In this document: one piece after another, positions 1 through 64,000 of the stretch
Layout: each line of letters opens with the position of its first letter
Position numbering within the stretch: position 1 is the first letter of the stretch
Notes under the pieces: generated by a model
What the model saw: only the letters and a program-made list of their open reading frames with translations
What the model was told of the DNA's origin: nothing
Databases searched by the model: none
Assembly (NCBI RefSeq): GCF_022843985.1
Contig: NZ_JALHMP010000001.1
Coordinates: 186,001 to 250,000 of the forward strand
Source: Phreatobacter sp.
GTDB taxonomy: Bacteria > Pseudomonadota > Alphaproteobacteria > Rhizobiales > Phreatobacteraceae
Reading direction: 5' to 3'
DNA length: 64,000 nucleotides
Program-made: the position numbers and the translations under genes

Positions 1-447
<447 letters not shown>

Positions 448-569
448 CTAAGCCCGGTGTCCCGGGGGGAAGTTCGGGGCCGGAATACAATTCCCGGCCG
501 ATGAAAGCGTCGTCAGGTGGAACGTCGGGGGAGCGGACGGACCCGATCCCCTAAGCAGGCACGAACGCC

Positions 570-4700
<4,131 letters not shown>

Positions 4701-4790
4701 GTCGCCTCTCGCTTGGGCCGCCAGGCGTCGGCGGCGGCCCTGGTTCCAGCGACGGGCGGGCTTGATGAAGCCGCTCCCGTCGCAGACGCC

Positions 4791-4842
4791 TGACCGGACG
4801 GTCCACAGGCGGGTCGATAGGCGACCCTGGACCGTCCGGTCA
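4791..4842 (-). promoter_or_regulatory. Long hairpin in the rplL-rpoB intergenic transcript
   Basis: Seen directly: a perfect 15-bp inverted repeat (4791-4805 with 4828-4842, arm TGACCGGACGGTCCA). Inside it a second 6-bp stem (4811-4816 with 4822-4827, GGGTCG/CGACCC) encloses a 5-base loop, leaving only CAGGC unpaired on one side. No T-run follows on the minus strand, so it is not a simple terminator. In E. coli the same gap carries an attenuator and an RNase III processing stem that adjust beta/beta' output relative to L7/L12; a similar role here is inference. Confidence 0.6.
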
Positions 4843-4984
4843 AACGCTGACAACCCCTGTTATCCTCGCGGTGCCGTGAAGCCCCGCATGCGAATGCACG
4901 CCCGCCTGACGGCGGTCCCGCTCCGGTCACCCGGGGCGGATAAGCCCGCACGGGCGGCCCGAAGACCGCCCGCGCGGAGCCTGA

Positions 4985-5362
4985 TCACTTCAGTTCGACC
5001 TTGGCGCCGGCGGCCTCGAGCTGCTTCTTCAGCTTCTCGGCCTCATCCTTGCTGACGCCTTCCTTGACGGCCTTCGGAGCACCCTCGACGAGGTCCTTGG
5101 CTTCCTTCAGGCCGAGGCCGGTGATGGCGCGGACTTCCTTGATCACCTCGATCTTCTTGTCGCCGGCGGCGGCAAGCATCACGGTGAACTCGGTCTGCTC
5201 CTCGACCGGGGCAGCGGCGGCGCCGGCACCCGGGCCAGCGGCGACGGCCACGGCGGCGGCGGCGGAGACGCCCCACTTCTCTTCGAGCATCTTCGCGAGC
5301 TCGGCGGCCTCGAGAACGGTGAGCGACGACAGTTCGTCAACGATTTTGGCGAGATCAGCCAT
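4985..5362 (-). CDS. rplL: 50S ribosomal protein L7/L12
   Basis: This encodes ribosomal stalk protein L7/L12, 125 residues, which binds translation GTPases as dimers on L10. The N-terminal dimerisation helix region ([22 protein letters not shown]), an Ala/Gly/Pro-rich hinge (about residues 35-55) and the C-terminal factor-binding domain ([27 protein letters not shown]) are all present. There are two nearby ATGs. The second (5360-5362) is preferred because the AAGGA ribosome site is about 8 bases from it and only 2 from the first. It sits between rplJ and rpoB, as in all bacteria with this operon. Confidence 0.97.
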
Positions 5363-5410
5363 TTGCATTTTCCTTTTGAACGGTTCGAACCGGGTTGGGT
5401 GAGAGGTGCC

Positions 5411-5929
5411 TCACGCGGCCTTGTCTCGGTCGGCATAAGCAGTGAACACGCGCGCGAGCTTTGCAGCGGGCGCGGTCGAGAGCTGGGCGAGCTTGGTCGC
5501 GGGAGCCTGGATGAGGCCCACGAGCTTGGCGCGCAGTTCGTCGAGCGACGGCAGTGTGGCGAGTGCCTTCACACCGTCCGGGTTCAGAGCGGTCGTCCCC
5601 ATGGCGCCGCCAAGGATGACAAACTTGTCATGCAGCTTGGCGAATTCCGAGGCGACCTTCGGTGCCGCGACCGGATCCTGGCTGATGGCCAGAATCGTGG
5701 GGCCCTTCAGCAGGGCTCCGATGGACGCGACGTCCGTGCCTTCGAGAGCGATCCTGGCGAGGCGGTTCTTGGTGACCTTCACTGACGCGCCCTGGGCCTT
5801 CATCCTGCGACGAAGGTCCTGCATCTGCGCGACCGTGAGGCCGGAATAGTGAGCGACGACGACGACGCCGGAGGTCTTGAAGACCTCGTTGAGCGTGCCG
5901 ACCAGCTCCTTCTTTTCCGTGCGATCCAC
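5411..5929 (-). CDS. rplJ: 50S ribosomal protein L10
   Basis: This encodes L10, 172 residues, which anchors L7/L12 dimers to 23S rRNA and represses its own mRNA. The conserved N-terminus [18 protein letters not shown] begins at a GTG (5927-5929). The frame extends further upstream but that part is not protein-like. The rRNA-binding core ([19 protein letters not shown]) and the C-terminal helix that carries L7/L12 ([17 protein letters not shown]) are present. The ribosome site is weak (AGAGAG), and a GC hairpin at 5947-5969 lies just upstream, which fits translational control. Confidence 0.97.
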
Positions 5930-6559
5930 GTTTGCTCTCTCTGGTCGGGGCCTCCTCGCGGAGAGCCCCGGGTTGCACCTGCCGATCATCGGCGCCGGCG
6001 AGCCGGCCTCCGAACGATCGACGTTCGGCCCTGTCCCCTCTGGAACACCGCGGGATGAAATCCCTCGGCCGAGGTGCCTTGAGTTCGAACCCTTCCCTCG
6101 GCGTTGCCGCCGGTGAAATGGTCTTCACCCGTCTGTGCAGGCTTTGGCGATTAAGAGGGGGTAACCCCTCGCCTGCAGTCTCGGACAGGACGATCCGGTC
6201 TCGCGATCCCGGGTCCTCGGACCCTCGTGGGACAACTCCACCGGCCTTGCCGCGCGGGTTTCCCTGCGCGGAAGCTCTTCACAAAAAACTCTTGCGGACT
6301 CCTGATCAGGGTCCGGGAACCGCTCCCGGCGTCTCCTGTGTCGACCGCGCCTCCGAAAAACGGCGAATCGCGATCCTTGGGCCAAACGCAATGAGGGCGT
6401 GGTTGCCCACACCCCAGCCGGCGTCGTCTAGCAAAGGCTGTTCCAGTTGCCAAGGGGGGCAGGCCATTTTTTTGGCCGGTCCTCCCTGGCATGCAGGGCT
6501 GCATCCCAGACACACGACGGAAGGAGGCGCACGCGCAATGCGTGCGCGCCCTGTCGGCA
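5930..6559 (-). promoter_or_regulatory. rplA-rplJ intergenic leader (probable L10 autoregulatory leader)
   Basis: No protein gene is convincing in these 630 bases. Several minus-strand hairpins are visible: GCGCACGC/GCGTGCGC (6528-6548) just after rplA; a GGACTCCTGATCAGGGTCC-type stem (6296-6314) followed on the minus strand by a six-T run (6283-6288); GAGGGG/CCCCTC (6151-6166); and GGGGC/GCCCC with an inner CTCC/GGAG stem (5947-5969) right before the rplJ start. An L10-responsive leader is expected at this place in the operon from established knowledge. Which stems form it cannot be decided by eye. Confidence 0.45.
6283..6314 (-). terminator. Candidate attenuator/terminator between rplA and rplJ
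   Basis: On the minus strand a GGACCCTGATCAGGAGTCC stem (one bulged A) is followed after about six bases by TTTTTT. The stem-to-T distance is longer than ideal, so partial termination or attenuation is likelier than a full stop. It lies inside the ribosomal protein operon, where partial read-through would lower rplJL-rpoBC expression relative to rplKA. Confidence 0.35.
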
Positions 6560-7252
6560 TCAGGCGTTGAGCACGCTCGACGGATCGACCTTCACGCCGG
6601 GGCCCATGGTCGAGGAGATCGCGATCTTCTGCACATAGGTTCCCTTGGCGCCGGTCGGCCGGGCCTTCACGACGGCGTCGGCGAAGGCCTTGATGTTCTC
6701 CACCAGCTTGCCGGGCTCGAACGAGACCTTGCCGACGGCGGAGTGGATGATGCCGGCCTTCTCGACCCGGAACTCGACGGCACCGCCCTTGGAGGCGGCC
6801 ACGGCCGACTTCACGTCCATGGTCACCGTGCCGACCTTCGGGTTCGGCATCAGGCCACGCGGGCCCAGCACCTTACCGAGGCGGCCGACCAGGCCCATCA
6901 TGTCCGGCGTGGCGATGCAGCGATCGAAATCGATCTTGCCGCCCTGGACGATTTCCAGAAGGTCTTCGGCACCGACGATGTCGGCGCCTGCCGCCTTGGC
7001 CTCATCGGCCTTGGCGCCGCGGGCGAAGACGGCAACCCGCAGGGTCCGGCCGGAGCCGTTCGGCAGGTTGCAGACGCCGCGGACCATCTGGTCGGCGTGG
7101 CGCGGGTCGACACCGAGATTCATGGCGATCTCGATGGTCTCGTCGAACTTGGCCGTGGCACGCTCCTTGACGAGCTTCACGGCGTCGTCGAGCGCATAGG
7201 TCTTGGCGGCGTCGATGCCCTCGAGGGTCTTACGATAGCGCTTTCCGCTCAT
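6560..7252 (-). CDS. rplA: 50S ribosomal protein L1
   Basis: This encodes L1, 230 residues, the mobile L1-stalk protein of the large subunit and, in many bacteria, the translational repressor of rplK-rplA. The start [14 protein letters not shown] and the signature domain II sequence ([21 protein letters not shown] / [17 protein letters not shown]) are typical, and length matches the family. It begins three bases after the rplK stop, so translation is probably coupled, with a G-rich ribosome site inside the rplK end. A long leader-like gap to rplJ follows it. Confidence 0.97.
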
Positions 7253-7255
7253 GGC

Positions 7256-7684
7256 TTACCCCACCACCTCAAGGCCCATGGACCGGGCCGAGCCTTCGAT
7301 CATCGACGCAGCCGATTCGACCGTGTCGCAGTTCATGTCGACCATCTTCACCTTGGCGATCTCGGCGATCTGGCCGCGCGTGATCTTGCCGATAAAGCCC
7401 TTGCCGGGGGTCGTGTGGCCCTTGTCGATCTTGGCGGCCTTCTTCACCCAATAGGTGACAGGCGGCTGCTTCATCTCGAAGGTGAAGGAGCGGTCCTGGT
7501 AGGCGGTGATGACGACCGGAATCGGCATCCCCTTCTCCATCTGCTGGGTCTTCGCGTTGAAGGCCTTGCAGAATTCCATGATGTTGAGGCCGCGCTGACC
7601 GAGAGCGGGACCGATGGGCGGGGCGGGGTTAGCGGCCCCGGCCGGCACCTGCAGCTTGATGAATCCGACGATTTTCTTCGCCAT
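7256..7684 (-). CDS. rplK: 50S ribosomal protein L11
   Basis: This encodes L11, 142 residues, part of the GTPase-associated centre. The Pro-rich N-domain ([21 protein letters not shown], the thiostrepton-site region) and the C-terminal rRNA-binding domain ([23 protein letters not shown]) are intact. The frame is open upstream to 7777, but [10 protein letters not shown] at 7684 behind AGGAGG with about 5-6 bases spacing is clearly the start. The nusG-rplK gap upstream holds two GC-rich hairpins. Confidence 0.97.
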
Positions 7685-7806
7685 GATGTCCTCCTGACGC
7701 GCCCTGTATCGGGCGGCCGGTTGGGTTTCGTGGTCGGGTTCGAAGCGGATGGCGAACCGCCGCTCCTCGCCTCCCACGGGTGAAGGAGGACCGGCGAACC
7801 GCCCCT

Positions 7807-7857
7807 CCGCCGCCAGCCCCAGGGGGCGGCGGTTGTCGCTGCCGGCCGATGGCCGGC
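7807..7857 (-). promoter_or_regulatory. Two GC-rich hairpins in the nusG-rplK gap
   Basis: Seen in sequence: CCGCCGCC/GGCGGCGG (7807-7814 with 7825-7832) and a perfect GCCGGCC-GAT-GGCCGGC stem (7841-7857). No T-run follows on the minus strand. Their place, just after nusG and before rplK, is where the L1-responsive leader of the L11 operon lies in other bacteria. They may be that leader or simply read-through RNA structure. Confidence 0.3.
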
Positions 7858-7869
7858 GGCACGTTCAGG

Positions 7870-8400
7870 TCAGAGCTTGTCGACCTGACTGAATTCCAGC
7901 TCCACCGGCGTCGGCCGGCCGAAGATCGAGACGGCGACCTTGACGCGGGCGCGGCCGTCGTCGACCTCCTCGATGAAGCCCTCGAAGGAGGCGAAGGGAC
8001 CGTCGTTGACACGGACCTTCTCGCCGACCTCGAAGGTGATCGTCGTCTTGGGACGGTCAACGCCCTCCTGGACCTGCTGGGCGATGCGCATCGCCTCGGC
8101 CTCGGGGATCGGCATGGGCTTCTTGTCGGCACCGAGGAAGCCGGTGACCTTCGGGGTGTTCTTGATCAGGTGATAGGCCTGATCGGTCATGTCCATCTTC
8201 ACCAGGACATAACCGGGGAAGAACTTGCGCTCGGTGTCGATCTTGCGGCCGCGTCGCACCTCGGTGACGCGCTCCTTCGGCACCAGAATGTCCTCGAACA
8301 GTTCCGACAGGCCGCGCTGGGCCGCACCCTCACGAATCGCCTCGGCCACCTTGTTCTCGAAATTCGAATAGGCGTGGACCACGTACCACTGCTTCGCCAC
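7870..8400 (-). CDS. nusG: Transcription termination/antitermination factor NusG
   Basis: This encodes NusG, 176 residues, which binds the beta' clamp helices and links RNA polymerase to Rho and the ribosome. The NGN domain (AKQWYVVHAYSNFENKVAEAI, RKFFPGYVLVKMDM) occupies about residues 1-115. The C-terminal KOW domain has VGEKVRVNDGPFASFEGFIEEVD at about residues 125-147. The start is a GTG (8398-8400) with GAGGGAG upstream. It lies 12 bases after secE, so the two are co-transcribed. Confidence 0.97.
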   Translation of the reverse strand: MAKQWYVVHAYSNFENKVAEAIREGAAQRGLSELFEDILVPKERVTEVRRGRKIDTERKFFPGYVLVKMDMTDQAYHLIKNTPKVTGFLGADKKPMPIPEAEAMRIAQQVQEGVDRPKTTITFEVGEKVRVNDGPFASFEGFIEEVDDGRARVKVAVSIFGRPTPVELEFSQVDKL

Positions 8401-8412
8401 GGACGGGCTCCC

Positions 8413-8610
8413 TCAGCTGCCGAGCGAAAGGAGCGTCTGCACGCCCCAACGGATCACCGTATCGGCGATGAAAAAGAAGATCGCCGAGACGATCATGAAG
8501 ATCACAACCATGATCGAGGAGATGCCGACCTCCTTGCGCGTGGGCCAGGTGACCTTGTTGGCCTCCTGGCGGACCTGCTGCATGAATTCGACAGGATTGG
8601 GTTTCGCCAT
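8413..8610 (-). CDS. secE: Preprotein translocase subunit SecE
   Basis: This encodes the small SecE subunit of the SecYEG channel, 65 residues, the short single-spanning form usual outside Enterobacteria. The amphipathic helix with the conserved EANKVTWPTRKEV motif (about residues 16-28) precedes one membrane span (SIMVVIFMIVSAIFFFIADTVI). The start MAKPNPVEFM at 8610 is chosen over an upstream in-frame ATG at 8712, because the extension is unlike SecE and overlaps the promoter region. It is first in the secE-nusG-rplKAJL-rpoBC operon. Confidence 0.95.
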   Translation of the reverse strand: MAKPNPVEFMQQVRQEANKVTWPTRKEVGISSIMVVIFMIVSAIFFFIADTVIRWGVQTLLSLGS

Positions 8611-8733
8611 GGTGAGAATCCGGACAGGGCCGCACACCGCTCCCACCCATGAGGGTGAAAGCCGGCGCGTCGGCCCGGAAAAAGGAAACGCGTCCCGCCG
8701 GATGTCCGTCACCGGGCCGGCAGGGAGTGGCGT

Positions 8734-8762
8734 CTGCTACCCGAAACGGGACGGGTCGTCAA
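8734..8762 (-). promoter_or_regulatory. Promoter of the secE-nusG-rpl-rpoBC operon
   Basis: On the minus strand a TTGACG -35 (8757-8762) is separated by exactly 17 bases from a TAGCAG -10 (8734-8739), about 125 bases upstream of secE and downstream of the tuf/tRNA-Trp terminator. Spacing and hexamers fit the alphaproteobacterial housekeeping consensus. Confidence 0.6.
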
Positions 8763-8787
8763 GGAAAGCCGGCCAGGGGCTGCAACG

Positions 8788-8820
8788 AGAAAGGCCCGGC
8801 GCTTGCCGCACCGGGCCTTG
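8788..8820 (-). terminator. Terminator after tuf / tRNA-Trp
   Basis: An 8-bp stem (GGCCCGG core pairing with CCGGGCC) with an 11-base loop is followed on the minus strand by TTTCTC. It sits just after the tRNA-Trp 3' end and before the secE promoter, so it separates the two transcription units. The T-tract is short, so read-through is possible. Confidence 0.6.
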
Positions 8821-8827
8821 TCGAAAT

Positions 8828-8903
8828 TGGCAGGGGCTGGGGGATTCGAACCCACGACCTGCGGTTTTGGAGACCGCCGCTCTACCAGCTGAGCTAAACC
8901 CCT
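8828..8903 (-). tRNA. tRNA-Trp (CCA anticodon)
   Basis: Read on the minus strand, a full cloverleaf starts AGGGGTTTAGCTCAG. It has D-loop GCTGGTAGAGC, anticodon loop CTCCAAA with CCA, the T-arm GTGGGTTCGAATCCCCC, and a 3' end whose CCA tail is encoded (8828-8830). It lies between tuf and secE, the arrangement common in alphaproteobacteria. Confidence 0.96.
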
Positions 8904-8953
8904 AGAGGAGAGCCGAGGATATAGTCCGCCCCGGCCGTCCGATCAATCATTGA

Positions 8954-10144
<1,191 letters not shown>

Positions 10145-10498
10145 CGGTCGTGGTCCTTCGGCTGCCAAAATACGGGCGTGCCCGCGGTGGGCGGTCGGTT
10201 ACGGGTTTTCGCGGCGCTGTTCAAGTGCAAATTGGCAGCACCGCCGCGACATGGCGCGCGGGCGAAGCGCCGACAGGCGGCCGCAAGCCTTCGGCAGCGC
10301 GTGCCGCCGCGCCCAAGCAGTTGATCAGGAAGGCGATGATGGCGATCCCGGTCGCGCCGGCGCCGTGCTTGCGTCGCGGCGGCCGCCTCTTCAAGATCGT
10401 CGCGCCGGCCACGCCGGTCGCTCTATCGCCTCGCTGCCGTCCGCGTCCCGCAAGGCCGCAGACCGGCTCCCATGCCCTTCCACCGCCACGGACCCGCC
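10145..10498. other. Divergent intergenic region between tuf and cysG
   Basis: No gene is supported in these 354 bases. A weak minus-strand promoter for tuf may be TTGAAC (10219-10224), a 17-base spacer and TAACCG (10196-10201). The rest is GC-rich DNA. An in-frame ATG at 10472 could start cysG 27 bases earlier. Confidence 0.4.
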
Positions 10499-11965
10499 AT
10501 GACCGCGCCCGCCGCGCCCCGCGGCACCAGGCCCCCCCGTATCGGCGCCATCGCGACCCTTCCGCTGTTCCACAAGCTGCGGGGGCGCCGGGTGGTGCTG
10601 GCCGGCGACAGCGACGGCGCGGCATGGAAGGCCGAGCTGCTGGCGGCGACCGGCGCCGACCTCCACGTCTTTGCTCCGGATGACGCGGCGCGGTTCGGCG
10701 ACCTGGCCGCGGCCGAAGGCGGTACGGTCAATGTCCATGGCCGGCGCTGGATCCCGGCCGATCTCGACGAGGCCGCCCTCGCCGTCGCCGATGTCAGTTC
10801 GGACGCGGAGGCCGCAGCCTTCGTTGCGGCGGCCCATGCCGCGGGCGCCGTCGTCAATATCGTCGACCGCCCGGCCTTCTGCGATGCCCAGTTCGGCGCG
10901 CTCGTCAACCGCTCGCCGCTGCTCGTCGCCATCTCCACGGACGGCGCGGCGCCCGTCTTCGGCCAGGCCATCCGTGCGCGTATCGAGGCGCTCCTGCCCC
11001 CGGGCCTGCAGGCGTGGGCGCAGGCGGCGCGCGACTGGCGCGCGCGCGTGCAGGCGCGCGAGGCGCCCTTCGCCCTCCGCCGCGCCTTCTGGCAGCGCTT
11101 CACCGACCGCGCCCTCGCCGATCCGGACCGGCCGCCGGGCGAAGCCGACCGTGATGCGCTGATGGCCGATCTCGACCGGCTCGAGGCGGCGCCGCGCCGC
11201 GGCCGGGTGCTGCTGGTCGGCGCGGGGCCCGGCGACCCCGACCACCTCACCCTCAAGGCGCTGCGCGCGCTGCAATCGGCAGACGTCATCCTCTACGACA
11301 ACCTGGTGACGCCGGAGGTGCTGGAACTGGCCCGGCGGGAGGCGCGGCGGGTCGCGGTCGGCAAGGTCGGCCATGGTCCCTCGGTCAGCCAGGCCGACAT
11401 CAACGCGCTGATGATCCAGCTCGCCCGCGACGGCCAGACGGTCGTGCGGCTGAAGAGCGGTGACCCCGCCATTTTCGGCCGCGCCAACGAGGAGATGGCG
11501 GCGTGCCGGAGCGCCGGCATCCAGCTTTCCATCATTCCGGGCATCACTGCCGCGCAGGGCGCCGCGGCCTCGCTCGGCCTGTCCCTCACCGATCGCGATT
11601 TCGCCCAGCGGCTGCAATTCGTCACCGGCCACAGTCGCAAGGGGGAACTGCCTGATTCGATCAACTGGACGGCCGTCGCCGACCCGGCCGCGACCACCGT
11701 GATCTACATGCCGCGGCACACGCTGCGCCGCTTCGCCGCAAGGGCCCTCGACTCGGGCCTCGCCCGGTCGACGCCGGCGCTCGCCATCGCCTCAGCGACA
11801 CGTGCCGAAGAGGTGCATGTCACCGCTGCGATTGCCGATCTGCCCGACCTGGTGGAAGGCCTTCCGGCCGCCCTCCCCGTCCTCGTCATCGTCGGCGAAG
11901 CGGTCCGCGGTCTCGCGAATGCCACGGCGGATCTGCCCGTCGCCGGGATCGACATGCAGGCGTGA
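10499..11965 (+). CDS. cysG: Siroheme synthase CysG (trifunctional)
   Basis: This encodes a 488-residue fusion enzyme that makes siroheme, the cofactor of sulfite and nitrite reductases. The N-terminal third is the precorrin-2 dehydrogenase/ferrochelatase module (LPLFHKLRGRRVVLAGDSDGAAWKAELL). Its nucleotide-binding glycines are somewhat degenerate (GDSDGA). The C-terminal half is the SAM-dependent uroporphyrinogen-III C-methyltransferase (VGAGPGDPDHLTLKAL, VRLKSGDPAIFGR, IPGITAAQGAA). The start could be this ATG or the one at 10472; neither has a strong ribosome site. No sulfite-reductase genes adjoin it, so it stands alone between tuf and tRNA-Gly. Confidence 0.9.
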   Translation: MTAPAAPRGTRPPRIGAIATLPLFHKLRGRRVVLAGDSDGAAWKAELLAATGADLHVFAPDDAARFGDLAAAEGGTVNVHGRRWIPADLDEAALAVADVSSDAEAAAFVAAAHAAGAVVNIVDRPAFCDAQFGALVNRSPLLVAISTDGAAPVFGQAIRARIEALLPPGLQAWAQAARDWRARVQAREAPFALRRAFWQRFTDRALADPDRPPGEADRDALMADLDRLEAAPRRGRVLLVGAGPGDPDHLTLKALRALQSADVILYDNLVTPEVLELARREARRVAVGKVGHGPSVSQADINALMIQLARDGQTVVRLKSGDPAIFGRANEEMAACRSAGIQLSIIPGITAAQGAAASLGLSLTDRDFAQRLQFVTGHSRKGELPDSINWTAVADPAATTVIYMPRHTLRRFAARALDSGLARSTPALAIASATRAEEVHVTAAIADLPDLVEGLPAALPVLVIVGEAVRGLANATADLPVAGIDMQA

Positions 11966-12017
11966 CGGCGTTCCGGCAAGGGCGGCGCATGGCAGGCGGC
12001 TGCTGATGGCAGGCGAA

Positions 12018-12091
12018 TGGAGCGGGTAGCGGGAATCGAACCCGCGTATTCAGCTTGGAAGGCTGCTGCTCTACCATTGAGCTATACCCGC
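12018..12091 (-). tRNA. tRNA-Gly (TCC anticodon)
   Basis: The minus strand reads GCGGGTATAGCTCAATGG, then an anticodon loop CTTCCAA (TCC), the T-arm GCGGGTTCGATTCCCGC and an encoded CCA (12018-12020). Acceptor stem pairing is complete. The anticodon stem has one G-A mismatch at its outer pair. It stands alone between cysG and the MFS gene. Confidence 0.95.
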
Positions 12092-12241
12092 GCCGGAAGC
12101 GCGAGTGACCACATTTGCGCGCCCCGATCAAGAGGCGCCGGTCTGCCGTGCGCGCAGATCGCTTGCGGCGGTGCTCCGTTGCCGGCTTCATGACCGTCCC
12201 CTCCGCTCAACCGTCGACGCGCGCGGCACCCGATCTCCTTC

Positions 12242-13465
12242 ATGCATGAACCCGTCCGCCCGAGGCCCGTCAGCGCCCATCTGCTCCTGCTCGCCACGCC
12301 CCTGGCGCTGACGCAGATGATCGGCTGGGGCACGACATTCTGGCTGCCGGCCGTGTTGGTCGGGCCGCTCATCCGCGATCTCGCCATCTCCTCCGAGGCG
12401 GTTTTCGGCGGCATCACCATCATGCTTCTCGTCAGTGCCGCGGTCGGACCGCGCTTCGGCCGGATCATCGATGGCGGCGGGACACGCTGGGCCATGGCGG
12501 CCGGCTCGGTCTGCCTCGCGCTCGCCATGGCCATCCTGTCGGTGTCACAGGGGCTCGCCGGCTATGTGCTGGCCTGGATCCTGATCGGAATCGGTACGCC
12601 GCTGGCGCTGACCCAGGCGGCCGCGGCAGCGATGGCGCAACTCGCCGGCCCGAACGCCCGGCAAGCCATCGGGATGCTGATGCTGCTCGGCGGTTTCGCC
12701 TCCACGGTCTTCTGGCCGCTGACCGCCTTTCTCGACGCCACCATCGGCTGGCGCACCATGTGCCTGGTCTTCGCCGCCCTGCACCTTGTCGTCTGCGCTC
12801 CCATTCACGTGATCTTCCTGGCGCCGCGCGACGAAGAGGAACCGGTACGGTCGCACCTGTCGCGGAGACCGGCCGCTCTGCCGCTCAATGCGGAGCGACG
12901 CCGTTCGGCCTTCATCCTGATGGCCATCGCCTTTTCGCTCCAGGGATTCGTCACCTGGGGACTGCCGCTGCAGGTCATCGAGATCCTCAAGGCTTATGGT
13001 CACACCGTGGCCTTCGCCATCTTCGCCGGCAGCCTGATGGGCCCGGCCCAGGTGATCTCGCGGCTGGCGGAGGTTGTTTTCGGACGGACGACCGGCATCC
13101 TCGCCGTCGGAGTAGTGACGGCCGCCGTGATGCCGGTGGCCGTCGTGCTGCCGGTCATCAGCCCCGGCTCCGCCATCCTCTGCGTTGGCTTCGTGATCGG
13201 CTACGGCATCTCGGCCGGCGCCATGACCGTCGTGCGCAGCGTCGCGCCGCTCGCCCTTTTCGGGCGGGAAACCTATGCGACGATGAACGGCTGGCTCAGC
13301 CTGCCGCAGAACCTCGTCTTTGCCAGCGCCCCGATCGTCTATGCCTTCGTCATGCGTCACTGGGGTCCGACGCCGACCCTGCTGATGTCCTTCGGTGCCG
13401 CACTCGTCGCGCTCGGCACCATGGTCATGCTGGAGCGCCGCTTCCGTCACGACACCAACGGCTGA
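12242..13465 (+). CDS. Major facilitator superfamily transporter
   Basis: This encodes a 407-residue inner-membrane protein with about 12 hydrophobic segments in two halves, separated by a charged central loop (about residues 195-220, APRDEEEPVRSHLSRRP). The first half keeps an MFS loop 2-3 remnant (GPRFGRIIDGGGTRWAMAAG). Substrate cannot be read. It ends 93 bases before hmgA on the same strand, but hmgA has its own promoter, so co-regulation is not shown. The family resembles oxalate/formate-antiporter-like and YbfB-like carriers; this is a family-level call only. Confidence 0.8.
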   Translation: MHEPVRPRPVSAHLLLLATPLALTQMIGWGTTFWLPAVLVGPLIRDLAISSEAVFGGITIMLLVSAAVGPRFGRIIDGGGTRWAMAAGSVCLALAMAILSVSQGLAGYVLAWILIGIGTPLALTQAAAAAMAQLAGPNARQAIGMLMLLGGFASTVFWPLTAFLDATIGWRTMCLVFAALHLVVCAPIHVIFLAPRDEEEPVRSHLSRRPAALPLNAERRRSAFILMAIAFSLQGFVTWGLPLQVIEILKAYGHTVAFAIFAGSLMGPAQVISRLAEVVFGRTTGILAVGVVTAAVMPVAVVLPVISPGSAILCVGFVIGYGISAGAMTVVRSVAPLALFGRETYATMNGWLSLPQNLVFASAPIVYAFVMRHWGPTPTLLMSFGAALVALGTMVMLERRFRHDTNG

Positions 13466-13501
13466 ATCCGCTCCCGCGCGAAACCGGAACGGGCTTCGCG
13501 T

Positions 13502-13530
13502 TTGACGATAGTTGCGGATGCAACTAAACA
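13502..13530 (+). promoter_or_regulatory. hmgA promoter with overlapping palindromic operator
   Basis: TTGACG (13502-13507) and TAAACA (13525-13530) are 17 bases apart. The spacer is occupied by a perfect 7-bp palindrome, TAGTTGC-GGAT-GCAACTA (13509-13526). The transcript would start about 20 bases before the hmgA ribosome site. A palindrome of this AGTTGC/GCAACT type within the core promoter is the expected position for a repressor; MarR- or IclR-type regulators commonly control homogentisate genes. The regulator is not in the window. Confidence 0.65.
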
Positions 13531-13558
13531 GGAGCGACGATAAGAACCGGAGGACGCC

Positions 13559-14923
13559 ATGACCCTGCAATATGTGACGGGCTTCGTGCCCACCGACGGC
13601 CGCGGCGGCGGCACGCTCCAGTACATGTCGGGATTCGGCAATTCGTTCGAGACCGAGGCCCTGCCCGGCGCCCTGCCGATCGGGCGGAACTCGCCACAGA
13701 AGTGCAATTACGGCCTCTATGCCGAACAGCTCTCCGGCTCGCCGTTCACGGCGCCGCAGGCCACCAACCAGCGCTCGTGGCTCTACCGCATCCACCCCTC
13801 GGTGAAACATTCGGGACGCTACCGGAAGGTCGACAGGGGCCTGCTGCGCACCGCGCCGGAGGCCCGCGGCGAGAGCGACCTGCCGATCAACCAGTTGCGC
13901 TGGGACCCGACCCCGATCCCCGCCGAACCCGTGACCTTCGTCAACGGCCTGTGGACGGTGACAACGGCGGGCGATTCCGACACGCAGGTCGGCATGGCGG
14001 CCCATGTGCTGGTCATCAACCGCTCGATGACCAACGAGTACATGTTCAACGCCGACGGCGAGTTCCTCGTTGTCGCCCAGGAGAACCGGCTGCGCTTCCG
14101 CACGGAGTTCGGTGTCATCGAGATCGAGCCGGGCGAGATCTGCATCATCCCGCGCGGCGTCGTGTTCAAGGTCGAGCTCGTCGACGGCCCGGCCCGGGCC
14201 TATGTCTGCGAGAATTATGGCGGCGCCTTCACGGTGCCCGACCGCGGGCCGATCGGCGCCAATTGCCTCGCCAATTCCCGCGACTTCCTCACCCCGGTCG
14301 CCGCCTACGAAGACCGCGAGGAGCCATCGACCCTCTATGCCAAATGGGGCGGCGAGCTCTATGCCGCGTCCATTGGCCAGTCGCCGCTCGACGTCGTCGC
14401 CTGGCACGGCAACTACTATCCCTACAAATATGACCTGCGGCATTTCTCGCCGGTCGGGCCGATCCTGTTCGACCATGCCGACCCGTCGATCTTCACGGTG
14501 ATGACGGCGCCCTCGGAGACGCCGGGCACGGCGAATATCGACTTCGTCATCTTCCCCGAGCGCTGGATGGTCGGCGAGAACACGTTCCGCCCGCCCTGGT
14601 ATCACCGCAACCTGATGAGCGAGTTCATGGGGCTCATCTACGGCGTCTACGACGCCAAGCCGGAGGGCTTCGTGCCCGGCGGCATGAGCCTGCACAATTG
14701 CATGCTGCCGCATGGTCCGGACACGCCCGCCTTCGAACATGCGAGCAATGCCGAGCTCAAGCCGACCAAGCTCACGGGCACCATGGCCTTCATGTTCGAG
14801 ACACGCTTCCCGCAGCGGGTGACGCGCTGGGCGAGCGAATTGTCGACGCTGCAGCCGAACTACACGGACTGCTGGAAGGACCTGAAGAAGCACTTCGACC
14901 CGACCCGCAAGGAGCCGAAGTGA
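13559..14923 (+). CDS. hmgA: Homogentisate 1,2-dioxygenase
   Basis: This encodes the Fe(II) enzyme that opens the homogentisate ring to maleylacetoacetate in tyrosine/phenylalanine degradation, 454 residues, full length. The family core is obvious ([29 protein letters not shown]). The iron ligands can be placed at H349, E355 and H385 ([17 protein letters not shown]), with the 6- and 30-residue spacing known from the human enzyme. A GGAGG ribosome site precedes the ATG. The partner genes (hpd, maiA, fahA) are not in the window. Confidence 0.96.
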
Positions 14924-14955
14924 CGCGCCGGTGACGATCGGCCGTGGGACTGCAC

Positions 14956-14984
14956 GCCATGCCCGGGATACGCCCGGACATGGC
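14956..14984. repeat. REP-like intergenic palindrome
   Basis: GCCATG/CATGGC arms flank an inner CCGGG/CCCGG stem with a 5-base loop. It lies between the convergent hmgA and DUF2848 genes. Its CATG-CCCGG core matches the longer palindrome at 44759-44786, so the two look like members of one repeat family. It may also act as a bidirectional terminator stem. Confidence 0.5.
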
Positions 14985-15007
14985 GGATCAGGCCGCGGCC
15001 CTTCCCC

Positions 15008-15688
15008 TCAGCTGACGACGGGCAGGTCGACGATGTCATAGGCATGGGCGATGGTGCGCTTGAGGACGGGATCGATCAGTTCCATCTCGAAGCGCGCCGC
15101 CGGGCGGATGCCGCCGATGGCCCCCAGCGTGCCGCCGAACATCAGGGTGGCGGGCAGCAGCGTGTCCCGGCCGGTCCATTTGCCGATCAGGTCGGCGGGC
15201 GGACGCAGCTGGGCGAGCCGGCCTTCCTGGTAGAGCACGCGCTCGCCGCCGATCACCGCATGGGCACGCAGCAACAGATCGTCCCAGTGCGGCGCGACCT
15301 CCTCGTATTTCCACAGGATGGTGCCGACCGGCTTGGCGCACATCTGCTTCGACAGGGCGATGCCGTAGGTCTCCGCCTTGCGATCGGTATGGTCCGAGCC
15401 GACCGTCACCCAGAGCCCGTCGGCCAGCGACAGGATGACCGGCTCGATCTCGCCGGAGGAATCCGGCCCCAGCACCTCGACGCGCCGGCTCTGCGTCACC
15501 AGTGCTGCGGCACCCCGGTAGAAGACCGGCACGGACGAGGGCGGCGGCACGCCGATGGCGGCGAGTTCGTGGATGTGGTGCTGGATCGCCGCCTCGTCGC
15601 GTCCGGCCCAGCCGGCGACGACCAGCGTCTCGAGTTCGATGGAGATGCGGTCTGAGCGGCCGGCGGCATGGCGGGTGAAGGTCAGCAT
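15008..15688 (-). CDS. DUF2848 domain-containing protein
   Basis: This encodes a 226-residue cytoplasmic protein of the DUF2848 family, function unknown. The N-terminal part (IELETLVVAGWAGRDEAAIQHHIHELA, VPVFYRGAAALVT) and the later VTVGSDHTDRKAETYGIALSKQ and LMFGGTLGAIGGIRPAARFEMEL stretches are the family's conserved blocks. The fold resembles fumarylacetoacetate-hydrolase-like enzymes, but that is inference. The start at 15688 (MLTFTRH) is chosen because the open upstream part is not protein-like. It converges on hmgA; 192 bases and a divergent promoter region separate it from the cupin gene. Confidence 0.75.
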   Translation of the reverse strand: MLTFTRHAAGRSDRISIELETLVVAGWAGRDEAAIQHHIHELAAIGVPPPSSVPVFYRGAAALVTQSRRVEVLGPDSSGEIEPVILSLADGLWVTVGSDHTDRKAETYGIALSKQMCAKPVGTILWKYEEVAPHWDDLLLRAHAVIGGERVLYQEGRLAQLRPPADLIGKWTGRDTLLPATLMFGGTLGAIGGIRPAARFEMELIDPVLKRTIAHAYDIVDLPVVS

Positions 15689-15880
15689 GGCGGGAGATGT
15701 CCTCGAACGGGCGTCAACGACCGATAGCGCGAGACGGGCCGCGCCGCCATGCCTCCCCACGCGCTGCGCCCGTCGCAGGACTGCAAGGCAGGCCCGCTAA
15801 GCTTAACGACGGGCGGCGGTTGCCGTCGCCGGGGTCATGCGGTTTGATCCGCGCCGACGTCTTTCAGAAGGGACACGACA

Positions 15881-16336
15881 ATGCAGCCGATGAGCGCCGG
15901 CATCACCAAGGCCGGAACCGGGATGGACGGGATCGTCTGGAACATTCTCGGCCAGACCTACGTGCCCAAGCAGGTCAGCGAGACCTCGATGTCCTGGCAT
16001 GCCACCTTCCCGCCCGGCACCTTCGTGCCGCCGCACATCCATCCGACCCAGGACGAGTTCATCTACATGCTCGAGGGTCGCTTCGATCTCGTGCTGGAAG
16101 GAAAGGAATTCGTCGCGACCACCGGCGATCTCATCCGGCTGCCCATGGGCCTCGCCCACGGGATCTTCAACAAGACCGACCAGCCGGTGAAGTGCTTCTT
16201 CTGGGTCGCGCCGACGCGCAAGCTCTACGATCTGTTCTGGGGCATCCATTCCATGCCCGAGCAGAATCCGGACGCCGTGGTGGCGCTCTCCGCCAAGCAC
16301 GAGGTGGTGTTCCTGCCGCCGCCGCCCGGCGCCTGA
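15881..16336 (+). CDS. Cupin domain-containing protein
   Basis: This encodes a 151-residue single-domain cupin. Motif 1 (PPHIHPTQDEFIYMLEG) carries the metal-binding HxH-x4-E pattern and motif 2 (GDLIRLPMGLAHGIFN) the closing histidine, so a metal site is probably intact. An AGAAGGG ribosome site precedes the ATG. Its stop codon directly abuts the stop of the convergent EamA gene (TGATCA at 16334-16339), leaving no intergenic base. Substrate unknown; small cupins of this type may be isomerases, dioxygenases or sensors. Confidence 0.8.
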   Translation: MQPMSAGITKAGTGMDGIVWNILGQTYVPKQVSETSMSWHATFPPGTFVPPHIHPTQDEFIYMLEGRFDLVLEGKEFVATTGDLIRLPMGLAHGIFNKTDQPVKCFFWVAPTRKLYDLFWGIHSMPEQNPDAVVALSAKHEVVFLPPPPGA

Positions 16337-17239
16337 TCAGGCGCGCTGCGCCCGCGCCTGCGCATAGGTGACGAGGGCGACACCGGCGACGACCACGACC
16401 GCGCCCGCCCATGTGGCGGGCGCATAGCTTTCGCCGAGGATGAATGTGCCGGCGACAAGCCCCACCGCCGCGGCTGCATAGCCGACCTGGCTGAGATAGA
16501 CCGGCCCGCCGACCTGCTGCAGGCGGAAGAACATGGCGAGGTTGGCGCCCGTCGCCACCACCTGCGCGGCGATCAGCGCCGGCACGGCGAAGACCCCGCC
16601 GATTCCGGCCAGCCCCTCTCCGCTGGCGAAGACCGCCGCCAGAAGCACCCCGGTCGCGACGATGTTGATGGCCGAGGCCAGCGCCAGGGGATCGGCACCT
16701 TCGGGCCAGTTGTGCGACCGGTAGACATTGCCGGAGGCGAGGCAGACGGGGATGCAGAGGCCGAGCAGGACCCAGAGCAACGAGGCGTCTGCGCCGCCGC
16801 CATCGCCGCGGGAGGCGATGATGACCAGGACGCCGGCGAGGCCGACGGCAATGCCGACGACGCCGAGCAGGCCGGGCCGGCGCCGGGCGACGAGCGAGGC
16901 GACGGTCAGCGTCAGGATCGGCGACAGGGCGAACATGACGCCGGTCAGGCCGGCGCCGATCCTGGGGATCACCACGAAGACGACGAGATTGGGGACGACG
17001 AAGGAAACGAGCGCGGCGACGAGGTAATAGACCCGGTGGCGGGTCGAGGGCGGCCGGCCGGCCAGGACGGCGCCGATGGTGAGCAGGATGCTGGCCCCGA
17101 AGGTCGATACGAAGACCCAGGAGGCGGGCTGGACGCCCGCGGCCGCCGCCAGCTTCTGCAGGGGGAAGGTCGCGCCGAGACAGAGACCGCAGCCGAGAAG
17201 CAGGAGTGCGGCCTCGCGCATGCGGGCATTGGCGATCAT
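16337..17239 (-). CDS. EamA/DMT-family transporter
   Basis: This encodes a 300-residue membrane protein with ten predicted helices arranged as two EamA repeats (about residues 5-140 and 150-290). The second ends in YLSQVGYAAAAVGLVAGTFILGESYAPATWAG, the usual EamA signature region. The start at 17239 is preferred; a second ATG lies six codons in. It follows the flavin monooxygenase gene on the same strand with a 47-base gap, so the two may form an operon, the monooxygenase upstream. Likely an exporter of small metabolites; substrate unknown. Confidence 0.82.
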   Translation of the reverse strand: MIANARMREAALLLLGCGLCLGATFPLQKLAAAAGVQPASWVFVSTFGASILLTIGAVLAGRPPSTRHRVYYLVAALVSFVVPNLVVFVVIPRIGAGLTGVMFALSPILTLTVASLVARRRPGLLGVVGIAVGLAGVLVIIASRGDGGGADASLLWVLLGLCIPVCLASGNVYRSHNWPEGADPLALASAINIVATGVLLAAVFASGEGLAGIGGVFAVPALIAAQVVATGANLAMFFRLQQVGGPVYLSQVGYAAAAVGLVAGTFILGESYAPATWAGAVVVVAGVALVTYAQARAQRA

Positions 17240-17286
17240 GCAGGGTCCGTCCGGGAGCACGGCGCCCCCGACACTATCGCGGAATG

Positions 17287-18534
17287 TCAGGCCGCCTTGC
17301 GGTTGACCTTGTCCTGCGAGAAGCCAGCCGTCGAGGCATAGCCGCGCACGATGGCCTTGCGCTCCTCGAAGGACAGGACCGTCTCGATGTCGGTGAAGCC
17401 ATCGGGCGCCCGCTCCTCGACCGCATCGATGACGCCCTCGGGGCCGCCCTTGCGGTTCATGCGGACGATCTCGGCGGTCGGGGGCAGGCGCGCGCACTCA
17501 TAGGCCCAGAGCGCCTGGACGGGATGCTCGGCCGCGACCAGGAGGTCGGCGAGGCAGCGGGCATCGAGGATGGCCTGCGAGGCGCCGTTGGAGCCGACGG
17601 GATACATGGGGTGGGCGGCATCGCCGAGCAGCGTGACGCGGCCATGGCTCCAGCGCGGCAGCGCATCGCGGTCGCACATGGGATATTCCCAGAATTCCGG
17701 CGTCGCCTCGATCATGCGCTGCGCGTCGAGATAGGGCAGCGAGAAGCGCTTGAGATAGGGCATGATGTCCTCAAACCGGCCAGGACGCGACCAGTCCTCG
17801 CGGCGCGGCGGCGTCGCGTTGTTCTCGCCGATCTTGGCGGCGATAGCCCAGTTGGTCAGCTTTCGACCGGGCGCGAGGCCCTCGGCGATCGGATAGATCA
17901 CCAGCTTGGCGCTCATGCCGCCGGCGATCACCATGGAACGGCCGGTGAGGAAGTCCGGCCAGTCCAGCGCGCCGCGCCAGAGCATGATGCCGTTCCACGC
18001 CGGCGGGCCTTCGTTGGGGAAGAGCGAGCGGCGCACGGTGGAATGGATGCCGTCGGCGCCGATCAGCACGTCGCCATGCGCCGTGCGGACATGGCGGCCA
18101 TCGCGGTCGAAGAACCAGGCGGTGACGCCGCTGTCGTCCTGTTTCCAGGCGCCGAGGCGGTGGCCAGTGAAGATGCGGCTCTCGCCGAGCCGCGCCCGGA
18201 CCGCCTGGTAGATGACGGTCTGCAGGCGGCCGCGGTGGATGGAGAATTGCGGCACGTCGAAGCCGGCCTCGATCCCGCGCGGCTCGCGCCAGATCTCCTG
18301 GCCGAAGCGGTTGGTATAGATCAGCTCGTGGGTGCGGATGGCGACGTCGTCAAGGCGCGGCAGCAGGCCGAGCCCGGCCAGTTCCTTGATCGCGTGGGGC
18401 AGCGTGTTGATGCCGACGCCGAGCTCGCGGACCTCGGGCGCCTGTTCATAGACCTCGCAGCCGATGCCGCGCGCGGCGAGCATGAGGGCGGTGGTCAGTC
18501 CCCCGACACCGCCGCCGACAATGATGGCCTTCAT
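17287..18534 (-). CDS. FAD-dependent monooxygenase (PhzS/salicylate-hydroxylase type)
   Basis: This encodes a 415-residue class A flavoprotein hydroxylase. The N-terminal dinucleotide fold has GGGVGG (residues 7-12) and ends in E29. The DG motif GADGIHSTVR and the flavin-closing GD motif VTLLGDAAHPMYPVGSNGASQAI are intact, so it should be an active NAD(P)H hydroxylase. Substrate is unknown; related proteins hydroxylate aromatic or heteroaromatic acids. A GGAG ribosome site precedes the ATG. It is divergent from the membrane protein at 18722 and upstream of an EamA carrier. Confidence 0.85.
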   Translation of the reverse strand: MKAIIVGGGVGGLTTALMLAARGIGCEVYEQAPEVRELGVGINTLPHAIKELAGLGLLPRLDDVAIRTHELIYTNRFGQEIWREPRGIEAGFDVPQFSIHRGRLQTVIYQAVRARLGESRIFTGHRLGAWKQDDSGVTAWFFDRDGRHVRTAHGDVLIGADGIHSTVRRSLFPNEGPPAWNGIMLWRGALDWPDFLTGRSMVIAGGMSAKLVIYPIAEGLAPGRKLTNWAIAAKIGENNATPPRREDWSRPGRFEDIMPYLKRFSLPYLDAQRMIEATPEFWEYPMCDRDALPRWSHGRVTLLGDAAHPMYPVGSNGASQAILDARCLADLLVAAEHPVQALWAYECARLPPTAEIVRMNRKGGPEGVIDAVEERAPDGFTDIETVLSFEERKAIVRGYASTAGFSQDKVNRKAA

Positions 18535-18721
18535 GGAACACTCCCCGACGCGAAGGCGAAAAGACGAGCCGGGATCATGGCTTGGGCCGGTCGGAGAGGC
18601 AAGGCCAGCGGCGCTTCCCGCCCCGTTGCGGCGGCCCTGCGGCGATGCGACCTCGCGGTAAGGTTACGCCGATGGCGCCGGCCGTCTTCCGCGGCGTCCC
18701 GGCCCCGTGTAGAGACGCCGC

Positions 18722-19357
18722 ATGACACGTTCTCACGCTCTGCCCGACGACCCGGCCCTGTGGCGCGACCACGAGGGGCGGCCGACCTTCCGCCATCGCC
18801 CGAAGCTGATCGCTCCCGAGATCCAGGTCACCATTGAGGACCGGGATCTCGCCTGGTCGGACGGGCGCCTGATCGGCCGGCTGCCGCTGCACCAGATCGA
18901 GAGCGTGCGCCTCGTCTTCCGCCCTGCCAATCTCTACACCCGGCGCTACCGGGTCGAGGTCCGCCAGCGCATGGGCAAGAAGATCTGGTTCTCCAACATT
19001 TCCTGGCGCGGCATGGTCGAGATCGAGGCCCATGACGCGGCCTTCGCCGCCTTCGTGCGGGCGCTCTGTGCCAGGATCGGCCAGACCTCGCCGAACGCCC
19101 GTTTCATCGCCGGCGAGCCGGCCTGGCGCTACGCGGTCATTGTGGCGATGACCGGCGGTCTCGCCCTGTCGCTCGCCTATCTGGCGGTCCAGGCCATCAG
19201 CGCCGTCAACTGGGGGCTGATGGGCCTCGTCGTCTTCATCGGCGGCTACACGATCTGGCAGATGTCACTGTGGCTGACCAAGAACCGGCCCGCCAGTTTC
19301 GACCCGCTGGACCCTCCGGCCATCCTGCTGCCCGAGGTCAGTCCGCCTCGGGCCTGA
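18722..19357 (+). CDS. Uncharacterised membrane protein with two C-terminal spans
   Basis: I do not recognise a named family. The 211-residue product has a soluble N-terminal half rich in beta-strand pattern (IAPEIQVTIEDRDLAWSDGRL, SVRLVFRPANLYTRRYRVEV), which could be a PH-like fold. It is followed by two hydrophobic segments (about residues 136-160 and 165-185) and a short tail. The stop overlaps the convergent UspA gene by 20 bases. A role at the membrane surface is the most that can be said. Confidence 0.75.
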   Translation: MTRSHALPDDPALWRDHEGRPTFRHRPKLIAPEIQVTIEDRDLAWSDGRLIGRLPLHQIESVRLVFRPANLYTRRYRVEVRQRMGKKIWFSNISWRGMVEIEAHDAAFAAFVRALCARIGQTSPNARFIAGEPAWRYAVIVAMTGGLALSLAYLAVQAISAVNWGLMGLVVFIGGYTIWQMSLWLTKNRPASFDPLDPPAILLPEVSPPRA

Positions 19358-19772
19358 GGGCCATGACCGAGCAGGTCGCATGGCGGACCACATGGGCGGC
19401 GTTGGAGCCGAGCAAGTAGGTCGCCAGACGTGGCTTGTGCGACGCCATGACGATGAGATCGGCATGGCAGGCCTGCGCCTCTTCCAGGATCTCGTGATAG
19501 GGCCGGCCGATGCGGACCCGCGTCTTGACGCGCTCCTGTGGCAGGCCGGACTTGGCGGCGATGCTGTCCAGGGTGGCGCGGGTCTCGGCCATCTGCGTCT
19601 TGTGGAAGTCGGCGGGCAGGTATTCCGCCGCCATGGCCGGCATATCGGGGACCACGGCCAGCAGGGTGATCGCGGCTTCGCCGGCCTCAGCCAGCAGCTT
19701 CGCGACTGCGAGGGCCTTCTGTTCGAGGCCAGGCTCGGTGGGGTCGATGGGGCAGAGAATGGATCGGAACAT
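19338..19772 (-). CDS. Universal stress protein (UspA family)
   Basis: This encodes a 144-residue single UspA domain: MFRSILCPIDPTEPG at the N-terminus, DLIVMASHKP near the end, and the phosphate-binding tail YLLGSNAAHVVRHATCSVMALR. The GS of the nucleotide-binding G-2x-G-9x-G(S/T) motif is present. The first glycines are replaced by SHKPR, as in the UspF-like subgroup, so ATP binding is likely but not certain. Its 3' end overlaps the convergent membrane-protein gene. Confidence 0.88.
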   Translation of the reverse strand: MFRSILCPIDPTEPGLEQKALAVAKLLAEAGEAAITLLAVVPDMPAMAAEYLPADFHKTQMAETRATLDSIAAKSGLPQERVKTRVRIGRPYHEILEEAQACHADLIVMASHKPRLATYLLGSNAAHVVRHATCSVMALRPEAD

Positions 19773-19835
19773 GGCGGTTCTCCCGTGCTGCCCCGTGACA
19801 TTGCCCGTAAAGACCTTCGCGCTCCTTGATGCCGG

Positions 19836-20843
19836 TCAAGCCGGGTCCTGCGCCGCACCGCGCAGGGTAAGGGCGTCGCCGACGAGGTCGCGCACGTCCG
19901 GGCGCGGTGCGGCGATATAGGGCAGCGGCCGCGATACCGCGATGGCAGTGATGCCGAGGCGTGCGGTCAGAAGCCCGTTCAGCACCCCCTCCCCCAGCTT
20001 GGCCGAAAGCTTCGCCGCGAGGCCATGGCCGACGATCTGGTCCAGGACCGTGTCGCCGGCTGCCATGCCACCTGTGACAGCCATGTGGGCCAGGACCTGG
20101 CGGACCAGCTTGACCATGCCGAACGTGCCGGGCCGGCCACCATAGACCTCGGCGATCCGCCGGATCAGCCGCACCGCCGTAGCGAAGACCATGGCGAGAT
20201 CGACCGCCGCCCGCGGACTGACCGCGGTGACAACGGAAACCCTGCGGGCTGCCTCGGCAACAAGCCGCGTCGCCTCGCGGTCGAGCGGCTCAAGAAGCTC
20301 GCGCTCGACGATGCGCAGGCGCTGGGCGCCATCGACGATGCCCTCCGCGAAAGCCGCCTGAACGGCAGTCCGGCCGCGTGCCGTGCGGGCATTGCCGGAC
20401 ATGGCGGCGAGGAGATCCGCGGCGACGCGGGCGGCGGCGCGGTCGTCCTTGTCGCGCAGCGCCTGCGCCGCACTTTCGCGCAGGCTGTCGAGCCGGGCAA
20501 GGCTGCGCAGGGCGACGATCTCGCGCAACAGCAGGGCGAGTCCGCCCGTGAGGAACAACGCCAGCGCGGCGATCCCGGCCCAGCCGAGCCAGGCGGCGCG
20601 GGTGAAGAGGTCATCGATGAGGGAGGAGACCGCGATGCCGAAGGCGAGCGACAGGAGGCCACCGAGACCGGCCCAGAACAGCCGCGTCCACAGGCTCGCC
20701 CGGGCGGGCGGCGGCGCGGCTTCTGCGGCGATCACCGCCTCGGTTCGGCGGTCCTCGACCGGCGCATCGCTCGGCGGCGCGATCTCCACCGCGTCGGAAT
20801 CGAGCCGGAAGACCTGCGGCTTGGAGGTCGGGGCCTTGCTCAT
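19836..20843 (-). CDS. ycjF: YcjF/DUF697 family inner-membrane protein (TIGR01620)
   Basis: This encodes a 335-residue protein with a disordered N-terminus, two membrane spans (about residues 50-75 and 85-110) and a C-terminal DUF697-like region (VSPRAAVDLAMVFATAVRLIRRIAEVYGGRPG, AHMAVTGGMAAGDT). The start codon overlaps the stop of ycjX by four bases, so they are translationally coupled. In E. coli ycjX and ycjF lie in the PspF regulon and respond to membrane stress; a similar envelope role is inference. No psp genes are nearby. Confidence 0.85.
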   Translation of the reverse strand: MSKAPTSKPQVFRLDSDAVEIAPPSDAPVEDRRTEAVIAAEAAPPPARASLWTRLFWAGLGGLLSLAFGIAVSSLIDDLFTRAAWLGWAGIAALALFLTGGLALLLREIVALRSLARLDSLRESAAQALRDKDDRAAARVAADLLAAMSGNARTARGRTAVQAAFAEGIVDGAQRLRIVERELLEPLDREATRLVAEAARRVSVVTAVSPRAAVDLAMVFATAVRLIRRIAEVYGGRPGTFGMVKLVRQVLAHMAVTGGMAAGDTVLDQIVGHGLAAKLSAKLGEGVLNGLLTARLGITAIAVSRPLPYIAAPRPDVRDLVGDALTLRGAAQDPA

Positions 20844-22276
20844 GCCAGGCGGTCTCCGATGAGAAACTCGACCGCCCGGTCGAGGCGGATATGCGGCAGG
20901 GCCTGGGCGGGATCGGCCTTCGGCGGCAGGAAGCGCACGAAGCGGTAATCCTCGCCACGGAAGGCCTCGGGGCCGGCGAAGAGCCCCGCCGGATCGACTG
21001 GCAACTCGCCGGGAAAGACCGCGACCTCACGCAGGCCGTCGAAGGTCTCGCCACCCGCCTGTTCGCTCGGCATCGGCGTTCCGACGATGCAGGCGAGGCT
21101 CCGGCCACGCTGGGTGACCGTCGTCTCGCGTGTCGCGCGCAGCGAGGCGAGCGCGATCGGCTCGACGCGCGCGCCGGCGAATTCGGCGCGGCGGATGGCC
21201 CGGTCGGTCAGGCGCCTGAGCAGCCCCTCGAGACGGTCATGGCTCGTCTGGTGCAGGTGGTCAGCCTTGGTGGCGGCGAAAAGGATGCGGTCGATCCGGC
21301 GCGCCAGCAGCGAGGACAGGATCGAATTGGCGCCGGGACGGAAGGCCGTCAGTACGTCGGCGAGCGCCAGATCGAGGTCGGACAGCGCCGCCGGACCGGC
21401 ATTCAGCGCCGCGAGTGCATCGACCAGCACCACCTGGCGGTCGAGGGTGGCGAAATGATTGGCATAGAAGGGCATCACCACCAGCCGCTTGTAGCTCTCG
21501 AAGCGCTTGTCCATGAGAGCGGCCAGGCTGTCGCCGGCCGGCTCGCGGCCAGCGAGGTCGAGAGGGGCGAAGGTCAGAGCCGGCGAGCCCTCCATCTCTC
21601 CCGGCAGCAGGAAACGCCCCGGCGGCAGGGTGGACAGGGACACCCGTTCGTCCCGGCAGGATTTCAGGTAGCGCGTGAACCGGTCGGCGAGGCGCCGGGC
21701 CTCGGTCTCGTCGGCCTTGCCGAAGGGATCGGTCTCCGCAGTCGCGGCGAGCCATTCCTGCGCCAGGGCCGCGCGCGGCGGCCGCCGCGCCGCCTCGACG
21801 CTGCGCCGCGACCATTCCGCATAGGACTGGGCGAGCAGCGGCAGGTCGAGCAGCCATTCGCCGGGATAGTCGACAATGTCGAGGGTGAGCGTCTTCTCGG
21901 TGCCACGCATGAAACCGGAATTTGACGCGAAATCAATCGCTAACCTGATTTCGCTAATGCGCTTTGTTCCCTCGGGCCACTCCCGCGGACCGGTCAGGGT
22001 CGCCAGATGGTCCTCATAGGGAAAGCGCGGGACGCCGTCATCGGGCTGCGGTTCGAGACGGACGCGGGCGATCCGCCCCTGCGCCTGTGCCTCGAAGACC
22101 GGCCAGCGCGCGGCTGTCAGCAGGCCGTGGACGAGGGCGGTGATGAACACCGTCTTGCCGGAGCGCGACAGGCCGGTGACGCCGAGGCGCAGGGTCGGAT
22201 TGACCCAGTCGGTCGCATAGGCCGCGATGGAGCGCGCCGCGAGCCGCGTCTCGTTGATCCAGCCTGTCCAGACCAT
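20840..22276 (-). CDS. ycjX: YcjX family P-loop NTPase (DUF463)
   Basis: This encodes a 478-residue GTPase-like protein. The Walker A motif GLSRSGKT is at residues 35-42, and DIVDYPGEWLLDLPLL gives the Walker B/G3 region. The family core (FPYEDHLATLTGPREWPEGTKRISEIRLAIDF) and C-terminal CIVGTPMPSE are present. It starts immediately after the stop of the upstream phosphohistidine phosphatase (TAGATG) and overlaps ycjF by four bases, forming a three-gene operon. Function is unproven; it is stress-associated in enterobacteria. Confidence 0.88.
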   Translation of the reverse strand: MVWTGWINETRLAARSIAAYATDWVNPTLRLGVTGLSRSGKTVFITALVHGLLTAARWPVFEAQAQGRIARVRLEPQPDDGVPRFPYEDHLATLTGPREWPEGTKRISEIRLAIDFASNSGFMRGTEKTLTLDIVDYPGEWLLDLPLLAQSYAEWSRRSVEAARRPPRAALAQEWLAATAETDPFGKADETEARRLADRFTRYLKSCRDERVSLSTLPPGRFLLPGEMEGSPALTFAPLDLAGREPAGDSLAALMDKRFESYKRLVVMPFYANHFATLDRQVVLVDALAALNAGPAALSDLDLALADVLTAFRPGANSILSSLLARRIDRILFAATKADHLHQTSHDRLEGLLRRLTDRAIRRAEFAGARVEPIALASLRATRETTVTQRGRSLACIVGTPMPSEQAGGETFDGLREVAVFPGELPVDPAGLFAGPEAFRGEDYRFVRFLPPKADPAQALPHIRLDRAVEFLIGDRLA

Positions 22277-22801
22277 CTATTCGGCCTCGCTGTCGAGGTC
22301 GCGGGGCACCGTGAAGGACACAAGCGTGCCGCAGCGGGGGCCGAGATCGCGCCAGTCGTCGATGGCACAGTCGATCACCGCGAGGCCTCCGGTCGGGAAT
22401 TTGCGCGACAGGCGGCGTCGCTGGTCGGCGGGGCCGTCGGCGACGAGGTCGCCGCACAGGGTCTCGATGCCGGGATTATGACCGACGAGCAGGAGGGTAC
22501 CGACCTCGTCCGGCGTCTCGCGGATGACGTTGGCGAGTTGGTAGGCTGGCGCTTCGTAGATCCGTCTGTCCTGCGCGCCTGGGGGAAGCTGGAGGAAGCC
22601 AGCCCTCGCCAGCGCCCAGGTCTCTACAGTGCGGGCGGCGGGCGAAACGATCACCTGAGCCGGGACGAGCCCGCGATCGACCAGCAGCTGCCCCATCAGC
22701 GGGGCGGCACGACGACCGCGTGCCGCGAGCGGGCGTTCGAAATCGCGCATGCCGTCCGGCCAGTCCGACTTGGTGTGCCTGAACAGGATCAGCCGGCGCA
22801 T
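22277..22801 (-). CDS. SixA-like histidine phosphatase
   Basis: This encodes a 174-residue histidine phosphatase. The RHG-type motif is RHTKSDW at about residues 8-14 (H9 the phosphate acceptor), with R in PAARTVETW and H in LLVGHNPGIETL completing the pocket. The RHTK form is that of SixA, the phosphohistidine phosphatase acting on Hpt proteins. The start at 22801 follows GAGGGGG. It is the first gene of the ycjX-ycjF operon. An Hpt protein gene lies 1.6 kb upstream but on a separate unit; any link is speculation. Confidence 0.85.
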   Translation of the reverse strand: MRRLILFRHTKSDWPDGMRDFERPLAARGRRAAPLMGQLLVDRGLVPAQVIVSPAARTVETWALARAGFLQLPPGAQDRRIYEAPAYQLANVIRETPDEVGTLLLVGHNPGIETLCGDLVADGPADQRRRLSRKFPTGGLAVIDCAIDDWRDLGPRCGTLVSFTVPRDLDSEAE

Positions 22802-22861
22802 CGCATCCCCCTCAACGCCTCCCATGTGCCCCCTCGCCGGTGCAGGGGCAAGGGCTCGCCT

Positions 22862-23746
22862 TCACCCGGCGGACCGCGGCCGGCGTTCCGACCAGATGAG
22901 ATAGAGGCCGCTGAAGACGATGATGGCGGCACCGAGGAAGACGTGGGGGCCCGGCATGACCGAGAAGATGAACCAGCCGGCAGCGACCGACCAGAGGAGC
23001 TGGGTGTATTGCACTGGCGCCGAAACCGAGGCCGAGGCGAAGCGGAAGGCCATGAGCATGAAGGACTGGGCGACGAGTTGAATGACGGCGTTAAGCCCGA
23101 TCACGCCGAGCAGCCAGAGCGGGACGGGCTGCCAGCCGGGAAGCGCGAAGACCAGTGCGATCAGACAGATGAAGAGGTTGAAGTAGAACAGGACGGCCAG
23201 CGTGCCCTCGGTCTTGCCGAGAGCCCGGATGGCGACCATGGCGGCGCCCCAGGTGGCAGCGGAGAGTACGGCGAGCAGGGCGGCGATGGACACACCGCCA
23301 GGACCGGGACGGATGATCACCAGCGCCCCGAGGAAGCCGATGGCGACGGCGATCCAGCGGTTGAGGCCGACCGGTTCACGCAGCACGAGGCCCGAAAGCG
23401 CCACGACGAAGAAGGGCGTGATGAAGAGGATGGCGGTGGCGACGGGGAGATCGAGTTCGCGCAGGGCCTCGAAATAGGCGAAGACCGACACCGCCGAAAG
23501 GCTCGCCCTGAACAGATGCGCGCCGGGGCGCCGGGTGACGATGGTGCCGCGCCCCCGCATCATCTGCACGAGGATGATCGGGGTCAGGATGGCGAGACCG
23601 AAGGCGCTGCGAATGGCCATGATCTGCCAGCTTGGCAGTTCGGACACGATGATCTTCAGGATCGTGTCGGCCGCCGATATCAGCATGAAGCAGACGAACT
23701 GGGCGGCGATGGCGGCGAGGGGGCGCTCGGCCGGCTGAGCAGGCAT
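22862..23746 (-). CDS. DMT-family (EamA) transporter
   Basis: This encodes a 294-residue membrane protein with about ten helices in two EamA domains. Marker stretches are AAQFVCFMLISAADTILKIIVSELPSWQ at the start, LPVATAILFITPFFVVALSGLVLREPVG at the end of the first repeat, and APVQYTQLLWSVAAGWFIF in the second. An in-frame ATG at 23776 is possible, but the GGAGAC site favours 23746. It resembles S-adenosylmethionine-uptake/RhaT-like DMT carriers, but substrate cannot be assigned. The start of the sixA-like gene is 60 bases further on. Confidence 0.83.
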   Translation of the reverse strand: MPAQPAERPLAAIAAQFVCFMLISAADTILKIIVSELPSWQIMAIRSAFGLAILTPIILVQMMRGRGTIVTRRPGAHLFRASLSAVSVFAYFEALRELDLPVATAILFITPFFVVALSGLVLREPVGLNRWIAVAIGFLGALVIIRPGPGGVSIAALLAVLSAATWGAAMVAIRALGKTEGTLAVLFYFNLFICLIALVFALPGWQPVPLWLLGVIGLNAVIQLVAQSFMLMAFRFASASVSAPVQYTQLLWSVAAGWFIFSVMPGPHVFLGAAIIVFSGLYLIWSERRPRSAG

Positions 23747-23882
23747 GGCGCTTGTCTCCGCGCGTCGGCCTGCCATGAAGCCGGATCAGGGCGCCTTGCC
23801 AAGCCGGATCGACACATGGGGCCCCTGCAGGGCTGTTGTCCCTGCGGGATGAGGCTTTGGGGGTGGTGCCGACCTGGCCGGG

Positions 23883-24203
23883 TCAGCCCTGGCGCTCAGG
23901 GGTATGGATGACCAGCCCGTTCATGGCCTCGGTGACCTTGATCTGACAGGACAGACGAGAGGTCGGCTTCACGTCGAAGGCGAAATCGAGCATGTCCTCT
24001 TCCATGTGGGAGGGTTCGCCGGTCGCGGCCTTCCAGGCGTCGTCGACATAGACGTGACAGGTGGCGCAGGCGCAGGCGCCGCCGCATTCGGCGACAATGC
24101 CGGGAATGCCGTTCTTGATAGCGGCTTCCATGACGGTGGCGCCGCTGGCGGCTTCAACCGGACGCTTCTCGCCCGCGTGGTCGATGAAGATGATCTGCGG
24201 CAT
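23883..24203 (-). CDS. [2Fe-2S] ferredoxin (adrenodoxin type)
   Basis: This encodes a 106-residue electron carrier. Cluster ligands are C40, C46, C49 and C86, in the pattern C-x5-C-x2-C-x36-C of adrenodoxin/FdxB-type ferredoxins ([17 protein letters not shown]). C44 is an extra cysteine. The acidic helix [12 protein letters not shown] is the partner-docking face. No reductase or P450 gene adjoins it, so its partner is unknown; Isc-linked or P450-linked roles are both possible. It stands alone on the minus strand. Confidence 0.92.
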
Positions 24204-24369
24204 CGGCTCCCTGCCCTTCGCGTGACCTCAGCGGGCGCCCGCAGGGCCCGACACGAAGAAACCGCCGCTTCACCGCGCGGCGGTTCCCATGGGAAATCAC
24301 ATAGCGAAAGGCGTGCCCGTTCGCCAGAGGCCGGCGGGCATGATCGCTTCCCGCCAGACCGCGGCCCGC

Positions 24370-24738
24370 TCAGGCGGCGCGCAGCAGCGTCGCGATGAAG
24401 CCGTTGGCCTCGTTCACCGCATTTTCCAGACGCGCGAGGTCGTCCCAGGCCCGCGATGAGAGATGATCGACCTGGTCGCATTCGACCGCCTCGGCCGCCT
24501 GGGCCACCCCGAAGGCGCCGATACCCAGTGCCGAGCCCTTCAGGGTATGGGCCGCTTCCGCCCAGGTCTTGGCGTTGGTGGCATTGCGCAGCCGCTCCAG
24601 CATGGTTCGCGACTGGCGCTCAAAGAGTACCAGCACCTCGCGCTCCAGATCGTGATCGCCGAAGGTCTGTCGCGACAGATGGGTGAGATCGACGGGCAGG
24701 CTGCTGCCCAGATATTCGTCCGACATGATACGCGCCAT
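24370..24738 (-). CDS. Hpt (histidine phosphotransfer) domain protein
   Basis: This encodes a 122-residue stand-alone phosphotransfer protein. The four-helix-bundle motif AAHTLKGSALGIGA places the phosphorylatable histidine at H64, with the usual LKGSA following. Flanking helices (LEREVLVLFERQSRTMLERL, ARLENAVNEANGFIATLL) fit the fold. No kinase or receiver gene adjoins it, so its phosphorelay partners lie elsewhere. A second start at the fifth codon (24726) is possible. Confidence 0.88.
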   Translation of the reverse strand: MARIMSDEYLGSSLPVDLTHLSRQTFGDHDLEREVLVLFERQSRTMLERLRNATNAKTWAEAAHTLKGSALGIGAFGVAQAAEAVECDQVDHLSSRAWDDLARLENAVNEANGFIATLLRAA

Positions 24739-24947
24739 TGTCTTGGTGTCCCCTGCTTGACCGATCGCCCGTCCCGGGGCGTGTTTGTCTTCGGGGGAGG
24801 TTGTCCTCCCCTCTTCCCTGCAGGTTCACGATGGCGGCGGAGCGGCGAAAACGGAGTTAAAACGCGGCTGACCCTGCCCCCGACCTGGCATTGAGGTTGA
24901 TCGGTGGTAAATCGTTGCCCGACCGCATCGCATGGGAGAGCTATCGC

Positions 24948-25454
24948 ATGGTTTTCGAACGATCGCGTGGGATCGCCCTGCGCACCACGCTCATCCGGCT
25001 GGCTGTCGAACTGGCGCTGTGCACAGCGGTGGGGCTGGTCATCGGCAAGGACCGCATCCTCACGACGGTGGCGGCGCTGATGATGGCGATCTATGTCGCT
25101 CGGGCCGTGCTCTGGTTCATCACCGCGGCATCCAACGCGCTTCTGTGGCGCTGGGGGCGCCGCGCGCGCATCGACCGCTTCGCCGAGGCGCTGCAGGCCG
25201 TGCGGCTGCCGGTGGATCCGGCGATGCGCGGCACCCGCGACGTGTCGCAGAGCCTGGCGCGCGCCCTATTGTCGCCAGACATCAGCCGCGAGGCCGCAGC
25301 CTTCGCCTATTCGACGCAGGGCTTCGTCGAGGCGGTCCATGTCCACACCGATCCCCTGACGGCGGCGATGATCGCCTCCGACATGGCGCGCGGCATGGAT
25401 CTGCACATCGACCGGACGACCGGCGGGGATGCGGCCCCGCCCTCAGGAGGCTGA
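24948..25454 (+). CDS. Uncharacterised membrane protein
   Basis: Not recognised. The 168-residue product has two or three hydrophobic segments (about residues 10-33 and 40-68), then a soluble C-terminal half with a helix-rich pattern (IDRFAEALQAVRLPVDPAMRG, LTAAMIASDMARGMDLH). The frame is open from a TTG at 24891, but the ATG at 24948 has a good GGGAGAG ribosome site 7 bases away. Its last 12 bases overlap the convergent gene at 25443. Divergent from the Hpt gene. Confidence 0.7.
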   Translation: MVFERSRGIALRTTLIRLAVELALCTAVGLVIGKDRILTTVAALMMAIYVARAVLWFITAASNALLWRWGRRARIDRFAEALQAVRLPVDPAMRGTRDVSQSLARALLSPDISREAAAFAYSTQGFVEAVHVHTDPLTAAMIASDMARGMDLHIDRTTGGDAAPPSGG

Positions 25455-25757
25455 GGGGGGCGCGTCGTCGGCGCCCGGCGCGATCACCCGCCGCCCCTCG
25501 GCGGTCAGTTTGCAGACGAGCCAGTCGGGCTTCACCGGATTGGCGAACCAGGGCTCGACCCAGCCGGCGGCGAGGCAGGCCCGGATCGTCGCGCGCGGAA
25601 CCTCCCGCCCCTCGGCATCGAAGAGAGGAAGTTTTCCACCGGGCTGGGCGGCGCCGCGCAGCAGCCAGCGGCGCTGCACGGGAGTGGGTTTCGGCGAGGA
25701 AGACGCGAGGGCACCCTGTCCCTTCCGCGCTCTTGCAAGGTGCCCATCATCGGTCAT
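25443..25757 (-). CDS. Small uncharacterised protein, possibly winged-helix
   Basis: Not recognised as a named family. The 104-residue product is basic at the N-terminus (ARARKGQGALASSSPKPTPVQRRWLLRG). A C-terminal block (VPRATIRACLAAGWVEPWFANP, DWLVCKLTAEGRRVIA) has the spacing of a winged helix: a recognition-helix-like stretch followed by two strands, ending in the L-T-x-x-G-R pattern often seen in such domains. The start follows GGATGGG. Divergent from the GPR-like gene, whose promoter must lie in the shared 194-base gap. Confidence 0.65.
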   Translation of the reverse strand: MTDDGHLARARKGQGALASSSPKPTPVQRRWLLRGAAQPGGKLPLFDAEGREVPRATIRACLAAGWVEPWFANPVKPDWLVCKLTAEGRRVIAPGADDAPPSAS

Positions 25758-25951
25758 GGTTACCCATCCGTTAACGATGAATCCGAAACTGCGGCTCCGA
25801 CAGGTTTCAATCCTTAGGACCCCCCGGTAGATTACATGCTGCGGCGGACTGTTGTCTGCCATCCGTTGTCTTTGCGTCCAAGAGGCACTTGGGGCGCGTC
25901 GATCCGGGTGGATACAGGGCAGGTCGGCAGTCAAAGGATGCGGGCGACACC

Positions 25952-28900
25952 ATGGCGAACACTCCCAAGAAGGCGCAGGATCCGGCCGAAGCGGCGCTTG
26001 CGGCCATCCAGGACGCATTGAACCTGGCCAGCGACGACCAGACCAAGGCGACGGCGCGGACCGCCGGGCGCGAAGCCGGATCGCGCCAGTCGAGCGATTC
26101 CATGCGGGTCGACGAGGATCTCTTCGCCGATACGCGCCGCTCCGACCAGGTGGTCTCGCCGTCGCAGCCGCCGGCCAATGACGACCGCCGCGATCTCGCC
26201 CAGATGCTCGAGCGCCTGTCGCGGCGCCCCTCGGCAGCGCCGCTGTGGACCGCTGCCCTGCTGTCCCTCGGCTGGCTCGGTGCGGGCCTTGCCATCGCCT
26301 CTCGGCTCTACGGCACAACCCTGCCCGACCCCTATGCGCCGCAGACGCTGACGCTGGCGGCGGTGCTGCTGCTGCCGGTCATGTTCTTCTTCGTCATGGG
26401 TGCGCTGATCCGCCGCTCGCAGGAAATGCGCATCGTCGCCCAGGGCATGAGCGAGGTCGCGCTGCGGCTCGCCGAGCCCGAGACGGTCGCCCGCGAGGCC
26501 GTGGTCTCGGTCGGCCAGGCCATCCGCCGCGAGGTTGCCGCCATGGGCGACGGCGTCGAGCGGGCGCTGGCACGGGCCGGCGAGCTCGAGACCCTCGTCC
26601 ACAACGAGGTGGCCTCCCTCGAGCGCGCCTACAGCGACAACGAGCTGCGCGTCCGCGCGCTGATCGAGGAACTGGTCACCCAGCGCGAGTCGATCGTCTC
26701 CAATGCGGAGCGCGTGCGCGCCTCGATGACCGGCGTCCACGAGCAGGTCGCCAGCCAGATCGCCGATGCCGGCGACCAGCTTGCCCGTCGCATCGACGAA
26801 TCCGGCATGCGCGTCACCTCCTCGCTCGGCGAGAAGGCCGAGGCGATCACCATGGCGCTCGGCCGGGCCGGCGACACGATGATCGACCAGATCCAGCTGC
26901 GCGGCTCCGACATTGTCGATCGCCTCGCCTCGACCAGCGACGAGGTCACCCGCGCCCTGTCGACGACCGGCGACCGCGTCACCTCCGTTCTGACCGATAC
27001 CGGCAATATCGTCACCGTCACCATGGCCGAGACCGGTACCAGCATGGCGGCGAAGCTGTCCGAGACGGGCACGGCGATGACCCACCATCTCGCCCTGACC
27101 AGCGCCGAGATCACGCAGGCCATAGCCTCGCGCTCGGACGACGTATCGGCCCGCCTCAAGGAAACCGGCGAAAGCCTGGTGGCCGAGCTCACCGCCCGCA
27201 CCGGCGAGGTGTCCCAGACCCTGCGCTCGACCGGCGAGACGCTCATCTCCGAACTCGCCTCCCGCAGCGGCGAGGTGTCATCGACCCTGCGCGAGACCGG
27301 CGAGGCGCTGATCACCGAGATGTCGGACCGCGGCGGCTTCGTCACGGCGACCCTCAAGGAGACCGGCGAAAGCATTATCACCGAGCTCTCGACCCGCGGC
27401 GACTATGTCGCCTCGACCCTGCGCGACACCGGCGACAACCTCATCATCGAGCTGTCGACCCGCGGCGGCGAGGTCACCACCACGCTGCGCGAGACCGGCG
27501 AGGCCTTCGTCTCCGAACTGTCGCTGCGCGGCAACGAGGTCACGAGCCGCCTGAAGGATACCGGCGAGAGCCTCGTCTACGAACTCTCCAGCCGCGGCGG
27601 TGAGGTCAATTCCGTGCTGAAGTCGACCGCCGAGACCCTGGTCTACGAGCTGGCGACCCGCGGCGGCGAGGTGACCACGACCCTGCGCGAGACGGGCGAG
27701 GCCTTCGTTTCCGAACTGTCACTGCGCGGCAACGAGGTCACCACGCGCCTGCGCGACACCGGCGAGCGCCTGGTCGGCGAACTCACCGAGCGCGGCTCGG
27801 AGGTCGTCAACAAGCTCGACTCCACCGGCAGCTATGTCGCCGAGACCATCACCGTACGCGGCGGCGCCCTCGCCGACCGCATCGCCGAGACTGGCGACAA
27901 GCTGCACCAGACCGTCACCACCCATGGCGACGAGCTCGACAAGCGCCTGGCGGTGACCGGCCAACTGATCGCCGAGGCCATCACCCAGCGGACCGCGGAA
28001 GCCAAGAACGCCATCGGCGACGTGGGCATCCAGGTCGTCGAGAGCCTGACCGAGAAGGCCCAGGACGTGCAGCTTGCCCTTCGGCGGGCCAGCGAGACCG
28101 TCACCACCGCCATCTCCGAACGCACCGCCAGCCTGCGCGAGGAGATCGAGCTGGCCGGTACCGACGTGCTGTCGACCTTCGCCAGCCAGGGCACGGACCT
28201 GACGCAGCGCATCGGCGACATCGGGGCCCAGGTCACCAATGCCCTGGCCGCCCGCGGCGACGAGGTCACCATCCAGCTGCAGCGCGTCGCTGGCCAGATC
28301 ACCGAGACCGCCACCGCCCATGGTGAAGCCGTCGTCACCCGCATCGCCCAGAATGTCGTGGCACTCGATGACGCAATCAACCGGCACACGTCCGGCTTCG
28401 AGTCCCGCGTCGCGTCCCATGCGGCGCATCTTGAGGATGCAATCGGCCGCTACACCAGTGGCTTCGAGACCAGCGTCGCCGCCCATGCCACAGGCCTAGA
28501 GGACGCTTTTGGCCGCTACACCAGCGGCTTTGAGACACGGATCGCCTCCCATGCCGCCAGCATGGAAGACGCCTATTCCCGCTACACCAACGGCTTCGAG
28601 ACACGGATGGGCGAACAGGCCGCCCAACTCGAGGATGCCTTCATCCGCTACACGTCGGGCTTCGACACCCGGATCAGCCAGCATGCGGTGAACCTGGAGG
28701 ACGTCATTGTCCGCCACACCTCGCATTTCGAGGGCCGCATCGGCCACTATACGAGCACGCTCGACGAGACGATGGGGCGCCACACGTCGCATTTCGAGGG
28801 CCGCGTCGGCCATTATGCGAGCGCGCTCGACGAGACAATGGGACGCCACACGGCGCAGTTCGAGGGCCGCGTGTCGCAGCATGTCACCGGGCTTGACGAA

Positions 28901-31900
28901 GCCATGCTGCGCCACACCGCCTCCTTCGAGGGCCGCGTCGCCCATTATGCGACGACGCTGGAGGATTCGGTCGGCCGCCACGCCGTCAATCTCGAGGATG
29001 CGGTGAACCGCCTCACCGGCGATTTCGAGAGCCGCGTCGGCGCCCATGCCTCGCTCCTGACCGAACAGGTGGCCAACCATACGGCCCTCCTCGATCACAA
29101 GCTGACCGGCCACATCTCCGTCCTCGACGAGACGATCTCCGGCAAGGGCATCGCCCTCGCCGACCGGATCGCCAGCGATGCGCGGGAATTCGCCGAGCGG
29201 GTGGCCCAGCAGTCAGGCCAGATCACCGATGCCCTCGACGGACGCCTCGCCCGCATCGACCAGGCCCTCGACACCCGCGCCCAGGCCTTCAACGAGACGC
29301 TGGCCAGTCGCACCCTCGAACTCGCCAAGGTCCTCGGCGAGGGTGGCAAGGCGGTGACCGAAGCGCTGGAGAACAAGTCGGCAGAGATCACGTTCAACCT
29401 GACATCGAAGTCGGACGAGATCACCCATACGCTGACCTCGAAGTCCGACGAGATTGCCAACAATCTCGCGACGCGCTCGGTCGAGATCGCGTCCAATCTG
29501 ACTTCCAAGTCGGACGAGATCGCCTCGAACCTCACCTCAAAGTCGGACGAGCTGGCCCGCCTGCTCAACGACAAGTCTGACCAGATTGTCTTCAACCTGA
29601 CCTCGCGGTCCGAGGAAATGGCGCGCAACCTCGCAACGACCTCCGAGGACATCGCGCAGACCCTCGCGGCCCGCTCCGAGGACATCACGCGAATCCTGTC
29701 CGACAAGTCGGCCGACGTGACGTACACGCTCGCCTCGAAGTCCGGCGAGATTACGCGCCTCCTCACGGACAAGTCGGAGGAGGTCGCCTATTCGCTGGCG
29801 GCCAAGTCCGATGAGATCACCCGCCTGCTGTCGGACAAGTCGATCGAGGTCACCTATACGCTGACGTCGAAATCCGACGAGATCACCCGTCTGCTCAGCG
29901 AGAAGTCGGACGAGGTGACCTATACGCTCACCGCCAAGTCGGACCTCATCACCGCAACGCTTTCGGACAAGGCTGACGAGATCAACCGCACGCTCGGCGG
30001 TCGCGCGCTGGAAGTGGCCGAGACCCTCGACACCCGCGTGGCCCGCTTCGAGGAGGTTGTCGTCGGCCGGCTGGAATCGGTCTCGCAGACCCTCGATGCC
30101 CGCGGCTCGCATATCGCTGAGACGCTCACCGACAAGGTCGAAGCGGTCACACTGACGCTGCGCGCCAATGCGGACGACGTGGAACGCACCCTGTCCACGA
30201 TCTCCAACGACATCACGCAGGGCCTGTCGACCCGCGTCAACGAGATCAACGCCGTCCTCGGCGCCCGCTCGGCCGAACTCGCCTCGCTGCTCGACGATCG
30301 CGGCAGCAACCTCATCACCCGCCTTGGCGACAATGGCCTGCAGATCACCAACGAGGTCAGCCGCGTCGGCGACATCGTGGTCCGTGCGCTGGAGAACCGC
30401 GGGGGCGCGATCACCGAGGTCATCGGCCAGAAGGGTGCGGAAATCACCCGCGTCCTGTCGCAGACCGGCATCGACGTCACCCGCGGCATTTCCGACTCCA
30501 GCGAGCAGGCTGCCCGCATCCTGTCGGAAAGCTCGGAACTGCTGCGCAACCGGATCGAGACGGACACCCGTGAATCGGTGCTCGCTCTGACCGCCACCAA
30601 CGAGCAACTGCGCGGCGAGATCGCGTCGGTCCTCGCCCGCCTCGGCGAGACCAACGGGTCGATCCGCGAGGTCGCAGCCCAGACGGAGCAGTCGCTGGCG
30701 GCGATCAACGACCAGCTGGGTGAGAGAATCGGTCAGTTCGCGTCCTCGGCGGAGACCGCCTCGACCGCGGCGGAAACCTCGACCCGGATGCTCAACGGCC
30801 AGATCGGCCAGCTGACCAATGTCGCCGGCACCGTCCTGCGTGACGTTTCCTCGCTGACCGAGCGCTTTGACAACCAGGCACGCCTCCTCGGGGCGGCGGC
30901 GGAACAGGTGGAGGAGATGCAGCAGCGTCTCGACGCCTCCTTCGATGCCCGTCGCGAGGTCATCGAGGCGCTGGTCCACCACCTCGCCTCCAAGACCGAG
31001 GACATGGACAACCTGGTGAAGAGCTTCACCGGCCTCCTCGACGACAATCTTGGCCTCGCCGAGAATCGCGCCCGCGAGATCGGTCGCGTCCTGGTCGAAT
31101 CGACCAACCAGACGACGCAGGCGATCGGCGAGCAGGCGGAAACGCTGCGCCTCGCCACGGGCAAGGAGCGCGAGCGCACCACCCATGCCATGCGCTCGGC
31201 CTATGAGCAGGCGACACACGAGATGCACGCGCTGTTCCGCGAGGCCGCCGAGCGTTTCGAGACCCTGACTTCGGGGATGAAGGCGATGAGCAGCGAGATC
31301 CAGCGGGAGCTCGCGGAGACGCGGGACCAGCTGTCGCGCGGCATGATCGAGATCCCGAAAGAGACGCAGGAAAACGCCGCGGCGATGCGGCGCGTGGTGG
31401 CCGACCAGATCAAGGCTCTCGCCGAACTGAACGACATCGTCGCCAAGTCGGGCCGGGCCTTCGATGTCACCGAGCCCTCGCCGGCAGCCTCCCGTCGCGC
31501 GGCCCGCGAGGATGCCCCGCTGCCGCTGCGCGGTGGTATCGCCGACCTGCCGCGCACAGAACAGCGCGCCGAGCCGGTCCGCGAGGTCCCCAAGGCCCGG
31601 ATCGCCGAGCCGCGGACGCCCGAGCCGCGACGCGAGGCCGCGGTCCGCACCGAGGCTCCGGCCCGCACGGAAGCAACGACCCGCGCCGAGGTGCCGAAGG
31701 CTGCCGACCGTTCCGGCGGCTGGCTGTCGGACCTCCTGGCACGGGCATCAACCGAAGACCAGGCCGGACAGCCGATGCGCCCGGCGCAGCGCCGGACCCC
31801 TGCCCCGACCGCGCTCGACAACCTCGACGCGCTGTCATCCGACATCGCGCGGATGGTGGAACACGAGGCCGTCGCCGACCTGTGGGATCGCTGGCGCCGC

Positions 31901-32152
31901 GGCGAGAGGAACGTCTTCTCGCGCCGGCTCTATACGACCCAGGGCCAGCAGACCTTCGACGAACTGCGTCGCCGCTATCGCCGCGACACCGAATTCCGCG
32001 AGACGGTGGACCGCTATGTCGACGAGTTCCAGCGGCTCCTGGCCGATGTCGACCGCAACGACCGCGACGGGTCGCTCGCCAAGTCCTACCTGACCTCGGA
32101 AACCGGCAAGGTCTTCACGCTCCTCGCTCATGCTAGCGGCCGCTTCGACTGA
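25952..32152 (+). CDS. Giant apolipoprotein-like coiled-coil protein, GPR/RgsE type polar growth factor
   Basis: This 2066-residue protein has a disordered N-terminus, two membrane spans (about residues 98-118 and 133-152), an 1800-residue coiled-coil region and a conserved C-terminal domain (about 1960-2066, IARMVEHEAVADLWDRWRRGE). The rod is built of exact repeats: eleven 22-residue units (residues 396-637), nine 22-residue units of another type (813-1010), and nineteen 11-residue KSDEIT-like units (1142-1350). The size, apolipoprotein-type 22-mer repeats and order match the Growth Pole Ring protein of Agrobacterium and RgsE of Sinorhizobium, which organise the growing pole. Open frame begins 63 bases earlier at TTG; the ATG at 25952 is preferred (AAGGA upstream). 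It ends at a strong terminator. Confidence 0.8.
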   Translation: MANTPKKAQDPAEAALAAIQDALNLASDDQTKATARTAGREAGSRQSSDSMRVDEDLFADTRRSDQVVSPSQPPANDDRRDLAQMLERLSRRPSAAPLWTAALLSLGWLGAGLAIASRLYGTTLPDPYAPQTLTLAAVLLLPVMFFFVMGALIRRSQEMRIVAQGMSEVALRLAEPETVAREAVVSVGQAIRREVAAMGDGVERALARAGELETLVHNEVASLERAYSDNELRVRALIEELVTQRESIVSNAERVRASMTGVHEQVASQIADAGDQLARRIDESGMRVTSSLGEKAEAITMALGRAGDTMIDQIQLRGSDIVDRLASTSDEVTRALSTTGDRVTSVLTDTGNIVTVTMAETGTSMAAKLSETGTAMTHHLALTSAEITQAIASRSDDVSARLKETGESLVAELTARTGEVSQTLRSTGETLISELASRSGEVSSTLRETGEALITEMSDRGGFVTATLKETGESIITELSTRGDYVASTLRDTGDNLIIELSTRGGEVTTTLRETGEAFVSELSLRGNEVTSRLKDTGESLVYELSSRGGEVNSVLKSTAETLVYELATRGGEVTTTLRETGEAFVSELSLRGNEVTTRLRDTGERLVGELTERGSEVVNKLDSTGSYVAETITVRGGALADRIAETGDKLHQTVTTHGDELDKRLAVTGQLIAEAITQRTAEAKNAIGDVGIQVVESLTEKAQDVQLALRRASETVTTAISERTASLREEIELAGTDVLSTFASQGTDLTQRIGDIGAQVTNALAARGDEVTIQLQRVAGQITETATAHGEAVVTRIAQNVVALDDAINRHTSGFESRVASHAAHLEDAIGRYTSGFETSVAAHATGLEDAFGRYTSGFETRIASHAASMEDAYSRYTNGFETRMGEQAAQLEDAFIRYTSGFDTRISQHAVNLEDVIVRHTSHFEGRIGHYTSTLDETMGRHTSHFEGRVGHYASALDETMGRHTAQFEGRVSQHVTGLDEAMLRHTASFEGRVAHYATTLEDSVGRHAVNLEDAVNRLTGDFESRVGAHASLLTEQVANHTALLDHKLTGHISVLDETISGKGIALADRIASDAREFAERVAQQSGQITDALDGRLARIDQALDTRAQAFNETLASRTLELAKVLGEGGKAVTEALENKSAEITFNLTSKSDEITHTLTSKSDEIANNLATRSVEIASNLTSKSDEIASNLTSKSDELARLLNDKSDQIVFNLTSRSEEMARNLATTSEDIAQTLAARSEDITRILSDKSADVTYTLASKSGEITRLLTDKSEEVAYSLAAKSDEITRLLSDKSIEVTYTLTSKSDEITRLLSEKSDEVTYTLTAKSDLITATLSDKADEINRTLGGRALEVAETLDTRVARFEEVVVGRLESVSQTLDARGSHIAETLTDKVEAVTLTLRANADDVERTLSTISNDITQGLSTRVNEINAVLGARSAELASLLDDRGSNLITRLGDNGLQITNEVSRVGDIVVRALENRGGAITEVIGQKGAEITRVLSQTGIDVTRGISDSSEQAARILSESSELLRNRIETDTRESVLALTATNEQLRGEIASVLARLGETNGSIREVAAQTEQSLAAINDQLGERIGQFASSAETASTAAETSTRMLNGQIGQLTNVAGTVLRDVSSLTERFDNQARLLGAAAEQVEEMQQRLDASFDARREVIEALVHHLASKTEDMDNLVKSFTGLLDDNLGLAENRAREIGRVLVESTNQTTQAIGEQAETLRLATGKERERTTHAMRSAYEQATHEMHALFREAAERFETLTSGMKAMSSEIQRELAETRDQLSRGMIEIPKETQENAAAMRRVVADQIKALAELNDIVAKSGRAFDVTEPSPAASRRAAREDAPLPLRGGIADLPRTEQRAEPVREVPKARIAEPRTPEPRREAAVRTEAPARTEATTRAEVPKAADRSGGWLSDLLARASTEDQAGQPMRPAQRRTPAPTALDNLDALSSDIARMVEHEAVADLWDRWRRGERNVFSRRLYTTQGQQTFDELRRRYRRDTEFRETVDRYVDEFQRLLADVDRNDRDGSLAKSYLTSETGKVFTLLAHASGRFD
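27137..27862 (+). repeat. Eleven tandem 66-bp (22-residue) repeats in the GPR-like gene
   Basis: Units follow the consensus G-E-V-T-T-T-L-R-E-T-G-E-x-L-V-x-E-L-S-x-R-G without gaps. Units 6 and 9 of the array (about 198 bases apart) are identical at protein level (GEVTTTLRETGEAFVSELSL). The exact period is that of apolipoprotein A amphipathic helices. DNA identity between some units is high enough for slippage or recombination. Confidence 0.85.
28388..28981 (+). repeat. Nine tandem 66-bp (22-residue) repeats, second type, in the GPR-like gene
   Basis: Units follow T-S-G-F-E-T-R-x-x-x-H-A-x-x-L-E-D-A-x-x-R-Y/H, again exactly 22 residues. The set splits in two: five units with GFE..LED and four with HFEGR..LDE, suggesting stepwise duplication. 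The chemistry (aromatic F and Y/H at fixed places) differs from the first array. Confidence 0.85.
29375..30001 (+). repeat. Nineteen tandem 33-bp (11-residue) repeats in the GPR-like gene
   Basis: Units follow K-S-D-E-I-T-x-x-L-T/S-S/D in unbroken 11-residue phase (residues 1142-1350). An 11-residue period is half the 22-residue period of the other arrays, and is typical of right-handed or straight coiled coils rather than heptad coils. Confidence 0.85.
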
Positions 32153-32173
32153 GGCGGGCCCAAAAGACTCATC

Positions 32174-32201
32174 AAAAAGGGCGCCGCGCGGCGCCCTTTT
32201 T
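32174..32201. terminator. Strong bidirectional rho-independent terminator
   Basis: A perfect 7-bp GGGCGCC/GGCGCCC stem with a GCGC loop is flanked by AAAAA on the left and TTTTT on the right. It therefore works for both the GPR-like gene (plus strand) and the convergent lipid-transport operon (minus strand). Confidence 0.92.
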
Positions 32202-32253
32202 CTTCGGCGAGAGGCAGATACCGGGGCGCGAGCAACAGCCGGTCGCGCGATCG

Positions 32254-32880
32254 TCAGACCTGGCCTGTCGACCAGAGCACGATCTCGCGCATCAGGCTCT
32301 GCACGGCACCGTTGAAGGCAGCTGAGACGTTGATCGCGTCGGTTCCGGCGGCGGGTGCACGGGCCGAGAAGACGCGGCCGGAAAGGATACGTCCCGAGCG
32401 GTCGTTGACGAGCTTCACGGACATCTCGACCACCACTTCGGTGGAGCCGGTGACCACGACCTCGAAGGCACGGACGTCCGCCAGCAATTGCCAGTCGGAG
32501 GCCAGTCGATCGCCGGGACGGCCGACGGATCGCAACCGGTTGGCGTTCTCGAAGGACTGGATGAGCCGCGCCTGCAGCAGCTTGGGCAGACGATCGGCCC
32601 AATTGCCGTCGGTCAGATAGGAATAGGCACCGCCGGGACCGCGCACCGCGATGCGCTCGGTATCGAGGCTGGCAATGGCCTTGGGCTCGACGACAAGCAA
32701 CTGGCCGCGGACGGCACCGGCCCGCGTCGGGAAGGTGGAGGGGGCCGAAATGTCGAAGCTGCGGGGAACGCTGGAGGACGATGCACAGCCGCCGAGGGCC
32801 AGCGCGAGCACCAGCGTGGCCGCAAGCCCCGTCGACCGCCCTGCCCGCCTCGATCCCGTTCCGTCGCCGTTGTGCTGCAC
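32254..32880 (-). CDS. ABC-type transport auxiliary lipoprotein (PqiC/DUF330-like)
   Basis: This encodes a 208-residue outer-membrane-type lipoprotein. A signal peptide ends in the lipobox ALGGC (cysteine at about residue 32), followed by a serine-rich tether. The mature domain (LLVVEPKAIASLDTERIAV, YLTDGNWADRLPKLLQARLIQSFENAN) is that of the auxiliary lipoproteins coupled to MCE systems such as PqiC. The start is a GTG behind GAAGG. It is the last gene of the mlaE-mlaF-mlaD operon, 21 bases after mlaD, and probably receives or docks the MCE tunnel at the outer membrane. Confidence 0.87.
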   Translation of the reverse strand: MQHNGDGTGSRRAGRSTGLAATLVLALALGGCASSSSVPRSFDISAPSTFPTRAGAVRGQLLVVEPKAIASLDTERIAVRGPGGAYSYLTDGNWADRLPKLLQARLIQSFENANRLRSVGRPGDRLASDWQLLADVRAFEVVVTGSTEVVVEMSVKLVNDRSGRILSGRVFSARAPAAGTDAINVSAAFNGAVQSLMREIVLWSTGQV

Positions 32881-32901
32881 GCCCGAACCTTCAGTTTCGC
32901 C

Positions 32902-34239
32902 CTAGCGGCGATTGTATTCGGGCACGCCCGATCCGCCGAAGATGAACCTCTGCGGGTTGCGCTCCAGCGAGCGCAATGTCCGTTCGAGCTCCGTCAGCGT
33001 CCGCCGACCATCGGTCGACAGCGACTGAATATCGCGGATCGTGCGATCCGTGAAGCCGGAGATCGAGGTCGTCAGCTGGGCCGTGCGGGAGTCGAGCCGT
33101 TCGGCGAGTGTGCGCACCGACCGCGCCGTCGCAGTGAACTCGGCAAACATATTGTTGGTTCCATCACCGGCGAAGCTCTTCAGCAGCCCGTCGATCCGGT
33201 CGGCCATGGCGTTGAGCTTGCCGGAGACCTCGCCGGCATTTTTCAGCAGGAGGTCGACATTGGCGGAATTGTCGCCGAGTGCCTGGGTGAAGCGATCGAT
33301 ATTGGCCATGGCCCGGCCAATGCGCTCGCTATCCAGGGACTGGATGACCCGGTCGGCCCCGGCGAGGGTGCGGTTGAGGGCGCGCACGTCGAAAGTGGCG
33401 GCGACCTCGTTGACGGTGCCGAGCGTCTGGGTGAGCGAGCCGGCGGCCTGGCGTGCATCGCGCAGGAGGTCGGCGAAACTCTGGCTCTGGGCATTGAGGC
33501 CGGCGGTCAGCTCGTCGACATTGCGCAGGATCGAGGTGATGCGACCGGGCTGCGCGCCCTCCATCATGCCTTCGATCTGCGTCGTGACCCGGTCGAGTCG
33601 CTGGGCGAGGGCCGCGATCTGCCGGGCCGCCTCGCCGGTCTGGCTGAGGAAATTGCGGACATTGTCAGTATTGTCGCCGAGCGCCGCGGTGAATCTCTCG
33701 ACATTCTCGAGGCTGCGCTGGAACGAGCCCTGGCCGCCGGCGATGACGCCGTCGAGACGCTCCACCAGCCCGTTCAGCGTGTTCATCGTCTGCTGGGCGC
33801 TGGACATGATGTCGGAGCCGCCGGGCACGTCGGGGCCGATCTGCGGCGGCGGCGCGCCGGCAGAGCGCGACAGTGGCTGGGGCGTTTCAGGCCCATTGGA
33901 GAGGCCGACCGAGGCGATGCCCGACAGAAGCTGGACATTCAGTCTGGCACGGGTGGCCGAGGAGACCGGCGTCCCCGGCTGGAGGGCGACGACGGCGACG
34001 ACCTTGCGCGGATCGTCACGGTCGATGTCGATGCGCCGGACCTCGCCCCTGCGGATGCCGTTGAAAAAGACCGCCGAACCGGTGCGCAGGCCGCCGACAG
34101 GCCCGGTGAAGACGACACGGAAATCCTCGCGGTTGCTGCTGTCGCCGACACGCAGGAACCACCAGATGAACAGGCCGAACGCCGCCAGAATGCCCAGCGT
34201 GAACAGGCCGATCAACGTCGTGTTGGCCTTGGTTTCCAT
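32902..34239 (-). CDS. mlaD: MlaD/MCE-domain lipid transport protein
   Basis: This encodes a 445-residue periplasmic substrate-binding component. One N-terminal membrane anchor (TLIGLFTLGILAAFGLFIWWFL, residues 8-29) is followed by one MCE domain (about 38-115, FRVVFTGPVGGLRTGSAVFFNGIRRGEV). A 300-residue helical tail full of Asn/Leu/Asp repeats (TAALGDNTDNVRNFLSQTGEAARQIAALA) comes next. The long tail marks the YrbD-like long MlaD found in alphaproteobacteria and should form a coiled-coil bridge across the periplasm. Operon: mlaE, mlaF, mlaD, lipoprotein, with gaps of 14-21 bases. Confidence 0.92.
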   Translation of the reverse strand: METKANTTLIGLFTLGILAAFGLFIWWFLRVGDSSNREDFRVVFTGPVGGLRTGSAVFFNGIRRGEVRRIDIDRDDPRKVVAVVALQPGTPVSSATRARLNVQLLSGIASVGLSNGPETPQPLSRSAGAPPPQIGPDVPGGSDIMSSAQQTMNTLNGLVERLDGVIAGGQGSFQRSLENVERFTAALGDNTDNVRNFLSQTGEAARQIAALAQRLDRVTTQIEGMMEGAQPGRITSILRNVDELTAGLNAQSQSFADLLRDARQAAGSLTQTLGTVNEVAATFDVRALNRTLAGADRVIQSLDSERIGRAMANIDRFTQALGDNSANVDLLLKNAGEVSGKLNAMADRIDGLLKSFAGDGTNNMFAEFTATARSVRTLAERLDSRTAQLTTSISGFTDRTIRDIQSLSTDGRRTLTELERTLRSLERNPQRFIFGGSGVPEYNRR

Positions 34240-34257
34240 GCGCCTGGGCTCATTCCT

Positions 34258-35037
34258 TCACGCCTTGACCCGGGCGGCACGGGCGCGTTCGCCGCCGAAA
34301 TACTTCTTCAGCCAGGGATGTGGATGGCGGAGCATATCCTCCATCGTCCCCGTGGCGATGACCTTGCCTTCGGCGAGCGCCGCGATGCGATCGCAGATTC
34401 GCGCCAGGCTATCGAGATCGTGGGTGACCATATACACCGTCAGGCCCAGAGTGTCGCGTAACGTCCTGATGAGCGTGTCGAATTCCTCGGCGCCGATCGG
34501 GTCGAGGCCGGAGGTCGGCTCGTCGAGGAAGACGATCTCCGGATCGAGAGCGAGGGCCCGGGCCAGCGCGGCACGCTTGATCATGCCGCCCGAGAGTTCG
34601 GAGGGAAATTTGTCGGCGGCATCGGGCCTGAGCCCGACCATGGCGATTTTCAGCCGCGCGATCTCGTCCATCAGCGGCTCGGACAGCTTGAGATATTCGC
34701 GCAGCGGCACCTGGATGTTCTGCTTCACGGTCAGCGAGGAGAACAGCGCACCGTGCTGGAACAGGACGCCCCAGCGCCGTTCGATCGCCTTGTGCTCGGC
34801 GCGGGAGAGCGTGTCGAGGTCCTGGTCGAAGACGGTGATCTTGCCGCGGCGCTTCGGCACGAGGCCGATGATGCAGCGGGTCAGGACCGACTTGCCGGTG
34901 CCCGAGCCGCCGACGACGCCCAGCACTTCGCCGGCATGGACGTCGAGATCGAGACCATCGATGACCAGACGCTCGCCGAAGCCGATGGCGACATCGCGCA
35001 CCGAGATGATGATGTCGCCGCTCGTATAATCTGCCAC
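34258..35037 (-). CDS. mlaF: ABC transporter ATP-binding protein MlaF
   Basis: This encodes a 259-residue ATPase driving MCE-type lipid transport. Walker A GGSGTGKS is at residues 43-50, followed by the signature SELSGGMIKRAALARAL, Walker B IVFLDEPTSGLD and the H-loop YMVTHDLDS. The MIKR variant of the signature is the one seen in MlaF/Mkl proteins. The start is GTG (35035-35037). It pairs with the MlaE permease immediately upstream (14-base gap). Confidence 0.93.
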   Translation of the reverse strand: MADYTSGDIIISVRDVAIGFGERLVIDGLDLDVHAGEVLGVVGGSGTGKSVLTRCIIGLVPKRRGKITVFDQDLDTLSRAEHKAIERRWGVLFQHGALFSSLTVKQNIQVPLREYLKLSEPLMDEIARLKIAMVGLRPDAADKFPSELSGGMIKRAALARALALDPEIVFLDEPTSGLDPIGAEEFDTLIRTLRDTLGLTVYMVTHDLDSLARICDRIAALAEGKVIATGTMEDMLRHPHPWLKKYFGGERARAARVKA

Positions 35038-35051
35038 GTCAGCCCCTTTCG

Positions 35052-36206
35052 TCAGTAGCCGAGACTGGCGAAGAAAATGGCGAAGAGACCGTCCAGGACG
35101 ATGACCAGGAAGATCGCCTTCACCACGGAGGCGGTGGTCTGCTGGCCGAGGCTCTCCGCCGAGCCCTTGACCCGCATGCCCTCGATACAGGCGACCAGGC
35201 CGATGATCAGCGCCATGAACGGCGCCTTGATGAGGCCCACCCAGATGTGGCGCTGCGATACCTCTTCCTGCATGCGTGTGAAGAAGATGTCGATCGGGAT
35301 CTGGCCGTAGAACTGCGCCACCATGGCGCCGCCGGTGATGGCGGAGATATTGCCAATGAAGGTGAGGATCGGCAGGCCGATCACCAGGGCCATCAGGCGC
35401 GGCAGGACGAGCACCTCGACGGGGTTGAGGCCCATAACCCTCAGCGCGTCGATTTCCTCGCGCATCTTCATCGAGCCGATCTCGGCGGTGAAGGCCGAGC
35501 CGGTGCGCCCCGCCACCATGATCGAGACGATCAGCACGCCGATCTCGCGCAGGGTGAGGATCGAGACGAGGTCGACGACGTAGGTGTCGGCGCCGAAATC
35601 GCGGAAGAAGAAGATGCCCTGCTGGGCGATGATCCCGCCGATGAGGAAGGTGATGAGCGCCATGATGGGCACGGCCCGGAACGCCACATGGTCGAGTTGG
35701 TTGACGACGGCGGCGAGGCGGAAACGGCCGACACCGGTGAAGATGGATCCGATGGCGGCGACGACCTCGCCGAAGAACGAGACCAGTGCCACGAGGTCGC
35801 GGCCGGCCTCGACCATCTGCTCGCCGATCTTGTCGAGACCCTGGACGATGACGGGCTTGGGCTTGGCCGGTGGCGGCGCCGGCTCGGCGAGGCCGTCGGC
35901 GATCTCGGCATAGATGGCAGCGGCGGCCTGCGACAGCCCTGCCCGCTGCACCGGGATTCCGCGCGCGCCGAAGGCCATCTCGATCCCGCGCACCAATGTG
36001 CCGCCGAGCGTGTCGAGGCGCTGGACGGCGGTGAAGTCGAGCAGCACGCTCTGCGGCGATCCGCCTTGGGCAATGAGGCTGGCGACACGGGGCTCCATGT
36101 CGCCGGCGGTTTCGGCGGTCCAGGCCCCGCCGAGGGCGACCGTCAGGCGGCTGCCGTCCACTTTGCTCGCCAGTTGGGCTTCAGGCACGAGGCTCTTCCT
36201 GCTCAC
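35052..36206 (-). CDS. mlaE: MlaE-family permease with N-terminal STAS domain
   Basis: This encodes a 384-residue fusion of a STAS domain (about residues 10-110, VLLDFTAVQRLDTLGGTLVRG; the MlaB role) with the MlaE permease (about 145-384). The permease keeps the family signature (LREIGVLIVSIMVAGRTGSAFTAEIGSMKMREEIDALRVMG) and about five spans. There is no ATG: GTG codons at 36251, 36206 and 36188 are possible. The last has the closest ribosome site (AGGAAGAG). It heads the four-gene lipid-transport operon and is divergent from dgcN. Confidence 0.9.
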   Translation of the reverse strand: MSRKSLVPEAQLASKVDGSRLTVALGGAWTAETAGDMEPRVASLIAQGGSPQSVLLDFTAVQRLDTLGGTLVRGIEMAFGARGIPVQRAGLSQAAAAIYAEIADGLAEPAPPPAKPKPVIVQGLDKIGEQMVEAGRDLVALVSFFGEVVAAIGSIFTGVGRFRLAAVVNQLDHVAFRAVPIMALITFLIGGIIAQQGIFFFRDFGADTYVVDLVSILTLREIGVLIVSIMVAGRTGSAFTAEIGSMKMREEIDALRVMGLNPVEVLVLPRLMALVIGLPILTFIGNISAITGGAMVAQFYGQIPIDIFFTRMQEEVSQRHIWVGLIKAPFMALIIGLVACIEGMRVKGSAESLGQQTTASVVKAIFLVIVLDGLFAIFFASLGY

Positions 36207-36332
36207 GGCCGCGATTTTCGATAAGTCGCATGCGCCGGTCCAACTTGGCACGCGCCCTCGGTCCCTCCATAAAGGACCCGCCCGGCGCCGTCGAGGTCGC
36301 CGTCCCTTTCATTCTCCGCTGCAGGCCGCCTC

Positions 36333-37391
36333 ATGGAACTCGCCAAGCCCTATCTCCTCTTCCTCGGGGACGTCCACGACCAGCTCGCTGCCAAGACCGC
36401 GCAGGGAATCGTCGACTGGCGCCGCGACTGGTGCGTCGGCCAGGTGCGACTGGACGGCTGCAAGGCGGATACGGGCCTGAAGGACATGTCGATCAGCCAG
36501 GGCGCCAAGGCCGGCGCCAAGACCTTGGTGGTCGGTGTGGTCAATGCCGGCGGCGTGCTCCCCGAGCACTGGATTGCCAGCATCGTCGAGGCGATCGAGG
36601 CGGGCATGGACATCGCCACCGGCCTGCATGCCAAGCTCTCGGACGTTCCGAAGATCGCCGCCGCCGCCAAGAAACACGGCCGGCAGTTGCACGACGTGCG
36701 CCACCCCAAGCAGACCTTCGCCACCGGCAAGGGCGGCCTGCGCGCGGGCAAGCGGCTGCTGACGGTCGGCACCGACTGTTCCGTCGGCAAGAAATACACG
36801 GCGCTGGCCATGGAGAAGGGCATGCGCGAACGCGGCTTCGACGCCGATTTCCGCGCCACGGGCCAGACCGGCATCTTCATCTCCGGCCGCGGTGTCGCCG
36901 TGGACGCGGTGGTGGCGGATTTCATCGCGGGTGCCGCCGAGTGGCTGACCCCGGCCGCCGATCCGCTGCACTGGGATGTGGTCGAGGGTCAGGGCTCGCT
37001 GTTCCACCCCTCCTTCGCCGGGGTGACGCTCGGACTGCTGCACGGCGCCCAGCCCGACGCCTTCATCGTCTGCCACGAGCCGACGCGGCGCACCATGCGC
37101 GGCGTGCAGACGCCGCTGCCCTCCATCGATGAGGTGATCGAGCAGACGGTCAATCTCGGCCGCCTGACCAATCCGGCGATCATCTGCACCGGCCTGTCGA
37201 TCAACACCGAGCACCTCTCGGAGGACCAGGCCTTCACCTATCTGGACCGGCTGTCCCGCGAATATGAACTGCCGGCGACGGACCCGGTGCGTTTCGGCGT
37301 CGAGCCGCTGGTGGACGCCCTCGCCGAGCTCTATGGCGAACCTGAGCCGAAGCCGAAAAAGGCCAAGACCTCCGCCCGCCGGGCGAACTGA
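36333..37391 (+). CDS. dgcN: D-glutamate N-acetyltransferase DgcN (DUF1611)
   Basis: This encodes a 352-residue DUF1611 protein: a Rossmann-like N-domain (KTLVVGVVNAGGVLPEHWI) and a P-loop-like C-domain (LLTVGTDCSVGKKYTALAMEKGM, with GTDCSVGKK as nucleotide-binding loop; DVVEGQGSLFHPSFAGVTLGLLHG). DUF1611 next to a dipeptide-epimerase-like enolase is the DgcN-DgcA pair shown in marine and other bacteria to use D-glutamate: DgcN acetylates it with acetyl-CoA. That function is taken from the family and pairing. dgcA follows 14 bases later. Confidence 0.8.
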   Translation: MELAKPYLLFLGDVHDQLAAKTAQGIVDWRRDWCVGQVRLDGCKADTGLKDMSISQGAKAGAKTLVVGVVNAGGVLPEHWIASIVEAIEAGMDIATGLHAKLSDVPKIAAAAKKHGRQLHDVRHPKQTFATGKGGLRAGKRLLTVGTDCSVGKKYTALAMEKGMRERGFDADFRATGQTGIFISGRGVAVDAVVADFIAGAAEWLTPAADPLHWDVVEGQGSLFHPSFAGVTLGLLHGAQPDAFIVCHEPTRRTMRGVQTPLPSIDEVIEQTVNLGRLTNPAIICTGLSINTEHLSEDQAFTYLDRLSREYELPATDPVRFGVEPLVDALAELYGEPEPKPKKAKTSARRAN

Positions 37392-37405
37392 GGGCGTCCC
37401 GAACC

Positions 37406-38389
37406 ATGGCCTCCCGTGAACTGACAGTCCGCACCGAACGCTGGCCGATCGCCGGCACCTTCACCATCTCGCGCGGCTCGCGCACCGAGGCGGTGGTGGT
37501 CGTCTGCGAGATCCGCGAGGGAGCCGCTATCGGCCGTGCTGAATGCGTGCCCTATCCGCGCTACGGCGAATCAGTCGACGGGGTCGCCGCCGATATCGAG
37601 GCGATGGTCGACGCGCTCGACGATGGCCTCGACCGCCAGGGCCTCCTCACCGCCATGAAGCCGGGCGCGGCGCGCAACGCCGTGGACTGCGCGCTGTGGG
37701 ACCTGGAAGCCAAACTCGCCGGCAAGCGCGCCTGGGACCTCGCGGGTCTGCCGGCGCCGAAGCCGCTGACGACGGTCTATACGATCTCGCTGTCCTCGCC
37801 CGAGGAGATGGCCGAGCAGGCGGCCCGCTGCGGCCGCCCGCATCTCAAGATCAAGCTTGGCGGCGAAGGCGACGCCGACCGCCTCGCCGCCATCCGCGCC
37901 GCCGTGCCCGAGGCAACGCTCGTCATCGACGCCAACGAGGGCTGGACCCCCGCCAACCTCGCGGCGAACCTTGCGGTCTGCGAGCGCTTCCGCATCGCGC
38001 TGGTGGAGCAGCCCCTGCCCGCCTCCGACGACGAGGCGCTGCGGCATGTGCGCCGTCCCATCCCGATCTGTGCCGACGAGAGCGTCCACGACCGTCCTTC
38101 GCTGGCCAAGCTCGCCGGCAAATATGACGCTATCAACGTCAAGCTCGACAAGACCGGCGGCCTCACCGAGGCCTTCCTGCTCGTCGCCGAGGCGGAGAAG
38201 CTCGGCCTCAAAATCATGACGGGGTGCATGCTCGGCACGTCGCTGTCCATGGCGCCGGCCACCCTCATCGCCCAGCGGTCGTTCCTGGTCGATCTCGACG
38301 GGCCGCTCCTGCTGCGCGAGGACAGGCCGGAGGGCCTGCGGTACGAGGGCGCCACCGTCTATCCGCCGACGCCCTCGCTCTGGGGCTGA
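37406..38389 (+). CDS. dgcA: N-acetyl-D-glutamate racemase DgcA (enolase superfamily)
   Basis: This encodes a 327-residue muconate-lactonising-type enolase-superfamily enzyme. Catalytic K148-x-K150 (HLKIKLGG), metal ligands D175 (VIDANEGW), E201 (VEQPLP) and D224 (ADES), and a second base lysine in NVKLDK (about 246) are all present, so it should be active. Older annotation would say dipeptide (L-Ala-D/L-Glu) epimerase. Pairing with the DUF1611 gene supports N-acetyl-D-glutamate racemase instead. Its last 31 bases overlap the convergent MFS gene. Confidence 0.8.
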   Translation: MASRELTVRTERWPIAGTFTISRGSRTEAVVVVCEIREGAAIGRAECVPYPRYGESVDGVAADIEAMVDALDDGLDRQGLLTAMKPGAARNAVDCALWDLEAKLAGKRAWDLAGLPAPKPLTTVYTISLSSPEEMAEQAARCGRPHLKIKLGGEGDADRLAAIRAAVPEATLVIDANEGWTPANLAANLAVCERFRIALVEQPLPASDDEALRHVRRPIPICADESVHDRPSLAKLAGKYDAINVKLDKTGGLTEAFLLVAEAEKLGLKIMTGCMLGTSLSMAPATLIAQRSFLVDLDGPLLLREDRPEGLRYEGATVYPPTPSLWG

Positions 38390-39561
38390 GCCGGGGCTGT
38401 GGGGCGCGGCACGGGCATGGTCCTGGCGATGGCGGTGACGAGGAGGCCGGCGACGCAGAGGCCGCCCATGGCCAGATAGGCGGAGGCGCCAACCCGAGCG
38501 TAGAGATAGCCGGCAATCAGCGTCGCCAGAGCCATGGCGCCGCCGATGGCGACTGAGACGGTACCCTGTCCGCTTGCGCGCTGATGGGCCGGAAGGCGCG
38601 CGGCGAGATAGGACATCGTGCCCAGATGGACGAGGCCGAAGCCCGCGGCGTGCAGAACCTGCAGCGGCCCGTTGATCCAGAGCGGAGGGTCGAGCGCCAT
38701 CAGCGCCCAGCGCAGCAGGCCGCCGGCGCCGCCGATCAGCAGGAAGGTCGTCGGCCGCCAGTCGCGGGTGAAGCGGGTCGCCACCCAGAACATGACGATT
38801 TCCGCGAGCACCGCGACCGCCCAAAGCACACCGACCGTGAAGCCGGAATAGCCGAGCGACTTCCAGTGGATCGAAGCGAAGCCGTAATAGACCGCGTGGC
38901 TCGCCTGCAGCAGCGCCGCGGCGATCATGATGAGGACGAAGCGCCGGTTGAAGAAGCCCGGTCCGGACGGCGCCACCGAACGGTCGCGGCGGTCGTGGAC
39001 CAGCATGAGCGAAGCGATCACCAGCGGGATCAGGCTGGCCCAGATCATCCAGACGATCCAGTCGGGCGCGATCAGTGTGAGAAGCAGGCCGCCGAGGATG
39101 TTGGTGACCATGAAGGCGATGGAGCCCCAGACGCGTATCCGGCCATAATCGAGGGTGCGCTTGGCGACACCAGCCAGGCCATAGGCGTCGACCAGCGGCA
39201 CCAGCGGGCTCCAGACGAGACCGGAAATGATGACGCCAATGAGGATCATCGTGAAGCTGTCGGCGAGGCCGACGCCGATGAACGCTACGGCGGTGGCACA
39301 GCAGCAGATGACGATGGCGTAGGACAGCACCCCGGCCTTGTCGGCGAGATAGGTCACCACCGGTGTCGCGATGAGGCGAATGAGCTGGCCGCCGGCCAGA
39401 ACCATGCCGATCTGCGCATCGGCGAGGCCCTTGGTCTTCAGCCAGAGCGGGAAGAAGGGCTGGTGGAGGCCGAAACCGATGAAGAGGGCGGCATAAAAAA
39501 ACGCCAGTCGAGACGCGAAACGCTTTGAATCATCCGATTTGGCGGACAGGTCACGGACCAT
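38359..39561 (-). CDS. MFS transporter (HcaT/LacY-like)
   Basis: This encodes a 400-residue carrier with 12 predicted spans. The first helix (LAFFYAALFIGFGLHQPFFPLWLKTKGL) and the DAYGLAGVAKRTLDYGRIRVWGSIAFM stretch in the first half are hallmarks of the MFS_1-like (PPP/HcaT, nucleoside-type) subfamily. Substrate cannot be read; 3-phenylpropionate-type carriers are the closest known relatives. It converges with dgcA, overlapping it by 31 bases, and is divergent from the CheZ-like gene. Confidence 0.82.
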   Translation of the reverse strand: MVRDLSAKSDDSKRFASRLAFFYAALFIGFGLHQPFFPLWLKTKGLADAQIGMVLAGGQLIRLIATPVVTYLADKAGVLSYAIVICCCATAVAFIGVGLADSFTMILIGVIISGLVWSPLVPLVDAYGLAGVAKRTLDYGRIRVWGSIAFMVTNILGGLLLTLIAPDWIVWMIWASLIPLVIASLMLVHDRRDRSVAPSGPGFFNRRFVLIMIAAALLQASHAVYYGFASIHWKSLGYSGFTVGVLWAVAVLAEIVMFWVATRFTRDWRPTTFLLIGGAGGLLRWALMALDPPLWINGPLQVLHAAGFGLVHLGTMSYLAARLPAHQRASGQGTVSVAIGGAMALATLIAGYLYARVGASAYLAMGGLCVAGLLVTAIARTMPVPRPTAPAQPQSEGVGG

Positions 39562-39638
39562 TAAGATTTCATCAGAGAATCGTGTGCATGTCCCTGTTCT
39601 AGACCGGGACGTTGCATCCTGCGAGAGCGGACTGACGG

Positions 39639-40634
39639 ATGACCGACGACATCACGCCCCCGTCACGGCTGGCGCCCGTGTCCCTCGCCGAGGCTGATTA
39701 CGGGGCCATCGAACAGGCCGTCATGGAGACGGCGCGCGGGCGCTGGTTCCTCGCCGAATATGCCAGGCGCAACCGCCATGCCGACACGGTCGCGGTGCTC
39801 GACGCCATCGGCAAGCTGGAAAGCGCGGTCGCCGTTCCGCGGGCCGCGCCCGACATCGACCGGGTACGCATGGACATCCGCGAGATGGCCCATGCCATCG
39901 CCCGCACCAAGGCCGAGATCGCGGCGATCAAGCCCGAGGGGGTCGATTCGGGAACCGGCCATTTCGAGGATGCGTCGGTCGAGCTCGACGCTATCGTCCA
40001 GGCCACCGCCACGGCGACCGGCGATATCCTCAGCGCCGCCGAGACGATCCAGGAGATCGCCTGGACGCTGCGTGAGATGGGCGCCGAGGGCGAGGTCTGC
40101 GACCTCATCGATACAAAGACCACCGATATCTACACCGCCTGCTCGTTCCAGGACATTACGGGCCAGCGCACCCGCAAGGTGATCGGCGTCCTGCGGTTTC
40201 TTGAGGACCGCATCGATTCGATGATGGCGATCTGGGGCGAGGGTCGCGCGTCGGCCGGCACGCCACTGCGGCCGGTGTCGGAGGAGGCTTCCCTGCTCAA
40301 CGGGCCGGCCAAGCCCGGCGAGGGCCTGATCCAGTCCGATGTCGATATGATGCTCGATGACGGCCTCTTCGCCGATGCGGCGCCGCAGGCCGCCGCTCCC
40401 GCGCTGGCCCAGCCCGCGCCGGTCCCCCAGCCTGCCACGGCCCGCAGTTCCGCCGACGAGGTCCCGCCGACCGCCCGGGCGACCGCTGCGGCGGCTCTGT
40501 CCACCTCGGACATGCCGCTGGCCGAGACCCCGCGGGCGCCGCGCGAACCGGAAGCCCCGCTTGCACCGGACCTGCCGCGCATCGAGGATATCGAGAAGCT
40601 GAGCTTCATCGAGAAGGTGGCGCTGACAAGCTGA
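39639..40634 (+). CDS. CheZ-family protein phosphatase
   Basis: This encodes a 331-residue protein whose central helices carry the CheZ active-site motif ACSFQDITGQRTRKVI; D172 and Q176 correspond to E. coli CheZ D143 and Q147, which dephosphorylate CheY. The N-terminal half is helical. The C-terminal 100 residues are a Pro/Ala-rich linker ending in a short conserved tail (IEDIEKLSFIEKVALTS) like the CheY-binding peptide at the end of CheZ. No chemotaxis genes adjoin it; alphaproteobacterial CheZ-like proteins often act alone on other receivers. Confidence 0.8.
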   Translation: MTDDITPPSRLAPVSLAEADYGAIEQAVMETARGRWFLAEYARRNRHADTVAVLDAIGKLESAVAVPRAAPDIDRVRMDIREMAHAIARTKAEIAAIKPEGVDSGTGHFEDASVELDAIVQATATATGDILSAAETIQEIAWTLREMGAEGEVCDLIDTKTTDIYTACSFQDITGQRTRKVIGVLRFLEDRIDSMMAIWGEGRASAGTPLRPVSEEASLLNGPAKPGEGLIQSDVDMMLDDGLFADAAPQAAAPALAQPAPVPQPATARSSADEVPPTARATAAAALSTSDMPLAETPRAPREPEAPLAPDLPRIEDIEKLSFIEKVALTS

Positions 40635-40665
40635 GGCGGCCGGAGCGCCGCCCCCATCCACCAGC

Positions 40666-41640
40666 TCAGGCGATGAGTTTGGCGAAGAGCGCCGGGTCGA
40701 TATTGCCACCGGACACGATGGCGGCGACCACCTGACCCTTGACGTCGATCCGACCGGCCAGCAGGGCGGCCAGCGGCACGGCACCCGAGGGCTCGATGAC
40801 GAGCTTCAGCTCGCGGAAGGCGAAGGCGACCGCCCGCCGCACCTCGTCCTCTGAGACGACGAGGCCACCGGCCACACGTGGCTGGTTGACGGCAAAGGTG
40901 AGTTCACCGGGCGTGGCGGCCAGCAGTCCGTCGCAGAGCGAACCGGTGCGCCTGACATTCGCCACACGCTCGCCGCCAGCGAAGGAACGCGCGTGGTCGT
41001 CGAAGCCCTCGGGCTCGACCGAATAGATCTTGGCGGCCGGCGCCGTCTCGCTCACCACCAGCGCGATGCCGGCGAGAAGACCGCCGCCGGAGCAGCAGAC
41101 GAGCACCGTATCGGGGGCGAGCCTGGCGGCACTGAGATCCTCCATGATCTCGCATCCGACCGTGCCTTGCCCCGCCATGATGTGGAAATCGTCATAGGGC
41201 GGCACGACGATGGCGCCGCGGGAGGCGGCAATGTCGCGCGCCATGGCTTCGCGGTCGTCCTTCTCGCGGTCGAAGAGCACAACCTCGGCACCCGCCGCGG
41301 CGGTGCGCTCGCGCTTCAGGACCGGTGAATCCTTCGGCATCAGGATCGTCGCGCGGATGCCGAGCAACTGGGCGGCCGTGGCGACGCCCTGGGCGTGGTT
41401 GCCGGAGGACATGGCGACGACGCCGATGGCCTTGCGGTCCGCGGGAATCCGGGCGAGGCGGTTATAGGCGCCGCGGAACTTGAACGAGCCGGTCCGCTGC
41501 AGCGATTCGACCTTGAGGAAGACGCGCCCGCCGGTGATGGCGTCAAGTTCGTGGGAGGTGACGAGCGGGGTGCGGCGCACGACGCCGGCGATCAGGCGGG
41601 CGGCATCGGCGACGTCGGCGGCGGTGGGCAGCACGGGCAT
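40666..41640 (-). CDS. Threonine/serine dehydratase (PLP-dependent)
   Basis: This encodes a 324-residue fold-type II PLP enzyme. The Schiff-base lysine is K54 in GSFKFRGAYN. The phosphate-binding glycine loop is CSGGGLLAG, and SSGNHAQGVA is the substrate loop. There is no C-terminal ACT domain, so it is the short catabolic threonine dehydratase/serine racemase type, not allosteric IlvA. The reading frame is open far upstream, but MPVLPTAADV at 41640 is the first family-like start. Reaction: threonine or serine to 2-oxoacid plus ammonia. Confidence 0.88.
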   Translation of the reverse strand: MPVLPTAADVADAARLIAGVVRRTPLVTSHELDAITGGRVFLKVESLQRTGSFKFRGAYNRLARIPADRKAIGVVAMSSGNHAQGVATAAQLLGIRATILMPKDSPVLKRERTAAAGAEVVLFDREKDDREAMARDIAASRGAIVVPPYDDFHIMAGQGTVGCEIMEDLSAARLAPDTVLVCCSGGGLLAGIALVVSETAPAAKIYSVEPEGFDDHARSFAGGERVANVRRTGSLCDGLLAATPGELTFAVNQPRVAGGLVVSEDEVRRAVAFAFRELKLVIEPSGAVPLAALLAGRIDVKGQVVAAIVSGGNIDPALFAKLIA

Positions 41641-41818
41641 GACGGTTTCCTCGAACTCCAGGCAAAGCCTTATGCGTGAGGCTGCGGTCCCGCGGCAAGC
41701 CAGGCTTTGTCGGAGGTTTGATCCTGGAGGGTCATGGGAGGTGTGCGGCGATCCATCCCCTCCGGCGGCCTCGCCATCGTGCGGAAGTGCCGCTAGACAC
41801 GCAAACGGAGAGTTTCGC

Positions 41819-43015
41819 GTGACCGACGCCCCTGCACGACAGATCCCCGCCGAGGGCCATGCCGCCCGCCCGCTGCGCGTGCTCATCCTGATGAGCCGGA
41901 CCGGCGGCGGCCATATCGCCAGTGCGCGGGCGCTGGAGGCCGAGTTCCATGTCCAGCGACCCGATGCCCGGATCACTATCGTCGATCTTCTCACCGACCA
42001 TGTCGCCTTTCCCTTCTCGCGAATGCCGGCAACCTATGATTCGGTGGTCAACCACACGCCCCGCCTGTGGCACGCCATGTGGCGGCTGACGGCGCTCGCG
42101 CCGGTCGGGCGCTCCTCGGCGGCGGTGGTACGACGGCTGTCGCGCACCCGGATCGAGGCGCTGCTGCGGACCAGCGCACCGGACCTGGTGATCTCCGTCC
42201 ACCCGCTGGTGAACCACCTGGTGCTCCCGGTGCTCGAGCGGGTGGCCCCGCGCATCCCCTTCGTCACGGTGGTCACCGATCTCGGCGGCATCCATCCCCT
42301 GTGGCTGCATCCGCGCAACGCCGCGGTCTACCTGCCCACGGAGCGGGCGGTGGAACTGGCCGTGGCGCGCGGCCTCCCGCGTGCGCGCCTGCACGCCCAC
42401 GGCCTGCCGATCCGCGCGGATTTCGCCAGGGCGGCAGCCGAACGCGGCGACAGTCGCCGGGCCTTCGGCCTCGACCCAGGCCTGCCGGTCATTCTCGTCA
42501 TGGGTGGCGGCGGCGGCATCGGTCCGATGGAGGCGATCGTCGCGGCGACAGCGGACGCGCTGTCCGCCGCTGCCCCCGGTGGGCCGGCCGCGCAGATCGC
42601 GGTCGTCTGCGCCAGCAACGGCGCGCTGCAGGCGCGGCTCGCGGCGGCGAACTGGCCGGTACCGGTGACGGCTCTCGGCTATGTCGACCGCATGAGCGAC
42701 CTGATGGAGGCCTCCGACCTCCTCGTCACCAAGGCCGGCCCGGGCACCATCGCGGAGGCGAGCATCCGCGGCCTGCCGATGATCCTCTACGGGTTCATTC
42801 CCGGCCAGGAGGGCGCCAATGTCGACCATGTCGTCGAGGCTGGCGCGGGTCTCTTCGAGCCCAGGGTCGCAGCCCTGGCCGAGAGGGCGGCGCAGTTGGT
42901 CACGGCCGATCGCGACAGCCTCGCCGTGATGGCAGAGCGGGCCAGGGCGCTCGGCCGCGCCCGCGCCACCCAGGACATCGTCGCGTCCATCCTCGCGGAC
43001 GTGCTGGCACGCTGA
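41819..43015 (+). CDS. MGDG synthase / processive diacylglycerol glycosyltransferase-like protein
   Basis: This encodes a 398-residue GT-B glycosyltransferase (GT28). The N-terminal MGDG-synthase domain has the LILMSRTGGGHIASARALEAEF lipid-acceptor loop. The C-terminal half is MurG-like, with the donor-site region LVTKAGPGTIAEASIRGLPMILYGFIPGQEGANV. The start is GTG (41819) with GGAG nine bases upstream. In rhizobia such enzymes glycosylate diacylglycerol, replacing phospholipids under phosphate limitation. No Pho box was found by eye, so that regulation is inference. Confidence 0.82.
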   Translation: MTDAPARQIPAEGHAARPLRVLILMSRTGGGHIASARALEAEFHVQRPDARITIVDLLTDHVAFPFSRMPATYDSVVNHTPRLWHAMWRLTALAPVGRSSAAVVRRLSRTRIEALLRTSAPDLVISVHPLVNHLVLPVLERVAPRIPFVTVVTDLGGIHPLWLHPRNAAVYLPTERAVELAVARGLPRARLHAHGLPIRADFARAAAERGDSRRAFGLDPGLPVILVMGGGGGIGPMEAIVAATADALSAAAPGGPAAQIAVVCASNGALQARLAAANWPVPVTALGYVDRMSDLMEASDLLVTKAGPGTIAEASIRGLPMILYGFIPGQEGANVDHVVEAGAGLFEPRVAALAERAAQLVTADRDSLAVMAERARALGRARATQDIVASILADVLAR

Positions 43016-43057
43016 CCCTCGGCGCCGCTCCCGGCGCCCACCCGGAACGGACCTGCG

Positions 43058-43960
43058 TCAGCCGCTGACCCCCTCGATCAGGCCGCGGCGGCGGGCGATC
43101 TCCGTGCCGACATGGTCCATGAAAACGCGCACCCGCGCGGTGGACCGCAGGTCCGGATGGGTGAGGATCCAGAGGGCGCCCGGGATGTCCGGGATCGGAC
43201 CTGATAGCGGCACCAGATTGGGGAAGGTCCTGGCGATGAAGCAGGGCAAGAGCCCGATCCCCGCTCCTTCGGCCACGGCCTCGGCGAGGCCGAGCACCGT
43301 GTTGATGCGCCAGCCGATGCGATCCTCGCCGACATGCTGGACCAGCCAGCGGCCAGGCTTGAGCGAGGCCAGATTGTCGCCGAGCCCGATCCAGGCATGG
43401 GCGCGGTAGTCGACCGGATCGAGCGTGGTGATCCCCAGGCTCTCGGCCGCATAGATCGCCCACGGGATCGCCGCGAGGCGACGGCCGACCAGCGTTTCCG
43501 GCGGGTCGGCGGTGGCCCGGATGGCGACGTCGGCATCGCGCTTCGACAGGTTCAGGGACTGGTTGCCGACCACCACGTCGAGCGTGATTTCCGGAAATGC
43601 CTTGCGGAAGGAGGCAAAGATCGGCGTCAGCAGATGGACGACGAGCGTGTCGTTGGTGGTCACCCGGACCTCGCCCTGGGGACGGAGATCCTGCCCGGTC
43701 AGGCGCCGTTCGAACTCGATGATGTCCTCGGACATGCGTTCGGCGAGCCTGACCATCCCCTCGCCGGCGGCGGTGAGGGAATAGCCGGTGCGGCTGCGCT
43801 CGAAGAGCCGCGCGCCGAGCCGTTCCTCCATGGCACCGAGACGGCGGAAGACGGTGGACTGGTTGACGGCGAGCAGTTCGGCGGCGCCCGCCAGCGAACG
43901 GGCCGAGGAAACGGCGAGGACGGTGCGGTAGTCGTCCCAGGAGACCAGCGGTTGCGTCAT
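43058..43960 (-). CDS. LysR-family transcriptional regulator
   Basis: This encodes a 300-residue LysR regulator. The N-terminal helix-turn-helix (WDDYRTVLAVSSARSLAGAAELLAVNQSTVFRRLGAMEERLGARLFER, residues 8-55) is followed by a short substrate-binding domain. It has the V-x-x-R-x-V-x-x-D type helix seen in the group lacking effector-contact extension. It is divergent from an azoreductase gene. The start at 43960 is chosen because the open frame upstream crosses the palindrome at 43981-43996, which is probably its operator. Confidence 0.9.
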   Translation of the reverse strand: MTQPLVSWDDYRTVLAVSSARSLAGAAELLAVNQSTVFRRLGAMEERLGARLFERSRTGYSLTAAGEGMVRLAERMSEDIIEFERRLTGQDLRPQGEVRVTTNDTLVVHLLTPIFASFRKAFPEITLDVVVGNQSLNLSKRDADVAIRATADPPETLVGRRLAAIPWAIYAAESLGITTLDPVDYRAHAWIGLGDNLASLKPGRWLVQHVGEDRIGWRINTVLGLAEAVAEGAGIGLLPCFIARTFPNLVPLSGPIPDIPGALWILTHPDLRSTARVRVFMDHVGTEIARRRGLIEGVSG

Positions 43961-43980
43961 GAAAGTCAAGGCTCCGTTCG

Positions 43981-43996
43981 CTTGCACGTATGCAAG
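43981..43996. promoter_or_regulatory. LysR-type T-N11-A palindrome between lysR and azoR
   Basis: CTTGCA-CGTA-TGCAAG is a perfect 6-4-6 inverted repeat that contains the T-N11-A pattern of LysR boxes (T43983, A43995). It lies 20 bases upstream of the regulator's start and about 108 bases upstream of the azoreductase start. Confidence 0.6.
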
Positions 43997-44103
43997 CATC
44001 TCATGGCAATAACGTCAATTCATTTGCGGCGCCAGGCAGGCCATATGGAGGTCCGGAGCATGGTCGCTCCACGCTTTTCGCTCCCGACGCAAGGACTTCC
44101 CCC

Positions 44104-44730
44104 ATGGCCAAAGTGCTGTTCATCGAAGCGAGCCCGCGCAAGGGTCGCTCCTATTCGACGCAGGCTGCCCGTGCCTTCCTCGACGCCTATCAGGCCGCGC
44201 ATCCCGGCGACACGGTCGAGGTCCTCGACCTGTGGACCGCCGACCTGCCGGCCTTCGACGGCGCCACGCTCGACGCCAAATATGCGGTGATGGGCGGCAA
44301 GGACTTCACCGCGGACCAGGCCCAGGCCTGGGCCAAGGTCGTCGCCACGGCCGCACATTTCAAGGCCGCCGACAAGATCGTCATCTCGGCCCCGATGTGG
44401 AACTTTTCGGTTCCTTATGTGCTGAAGCATTACATCGACGTCATTGCCCAGCCCGGCCAGACCTTCGGCTGGTCGCCAGACCAGGGCTATTTCGGCCTGG
44501 TCAAGGGCAAGCCCGCCCTCGTGGTGACGGCGTCGATGGGCGCCTATGGACCCGGCACCGGCGCCGAGGCCATCGACTTCCAGAAGCCCTATGTCGAGTG
44601 GATGCTGAAATTCTTCGGCTTCGAGACGATTCACTCGCTGCAGGTGGCCAATACCGCTACGCCGGAATCGGCCGAGGCCTCGCTTGCCGAGGCGAAGGCC
44701 AAGGCCATGGCCCTCGCCCGCACCTTCTGA
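44104..44730 (+). CDS. azoR: FMN-dependent NADH-azoreductase/quinone reductase
   Basis: This encodes a 208-residue flavodoxin-fold enzyme. The FMN phosphate loop is ASPRKGRSYST (about residues 8-18), with APMWNFSVPYVLKHYIDVI and VTASMGAYGPG forming the flavin and NADH pockets, as in AzoR. It reduces quinones and azo dyes with NADH, usually a detoxification role. The start at 44104 is the first family-like methionine. A divergent LysR gene and a palindrome between them suggest induction by electrophiles, as for other LysR/azoR pairs. Confidence 0.92.
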   Translation: MAKVLFIEASPRKGRSYSTQAARAFLDAYQAAHPGDTVEVLDLWTADLPAFDGATLDAKYAVMGGKDFTADQAQAWAKVVATAAHFKAADKIVISAPMWNFSVPYVLKHYIDVIAQPGQTFGWSPDQGYFGLVKGKPALVVTASMGAYGPGTGAEAIDFQKPYVEWMLKFFGFETIHSLQVANTATPESAEASLAEAKAKAMALARTF

Positions 44731-44758
44731 GGCACGGCTCTCCGCTGGTTCTGTCCCG

Positions 44759-44786
44759 TCATGCCCGGCCGCCAAGCCGGGCATGA
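44759..44786. repeat. REP-like palindrome, 11-bp perfect arms
   Basis: TCATGCCCGGC and GCCGGGCATGA are perfectly paired around a 6-base loop (CGCCAA). It sits between the convergent azoR and lacI genes. It shares the CATGCCCGG core with the palindrome at 14956-14984. Elements of this look are scattered between genes in many Hyphomicrobiales. Confidence 0.7.
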
Positions 44787-44792
44787 TGCGTT

Positions 44793-45836
44793 TCAGGAGC
44801 CGACGGGCCCCGTGCTGCCGCGCACCACCAGGGTCGGCGGCAGGATGATGCGGGCCGCCGGCAGCGTCGGATTCACCGTCCGCACCAGCACCCGCTCGCA
44901 AGCCCGGCGTCCCTGCTCGCTCGGATGGGTGGAGACGGTCGTCAGACCCGGCGCCCACATGGCGGCCTCCCGCACGTCGTCGGCGCCGACCACCGAGAAA
45001 TCGCGTCCCGCCTCCCGGCCGCGCTGCCGCAGGCCCATCATCACGCCGAAGGCGATGAGATCATTCATGCAGATGGCGGCGGTCGGTGGCACGGCGAGGT
45101 CGAGCAGCGCCTGGATGCCCGCGAAGCCCGTGTCGCGTGTGCCGAGCCCCGTCACCATCAGCGCCGGATCGAAGGGTAGGCGCCTTTCGGCCAGCCATGC
45201 CCGGTAAGTGATGCGGCGGTTGCGGCCTGTCGACATGGTGTCGTTGCCGCCGACCACCGCGATGCGCCGATGGCCGAGGTCGTGGAGATGGTCGAGCGCC
45301 AGGCGGGTGGCGACGCCGTCGTCGGAGGCGACCACGTCGAGGCCGACGCCGTCGATCTCGCGGGTGATCTGGACGACCGGAATTCCCGCTGCGGCGATCG
45401 TCGTCAGGGCATCGGCGGTCGAGCCGTTGGCAGGGCACAGGATCATGCCGTCCGGGCGATATTCCTTGAGGGTCGCGAGGACCCGGTCCTGTTTGCCAGG
45501 GTCGTCCGAATAGGTGCCGAGCAGCACCGTATGGCCCGATCCGGCCAGCGTCTCCTCGATGGCAGCGAGAATCTCGCCGAAATAGGGGTTCACCACGTCG
45601 TTGACGCCGACGGCGATCATGTTGGTCCGCGCGGTGCGCAGGCTGGCGGCCGAGCGGTTGTAGACATAGCCCAGGCTGCGGGCGCGCTGCTGGACCTTCT
45701 CGCGTGTCGCCTCAGCAACGAGCGGGCTGGCGCGCAGAGCCAGCGAAACGGTGGCCGTCGAGACACCGAGATCCTGGGCGATCTGAAGCAGCGTGACGCG
45801 TCCCGGCCGGGACGCATCCTCGATCATGACGTTCAT
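44793..45836 (-). CDS. LacI-family transcriptional regulator
   Basis: This encodes a 347-residue LacI repressor: an N-terminal helix-turn-helix and hinge (VTLLQIAQDLGVSTATVSLALR, residues 14-35) and a periplasmic-binding-protein-like effector domain (NMIAVGVNDVVNPYFGEILAAIEE onward). It is divergent from a beta-hydroxyacid dehydrogenase gene, which it may control. The ATG three codons in is an alternative start. Effector unknown, probably a sugar or sugar acid. Confidence 0.9.
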   Translation of the reverse strand: MNVMIEDASRPGRVTLLQIAQDLGVSTATVSLALRASPLVAEATREKVQQRARSLGYVYNRSAASLRTARTNMIAVGVNDVVNPYFGEILAAIEETLAGSGHTVLLGTYSDDPGKQDRVLATLKEYRPDGMILCPANGSTADALTTIAAAGIPVVQITREIDGVGLDVVASDDGVATRLALDHLHDLGHRRIAVVGGNDTMSTGRNRRITYRAWLAERRLPFDPALMVTGLGTRDTGFAGIQALLDLAVPPTAAICMNDLIAFGVMMGLRQRGREAGRDFSVVGADDVREAAMWAPGLTTVSTHPSEQGRRACERVLVRTVNPTLPAARIILPPTLVVRGSTGPVGS

Positions 45837-45869
45837 GGTGCAGGGCCCTCGACCCCTTTAAAATCCTAT

Positions 45870-45881
45870 TTCAAGTTTGAA
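45870..45881. promoter_or_regulatory. Candidate operator in the lacI-dehydrogenase gap
   Basis: TTCAA-GT-TTGAA is a perfect 12-bp palindrome in a short AT-rich patch, 33 bases upstream of the LacI start and 84 bases upstream of the dehydrogenase. Autoregulation by the LacI protein is plausible, but the centre lacks the usual CG of LacI operators. Confidence 0.35.
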
Positions 45882-45964
45882 GGCAAATTTCAATCGGTTT
45901 GCCCCCTCGTCCCCTCGCCCCGGCGGCGCTAGGCTCGCCGCCAACAAGGTCGGGGAGGACCACA

Positions 45965-46864
45965 ATGACCAAGCAGAAGATCGGTTTTGTCGGTGTCGGG
46001 CTGATGGGCCACGGCATGGCCAAGAACATCGTCGAGAAGGGTTTCCCCCTGACCGTGATGGCCAACCGCAACCGCGCGCCGGTGGAGGATCTCGTGTCGC
46101 GTGGCGCCACCGAAGCGACGAGCGCGAAGGCGGTGGCGGAGGCCAGCGACGTGGTCTTCATCTGCGTCACCGGCGCGCCACAGGTGGAGGCCGTGGTGAA
46201 CGGGCCCGAGGGCCTGAGGGCTGGCGCGCATCGGGGTCTGACCATCGTCGATTGCTCGACGTCGGAGCCGACGCTCACCCGCAGGCTGGCCGGGGACCTG
46301 GCGCCGCTTGGCGTCACCTTCCTGGATGCGCCGCTGTCCCGCACGCCGAAGGAGGCCTGGGAGGGCAAACTCGACGTCATGACGGGGGGCGCCGAGGCGG
46401 ATCTGGCGCGCGTTCATGACGCCGTCGCCTGTTTCGCCGGTCGCATCGTCCATGTCGGCCCGGTCGGCGCCGGCCATACGATGAAGATCGTCAACAATTT
46501 CATCTCGATGGGCTATGCGGCGCTCTATGCCGAGGCCCTCGCCGTCGCCAAGGCCAACGGCGTCGCACCCAAGGCCATGAACGCCGTGCTGTCGGGCGGA
46601 CGCATGGATTGCGGCTTCTATCAGACCTTCTTCAAGTACGTCATCGAACGTGATGAAAATGCTCACAAATTCACGCTCGCAAATGCCCACAAGGACATGC
46701 GTTACTGCGCCGCCATGGCGCAGGCCTCGGGGATCGCCAATCCGATGGGCAATGCGGTGAAGAACTATTTCGCCATGGCCGAGGCCCAGGGCAATGGCGG
46801 CAAGTATGTGCCGATGCTCTCCGATGAGGTGGCCCGCTGGAACGGGGTGAACCTGCTGGAATGA
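45965..46864 (+). CDS. NAD(P)-dependent oxidoreductase, 3-hydroxyisobutyrate dehydrogenase family
   Basis: This encodes a 299-residue beta-hydroxyacid dehydrogenase. The N-terminal Rossmann fold has GFVGVGLMGHGMAKNIVEKGF (GxGxxG). The substrate motif is LDAPLSRTPKEAWEGKL with the serine, and the catalytic lysine lies in GHTMKIVNNFISMG. GGGAGG precedes the ATG. Substrate unknown; relatives act on 3-hydroxyisobutyrate, tartronate semialdehyde, threonate or sugar acids. The divergent LacI gene suggests sugar-acid-responsive expression. Confidence 0.85.
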   Translation: MTKQKIGFVGVGLMGHGMAKNIVEKGFPLTVMANRNRAPVEDLVSRGATEATSAKAVAEASDVVFICVTGAPQVEAVVNGPEGLRAGAHRGLTIVDCSTSEPTLTRRLAGDLAPLGVTFLDAPLSRTPKEAWEGKLDVMTGGAEADLARVHDAVACFAGRIVHVGPVGAGHTMKIVNNFISMGYAALYAEALAVAKANGVAPKAMNAVLSGGRMDCGFYQTFFKYVIERDENAHKFTLANAHKDMRYCAAMAQASGIANPMGNAVKNYFAMAEAQGNGGKYVPMLSDEVARWNGVNLLE

Positions 46865-46984
46865 GGCCTCCGTTGGCGCTGGCCCGGCTCCGCGGAAGGC
46901 CTGATCTTCGCGTCTTGCGCCGCCGGGCGATTTGCTTATGTTCCGCGCATATTTCCGACAGCGTTGTTCACAGGGATTTCGCCC

Positions 46985-47818
46985 GTGGTTTCCTATGTCG
47001 AGGCCGACATGGCGCAGATGCGCAAGAACGGCCAGATCAAGCTCTATGGCGAGGAGGCTTTCGCCGGCATGCGCAAGGCCGGGCGCCTCGTCGCCGCCTG
47101 CCTCGACATGCTCGTGGACGAGGTGAAGGAAGGCGTCCCCACCGAGCGGATCGACCAGCTCGTCTTTGCCTTCGGCATGGATCACGGCGCCTATCCCGCG
47201 ACGCTGATGTATCGCGGCTACGAATTTTCCTGCTGCACCTCGCTGAACCACGTCGTCTGTCACGGCATGCCCAACGACAAGCCCTTCCGCGACGGTGACA
47301 TCGTCAATATCGACGTCACCTTCGTGCTCGACGGCTGGCACGGCGACGCGTCGCGCATGTACGGGGTCGGCGAGATTCCGCGCCGGGCCGAGCGGCTGAT
47401 CGATGTGACCTATGAGTCGCTGCTGCGGGGCGTTGCGGCCGTGAAGCCCGGCAATACGGTCGGCGACATCGGCCATGCGATCCAGAGCTATGTGGAGCCG
47501 CAGCACATGAGCGTCGTTCGCGACTTCTGCGGCCATGGCGTCGGCAAGCTGTTCCACGACGAGCCGAACATCGTCCATCTCGGCAAGCCGGGCGAAGGCA
47601 GCCTGCTGAAGCCGGGGATGATCTTCACCATCGAACCGATGGTCAATCTCGGCCGTCCGCATGTGAAAGTGCTCTCCGACGGCTGGACGGCCGTGACGCG
47701 CGACCGTTCGCTGTCGGCGCAGTTCGAGCACACGGTCGGCGTCACGGCTGGCGGCGTCGAGGTCTTCACCCTGTCGCCCAAGGGCCTCGACAAGCCGCCG
47801 CTCCGCCGCGCCAACTGA
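46985..47818 (+). CDS. map: Methionine aminopeptidase, type I
   Basis: This encodes a 277-residue peptidase that removes the initiator methionine. Metal ligands D110, D121, H184, E217 and E248 can be placed, each 13 residues after its E. coli counterpart (97, 108, 171, 204, 235). The family start VVSYVEADMAQMRKNGQIKLYG favours the GTG at 46985; TTG at 46964 and ATG at 47009 are alternatives. The stop abuts that of the convergent secreted protein gene (TGATCA at 47816-47821). Confidence 0.95.
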   Translation: MVSYVEADMAQMRKNGQIKLYGEEAFAGMRKAGRLVAACLDMLVDEVKEGVPTERIDQLVFAFGMDHGAYPATLMYRGYEFSCCTSLNHVVCHGMPNDKPFRDGDIVNIDVTFVLDGWHGDASRMYGVGEIPRRAERLIDVTYESLLRGVAAVKPGNTVGDIGHAIQSYVEPQHMSVVRDFCGHGVGKLFHDEPNIVHLGKPGEGSLLKPGMIFTIEPMVNLGRPHVKVLSDGWTAVTRDRSLSAQFEHTVGVTAGGVEVFTLSPKGLDKPPLRRAN

Positions 47819-48265
47819 TCACAGTCGCCGTTCGGGAAGCGGGTTTTCCTCGCTCTCGCGGATCATGCCGCGCAGCCGCCGCCAGATGCGTTCGGCAAGG
47901 CTCAGGGCCCGGTCGACCTCGGCATCGCTCGGCAGGGTCAATCCCTCGCCGCCCGGCTGGCCCGGACGGGCGGCCGGGGGGCTGCCGCGCCTCAGCGTCT
48001 CGTTTTCTGCCTTCAGTCGCTCGATCTCCTGTTCGAGCGCCGCCCGGTCGTCCGGCACCAGCCGGCAGGCAAGGGAGCCGGCAGTGCGGGTGCACAGCGA
48101 GATCGCGCCGGTGCGGCTGTCCATGCGCAGCAGCCCATCGGGCGTGTCGCGCAGGACGAAGCGACCATTGTCTGATCCGGCCGGAGCGGAAACGGCGCCC
48201 TGCACCTGGGCCAGCGCGGGCAAGGTGGCCAGGAAGAGGACCGCAAGAACCAGACGGGTGTGCAT
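47819..48265 (-). CDS. Small exported protein with a helical tail, function unknown
   Basis: Not recognised as a named family. The 148-residue product has a clean Sec signal peptide (MHTRLVLAVLFLATLPALAQ), a short beta-like domain (GRFVLRDTPDGLLRMDSRTGAISLC, with two cysteines C about 58 and 67 that could pair), a coiled coil (DDRAALEQEIERLKAENETLRR), a Pro/Gly linker and a basic C-terminal helix. The start at 48265 follows GGGAGG. It is convergent with map with no base between stops. Likely periplasmic. Confidence 0.75.
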   Translation of the reverse strand: MHTRLVLAVLFLATLPALAQVQGAVSAPAGSDNGRFVLRDTPDGLLRMDSRTGAISLCTRTAGSLACRLVPDDRAALEQEIERLKAENETLRRGSPPAARPGQPGGEGLTLPSDAEVDRALSLAERIWRRLRGMIRESEENPLPERRL

Positions 48266-48659
48266 GCAAGCCTCCCCTTGAAACGAGAGCGCGATGGTCA
48301 CGCGGCATCATGTCGCGAGAATGGCCATGGGATGAACGGCGGCCCAACGGCCGGTGCAAGGTCAATGCGGCCGGAGACCAGGCGCCCGCGCCTCCTGCCA
48401 CTGGGATGGCATCATGTCGTTCCTCAACCATGAAGGCGCTTTTTGGCGAACCGCCACGCCGGCGGAACGCTGACATGGACGGGCGCGTCGGTTACACCGA
48501 TAGCCATGGCGTCCGATCCTCCCTTGTGCCTGTCACCGATGCCGGCCTTCAGGCACATGGCCGGGACGCGCGCGGAAGGACGTGCGCTCATCCCGCTGCG
48601 CTTCCTGGCCAGCCAGCCGACAGCCCATCATGCCACCGAGACCGATGAGGCCACGGACC
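48266..48659. other. Divergent intergenic region, no supported gene
   Basis: These 394 bases separate the exported-protein gene from the acyl-CoA synthetase gene. A 12-base direct repeat GGCATCATGTCG occurs at 48304-48315 and 48409-48420. Short open frames exist but show no ribosome site or family motif. Promoters for both flanking genes must lie here; I could not fix them. Confidence 0.4.
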
Positions 48660-50318
48660 ATGCCCCCTGACACGGTCGCCCTGTCTCGCCCTGCCGCGCC
48701 GCGGTGGATCGCGGCCGACCGCCCACGGCTGCGGCTGGAGGCTCATTTCGGCGACCGCGTCGTCGCCTGTTTCGCCGAGCGACCGGCGAGCCTGCATGCT
48801 CTGCTCGCCGATGCCGTGGCGCGCCATCCCCGGGGCGAGGCGATCGTCTGCGAGGCGACGCGCCTGACCTATGCCGACCTCGCCGCAGCAGTCGAACGGC
48901 TGAGTGCGGCGCTGGCGGCGGAGGGCGTGGCTGCCGGCGACCGCGTGGCGCTGCTGGTCGGCAACCGGGCCGAATTCGTCACCCTGCTCTTCGCCGTCAG
49001 CCGTCTCGGCGCCATCGCCGTGCCGATGGGCCTGCGCCTGCAGGCCCCCGAGATCGCCCATGCGGTGGCGGATTGCGGGGCGGTCCTGCTGATCCACGAG
49101 GCCGATCTTGCCGACCGGCTGCCACAGCCGGCGGAGGTCCCGGGTCTCGCCCGGTGCTGGACCGTCGGCGGGCTTGCCGCGGGAGCCGACAGCCTCGAGG
49201 CGATCCTGACCCGCCATGCTACGGCCCCGGTGCCAGACGTGGCAGCGGTGGCGGAGGAAGACACTGCGGTGATCCTCTACACGTCGGGCACGACGGGGCG
49301 GCCGAAGGGGGCGATGCTGACCCATCTCGGCATCGTCCATTCCTCCCTCGTGTATGAGCACTGCATGGGGCTGACGCATGCCGATCGGTCGCTTGCGGCC
49401 GTGCCGCTCAGCCATGTCACCGGGCTCGTCGCCAACATCACATGCACGGTTCGGGCGGCGGCGACCCTCGTCATCATGCCCACCTTCAAGGCTGCCGATT
49501 TCCTCATCCTGGCGGCTCGCGAGCGGATGACCCAGTCGGTGCTGGTGCCGGCCATGTACAATCTCTGCCTGCTCCAGCCGGATTTTGCCGCCCACGATCT
49601 CTCCGCCTGGCGCATCGGCGGCTATGGCGGCGCGCCCATGCCGACGCCGACCATCGCGCGGCTCGCCGAACGCTGCCCAGGGCTGATGCTGATGAACGCC
49701 TATGGCGCGACCGAGACAACCTCGCCGACGACGATCATGCCGCCGCGCTTCACCGCCACCCATGGCCACAGCGTCGGCATCGCCGCGCCCGGCGTCGACA
49801 TCCTCGTGGTCGATGATGGGGGGCGCGAGGTGCCGGCCGGTGAGGTCGGCGAAATCTGGATCCGCGGGCCGCATGTGGTCCGCGGCTACTGGAACAACCC
49901 GAAGGCGACACGCACCGGCTTCACCGCCGGGTTCTGGCATTCCGGCGATATCGGCAGCATCGACGCCGACGGTTTTGTCCAAGTCCTCGACCGCAAGAAG
50001 GACATGATCAACCGTGGCGGTTACAAGATCTTCACCGCCGAAGTGGAGACGATCCTCGTCGCCTGCCCGGGCGTCGTCGAATGCGCGGTGGTGGCGCTGC
50101 CCTGCCCCGTTCTGGGTGAAAGGGTGCATGCCTTCGTGGTCACCTATGCGAGCGAACCGCCCGCAGAGGCACTGCGCACCTGGTGCGCAGCGCGCCTCGC
50201 CGACTACAAGGTGCCGGAGACCATGACGGTCCAGTCGGAGCCTTTGCCGCGCAATGCCAATGGCAAGGTGATGAAGCGCCTGCTGCGCGACGCGCTGGGC
50301 CAGCCAGGCAAAGCGTAA
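48660..50318 (+). CDS. Class I acyl-CoA synthetase (AMP-forming ligase)
   Basis: This encodes a 552-residue adenylate-forming enzyme. The AMP/phosphate loop ILYTSGTTGRPKGAMLTH, the YGATETT motif, the SGDIGSIDADGFVQVLDRKKDMI hinge region and the catalytic lysine in NANGKVMKRLL near the end are in order. It ligates a carboxylic acid to CoA through an acyl-adenylate. Substrate is not readable; the closest groups are long-chain and crotonobetaine/benzoate-type CoA ligases. The ATG at 48660 is chosen (GAGG nine bases upstream); earlier in-frame ATGs lack support. Confidence 0.88.
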   Translation: MPPDTVALSRPAAPRWIAADRPRLRLEAHFGDRVVACFAERPASLHALLADAVARHPRGEAIVCEATRLTYADLAAAVERLSAALAAEGVAAGDRVALLVGNRAEFVTLLFAVSRLGAIAVPMGLRLQAPEIAHAVADCGAVLLIHEADLADRLPQPAEVPGLARCWTVGGLAAGADSLEAILTRHATAPVPDVAAVAEEDTAVILYTSGTTGRPKGAMLTHLGIVHSSLVYEHCMGLTHADRSLAAVPLSHVTGLVANITCTVRAAATLVIMPTFKAADFLILAARERMTQSVLVPAMYNLCLLQPDFAAHDLSAWRIGGYGGAPMPTPTIARLAERCPGLMLMNAYGATETTSPTTIMPPRFTATHGHSVGIAAPGVDILVVDDGGREVPAGEVGEIWIRGPHVVRGYWNNPKATRTGFTAGFWHSGDIGSIDADGFVQVLDRKKDMINRGGYKIFTAEVETILVACPGVVECAVVALPCPVLGERVHAFVVTYASEPPAEALRTWCAARLADYKVPETMTVQSEPLPRNANGKVMKRLLRDALGQPGKA

Positions 50319-50423
50319 CGCGCCAGCAGGCCCCGGCCATAGGGTCCTCATGCCGTAGGCGACGTTGGCCTCAGGCGATCCGTCCAGCGCGCCGGAACAG
50401 CGTCGCGCGATTCGAGGAAGCCC

Positions 50424-51251
50424 TCAGGTGATGCGCCTGACGCTGGCGACAATCTCCTCGGGCTCGAACAGCCGCTTCCAGTCCGGCTTGAGGATCGTGT
50501 CCTTGCCGAAGACGATGGCCTTGTTGCAGGCGTCCGAGAACACGCCGTCGATCTCGCGGAAGGTCACGGCGGCGAGGATGTTCATGTGGCCGAGCAGGAA
50601 GTCGCGCGCCGCCTCGCGCGGCACGCCGCGGCGAATGGCCTCTTCCATCGCCTCCCGCATGGCATCGAGCAAGGTCGCACAGACTGTTTCCGACAGGCCG
50701 GGCTCGAGGATGGCCATCTGCTCGACGGTGACCCGATGCGACCGCATCACCGGCGCCCAGATCGCGCGCGCGACCTCCTCGCCCAGCGCGTAATGCGCCT
50801 CCGGCCCCTGCATCAGGGCACTGACGATGTGCTGCTTGGCGGCCACACCGCCGAAATGGTCGGACTTCGCCGCCGGGTCGGTCTCGTCATTGAAGATCGG
50901 CGGGTGGCAGGGATGGGTGATGAAATAGGTGATGTCCGCGCGCGCCGGCAGGTGGCCGGCATGGGGTGATGCGGCATCGAGGATGATGACGATCGTGCCC
51001 GGGGCGAGTTTCGGCACGAGGGTCGCGGCGACACTGCCGATGGCGGTATCGGGCACGGCGAGGACGACCACGGGGGCGCCGTCGATGGCGGCATCGGCCT
51101 CGAGGCAGGCGATGCCATAGGCCCCCTGGAACCGGTCACGCCCCGCGGCGCTGACCTCGACCGGGCGCGTCTCGAAACGCGACGCCATCAGGTTGCGGCC
51201 GATCCGCATCCCCATTTTTCCACCCGCCCCGAACAATGCGATTGCCGTCAT
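50424..51251 (-). CDS. apnO: Dehydrogenase with 6-phosphogluconate-dehydrogenase-like C-domain, probable D-apionate oxidoisomerase
   Basis: This encodes a 275-residue protein: an N-terminal Rossmann domain (IALFGAGGKMGMRIGRNLM, GxGGxMG) and an all-helical C-domain (EQMAILEPGLSETVCATLLDAMREAMEEAIRRGVP). The HPCHPPIFNDE stretch is likely part of the active site. Such proteins beside a RuBisCO-like protein and a DUF1537 kinase match ApnO, which converts D-apionate to 3-oxo-isoapionate. Identity is inferred from family and neighbourhood. It is divergent from that operon across a 128-base gap. Confidence 0.65.
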   Translation of the reverse strand: MTAIALFGAGGKMGMRIGRNLMASRFETRPVEVSAAGRDRFQGAYGIACLEADAAIDGAPVVVLAVPDTAIGSVAATLVPKLAPGTIVIILDAASPHAGHLPARADITYFITHPCHPPIFNDETDPAAKSDHFGGVAAKQHIVSALMQGPEAHYALGEEVARAIWAPVMRSHRVTVEQMAILEPGLSETVCATLLDAMREAMEEAIRRGVPREAARDFLLGHMNILAAVTFREIDGVFSDACNKAIVFGKDTILKPDWKRLFEPEEIVASVRRIT

Positions 51252-51308
51252 CGGCCGAACTCCCAGTCTGCCCACCATGGCCGGACTCGTTCCATGCCGC
51301 GGCCATGA

Positions 51309-51336
51309 TTGTCAATCTGGTATGATGACCTTATGA
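51309..51336 (+). promoter_or_regulatory. Candidate promoter/operator of the RuBisCO-like operon
   Basis: TTGTCA (51309-51314) and TTATGA (51331-51336) are 16 bases apart. Between them lies GGTATGATGACC (51319-51330), a GGT-N6-ACC symmetric element of the kind GntR/FCD regulators bind. The regulator encoded at the end of the operon would be the natural ligand. Visual evidence only. Confidence 0.4.
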
Positions 51337-51379
51337 GTAAGCGATCCTTCACCGGCGAACAGGAACGGCGGACGTGGAC

Positions 51380-52636
51380 ATGGACCAGCGCATCGAGGCG
51401 GATTACTGGCTCGAAACATCGGGCGACCCGCGGCGAACGGCCGATATCATGGCGGGCGAACAGTCCAGTGGCACCTTTGTCGCCGTGCCGGGCGAGACCC
51501 CGGAACTGACGGCAAGGGCCGCCGCCCGGATCGAGGCTCTGGAACTCCTCGACATCGCGACCACCCCGTCCCTGCCCTCCGCCCGGCAGAGCGTGGCCGG
51601 ATCGGGCCGTTATGCCCGGGCGCGGGTGACGCTGTCCTGGCCGCTGACGACCCTCGGTCCGTCACTGCCGAATCTCATGGCCACGGTGGCCGGCAACCTC
51701 TTCGAGCTGGCGCCGGTCACCGGCCTGCGCCTGCTCGACATCCGGCTCCCTCCCGCCTTCGCCACCGCCTATCGCGGGCCGCAGTTCGGGGTCGCCGGAA
51801 CGCGCCGGCTCTCGGGCGTCGACCAGGGGCCGCTGATCGGCACCATCGTCAAGCCGAGCGTCGGCTTCGGGCCGGCCGAGACTGCCGACCTGGTTGCCAA
51901 GCTGGCCCGCGCCGGCATCGATTTCATCAAGGACGACGAGTTGCAGTCTGACGGGCCGCTTTGCCCCTTCGAGGCCCGCGTCGACGCGGTCATGGCGGTC
52001 CTCGAAGCCGAGGCCCAGCGCCGCGGCCGGAAGGTGATGTATGCCTTCAACCTCACCGGCGACCTCGACCAGATGCGCCGCCGGCACGATCATGTGCTGG
52101 CACGCGGCGGCACCTGCGTGATGGCCAGCCTCAACGCGGTCGGCCTCGTCGGCATGATCGAACTCCGCCGCCATTCGCAACTGCCGATCCATGCCCACCG
52201 CAACGGCTGGGGCTACCTGTCGCGGGCGCCCGGCCTCGGCTGGGACTACCGCGCCTGGCACAAGCTCTGGCGTCTGGCGGGAGCCGACCACATGCATGTG
52301 AACGGCCTCGCCAACAAGTTCAGCGAGGGCGACGACAGCGTCATCGCCTCGGCCCGCGCCTGCGGGGAGCCGCTCTTCGCCGACCGGCCCGACGCCACCA
52401 TGCCGGTCTTCTCGTCCGGGCAGACGGTCCGGCAGGCGCCGGGAACCTTCGCTGCGCTCGGGACAACGGATCTCATCTTCGCCGCGGGCGGCGGCATCAT
52501 CGCCCACCCCGACGGCCCCGCCGCCGGTGTCGGCGCGCTGCGCGAGGCCTGGGAGGCGGCGGTTGCCGGCGAGGACCTCGACCTCGCCGCGCGGTCCCGG
52601 CCGGCGCTCGCCGCAGCGCTCCGGTATTTCACATGA
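51380..52636 (+). CDS. oiaX: RuBisCO-like protein, probable 3-oxo-isoapionate-4-phosphate decarboxylase
   Basis: This encodes a 418-residue form IV RuBisCO-like protein. The carbamate/metal site is intact: K184, D186 and E187 in DFIKDDE (spinach K201, D203, E204), 26 residues after K158 (spinach K175). Loop 6 lysine (VNGLANKF), SSG and AAGGGI phosphate contacts are also present. The residue equivalent to spinach K177 is serine, so it is not a carboxylase for ribulose bisphosphate. With the adjacent DUF1537 kinase it fits OiaX (or OiaT), acting on 3-oxo-isoapionate 4-phosphate. A GTG two codons upstream (51374) is an alternative start. Confidence 0.75.
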   Translation: MDQRIEADYWLETSGDPRRTADIMAGEQSSGTFVAVPGETPELTARAAARIEALELLDIATTPSLPSARQSVAGSGRYARARVTLSWPLTTLGPSLPNLMATVAGNLFELAPVTGLRLLDIRLPPAFATAYRGPQFGVAGTRRLSGVDQGPLIGTIVKPSVGFGPAETADLVAKLARAGIDFIKDDELQSDGPLCPFEARVDAVMAVLEAEAQRRGRKVMYAFNLTGDLDQMRRRHDHVLARGGTCVMASLNAVGLVGMIELRRHSQLPIHAHRNGWGYLSRAPGLGWDYRAWHKLWRLAGADHMHVNGLANKFSEGDDSVIASARACGEPLFADRPDATMPVFSSGQTVRQAPGTFAALGTTDLIFAAGGGIIAHPDGPAAGVGALREAWEAAVAGEDLDLAARSRPALAAALRYFT

Positions 52637-54003
52637 CCCCGTTGCCCGCGGGACCGCTGGTCGCCTTCTACGGGGACGACTTTACCGGATCGTCCGCGGT
52701 GATGGAGGTGATGGCCTTTGCCGGCCTCAGCGCCGTCATGTTCCTCAGCCCGCCAACGCCCGCGCGTCTCGCCGCCTTCGCGGACCGGCGCTGCATCGGG
52801 ATTGCCGGGATCGCCCGCTCCCGCCCGCCGGACTGGATGGACGACCACCTGCCGCCGCTCTACGCGGCGCTCGGCCGGATCGGCGCGCCCCTGGTCCACT
52901 ACAAGGTCTGCTCGACCTTCGATTCGGCGCCGCAGATCGGTTCCATCGGCCGGGCGATCGATCTCGGCGCACAGGCCTTCCCTTCAGGCTGGATCCCGCT
53001 CGTCGTCGGCGCACCGGCGCTGGAGCGCTATCAGGCGTTCGGCCACCTCTTCGCCGGCCTTCACGGCACGGCCCATCGCCTCGATCGCCACCCCGTCATG
53101 GCGCGTCATCCCGTGACGCCGATGGACGAGGCGGATCTCCTCCGCCACCTCGGCCGGCAAACCGATCGCCGCATGGGCCTGATCGACTTTCCGTGCCTCA
53201 AGCGCGGCGACGGCGACCGAAAGCGCCGGGAACTTGCGGGAGACGATGCGCCGGTCATTGCCATCGACGTGCTCGACGAGGAGACACTGGCGGCCGCGGG
53301 GGCCCTGCTCTGGCAGGCCCGCGCCGAAGGCCGTTTCGTCGCGGGATCCCAAGGCGTCGAATATGCGCTCGTCGCCCATTGGCGCGAGGCCGGGCTGATC
53401 CCGCGTGAAGCGCCAGTACCGACGATGGCGGCGGCGGAGCGCATCGCGGTGGTCTCCGGGTCCTGCTCCCCCGTCACGGCCGGGCAGATCGCCCATGCCG
53501 AAGCCCACGGCTTCACCTCGCTCCGGCTCGATGTCACCCAGGCGGTCGATGAAGGGCCATGGGATCGCGAGATCGGGCGGGCGGTGGAACAGGCCAGGTC
53601 CATTGCCGCGGCCGCGTCGCCGCTCGTCTATACGGCGCGGGGGCCTGACGATCCGGCCGTGGCCGCCCTGGCCGAGGCGTGTCGCAGCGCCGGCGCCGAT
53701 CCTGCCCGCGTCAATGACCGGATCGGCGCCGGGCTCGGCCAGGTGCTCGGAGCTTTGACCGAGGATTGTGGCCTGACCCGCGCGGCGATCGCCGGCGGGG
53801 ATACGTCCGGACATGCCGCCCTGGCCCTCGGAATCGATGCCCTCGAGGCCATCGCCCCGCTGGCTGCCGGGTCGCCGCTGTGCCGGGCCCATGCCAACCT
53901 GCCGGGGCGCGACGGGCTCGAACTCGCCCTCAAGGGCGGGCAGATCGGCGCGCCGGATTTCTTCAGCGCCGTTCGCGCCGGGAGACGCCTCGATGCCGCC
54001 TGA
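52633..54003 (+). CDS. oiaK: Four-carbon acid sugar kinase (DUF1537), probable 3-oxo-isoapionate kinase
   Basis: This encodes a 456-residue kinase of the DUF1537 family: N-domain with FYGDDFTGSSAVMEVM (substrate side) and C-domain with VVSGSCSPVTAGQI and the ATP-binding AIAGGDTSGHAALALG. Family members phosphorylate threonate, erythronate, denaturing sugar acids or 3-oxo-isoapionate; the RuBisCO-like partner favours the last. The ATG overlaps the previous stop by four bases (ATGA), and its 3' end overlaps the regulator gene by 11 bases, so the three genes are one operon. Confidence 0.78.
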   Translation: MTPLPAGPLVAFYGDDFTGSSAVMEVMAFAGLSAVMFLSPPTPARLAAFADRRCIGIAGIARSRPPDWMDDHLPPLYAALGRIGAPLVHYKVCSTFDSAPQIGSIGRAIDLGAQAFPSGWIPLVVGAPALERYQAFGHLFAGLHGTAHRLDRHPVMARHPVTPMDEADLLRHLGRQTDRRMGLIDFPCLKRGDGDRKRRELAGDDAPVIAIDVLDEETLAAAGALLWQARAEGRFVAGSQGVEYALVAHWREAGLIPREAPVPTMAAAERIAVVSGSCSPVTAGQIAHAEAHGFTSLRLDVTQAVDEGPWDREIGRAVEQARSIAAAASPLVYTARGPDDPAVAALAEACRSAGADPARVNDRIGAGLGQVLGALTEDCGLTRAAIAGGDTSGHAALALGIDALEAIAPLAAGSPLCRAHANLPGRDGLELALKGGQIGAPDFFSAVRAGRRLDAA

Positions 54004-54739
54004 CCCGCGCCCTTCGAGCCCGCCCCCGTCTCCGGAACCCATCCAGCGCCGCAAGCTCTTCCACGAGGTGATGGACCGTCTGATGGCGCGGATCCGCGCC
54101 GGCGAATTCGCACCCGGCTCGCAGTTGCCCTCCGAGCGCGAACTGATGGATGCCTATGGCGTGGGACGACCGGCCATCCGCGAGGCCTTCCAGCAGCTCG
54201 AGCGGTCCGGGATCGTGACGATCAGCCATGGCGAGCGCGCCAGGGTCGTGCTGCCGACAGCCGCCGCCATGATGCACACCATCACCGATGCGGCGCGCTA
54301 TCTGCTCGACGTCGAGCCGCAGACGCTCGATCACCTGAAGGAAGCGCGGGCCTTCCTCGAGACGGGGCTCGCCCGCCTCGCGGCGGAAAGGGTCGAGCCC
54401 GCCGGGCTCGCCCTGCTCCAGGCCCGCCTCGACGAGCAGCGGCAGGCGGGACTGGAGGACTTCCTGCGTTGCGACATCGCCTTCCATCGCCAGATCGCGG
54501 CCATGGCCGGCAACCCGATCTTCCCGGCGGTGGTCGAGGGGCTTCTGGCATGGCTCAGCGATCACTATACCGCTCTCGTCCGCGCCCCCGGCGTGGAGAA
54601 TGTCACGCTGCAGGAGCACCAGTGCATTCTCGAGGCCATCGCCGCGCGGGACCCGGCCCGGGCGGCAACGGCGATGTCCGATCACCTCTACCGCGCCAGC
54701 GCGCTCTACCGGCACGGCGCGGCGGATCGGCGGGCCTAG
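53993..54739 (+). CDS. GntR-family regulator, FCD subfamily
   Basis: This encodes a 248-residue regulator: N-terminal winged helix (GEFAPGSQLPSERELMDAYGVGRPAIREAFQQLERSGIV, about residues 36-75) and a C-terminal FCD domain (about 95-230) with the metal/effector ligand residues (CDIAFHRQIAAMAGN, EHQCILEAIAARD). FCD proteins sense sugar acids and other carboxylates, so it probably controls the operon it ends and the divergent dehydrogenase. GGGAGA precedes the ATG inside the kinase gene. Confidence 0.88.
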   Translation: MPPDPRPSSPPPSPEPIQRRKLFHEVMDRLMARIRAGEFAPGSQLPSERELMDAYGVGRPAIREAFQQLERSGIVTISHGERARVVLPTAAAMMHTITDAARYLLDVEPQTLDHLKEARAFLETGLARLAAERVEPAGLALLQARLDEQRQAGLEDFLRCDIAFHRQIAAMAGNPIFPAVVEGLLAWLSDHYTALVRAPGVENVTLQEHQCILEAIAARDPARAATAMSDHLYRASALYRHGAADRRA

Positions 54740-54937
54740 AATGGCGGGACGGGCTGGCGCCGTCACGAAGACGCCGTCGGGCGAACAGGCGGGATGGCGG
54801 GCGAAACAGGACACCGCCGGCTCTCAGGCCCCTGCGTTAACGCTCCGATACGTCGAGGCTTACGATCCGCACCGGAGCGGCTGTGTCCTGCGCACGCGCT
54901 GTAGGAAATGGCGGGCCCGGCACGGCGGTTTGCGAGC

Positions 54938-56134
54938 CTACCGCCGCGTCTCGCGCCGCGCGAACACGAGTATCGCCATCCAGACGAGCCCGACCAGTTC
55001 ACCGACCAGCATGCCACAGGCGGCGATCAGGATCGGGAACCCGAAGCCGAGTAGGAGCACGAGCGCCAGCGCCACCGCGCATGACATGAAGGACACGCGG
55101 GCCAGTTCCTCGAACCGCTCCTCCGCCTGCATGTGGAAAGAGATGGCGGTGGAGAGCACGACCGCGAGCGCGTGACCGGCCCAGACCGCCGCGATCATGG
55201 CGATGCCCTCGTACTGGCCGCGCAGCACCCGCGCCTCGATCCACGGCCAGAGCAGCGCGAGCACGAGGAACACGGCCCCCGCCAGCAAGGTCAGACCGAC
55301 GAGGCCGCGGACGAGCTCTCGCCGGGCGCCGGCCGGGTCGCCGGCAGCGATCATCCGCGTCATGCGCGGGCGCGCCACGCGCCCCCAGGCGGTGCCGGCG
55401 AGCGACAGCGGCGCGGACAGAACGCGCCCGGCCTGCAACACGCCGACCGCGGCCTCGCCGCGCAGAAGGCCGACGAGAAACACATAGCCCCGGTCCTGCG
55501 CCTCGGTCGCGAGCGCGCCGATCAGGCCGTAGCGGGCATCGCCCCAGATCGCGCCATAGCCAGCCGAGGGGGCCTCGACCCGTTCGGCCCAGCGCCGCGC
55601 AACCAGCGCGCCAGCCGCCGACCCGACGGCCATGCCCGACAAGATCGCGGGAACGGGCGCCAAGACCAGGAGAGCGCCCGCGACGACGACCAGCGTGACG
55701 CCGATCGCGACCGCGTCTATGGCGAGACAGCGGTCCATGCGTTCGATGCCGATCGCCCTGGCGCGCTCGGTCTCCCGCCAGAGGGTGGCGGCGACCAGTG
55801 CAGCCGCGAGCGGCGCGACCGACCAGCCGTCGAGAAGACCGGCGACGAGCGCCGCGAACCCCGCGGCGATGAGCCGGCCGATCGCGTCGGCACGCGCCAG
55901 CGCCACCGCAAGCCCCGCCCGTGTCGCCTGGTCGCGGCCCGGTAACATGACGTTCATGGGGGTCGTAATCAGCGCCCCGTGCAGGCCGACCGCGATCAGG
56001 AGCGCCGCCGCATAGAGCGCGAAGTGGCCCACGGTCACCGGATCGGTGAAGGCGACGAGCGCGGTCATCACGCCGAACGACCACCCGCTGGTCAGGGCCT
56101 GGTCGATCAGCGACAGGACGAGTGGGCGATTCAT
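54938..56134 (-). CDS. Flippase-like polysaccharide transporter (MATE/Wzx superfamily)
   Basis: This encodes a 398-residue membrane protein with about 12 hydrophobic segments. The first (PLVLSLIDQALTSGWSFGVMTALVAF) and the GYGAIWGDARYGLIGALATEAQDRGYVFLVGLLRG stretch are typical of oligosaccharide flippases. It probably moves a lipid-linked glycan across the inner membrane. The start at 56134 is the first methionine of the hydrophobic domain. Divergent from a GNAT-like gene; no glycosyltransferases adjoin it. Confidence 0.75.
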   Translation of the reverse strand: MNRPLVLSLIDQALTSGWSFGVMTALVAFTDPVTVGHFALYAAALLIAVGLHGALITTPMNVMLPGRDQATRAGLAVALARADAIGRLIAAGFAALVAGLLDGWSVAPLAAALVAATLWRETERARAIGIERMDRCLAIDAVAIGVTLVVVAGALLVLAPVPAILSGMAVGSAAGALVARRWAERVEAPSAGYGAIWGDARYGLIGALATEAQDRGYVFLVGLLRGEAAVGVLQAGRVLSAPLSLAGTAWGRVARPRMTRMIAAGDPAGARRELVRGLVGLTLLAGAVFLVLALLWPWIEARVLRGQYEGIAMIAAVWAGHALAVVLSTAISFHMQAEERFEELARVSFMSCAVALALVLLLGFGFPILIAACGMLVGELVGLVWMAILVFARRETRR

Positions 56135-56167
56135 CAATGTCCGGCTTTCGGAAGTGGTGCGACACCA

Positions 56168-56222
56168 TGTTTCATGTCCATTAAAAATGTACTCAGCTAG
56201 AAATATTCTCGAAATTCCGATG
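56168..56222. promoter_or_regulatory. AT-rich patch in the flippase/GNAT divergent gap
   Basis: The 168-base gap holds an AT-rich stretch (TTAAAAATGT at 56181-56190, AAATATTCTCGAAATTCC at 56201-56218), unlike the surrounding DNA. An 8-bp inverted repeat GCGACGCT/AGCGTCGC (56222-56229, 56249-56256) lies next to it. AT-rich targets of MucR/Ros-type regulators occur at exopolysaccharide genes in Hyphomicrobiales; assignment here is inference. Confidence 0.3.
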
Positions 56223-56302
56223 CGACGCTCCGGAACATCACAGTAAGAAGCGTCGCCGATGCCTCCTAACGCAGTCATGTTTCGAGTAAGGCTGGGTCAC
56301 GG

Positions 56303-57469
56303 ATGACAACCGGAACGATCATCACGCGGGAACGACGGACCGACACCGCGCCGCGCGACGACGATGAAGGTTCGCTGCGCGCGATCGTGTTCGATGACCC
56401 CGCGCCATTGGAGGCCGCATGGCGCCGGCTGGAGCGCGAGGGCTGTTCCACCGCCTTCCAGCGCTTCGATTGGGCGCGCTCCTGGTACGCCTCCGCCAGC
56501 GCCGCCGGCATCGCCGAGCCCATGATCATTGCGGTCTCGCGGGCGGATGGCGGCGACCCCGTCGCAATTTTCCCGTTCGCGCGCACCCGCAGCAAGCTCG
56601 GCTTCGTGATCGGCTTCGCGGACGGGGAGGTCTGCGACCACACGGCCCCCGTTCTCGCCTCGCGCACAGTGCTCTCGGATGCCGCGGCCGCCCGCGCCTG
56701 CGATCTCGCGCTCGCCGCAGTCACCGGAACCGATATCGTGAAGCTCGAGAAGCTTGTGCCGACTGTCGGCGGCCGGCCGAACCCGCTTTACCACCTCAAC
56801 GGGGCCATGCCCTTCCCGTTGGCCTCCTATTCCGTGCCGCTTGATGCCGGATGGGAAAAGCGCCTCGACAAGGGCCTCGTGAAGAACCTGACACGTGCCC
56901 GCCGCATCCTTCGCGAACAGAAGGGCGAGTGGTCGGTCGTCCGCGCCGCGCCCGACGAGGCCGGCGATGTCTTCGCCGACCTCCTCGAACAGCGGCAGGC
57001 CCGCTTCGCCGCCACCGGCGGCACGGACATTCTCGACCACGACCATTGGCGGGCGCACTACGCGGGACTTCTGTCAGGGCCGGGCGTGGTGTTCGCGCTG
57101 CGCGTCGGCGACGAGGTGGTGGCGAGCGAATTCGGCCTGACCGACGGCGACACCTTCCTCGCGCTCCTGCCGGGCTTCCGGCGCGACGGCGATTGGAAGA
57201 AGTACAGCCTCGGCCAGGTGCTCACCGTCGGCATCATGGAATGGTGCGCGGCCCATGGCCTCAAGGCCTACGACATGACCATCGGCAGCGAGGCCTACAA
57301 GTTTGCCTATGGCGTCACCGAAACCAGGCTCAACGCGGTGATGCGGCCGGTCTCGGCTCGCGGCCACGCGGTGACAGCGCTCTGGCGCGCCAAGGAACGG
57401 CTGCGCGACAACCCGCAGCTGTTCACCGCCGCGAAGAAGCTGTTCGGCCCCCTTACCGGGCGCATGTGA
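56303..57469 (+). CDS. GNAT-like acyltransferase (BioF2-like/CelD family)
   Basis: This encodes a 388-residue protein of the Acetyltransf_6 type: a family-specific N-domain (AFQRFDWARSWYASASAAG, PLYHLNGAMPFPLASYSVPLD) and a C-terminal acetyltransferase fold (VVFALRVGDEVVASEFGLTDGDTFLALLPGFRRDGDWKKYSLGQVL). The GQVL stretch lies at the CoA site. The C-terminus has the SEAYKFAYGVTETRLN motif of CelD-like proteins linked to polysaccharide synthesis. Divergent from the flippase-like gene, so a shared role in a surface glycan is plausible. Confidence 0.8.
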   Translation: MTTGTIITRERRTDTAPRDDDEGSLRAIVFDDPAPLEAAWRRLEREGCSTAFQRFDWARSWYASASAAGIAEPMIIAVSRADGGDPVAIFPFARTRSKLGFVIGFADGEVCDHTAPVLASRTVLSDAAAARACDLALAAVTGTDIVKLEKLVPTVGGRPNPLYHLNGAMPFPLASYSVPLDAGWEKRLDKGLVKNLTRARRILREQKGEWSVVRAAPDEAGDVFADLLEQRQARFAATGGTDILDHDHWRAHYAGLLSGPGVVFALRVGDEVVASEFGLTDGDTFLALLPGFRRDGDWKKYSLGQVLTVGIMEWCAAHGLKAYDMTIGSEAYKFAYGVTETRLNAVMRPVSARGHAVTALWRAKERLRDNPQLFTAAKKLFGPLTGRM

Positions 57470-58397
57470 GCCGGCTTCCGCGACGCGCGCCGCCGTCTCC
57501 GGAGGCTCCCGTCCATGCATCGCCACCTGACGATCGCCGCCTCACTGACGCTGACGACTCCCGTCGCATCATGGACAGGGTTCTGCGGATCGCCCCCTCC
57601 ACCTGGCTCGAACATGCCCGCCGCAAGGCTGACCCCGAACTTCGCTCAACAAGGGCGAAGGTGAATGAACGGCTGTCCGCGGAGATCCTCCGGGTCCACA
57701 GGAAGAAGTTTGGCGTCTACGGCGCACGGAAGGTCTGGCTGCAGCTGAACCGCGAGGGTTTCAAGGTCGGCCGCGACCGGGTGGCCCGGCTGATCGTCGA
57801 GAATTCCAGCGGCCGGCTTCGCCAACAGGCTACCCTCATGCCGGAGCATCTCCGTTCCAAGGCGGCCATCTCGCCACCGACAGTGGTGCCGCCACCCAGG
57901 CCACGAAGACGTCCTCCAAAAACGGGCACCCCTCCGCGACAGCCTGATCGGCCGAACTGGGGACTTTTACTTCGGCGCTTTTGGGCAAGTTCAACCGATA
58001 TTGACACCGAACGAGCCCATCTCCTGTCAGCGCGCCGCCCGTTGTCCGCAACGGTGGCAAGGAGGGGCAGGCATCCACCGCCGCTTTGGGGCCCGAACGG
58101 AACGCCTTTCGGCTCCCGGCGACGTGGCTGAAGGCCGAAACACCGAAGGCGCGCGAAGGCTCCGCCCTGGTCTTTCCGCAGGTGAATGAACGGCAAACAG
58201 ATGCGGCAGAATGACGCGGAGAGGGCGCGATTTGATCTCAGCCGTCGCCTTGCCCGGCCCATCCGGTGAGAGTGGACCTCCCGAGCCTGCTTGCGGCGCC
58301 CGCCGAGCCGTCGGAGTCTTGGGCGCCACGCTGCGGAAGGGATTGACCCGCCATCTCAATCTCGACCACACAAGTGAGTCATCTTTGGGGGCCTGCC
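57470..58397. other. Gene-poor stretch containing an IS3 remnant
   Basis: These 928 bases separate the glycan-related pair from the peptide transporter operon. The only recognisable piece is the IS3 transposase fragment at 57568-57813. From there to 58397 both strands have open frames of 80-180 codons (for example minus 57717-58262), but none has a family motif or convincing ribosome site. It looks like decayed or recombined DNA at a junction. The promoter of the transporter operon must be in the last 200 bases. Confidence 0.5.
57568..57813 (+). pseudogene. IS3-family transposase (OrfB) fragment
   Basis: About 82 codons read like the start region of IS3-family OrfB: LRIAPSTWLEHARRKADPELRS, then LSAEILRVHRKKFGVYGARKVWLQLNREGF, then VGRDRVARLIVENSSG, which is the HTH_21-like block before the DDE domain. 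The start, the whole catalytic DDE part and OrfA are missing, and no terminal inverted repeats were found, so it is a dead remnant. It marks past transposition next to the transporter operon. Confidence 0.75.
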
Positions 58398-60005
58398 ATG
58401 TCTGTTCGTGTTTCGAAGCGCCAGCTTCTCGCCGGTGCCGGCGCCGTCGCCGTGACGACCACGGTGCCGGGCGCCTACCCAGCCTTGGCCCAGACGCCGC
58501 GGAACACGCTGGTGATCGCTGCCCAGATCGACGATCTTGTCGCCCTCGATCCGCACCAGTCGTTCGAGATCACCGGCTCCGACCTGCTGAAGAACGTCTA
58601 CGACCAACTGTTCGCCATCGACGAGACCAAGGCTGTCGCCGAGTTGCGGCCAGGCCTCGCGGAGAGATTTAACCTGTCCCCGGACGGACGGACCTTCACG
58701 CTCTTCATCCGGCAGGGCGTGAAGTTCCACTCCGGCAATCCGCTCACCGCCGCAGATGTCGTCTATTCCCTGCGCCGTCCGCTGATCATCAACCGGACCC
58801 CCGCCTTCATGTACCGTTCGGTCGGCCTGACCCGAGACAATATCGAGCAAACGATCCGCCAGACGGGCGATTTCGAAGTTCAGGTCACCTTCGACAAGGC
58901 CTATGCACCCACGCTGATCCAGAACCTGTTCACGGCAACCATCGCGTCGGTGCTGGACAGCAAGGTGGTCGAGCAGAATGCCGGCACGGACAATGGCAAC
59001 ACGTGGCTCAACCGCAATTCGGCGGCCTCTGGCGCCTTCCGGGTGGTGCGCTACCAGCCGAATGAGAGCTACACGATCGAGCGCAACGATAGCTGGTGGC
59101 GCGGCAAGGCGGTGATGCAGCGGGTCATCGTGCGTCATGTGCCGGAGGCGGCGACGCAGCGCCTGTTGCTGGAGCGCGGCGATGTGGACGTCGCACGCAA
59201 CCTGACGCCGACCGACATCAACGGCCTACGGGGGCGCGCCGGGATCACCATTGCCGACTTCCCGCGCGGCACCATCCAGTATTTCAGCGCCAACATGGCG
59301 GACCCGATCCTAGGCAACCCCAAGGTCATCGAGGCGCTGAAGCATCTCGTCGACTACGACGCGATCGCCAACAACCTGCTTCCCGGCCAGGTGTTTCCGC
59401 ACCAGTCCTTCATCCCCCGCGGGACGCTCGGCGAGATTGACAGCCGCCCGTGGCGCTTCGATCCGGAGCGGGCCAAGGCGCTGCTGGCCGAGGCCGGACA
59501 TCCCGGCGGGATCAAGCTCACCATGGACACCGCGAACACCTTCCCCTCGCTCGACGTCGCCCAGGCGCTTCAGGCGAGCTTCGCCCGAGGCGGCGTGACG
59601 CTGGAGGTGCTACCGGCCACGGGTGCCCAGGTCCTCGCCAAGTTCCGCGCCCGCAACCACCAGCTGTTCATCGGCACCTGGGGCCTCGGCCACCCTGACC
59701 CGCACTACAATGCCGACAGCTTCACCCACAATCCGCCGGGCCGCGACAATCCCGGCAAGCTGAGCTGGCGCAACAACTGGGCTATTCCGGAGCTCACCGC
59801 GCGCACGGAGGCGGCGATGCAGGAGCGAGACGCCGACGCCCGCGCGGCCATGTACCGGCAGATCCAGGAAGATTTCATGAAGGTCGCGCCTTTCGTGGTC
59901 TTTGCCCAGCAGCAGGTTCAGGTGGCCGTTCGCTCCAACGTCACGGAATATATGGCGAGTTCGCCAGGTCTTTCGGCCATCTACTGGCGCGCCGGCAAGT
60001 CCTGA
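58398..60005 (+). CDS. ABC transporter substrate-binding protein (peptide/nickel family 5)
   Basis: This encodes a 535-residue periplasmic binding protein (SBP_bac_5). The export signal begins SVRVSKRQLLAGAGAVAV and ends at AYPALAQ; SKRQLL resembles a twin-arginine motif with Lys-Arg, so Tat or Sec export are both possible. The family block AAVLRPGLAERFNLSPDGRTFTLFIRQGVKFHSG-type region (residues about 80-125) and GTWGLGHPDPHYNADSF near the end are present. Ligand unknown: di/oligopeptide, or another solute. First gene of a five-gene operon. GTG at 58374 is an alternative start. Confidence 0.88.
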   Translation: MSVRVSKRQLLAGAGAVAVTTTVPGAYPALAQTPRNTLVIAAQIDDLVALDPHQSFEITGSDLLKNVYDQLFAIDETKAVAELRPGLAERFNLSPDGRTFTLFIRQGVKFHSGNPLTAADVVYSLRRPLIINRTPAFMYRSVGLTRDNIEQTIRQTGDFEVQVTFDKAYAPTLIQNLFTATIASVLDSKVVEQNAGTDNGNTWLNRNSAASGAFRVVRYQPNESYTIERNDSWWRGKAVMQRVIVRHVPEAATQRLLLERGDVDVARNLTPTDINGLRGRAGITIADFPRGTIQYFSANMADPILGNPKVIEALKHLVDYDAIANNLLPGQVFPHQSFIPRGTLGEIDSRPWRFDPERAKALLAEAGHPGGIKLTMDTANTFPSLDVAQALQASFARGGVTLEVLPATGAQVLAKFRARNHQLFIGTWGLGHPDPHYNADSFTHNPPGRDNPGKLSWRNNWAIPELTARTEAAMQERDADARAAMYRQIQEDFMKVAPFVVFAQQQVQVAVRSNVTEYMASSPGLSAIYWRAGKS

Positions 60006-60014
60006 GCTCCGCGG

Positions 60015-61025
60015 TTGTCGCTCCTCCGTCAATCATCGGCCTTCCTGCTGCAGGTTGCGCTGACGTTTCTCGGCTTGCTGGCGGTCACCTTCTTCATCGG
60101 CCGGGTGGTTCCCATCGACCCGGTCCTTGCAGTCGTGGGTGACCAGGCGCCGCGCGATGTCTACGAGCAGGTGCGGCGCGAACTCGGCCTCGACCAGCCG
60201 CTCTGGACGCAATTCCTCATCTATGTCCAGAAGATGCTCGTCGGCGATTTCGGCCAGTCGCTGGTCACCAATCGCCCGGTCATCGAGGACATCGTACGGG
60301 TCTTTCCCGCCACCCTGGAACTCGCCACCTTCGCCACCATCATCGGCGTGATGCTTGGCGTGCCCATGGGGATGGCCGGGGCCATCTGGCAGGACCGCTG
60401 GCCCGACCAGATCGTCCGTGTCATCGGCCTCGTCGGCTATTCCGTGCCCATCTTCTGGCTCGGTATCATCGGGCTGCTGGTCTTCTACGGAATTCTCGGC
60501 TGGGTCCAGGGGCCCGGGCGCCTCGGCGTGATTTTCGAGGACATCGTTCGCCCGGTGACAGGTATCCTGCTGATCGATTCAGCTCTGGCGGGCGAATGGG
60601 AGGTCTTCCGCAACGCCTTCGGCCACGTGGTCCTGCCGTCTCTGGTCCTTGGCTACTTTTCGGTCGCCTATATCGCGCGCATGACGCGCAGCTTCATGCT
60701 TGAACAGCTCAGCCAGGAATACATCGTCGCGGCGCGCGCCAAGGGCATGTCCGAGACGCGTGTCATCTGGGTCCACGCCCTGCGCAACATCGCCGTTCCG
60801 CTCGTCACGGTCATCGCCCTGTCCTACGCGAGACTGCTTGAGGGCGCCGTACTCACCGAGACCGTCTTCGCCTGGCCTGGCCTCGGCCGCTACCTAACGA
60901 CGGCCCTTCTGGCTGCCGACATGAACGCCGTCCTCGGCGCGACCATTGTGGTCGGCGCCGTCTTCGTCGGCGTCAACCTGCTGTCGGACCTGCTCTATCG
61001 TGTCCTTGACCCGAGGGCGAAATGA
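60015..61025 (+). CDS. ABC transporter permease, DppB/OppB type
   Basis: This encodes a 336-residue inner-membrane permease of the peptide family. The N-terminal span and the periplasmic stretch (RRELGLDQPLWTQFLIYVQKMLVGDFGQSL) are typical DppB. The EAA loop (EYIVAARAKGMSETRVIWVHALRN) contacts the ATPases, and the C-terminus EGAVLTETVFAWPGLGRYL is conserved. The start is TTG with only a weak ribosome site, nine bases after the binding-protein stop. The stop overlaps the next gene by four bases. Confidence 0.9.
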   Translation: MSLLRQSSAFLLQVALTFLGLLAVTFFIGRVVPIDPVLAVVGDQAPRDVYEQVRRELGLDQPLWTQFLIYVQKMLVGDFGQSLVTNRPVIEDIVRVFPATLELATFATIIGVMLGVPMGMAGAIWQDRWPDQIVRVIGLVGYSVPIFWLGIIGLLVFYGILGWVQGPGRLGVIFEDIVRPVTGILLIDSALAGEWEVFRNAFGHVVLPSLVLGYFSVAYIARMTRSFMLEQLSQEYIVAARAKGMSETRVIWVHALRNIAVPLVTVIALSYARLLEGAVLTETVFAWPGLGRYLTTALLAADMNAVLGATIVVGAVFVGVNLLSDLLYRVLDPRAK

Positions 61026-61921
61026 GCACCTGGCAGGACCGCCTTCTCACCGACACCCCGCGATCGCGTCGCGAGGCCCGACTGGGCGCGCTCTACCGCA
61101 GTTGGTTGCAGTTCCGCAGCAACCGGCTGGCATTGCTCGGACTCGCCATCGTCTTACTGCTGATTGTCGTGGCGGCTTTCGCACCATGGATCGCGACGCA
61201 TCATCCGAACGAGCAGAACCTGGCGCAGCGCCTTCTGGCGCCGGGCGGCGCCCACTGGCTCGGCACGGACGAGTTCGGGCGCGACGTGTTCTCGCGCATC
61301 GTCTATGGCGCCCGCATCACCCTCTATATCGTGGCGCTGGTGGCGATCATCGCGGCCCCGATCGGCCTCATCGTCGGCACTGCGGCTGGCTATCTCGGCG
61401 GATGGGTGGATGCCGTCCTGATGCGGATCACCGACGTGTTCCTGGCGTTCCCGAGCCTGATCCTCGCGCTGGCCTTCGTCGCGGCACTCGGTCCCGGCAT
61501 CGAAAACGCCGTCATCGCCATCGCCCTGACGGCCTGGCCGCCCTATGCCCGGATCGCACGCGCCGAGACGCTCACCATCCGCAACGCCGATTACATCGCA
61601 GCGGCGCGTCTGCAGGGCGCGAGCACTGGCCGCATCCTGTCGCGCCACATCATGCCGCTGTGCCTGTCGTCGTTGACCGTGCGGGTGACGCTGGACATGG
61701 CCGGCATCATCCTGACCGCTGCCGGGCTCGGGTTCCTCGGTCTCGGCGCCCAACCGCCACTCGCCGAATGGGGGGCCATGGTCTCTTCGGGCCGGCGCTA
61801 CATTCTCGACCAGTGGTGGGTCGCCACGATCCCGGGGATCGCCATCTTCGCCGTCAGCCTCGCCTTCAACCTGCTCGGAGACGGATTGCGGGACGTCCTC
61901 GACCCGAGGCAGAAGAAATGA
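61022..61921 (+). CDS. ABC transporter permease, DppC/OppC type
   Basis: This encodes the 299-residue second permease. The N-terminal OppC domain (FRSNRLALLGLAIVLLLIVVAAFAPWIA), the GAHWLGTDEFGRDVFSRIVYGAR motif and the EAA loop (DYIAAARLQGASTGRILSRHIMPL) are all canonical. It forms the membrane channel with the DppB-like protein. ATG overlaps the previous stop (ATGA), and the same four-base overlap joins it to the first ATPase gene. Confidence 0.92.
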   Translation: MSTWQDRLLTDTPRSRREARLGALYRSWLQFRSNRLALLGLAIVLLLIVVAAFAPWIATHHPNEQNLAQRLLAPGGAHWLGTDEFGRDVFSRIVYGARITLYIVALVAIIAAPIGLIVGTAAGYLGGWVDAVLMRITDVFLAFPSLILALAFVAALGPGIENAVIAIALTAWPPYARIARAETLTIRNADYIAAARLQGASTGRILSRHIMPLCLSSLTVRVTLDMAGIILTAAGLGFLGLGAQPPLAEWGAMVSSGRRYILDQWWVATIPGIAIFAVSLAFNLLGDGLRDVLDPRQKK

Positions 61922-62769
61922 ACGTCGCCCCGCCTCCCCTTCTCGCGGTCGAAGACCTGAGAGTGAGTTTCGCAACCCCTACCGGACCATTTCACGCGGT
62001 GCGTGGCGTGTCCTTCACGCTAGGCCGGGAAAGGCTCGGCATTGTCGGGGAGTCCGGCTCCGGCAAATCGCTTACCGGGCGCGCCATCATGCGGCTTCTG
62101 CCCGCGAGCGCGCAACTCTCGGCCAGACGCCTATCCTTCGACGGAATCGACCTGCTTTCGGCGTCGACGAAAACCCTCCGCGGCCTGCGCGGCGCCCGTA
62201 TCTCTCTGGTCATGCAGGACCCGAAATACTCCCTGAACCCGGTGATGACGGTCGGCGAACAGATTGCCGAGGCCGCTCGGATTCACGGCGGAGTCAGCAA
62301 GATCGAGGCCCGCCTAAGGGCGCTCGCCATGCTAGAAGCCGTGCGGATCCGTGATCCCGAGCGCGTCTTCCGTCTCTTTCCCCACGAGGTCTCCGGAGGC
62401 ATGGGTCAGCGCATCATGATTGCCATGATGCTGGTGCCTGAACCTGACGTCCTGATCGCGGACGAGCCGACCAGCGCCCTCGATGTGACAGTGCAGTTGC
62501 AGGTACTGGCGATCCTCGACGATCTCGTGCGCCAACGTGGAATGGGCCTCCTCTTCATCAGCCATGATCTTGAGCTGGTCGCCAGCTTCTGTGATCGGGT
62601 TCTCGTCATGTATGCCGGGCGCGTCATGGAGGAACTCTCGGCCCGCGACCTCGCATCGGCCCGGCATCCCTACACGCGCGGCCTGCTCAACAGCCTGCCG
62701 CGGCTCGGTGACGAGCGCGCGGAACTGCCCACCCTGTCTCGCGATCCCGCCTGGCTGGAGGAGCGATGA
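61918..62769 (+). CDS. ABC transporter ATP-binding protein, DppD/OppD type
   Basis: This encodes a 283-residue ATPase: Walker A GESGSGKS, Q-loop MQDPKYSLNP, signature VSGGMGQR, Walker B LIADEPTSALD and H-loop ISHDLE. The C-terminal part (VMEELSARDLASARHPYTRGLLNSLPRLGDE) has the short oligopeptide-transporter tail. It starts four bases before the DppC-like stop and ends overlapping the second ATPase, so the operon is fully coupled. Confidence 0.92.
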   Translation: MNVAPPPLLAVEDLRVSFATPTGPFHAVRGVSFTLGRERLGIVGESGSGKSLTGRAIMRLLPASAQLSARRLSFDGIDLLSASTKTLRGLRGARISLVMQDPKYSLNPVMTVGEQIAEAARIHGGVSKIEARLRALAMLEAVRIRDPERVFRLFPHEVSGGMGQRIMIAMMLVPEPDVLIADEPTSALDVTVQLQVLAILDDLVRQRGMGLLFISHDLELVASFCDRVLVMYAGRVMEELSARDLASARHPYTRGLLNSLPRLGDERAELPTLSRDPAWLEER

Positions 62770-63530
62770 TCTCCGTCCGCGACCTCGCCATCACATTCGG
62801 CAGCGGCCCGGGTGCGGTCCATGCCGTGCGGGGCGTCTCCTTCGACGTCGCCGACGGAGAGAGTTTCGGCCTTGTCGGCGAAAGCGGTAGCGGCAAGTCC
62901 ACCGTTCTGAGGGCGCTGGCAGGTCTCAACCGTCTCTGGACCGGGAGCGCGACCCTCGGTGAAACCTCGGCACGGGTTCAGCAGCCGCGCCTGGTCCAGA
63001 TGGTCTTCCAGGACCCCTATGCCTCGCTCCATCCGCGCCACACGGTGGACCGTGCGCTGTCAGAGCCGTTGGAAATCCACCGTATCGGCGATGCCAATGA
63101 ACGGGTCGAGCGCGCGCTCGCCGATGTCGGACTCGGGCCCGCCTTCCGCTTCCGCTATCCCAACCAGCTCTCCGGCGGCCAGCGCCAGCGCGTCGCCATC
63201 GCGCGTGCCCTGATGCTGGAGCCTCGCGTCCTGCTGCTGGACGAGCCGACCAGCGCGCTCGATGTCAGCGTCCAGGCGGAGATCCTCAATCTGCTGCGGC
63301 GACTGCGCGTCGAACGGCGCCTGACCATGATCCTGGTCAGCCACAATTTGGCGGTCGTGGCGCATATGTGCGACCGGCTGGCGGTGATGAACCGCGGTCT
63401 GGTCGTGGAGGAGATGGACGTCGCGACGCTGCGCCGCGCCGAGCCGCGGGAGGCATATACCCGACAGTTGCTGACGGCGAGCAAGGGTTACGACCGCGAG
63501 GTCGCTTCAGGAATCGTCACTTTCGACTGA
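62766..63530 (+). CDS. ABC transporter ATP-binding protein, DppF/OppF type (short)
   Basis: This encodes the 254-residue second ATPase: Walker A GESGSGKS, MVFQDPYASLHPRHTV, signature LSGGQRQR, Walker B LLLDEPTSALD, H-loop VSHNLA. It lacks most of the C-terminal oligopeptide tail with cysteines found in DppF, and is about 70 residues shorter than that family's usual 320-330, but the ATPase core is complete. It is the last gene of the operon; a weak GATCC/GGATC hairpin lies just beyond, without a T-run. Confidence 0.9.
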   Translation: MISVRDLAITFGSGPGAVHAVRGVSFDVADGESFGLVGESGSGKSTVLRALAGLNRLWTGSATLGETSARVQQPRLVQMVFQDPYASLHPRHTVDRALSEPLEIHRIGDANERVERALADVGLGPAFRFRYPNQLSGGQRQRVAIARALMLEPRVLLLDEPTSALDVSVQAEILNLLRRLRVERRLTMILVSHNLAVVAHMCDRLAVMNRGLVVEEMDVATLRRAEPREAYTRQLLTASKGYDREVASGIVTFD

Positions 63531-63850
63531 GATCCGGGGTCGGCAGCGGATCTGTCGTCCGGACCCGATAGGGGCGGATCAGAACGGGCGCAGCGATGGA
63601 CATCGCCGATGGCCTTGTCGCGGCAGCTGGCAAACGATCGGGGCCAAGCTTCAGCCAGGGAGCGTTTGTCGGTCTTGGGCGAGACATCGCAACCGACCCG
63701 CTTCCTGTCGGCAGCGTTGACGCCTTGCCGCTGTTCAAAGCGAACCTTTGAATTCAGTGTCATGATGAAAGTCCGCCATGGCGGCGCCGAGCCGAAGTGC
63801 CACCTTGTTCAGTTTACGGCCAGCCATGCTCCCAAGGAGCTGGCGAGCAG
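63531..63850. other. Intergenic stretch between the transporter operon and the TadG-like gene
   Basis: These 320 bases hold no gene I can support. A minus-strand open frame (63488-63763, 91 codons starting MTLNSKVRFEQRQG) has neither a recognised motif nor a ribosome site, and overlaps the last transporter gene. The two flanking units converge here. The composition is slightly less GC-rich than the rest, as in 57470-58397. Confidence 0.4.
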
Positions 63851-64000
63851 CTATTGGACCAGTTGAACCTGTGTACCGACCACGCCGATCGTACTGGGCA
63901 CCGGGACGTCGGTCGCGCCGTAATTCGCGTTCATGATGAGGTTCGGGCCGGCGTCGAGTTCCATAAAGCGGGCAACGATGATCGTATAGGCTGACTGGTC
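63851..64000 (-). CDS. TadG-like pilus assembly protein, C-terminal end (runs off the window)
   Basis: The frame is open from the right edge to a TAG at 63851-63853, giving 49 codons. The reading (DQSAYTIIVARFMELDAG, then PNLIMNANYGATDVPVPSTIG, then a V-x-L-V-Q end) is the typical C-terminus of TadE/TadG-like proteins in Hyphomicrobiales, in which a PNL(I/V)MNxxY stretch and the sequence DVPVP precede a G-G/T-x-V-x-L tail. It would be a minor pseudopilin or secreted protein of the Tad/Flp system. Its N-terminal part is outside the window, so the family call is moderate. Confidence 0.6.
   Translation of the reverse strand, partial: DQSAYTIIVARFMELDAGPNLIMNANYGATDVPVPSTIGVVGTQVQLVQ

Follow-up and report, generated by a model that had tools for sequence, protein, structure and literature searches.

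Carter et al. 2018 reportedly found that the RuBisCO-like protein (RLP) of Xanthobacter autotrophicus is a transcarboxylase/hydrolase yielding 3-phosphoglycerate and glycolate, and Kim et al. 2018 are said to have described a related RLP of the hamamelose pathway as an oxygenase with 3-phosphoglycerate and glycolate as its products. Genome G245 of our comparison set, which we take to be X. autotrophicus Py2, supplied an RLP for our tree, as the G245 protein and not as the tested enzyme by name. The X. autotrophicus D-apionate pathway, comprising ApnO, OiaK and an RLP transcarboxylase/hydrolase, is the subject of passages of PMC6302742, which also cover the RLP of A. radiobacter K84; the content of Carter et al. 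2018 is also treated in passages of PMC11747546 and PMC10176493, the latter citing Kim et al. 2018 as well, and the hamamelose RLP is described in a part of PMC8914248.

The stretch of Phreatobacter sp. DNA analysed here (64,000 nucleotides, hereafter the window) carries a cassette of four adjoining genes, in which a dehydrogenase is divergent from an RLP, a kinase and a regulator. With gene starts refined from the DNA, its features are as follows:

50424–51251, minus strand: ApnO-like, D-apionate oxidoisomerase-like dehydrogenase, 275 aa (NAD_binding_2 and PGDH_C)
51307–51337, plus strand: conserved, putatively regulatory block in the divergent intergenic region, with a promoter-like TTGTCA-17-TATGAG (recognised by eye) overlapping an operator-like site
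51380–52636, plus strand: RLP, 418 aa from ATG, predicted OiaT type (Pfam, PDB 3nwr, tree and residues)
52633–54003, plus strand: DUF1537 kinase, 3-oxo-isoapionate kinase-like, 456 aa (SBD_N and NBD_C)
53993–54739, plus strand: GntR/FCD regulator of the NanR subfamily, 248 aa (NCBIfam NF003011)

The open reading frame listed for the dehydrogenase began at 51278, and a start at 51251 (MTAIALFGAGG) fits its homologues; for the RLP, a GTG at 51374 is a possible alternative to the ATG at 51380. The kinase start overlaps the RLP stop (ATGA), and the regulator gene shares its first 11 nt with the end of the kinase gene. The gene families named in the initial annotation (RLP, DUF1537 kinase and GntR/FCD regulator, with a divergent 6PGDH-like dehydrogenase) were borne out by Pfam matches above cut-offs: PGDH_C (244 bits) for the dehydrogenase, RuBisCO_large (209 bits) and RuBisCO_large_N (32 bits) for the RLP, SBD_N (162.5 bits, approx. 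163) and NBD_C (127 bits) for the kinase, and GntR (71 bits) and FCD (88 bits) for the regulator. The window RLP is the single PF00016 match in its genome. The cassette recurs in two further genomes of the same genus (G003 and G009; 91–98% identity per gene) and is repeated in Bosea sp. WAO (66–84% identity per gene), and is thus not a chance arrangement.

We consider it probable, judging from sequence, that these genes form a minimal D-apionate catabolic cassette of OiaT type; most likely it represents a D-apionate route of known pathway type, in a version without an obvious transporter. Imported D-apionate would be converted to 3-oxo-isoapionate by the ApnO-like enzyme through oxidation and rearrangement (hydroxymethyl migration), to which the DUF1537 kinase would add a phosphate at C4. 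The RLP would then split 3-oxo-isoapionate 4-phosphate, likely by Rubisco-like chemistry, in which the carboxylate would be lost as CO2 to give an enediolate, CO2 would be re-added at the neighbouring carbon, and the carboxyketone would be hydrolysed to 3-phosphoglycerate and glycolate, both of which could enter central metabolism with no need for an erythrulose-phosphate isomerase. The GntR/FCD protein may control the divergent promoter via a TGGTAT-type site at about 51316. Use of glycolate by the host is likely; GlcD-like matches stay below the cut-off of 568 bits both in the host genome (460 bits) and in the seven others searched.

The dehydrogenase has the architecture of ApnO (an NAD-binding N-domain and PGDH_C, linked to RLP and kinase) and is predicted to be a D-apionate oxidoisomerase; it matches PDB 5t57 with E 5.5e-118 and is 62% identical to the PGDH_C protein of a fuller apiose cluster in P. 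sprentiae, and no ApnO model matched it in NCBIfam. Among the matches listed, ApnO homologues occur in 58 clustered loci. The kinase scored 604.6 bits with the NCBIfam OiaK model (NF042436), below the cut-off of 700, and 174 bits with the 3-oxo-tetronate kinase model (cut-off 350); the OiaK model gave 812 bits for the G245 kinase, which passes, 589 for that of Bosea and 473 for that of the R. etli OiaX cluster. The regulator passed the cut-off of NF003011 (283 vs 260 bits) and has relatives of 45–70% identity in the apiose-type loci compared.

The RLP is a nearly full-length homologue of PDB 3nwr (E 3.4e-129). A contig scan for its relatives kept the best 80 matches, so that the frequencies given here describe near relatives and not the whole family, and the loci differ in length; many window-type RLPs are annotated merely as ‘ribulose-bisphosphate carboxylase large subunit family protein’. 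The ten OiaX rows comprise L011 and L131, which pass the model cut-off, L132–L134, annotated as oiaX, and L012 and L135–L138, assigned by close identity (L012 matched L131 and L135–L138 at 78–94%). Alignment confirmed the earlier observation of an intact K184, D186 and E187 with a serine (S160) at the position of Rubisco K177. The triad, which corresponds to the carbamylatable metal site K201-D203-E204 of Rubisco, is present in 105/105 aligned rows among the matches listed and, being common to OiaX and Rubisco, is not specific for OiaT. At Rubisco sites 60, 123, 325, 327, 335 and 379, the window RLP has E, N, H, H, F and S, and all ten OiaX rows have D, G, Q, Q, Y and G/C. Rubisco N123, H327 and S379 are kept in 87/88, 88/88 and 87/88 window-type rows, respectively, among the matches listed, and in 0/10 OiaX rows; the window RLP carries them as N106, H306 and S345. 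These residues suggest that the RLP is a 3-oxo-isoapionate-4-phosphate transcarboxylase/hydrolase of OiaT type. A broader proposal, unlikely when taken as a whole, is that window-type RLPs are one catalytic class that truly recarboxylates the enediolate with substrate-derived CO2 before hydrolysis, hence N123, H327 and S379; that this class works in ApnO-type (apionate) as well as SDR-type (hamamelose-like) pathways, as living non-autotrophic Rubiscos; and that the Phreatobacter cassette, for which no transporter could be assigned, draws on an internal source or on an acid yet to be assigned.

As to gene neighbourhoods, 58 of the 88 loci with RLPs at least 57% identical to that of the window carry ApnO and/or ApnL/ApsD-type genes, among the matches listed; an unannotated protein of 545–653 aa is what we take to be ApnL, and a Gfo/Idh/MocA dehydrogenase what we take to be ApsD. 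Fuller clusters, annotated in Microvirga, Rhizobium Q54, Shinella and P. sprentiae, contain a sugar ABC transporter, Gfo/Idh/MocA, ApnL-like, GntR/NanR, RLP, kinase and PGDH_C genes. Neither the ApsD-type dehydrogenase nor the ApnL lactonase of a complete D-apiose pathway was found in the window genome: the best match to ApsD-type Gfo/Idh/MocA proteins reached 26% (one query), and one ApnL query, in a search run without a positive control, returned no homologue. No transporter adjoining the cassette is common to the three genus genomes. As guides to an unlinked one, the Bosea TRAP substrate-binding protein (SBP) led to own-genome relatives of at most 41% identity, Bosea itself having a 40% paralogue, and the Herbaspirillum-type MFS to a 27% partial match at best; neither search gave an assignable transporter.

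The divergent intergenic region contains 23 consecutive identical columns (51307–51329) in the window, the two other genus genomes and Bosea, and within the block an operator-like site of TGGTAT type, TCTGGTATGATGACCTTAT, at 51316–51334. The search pattern for this site, CTGGTATRATGA, is post hoc, as it was derived from the conserved block and picked after the window/Bosea block and the k-mer results had been seen; enriched k-mers upstream of genes were mostly GC-rich words. The site matrix scored 28.7 at the 51316 block and 9.1 at the next best position in the window. Motif counts used 68 of 93 rows (those left of the 96 once the window, L003 and L004 are set apart), namely 42 with NanR and ApnO, 13 with ApnO but no NanR match and 13 with SDR/LysR, with 22 unassigned and 3 ApnL-only rows (25 together) left aside. 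Among the matches listed, the site was found in 16/20 fuller apiose clusters with NanR (shuffled mean 1.2, max 5), 11/22 ApnO-only loci with NanR (1.0, max 4), 3/13 loci with ApnO and no NanR match (0.5, max 4) and 0/13 SDR/LysR clusters (0.5, max 3). No inverted repeat in the intergenic region is common to all four genomes compared. The block may act as promoter and operator. No operator-like site was found near the 20 own-genome TRAP SBP matches (6–7.5 kb read at each), where the best score was 13.0 bits, against 17.2–35.2 for known sites and up to 14.3 in the shuffled window.

That the cassette acts on another, not yet assigned, branched or related sugar acid is distinctly unlikely. The one-query searches without an ApnL or a close ApsD hit, the missing adjoining transporter and the sub-threshold NCBIfam scores of both RLP and kinase would agree with such a substrate; however, it is common for ApnO-RLP loci to show no ApnL/ApsD within the DNA read (31/96 rows among the matches listed, the G245 operon included), such ApnO cassettes often carry other transporters (MFS, TRAP or GntP), and the operator-like site is common to the window and the fuller apiose clusters. 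Among the matches listed, 12 loci have an MFS gene, recognised by eye, and 10 of these 12 bear the ApnO-only label; the order in an archaeal locus is RLP-kinase-ApnO-GntP.

The initial annotation had proposed D-apionate catabolism ending in a decarboxylation to L-erythrulose phosphate; the substrate stands as the best reading, but the final step does not fit. OiaX (3-oxo-isoapionate-4-phosphate decarboxylase, NF042437) is indeed the best NCBIfam match of the RLP, and by its PGDH_C protein the window is closer to the R. etli OiaX cluster (70% identity) than to G245 (66%). The RLP score is 455.2 bits, however, under the cut-off of 700, with L011 and L131 at 789 and 784 bits; the G245 RLP likewise fails (430 bits), and no OiaT model was matched in NCBIfam. 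The window RLP also lacks the OiaX-type residues and lies outside the OiaX clade (ten rows, support 100/100), together with the G245 RLP on one side of a 97/97 branch that has OiaX on the other. The G245 RLP is not the sister of the window's: the nearest row outside the genus is Bosea among the matches listed, and beyond Bosea the neighbour, with weak support (81/62), is a Bradyrhizobium RLP that lacks ApnO. In a larger quick tree (96 rows, among the matches listed), its weak neighbours include SDR-type rows; this tree left out L038 (stop in the translated stretch), the fetched stretches L111–L115, L001, L002 and L028 (duplicates of included rows or of the window) and L014–L021 (weak Rubisco-like matches).

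The window genome gave no match to the RpiB isomerase family and has one TIM, which also argues against OiaX, and we regard a decarboxylase making L-erythrulose phosphate as very unlikely. RpiB is absent from 17 and present in 8 of 25 genomes, selected from the best 80 loci, with the window RLP type and ApnO. Isomerase genes adjoin just 2/10 OiaX genes, so that their availability does not strictly define the OiaX pathway and their co-location is a weak hallmark of OiaX clusters. Nor does the missing isomerase point to an incomplete or novel pathway, as had been suggested: a transcarboxylase/hydrolase route to 3-phosphoglycerate and glycolate needs none, so its absence is expected and, with the RLP branch indicated, no puzzle.

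We give very little probability to a D-hamamelose/hamamelonate-type pathway. Sister clusters with SDR and/or LysR and no ApnO, for example in Azospirillum and R. etli NXC12, share the RLP family and the kinase (13/96 rows among the matches listed), and RLP columns give no clean split between ApnO-type and SDR-type rows, the lowest overlap being 0.27 at a variable position. If these clusters represent the hamamelose pathway, with SDR and LysR as its markers, the window cassette differs in that it combines an ApnO-like gene with a NanR-type GntR and lacks both SDR and LysR, and the operator-like site is absent from all 13 of the SDR/LysR loci listed; on chemical grounds, the tertiary alpha-hydroxyl of hamamelonate would not be oxidisable by ApnO chemistry. 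Readings of the RLP as MtnW (DK-MTP 1-phosphate enolase; 123 bits, cut-off 514) or as a CO2-fixing, type III RuBisCO (rubisco_III; 220 bits, cut-off 497) were rejected by NCBIfam scores.

Apionate catabolism has two published RLP branches, and the analysis points to the one to which this cassette belongs. It also yields a simple residue signature by which OiaX decarboxylases can be told from window-type RLPs. The candidate operator, with its TGGTAT half-site, offers a handle for finding apionate regulons and unlinked transporters and, should the signature mirror the mechanism, the window-type RLPs would be a test bed for the Rubisco residues of carboxylation/hydrolysis vs enolisation.

Among the systems compared, the OiaX-type D-apiose operon on R. 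etli CFN42 p42f (L131) shares with the window a NanR regulator, an RLP, a DUF1537-type kinase and a PGDH_C dehydrogenase, and has in addition TIM- and RpiB-like isomerases, a ribose-type ABC transporter and a Gfo/Idh/MocA dehydrogenase; its RLP is 45% identical to that of the window and passes the decarboxylase cut-off, whereas the window RLP does not. The RLP of PDB 3nwr has Asn at the K177 position, as do L007, L008 and L010, where the window has Ser. The G245 operon (MFS-ApnO-RLP-kinase) has the same three enzyme families as the window, with 63% (RLP), 66% (ApnO) and 51% (kinase) identity, and no ApnL or ApsD marker within the 20 kb read around it; the window differs in its divergent ApnO, in a NanR-type GntR instead of LysR and in lacking an adjoining MFS. 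Bosea sp. WAO (L029) has TRAP transporter genes adjoining ApnO, unlike the window, but the same gene order and divergent layout, identities of 79% (RLP), 84% (ApnO), 66% (kinase) and 70% (GntR), and an identical 23-nt intergenic block.

The cassette in the window is quite probably an OiaT-type (transcarboxylase/hydrolase) D-apionate cassette, with its uptake step unexplained. Its four genes lie where the initial annotation had placed them, and the family given there to each was right, as supported by Pfam:

50424-51251, minus strand: ApnO-like dehydrogenase (ApnO, D-apionate oxidoisomerase), read from the DNA and confirmed by Pfam
51380-52636, plus strand: RuBisCO-like protein (RLP), read from the DNA and confirmed by Pfam
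52633-54003, plus strand: DUF1537 kinase, starting inside the RLP stop (ATGA), read from the DNA and confirmed by Pfam
53993-54739, plus strand: GntR/FCD regulator, overlapping the kinase by 11 nt, read from the DNA and confirmed by Pfam

A single PF00016 match was found in the 4.33 Mb genome, whose contig C1 holds the window at 186001-250000, and the cassette also occurs in two other genomes of the genus, G003 and G009 (91-98% identity per gene). Against the NCBIfam model of the decarboxylase OiaX, the window RLP scored 455 bits, under the cut-off of 700, which was passed by L011 (789) and a Rhizobium etli CFN42 protein (784). The kinase scored 605 bits with the 3-oxo-isoapionate kinase model OiaK (cut-off 700), and the regulator passed NanR (283 bits, cut-off 260). 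In a careful tree of 43 RLP rows, the ten OiaX rows formed one long-branched clade (100/100), and a split supported at 97/97 separated OiaX, the archaeal L139, L006, L007, L008 and L010 from the window RLP, its relatives and the RLP of genome G245. The window RLP was firmly grouped with its own genus and Bosea WAO alone (100/100), the next fork being weak (81/62), and is on the same side as the G245 RLP, yet not beside it.

In Rubisco numbering, the window RLP keeps E60, T65, N123, K175, K201, D203, E204, H294, R295, H325, H327, K334, S379, G381, G403 and G404, and is changed at W66 (F), K177 (S), H298 (W), L335 (F) and G380 (S); the serine and the intact carbamate/metal site (K201, D203, E204) had been recognised initially. 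Residues were compared across 105 RLP rows. Among the matches listed, the 88 rows with at least 57% identity to the window RLP kept N123 (87/88), H327 (88/88) and S379 (87/88), versus G, Q and G or C, respectively, in all ten OiaX rows, which also carry E60D, H325Q and L335Y. The N, H and S are kept in six of the seven remaining rows.

Two reactions of RLPs on 3-oxo-isoapionate 4-phosphate have been published: PMC6302742 links decarboxylation and transcarboxylation/hydrolysis to A. radiobacter K84 and X. autotrophicus ATCC BAA-1158. Our RLP search at E 1e-100 matched 41 of 391 genomes; G245 had one match, which shares 63% identity with the window RLP. It belongs to an MFS-ApnO-RLP-kinase operon (MFS recognised by eye), from which a LysR gene diverges; the kinase there passes OiaK (812) and the RLP fails OiaX (430). 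We take G245 to be X. autotrophicus Py2, and this strain to be ATCC BAA-1158. 3-Phosphoglycerate and glycolate are the end products of the hydrolase route. The decarboxylase route requires TIM-like and RpiB-like isomerases, and these two occur in the R. etli operon (L131) and in G033. The window's own genome gave no match to RpiB and one to TIM, which argues against an OiaX-type decarboxylase in the window. The initial annotation is probably right on D-apionate as the substrate and probably wrong on L-erythrulose phosphate as the product. The isomerase test is weakened by the presence of isomerases near only two of ten OiaX loci, and by RpiB in 8 of the 25 surveyed genomes in which ApnO accompanies an RLP of the window type (picked from the best 80 loci listed). 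No RpiB match was obtained in the other 17 of these 25, six of which carry a gene for the putative lactonase ApnL and/or a Gfo/Idh/MocA (apiose dehydrogenase-type) gene in the locus (L030, L031, L034, L037, L060 and L064). In the window, 3.6 kb from the cassette, a HIBADH/tartronate-semialdehyde-reductase-like gene (45962-46864; 191 of 341 bits) may be glycolate/glyoxylate related; similar genes (40-42%) occur in RLP loci L066, L070, L086 and L089.

Loci were typed for 96 RLP rows among the matches listed, and absences are soft because the loci differ in length. ApnO was present in 55 (31 alone, 24 with ApnL and/or Gfo/Idh/MocA), ApnL only in three, and SDR and/or LysR without ApnO in 13; 22 had no assigned type and three were of the window's genus. 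Among the same matches, sugar-ABC ATPase genes (gene cluster 14) accompanied ApnL/Gfo loci in 14/14 cases and MFS genes (gene cluster 16) mostly ApnO-only loci (10/12); TRAP genes lie in the Bosea locus and a GntP permease gene in that of Halalkalicoccus. This distribution would be expected if ApnO-only cassettes import the acid. The latter locus (L139, Halalkalicoccus sp. FCH27 plasmid, 8001-13025) is an archaeal RLP-kinase-ApnO-GntP permease cassette, the RLP family of which is borne by haloarchaeal plasmids of several genera. No transporter was found for the window cassette, nor could any genomic TRAP or MFS candidate be linked to it, and among ORFs read by eye none adjoining the cassette was common to the window, G003 and G009. 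Branched-chain-type ABC genes lie upstream in G003, past other genes (by eye), ABC-type genes start approx. 1.9 kb past the regulator in G009 (by eye; other flank off the contig), and a peptide-type ABC set starts at 58395 in the window (binding protein by Pfam). Downstream of the G009 cassette (L114, contig C238, 6238-12443) are two ABC-transporter gene sets recognised by eye, one of them phosphonate-like, absent from the corresponding place in the window and G003.

Compared with Bosea, the 128-bp divergent region shows little conservation, save in one stretch of 23 identical columns that includes TTGTCA and CTGGTATGATGAC. Sites of the type TGGTATRNT or TGGTATRA, a pattern picked post hoc after inspection of earlier motif comparisons, were counted in the 300 bp that precede cluster genes. 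Among the matches listed, they occurred in 16/20 ApnL/Gfo-bearing clusters with NanR (shuffled mean 1.2), 11/22 ApnO-only clusters with NanR (1.0), 3/13 ApnO loci without a NanR match (0.5; the shuffled sets themselves reach 4) and 0/13 SDR/LysR loci (0.5). Some resemble inverted repeats, TGGTAT-N7-ATACCA (e.g. L102). A matrix built from 24 sites, excluding the window's own and including the nearly identical Bosea site, found a single site in the window (28.7 bits; next best 9.1). This predicted site ties the window regulator to apiose-type regulators, and is alone no proof of the effector.

Related RLPs were observed in other settings. That of R. etli CFN42 p42f (L131) was proposed as a biotin-independent carboxylase in PMC8914248. 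As this protein (RHE_RS26630) is annotated oiaX, passes the OiaX cut-off (784 bits) and lies inside a D-apiose-type operon, its CO2-fixing role looks doubtful. In G002, of the window's genus (L112, 8292-11753), an ApnO is partnered by a different RLP-kinase pair (RLP 55%, kinase 39%, PGDH_C dehydrogenase 70% to the window's), with LysR- and TRAP-like genes around (partly by eye). The 3nwr-like-group RLP of G006 (L113, 7379-11595; 53%) has Asn at the K177 position and neighbours a TRAP-type binding protein, a VOC-like protein (by eye) and a kinase; no ApnO match was found within the 20 kb read. OiaX-annotated RLPs on plasmids of Agrobacterium salinitolerans (L132) and Rhizobium gallicum (L133) are clustered with aldo/keto reductases, a 3-keto-5-aminohexanoate cleavage protein and a lactonase-like protein. 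Within 9 kb no gene is annotated as a PGDH_C dehydrogenase; perhaps another pathway bears the OiaX name there. The RLP of a MAG labelled Akkermansia muciniphila (L057) fell among Limnohabitans rows (support 99 with L055), and its contig is therefore probably a binning error.

The OiaT-type D-apionate pathway is already known, and the window cassette most likely adds another member to it.
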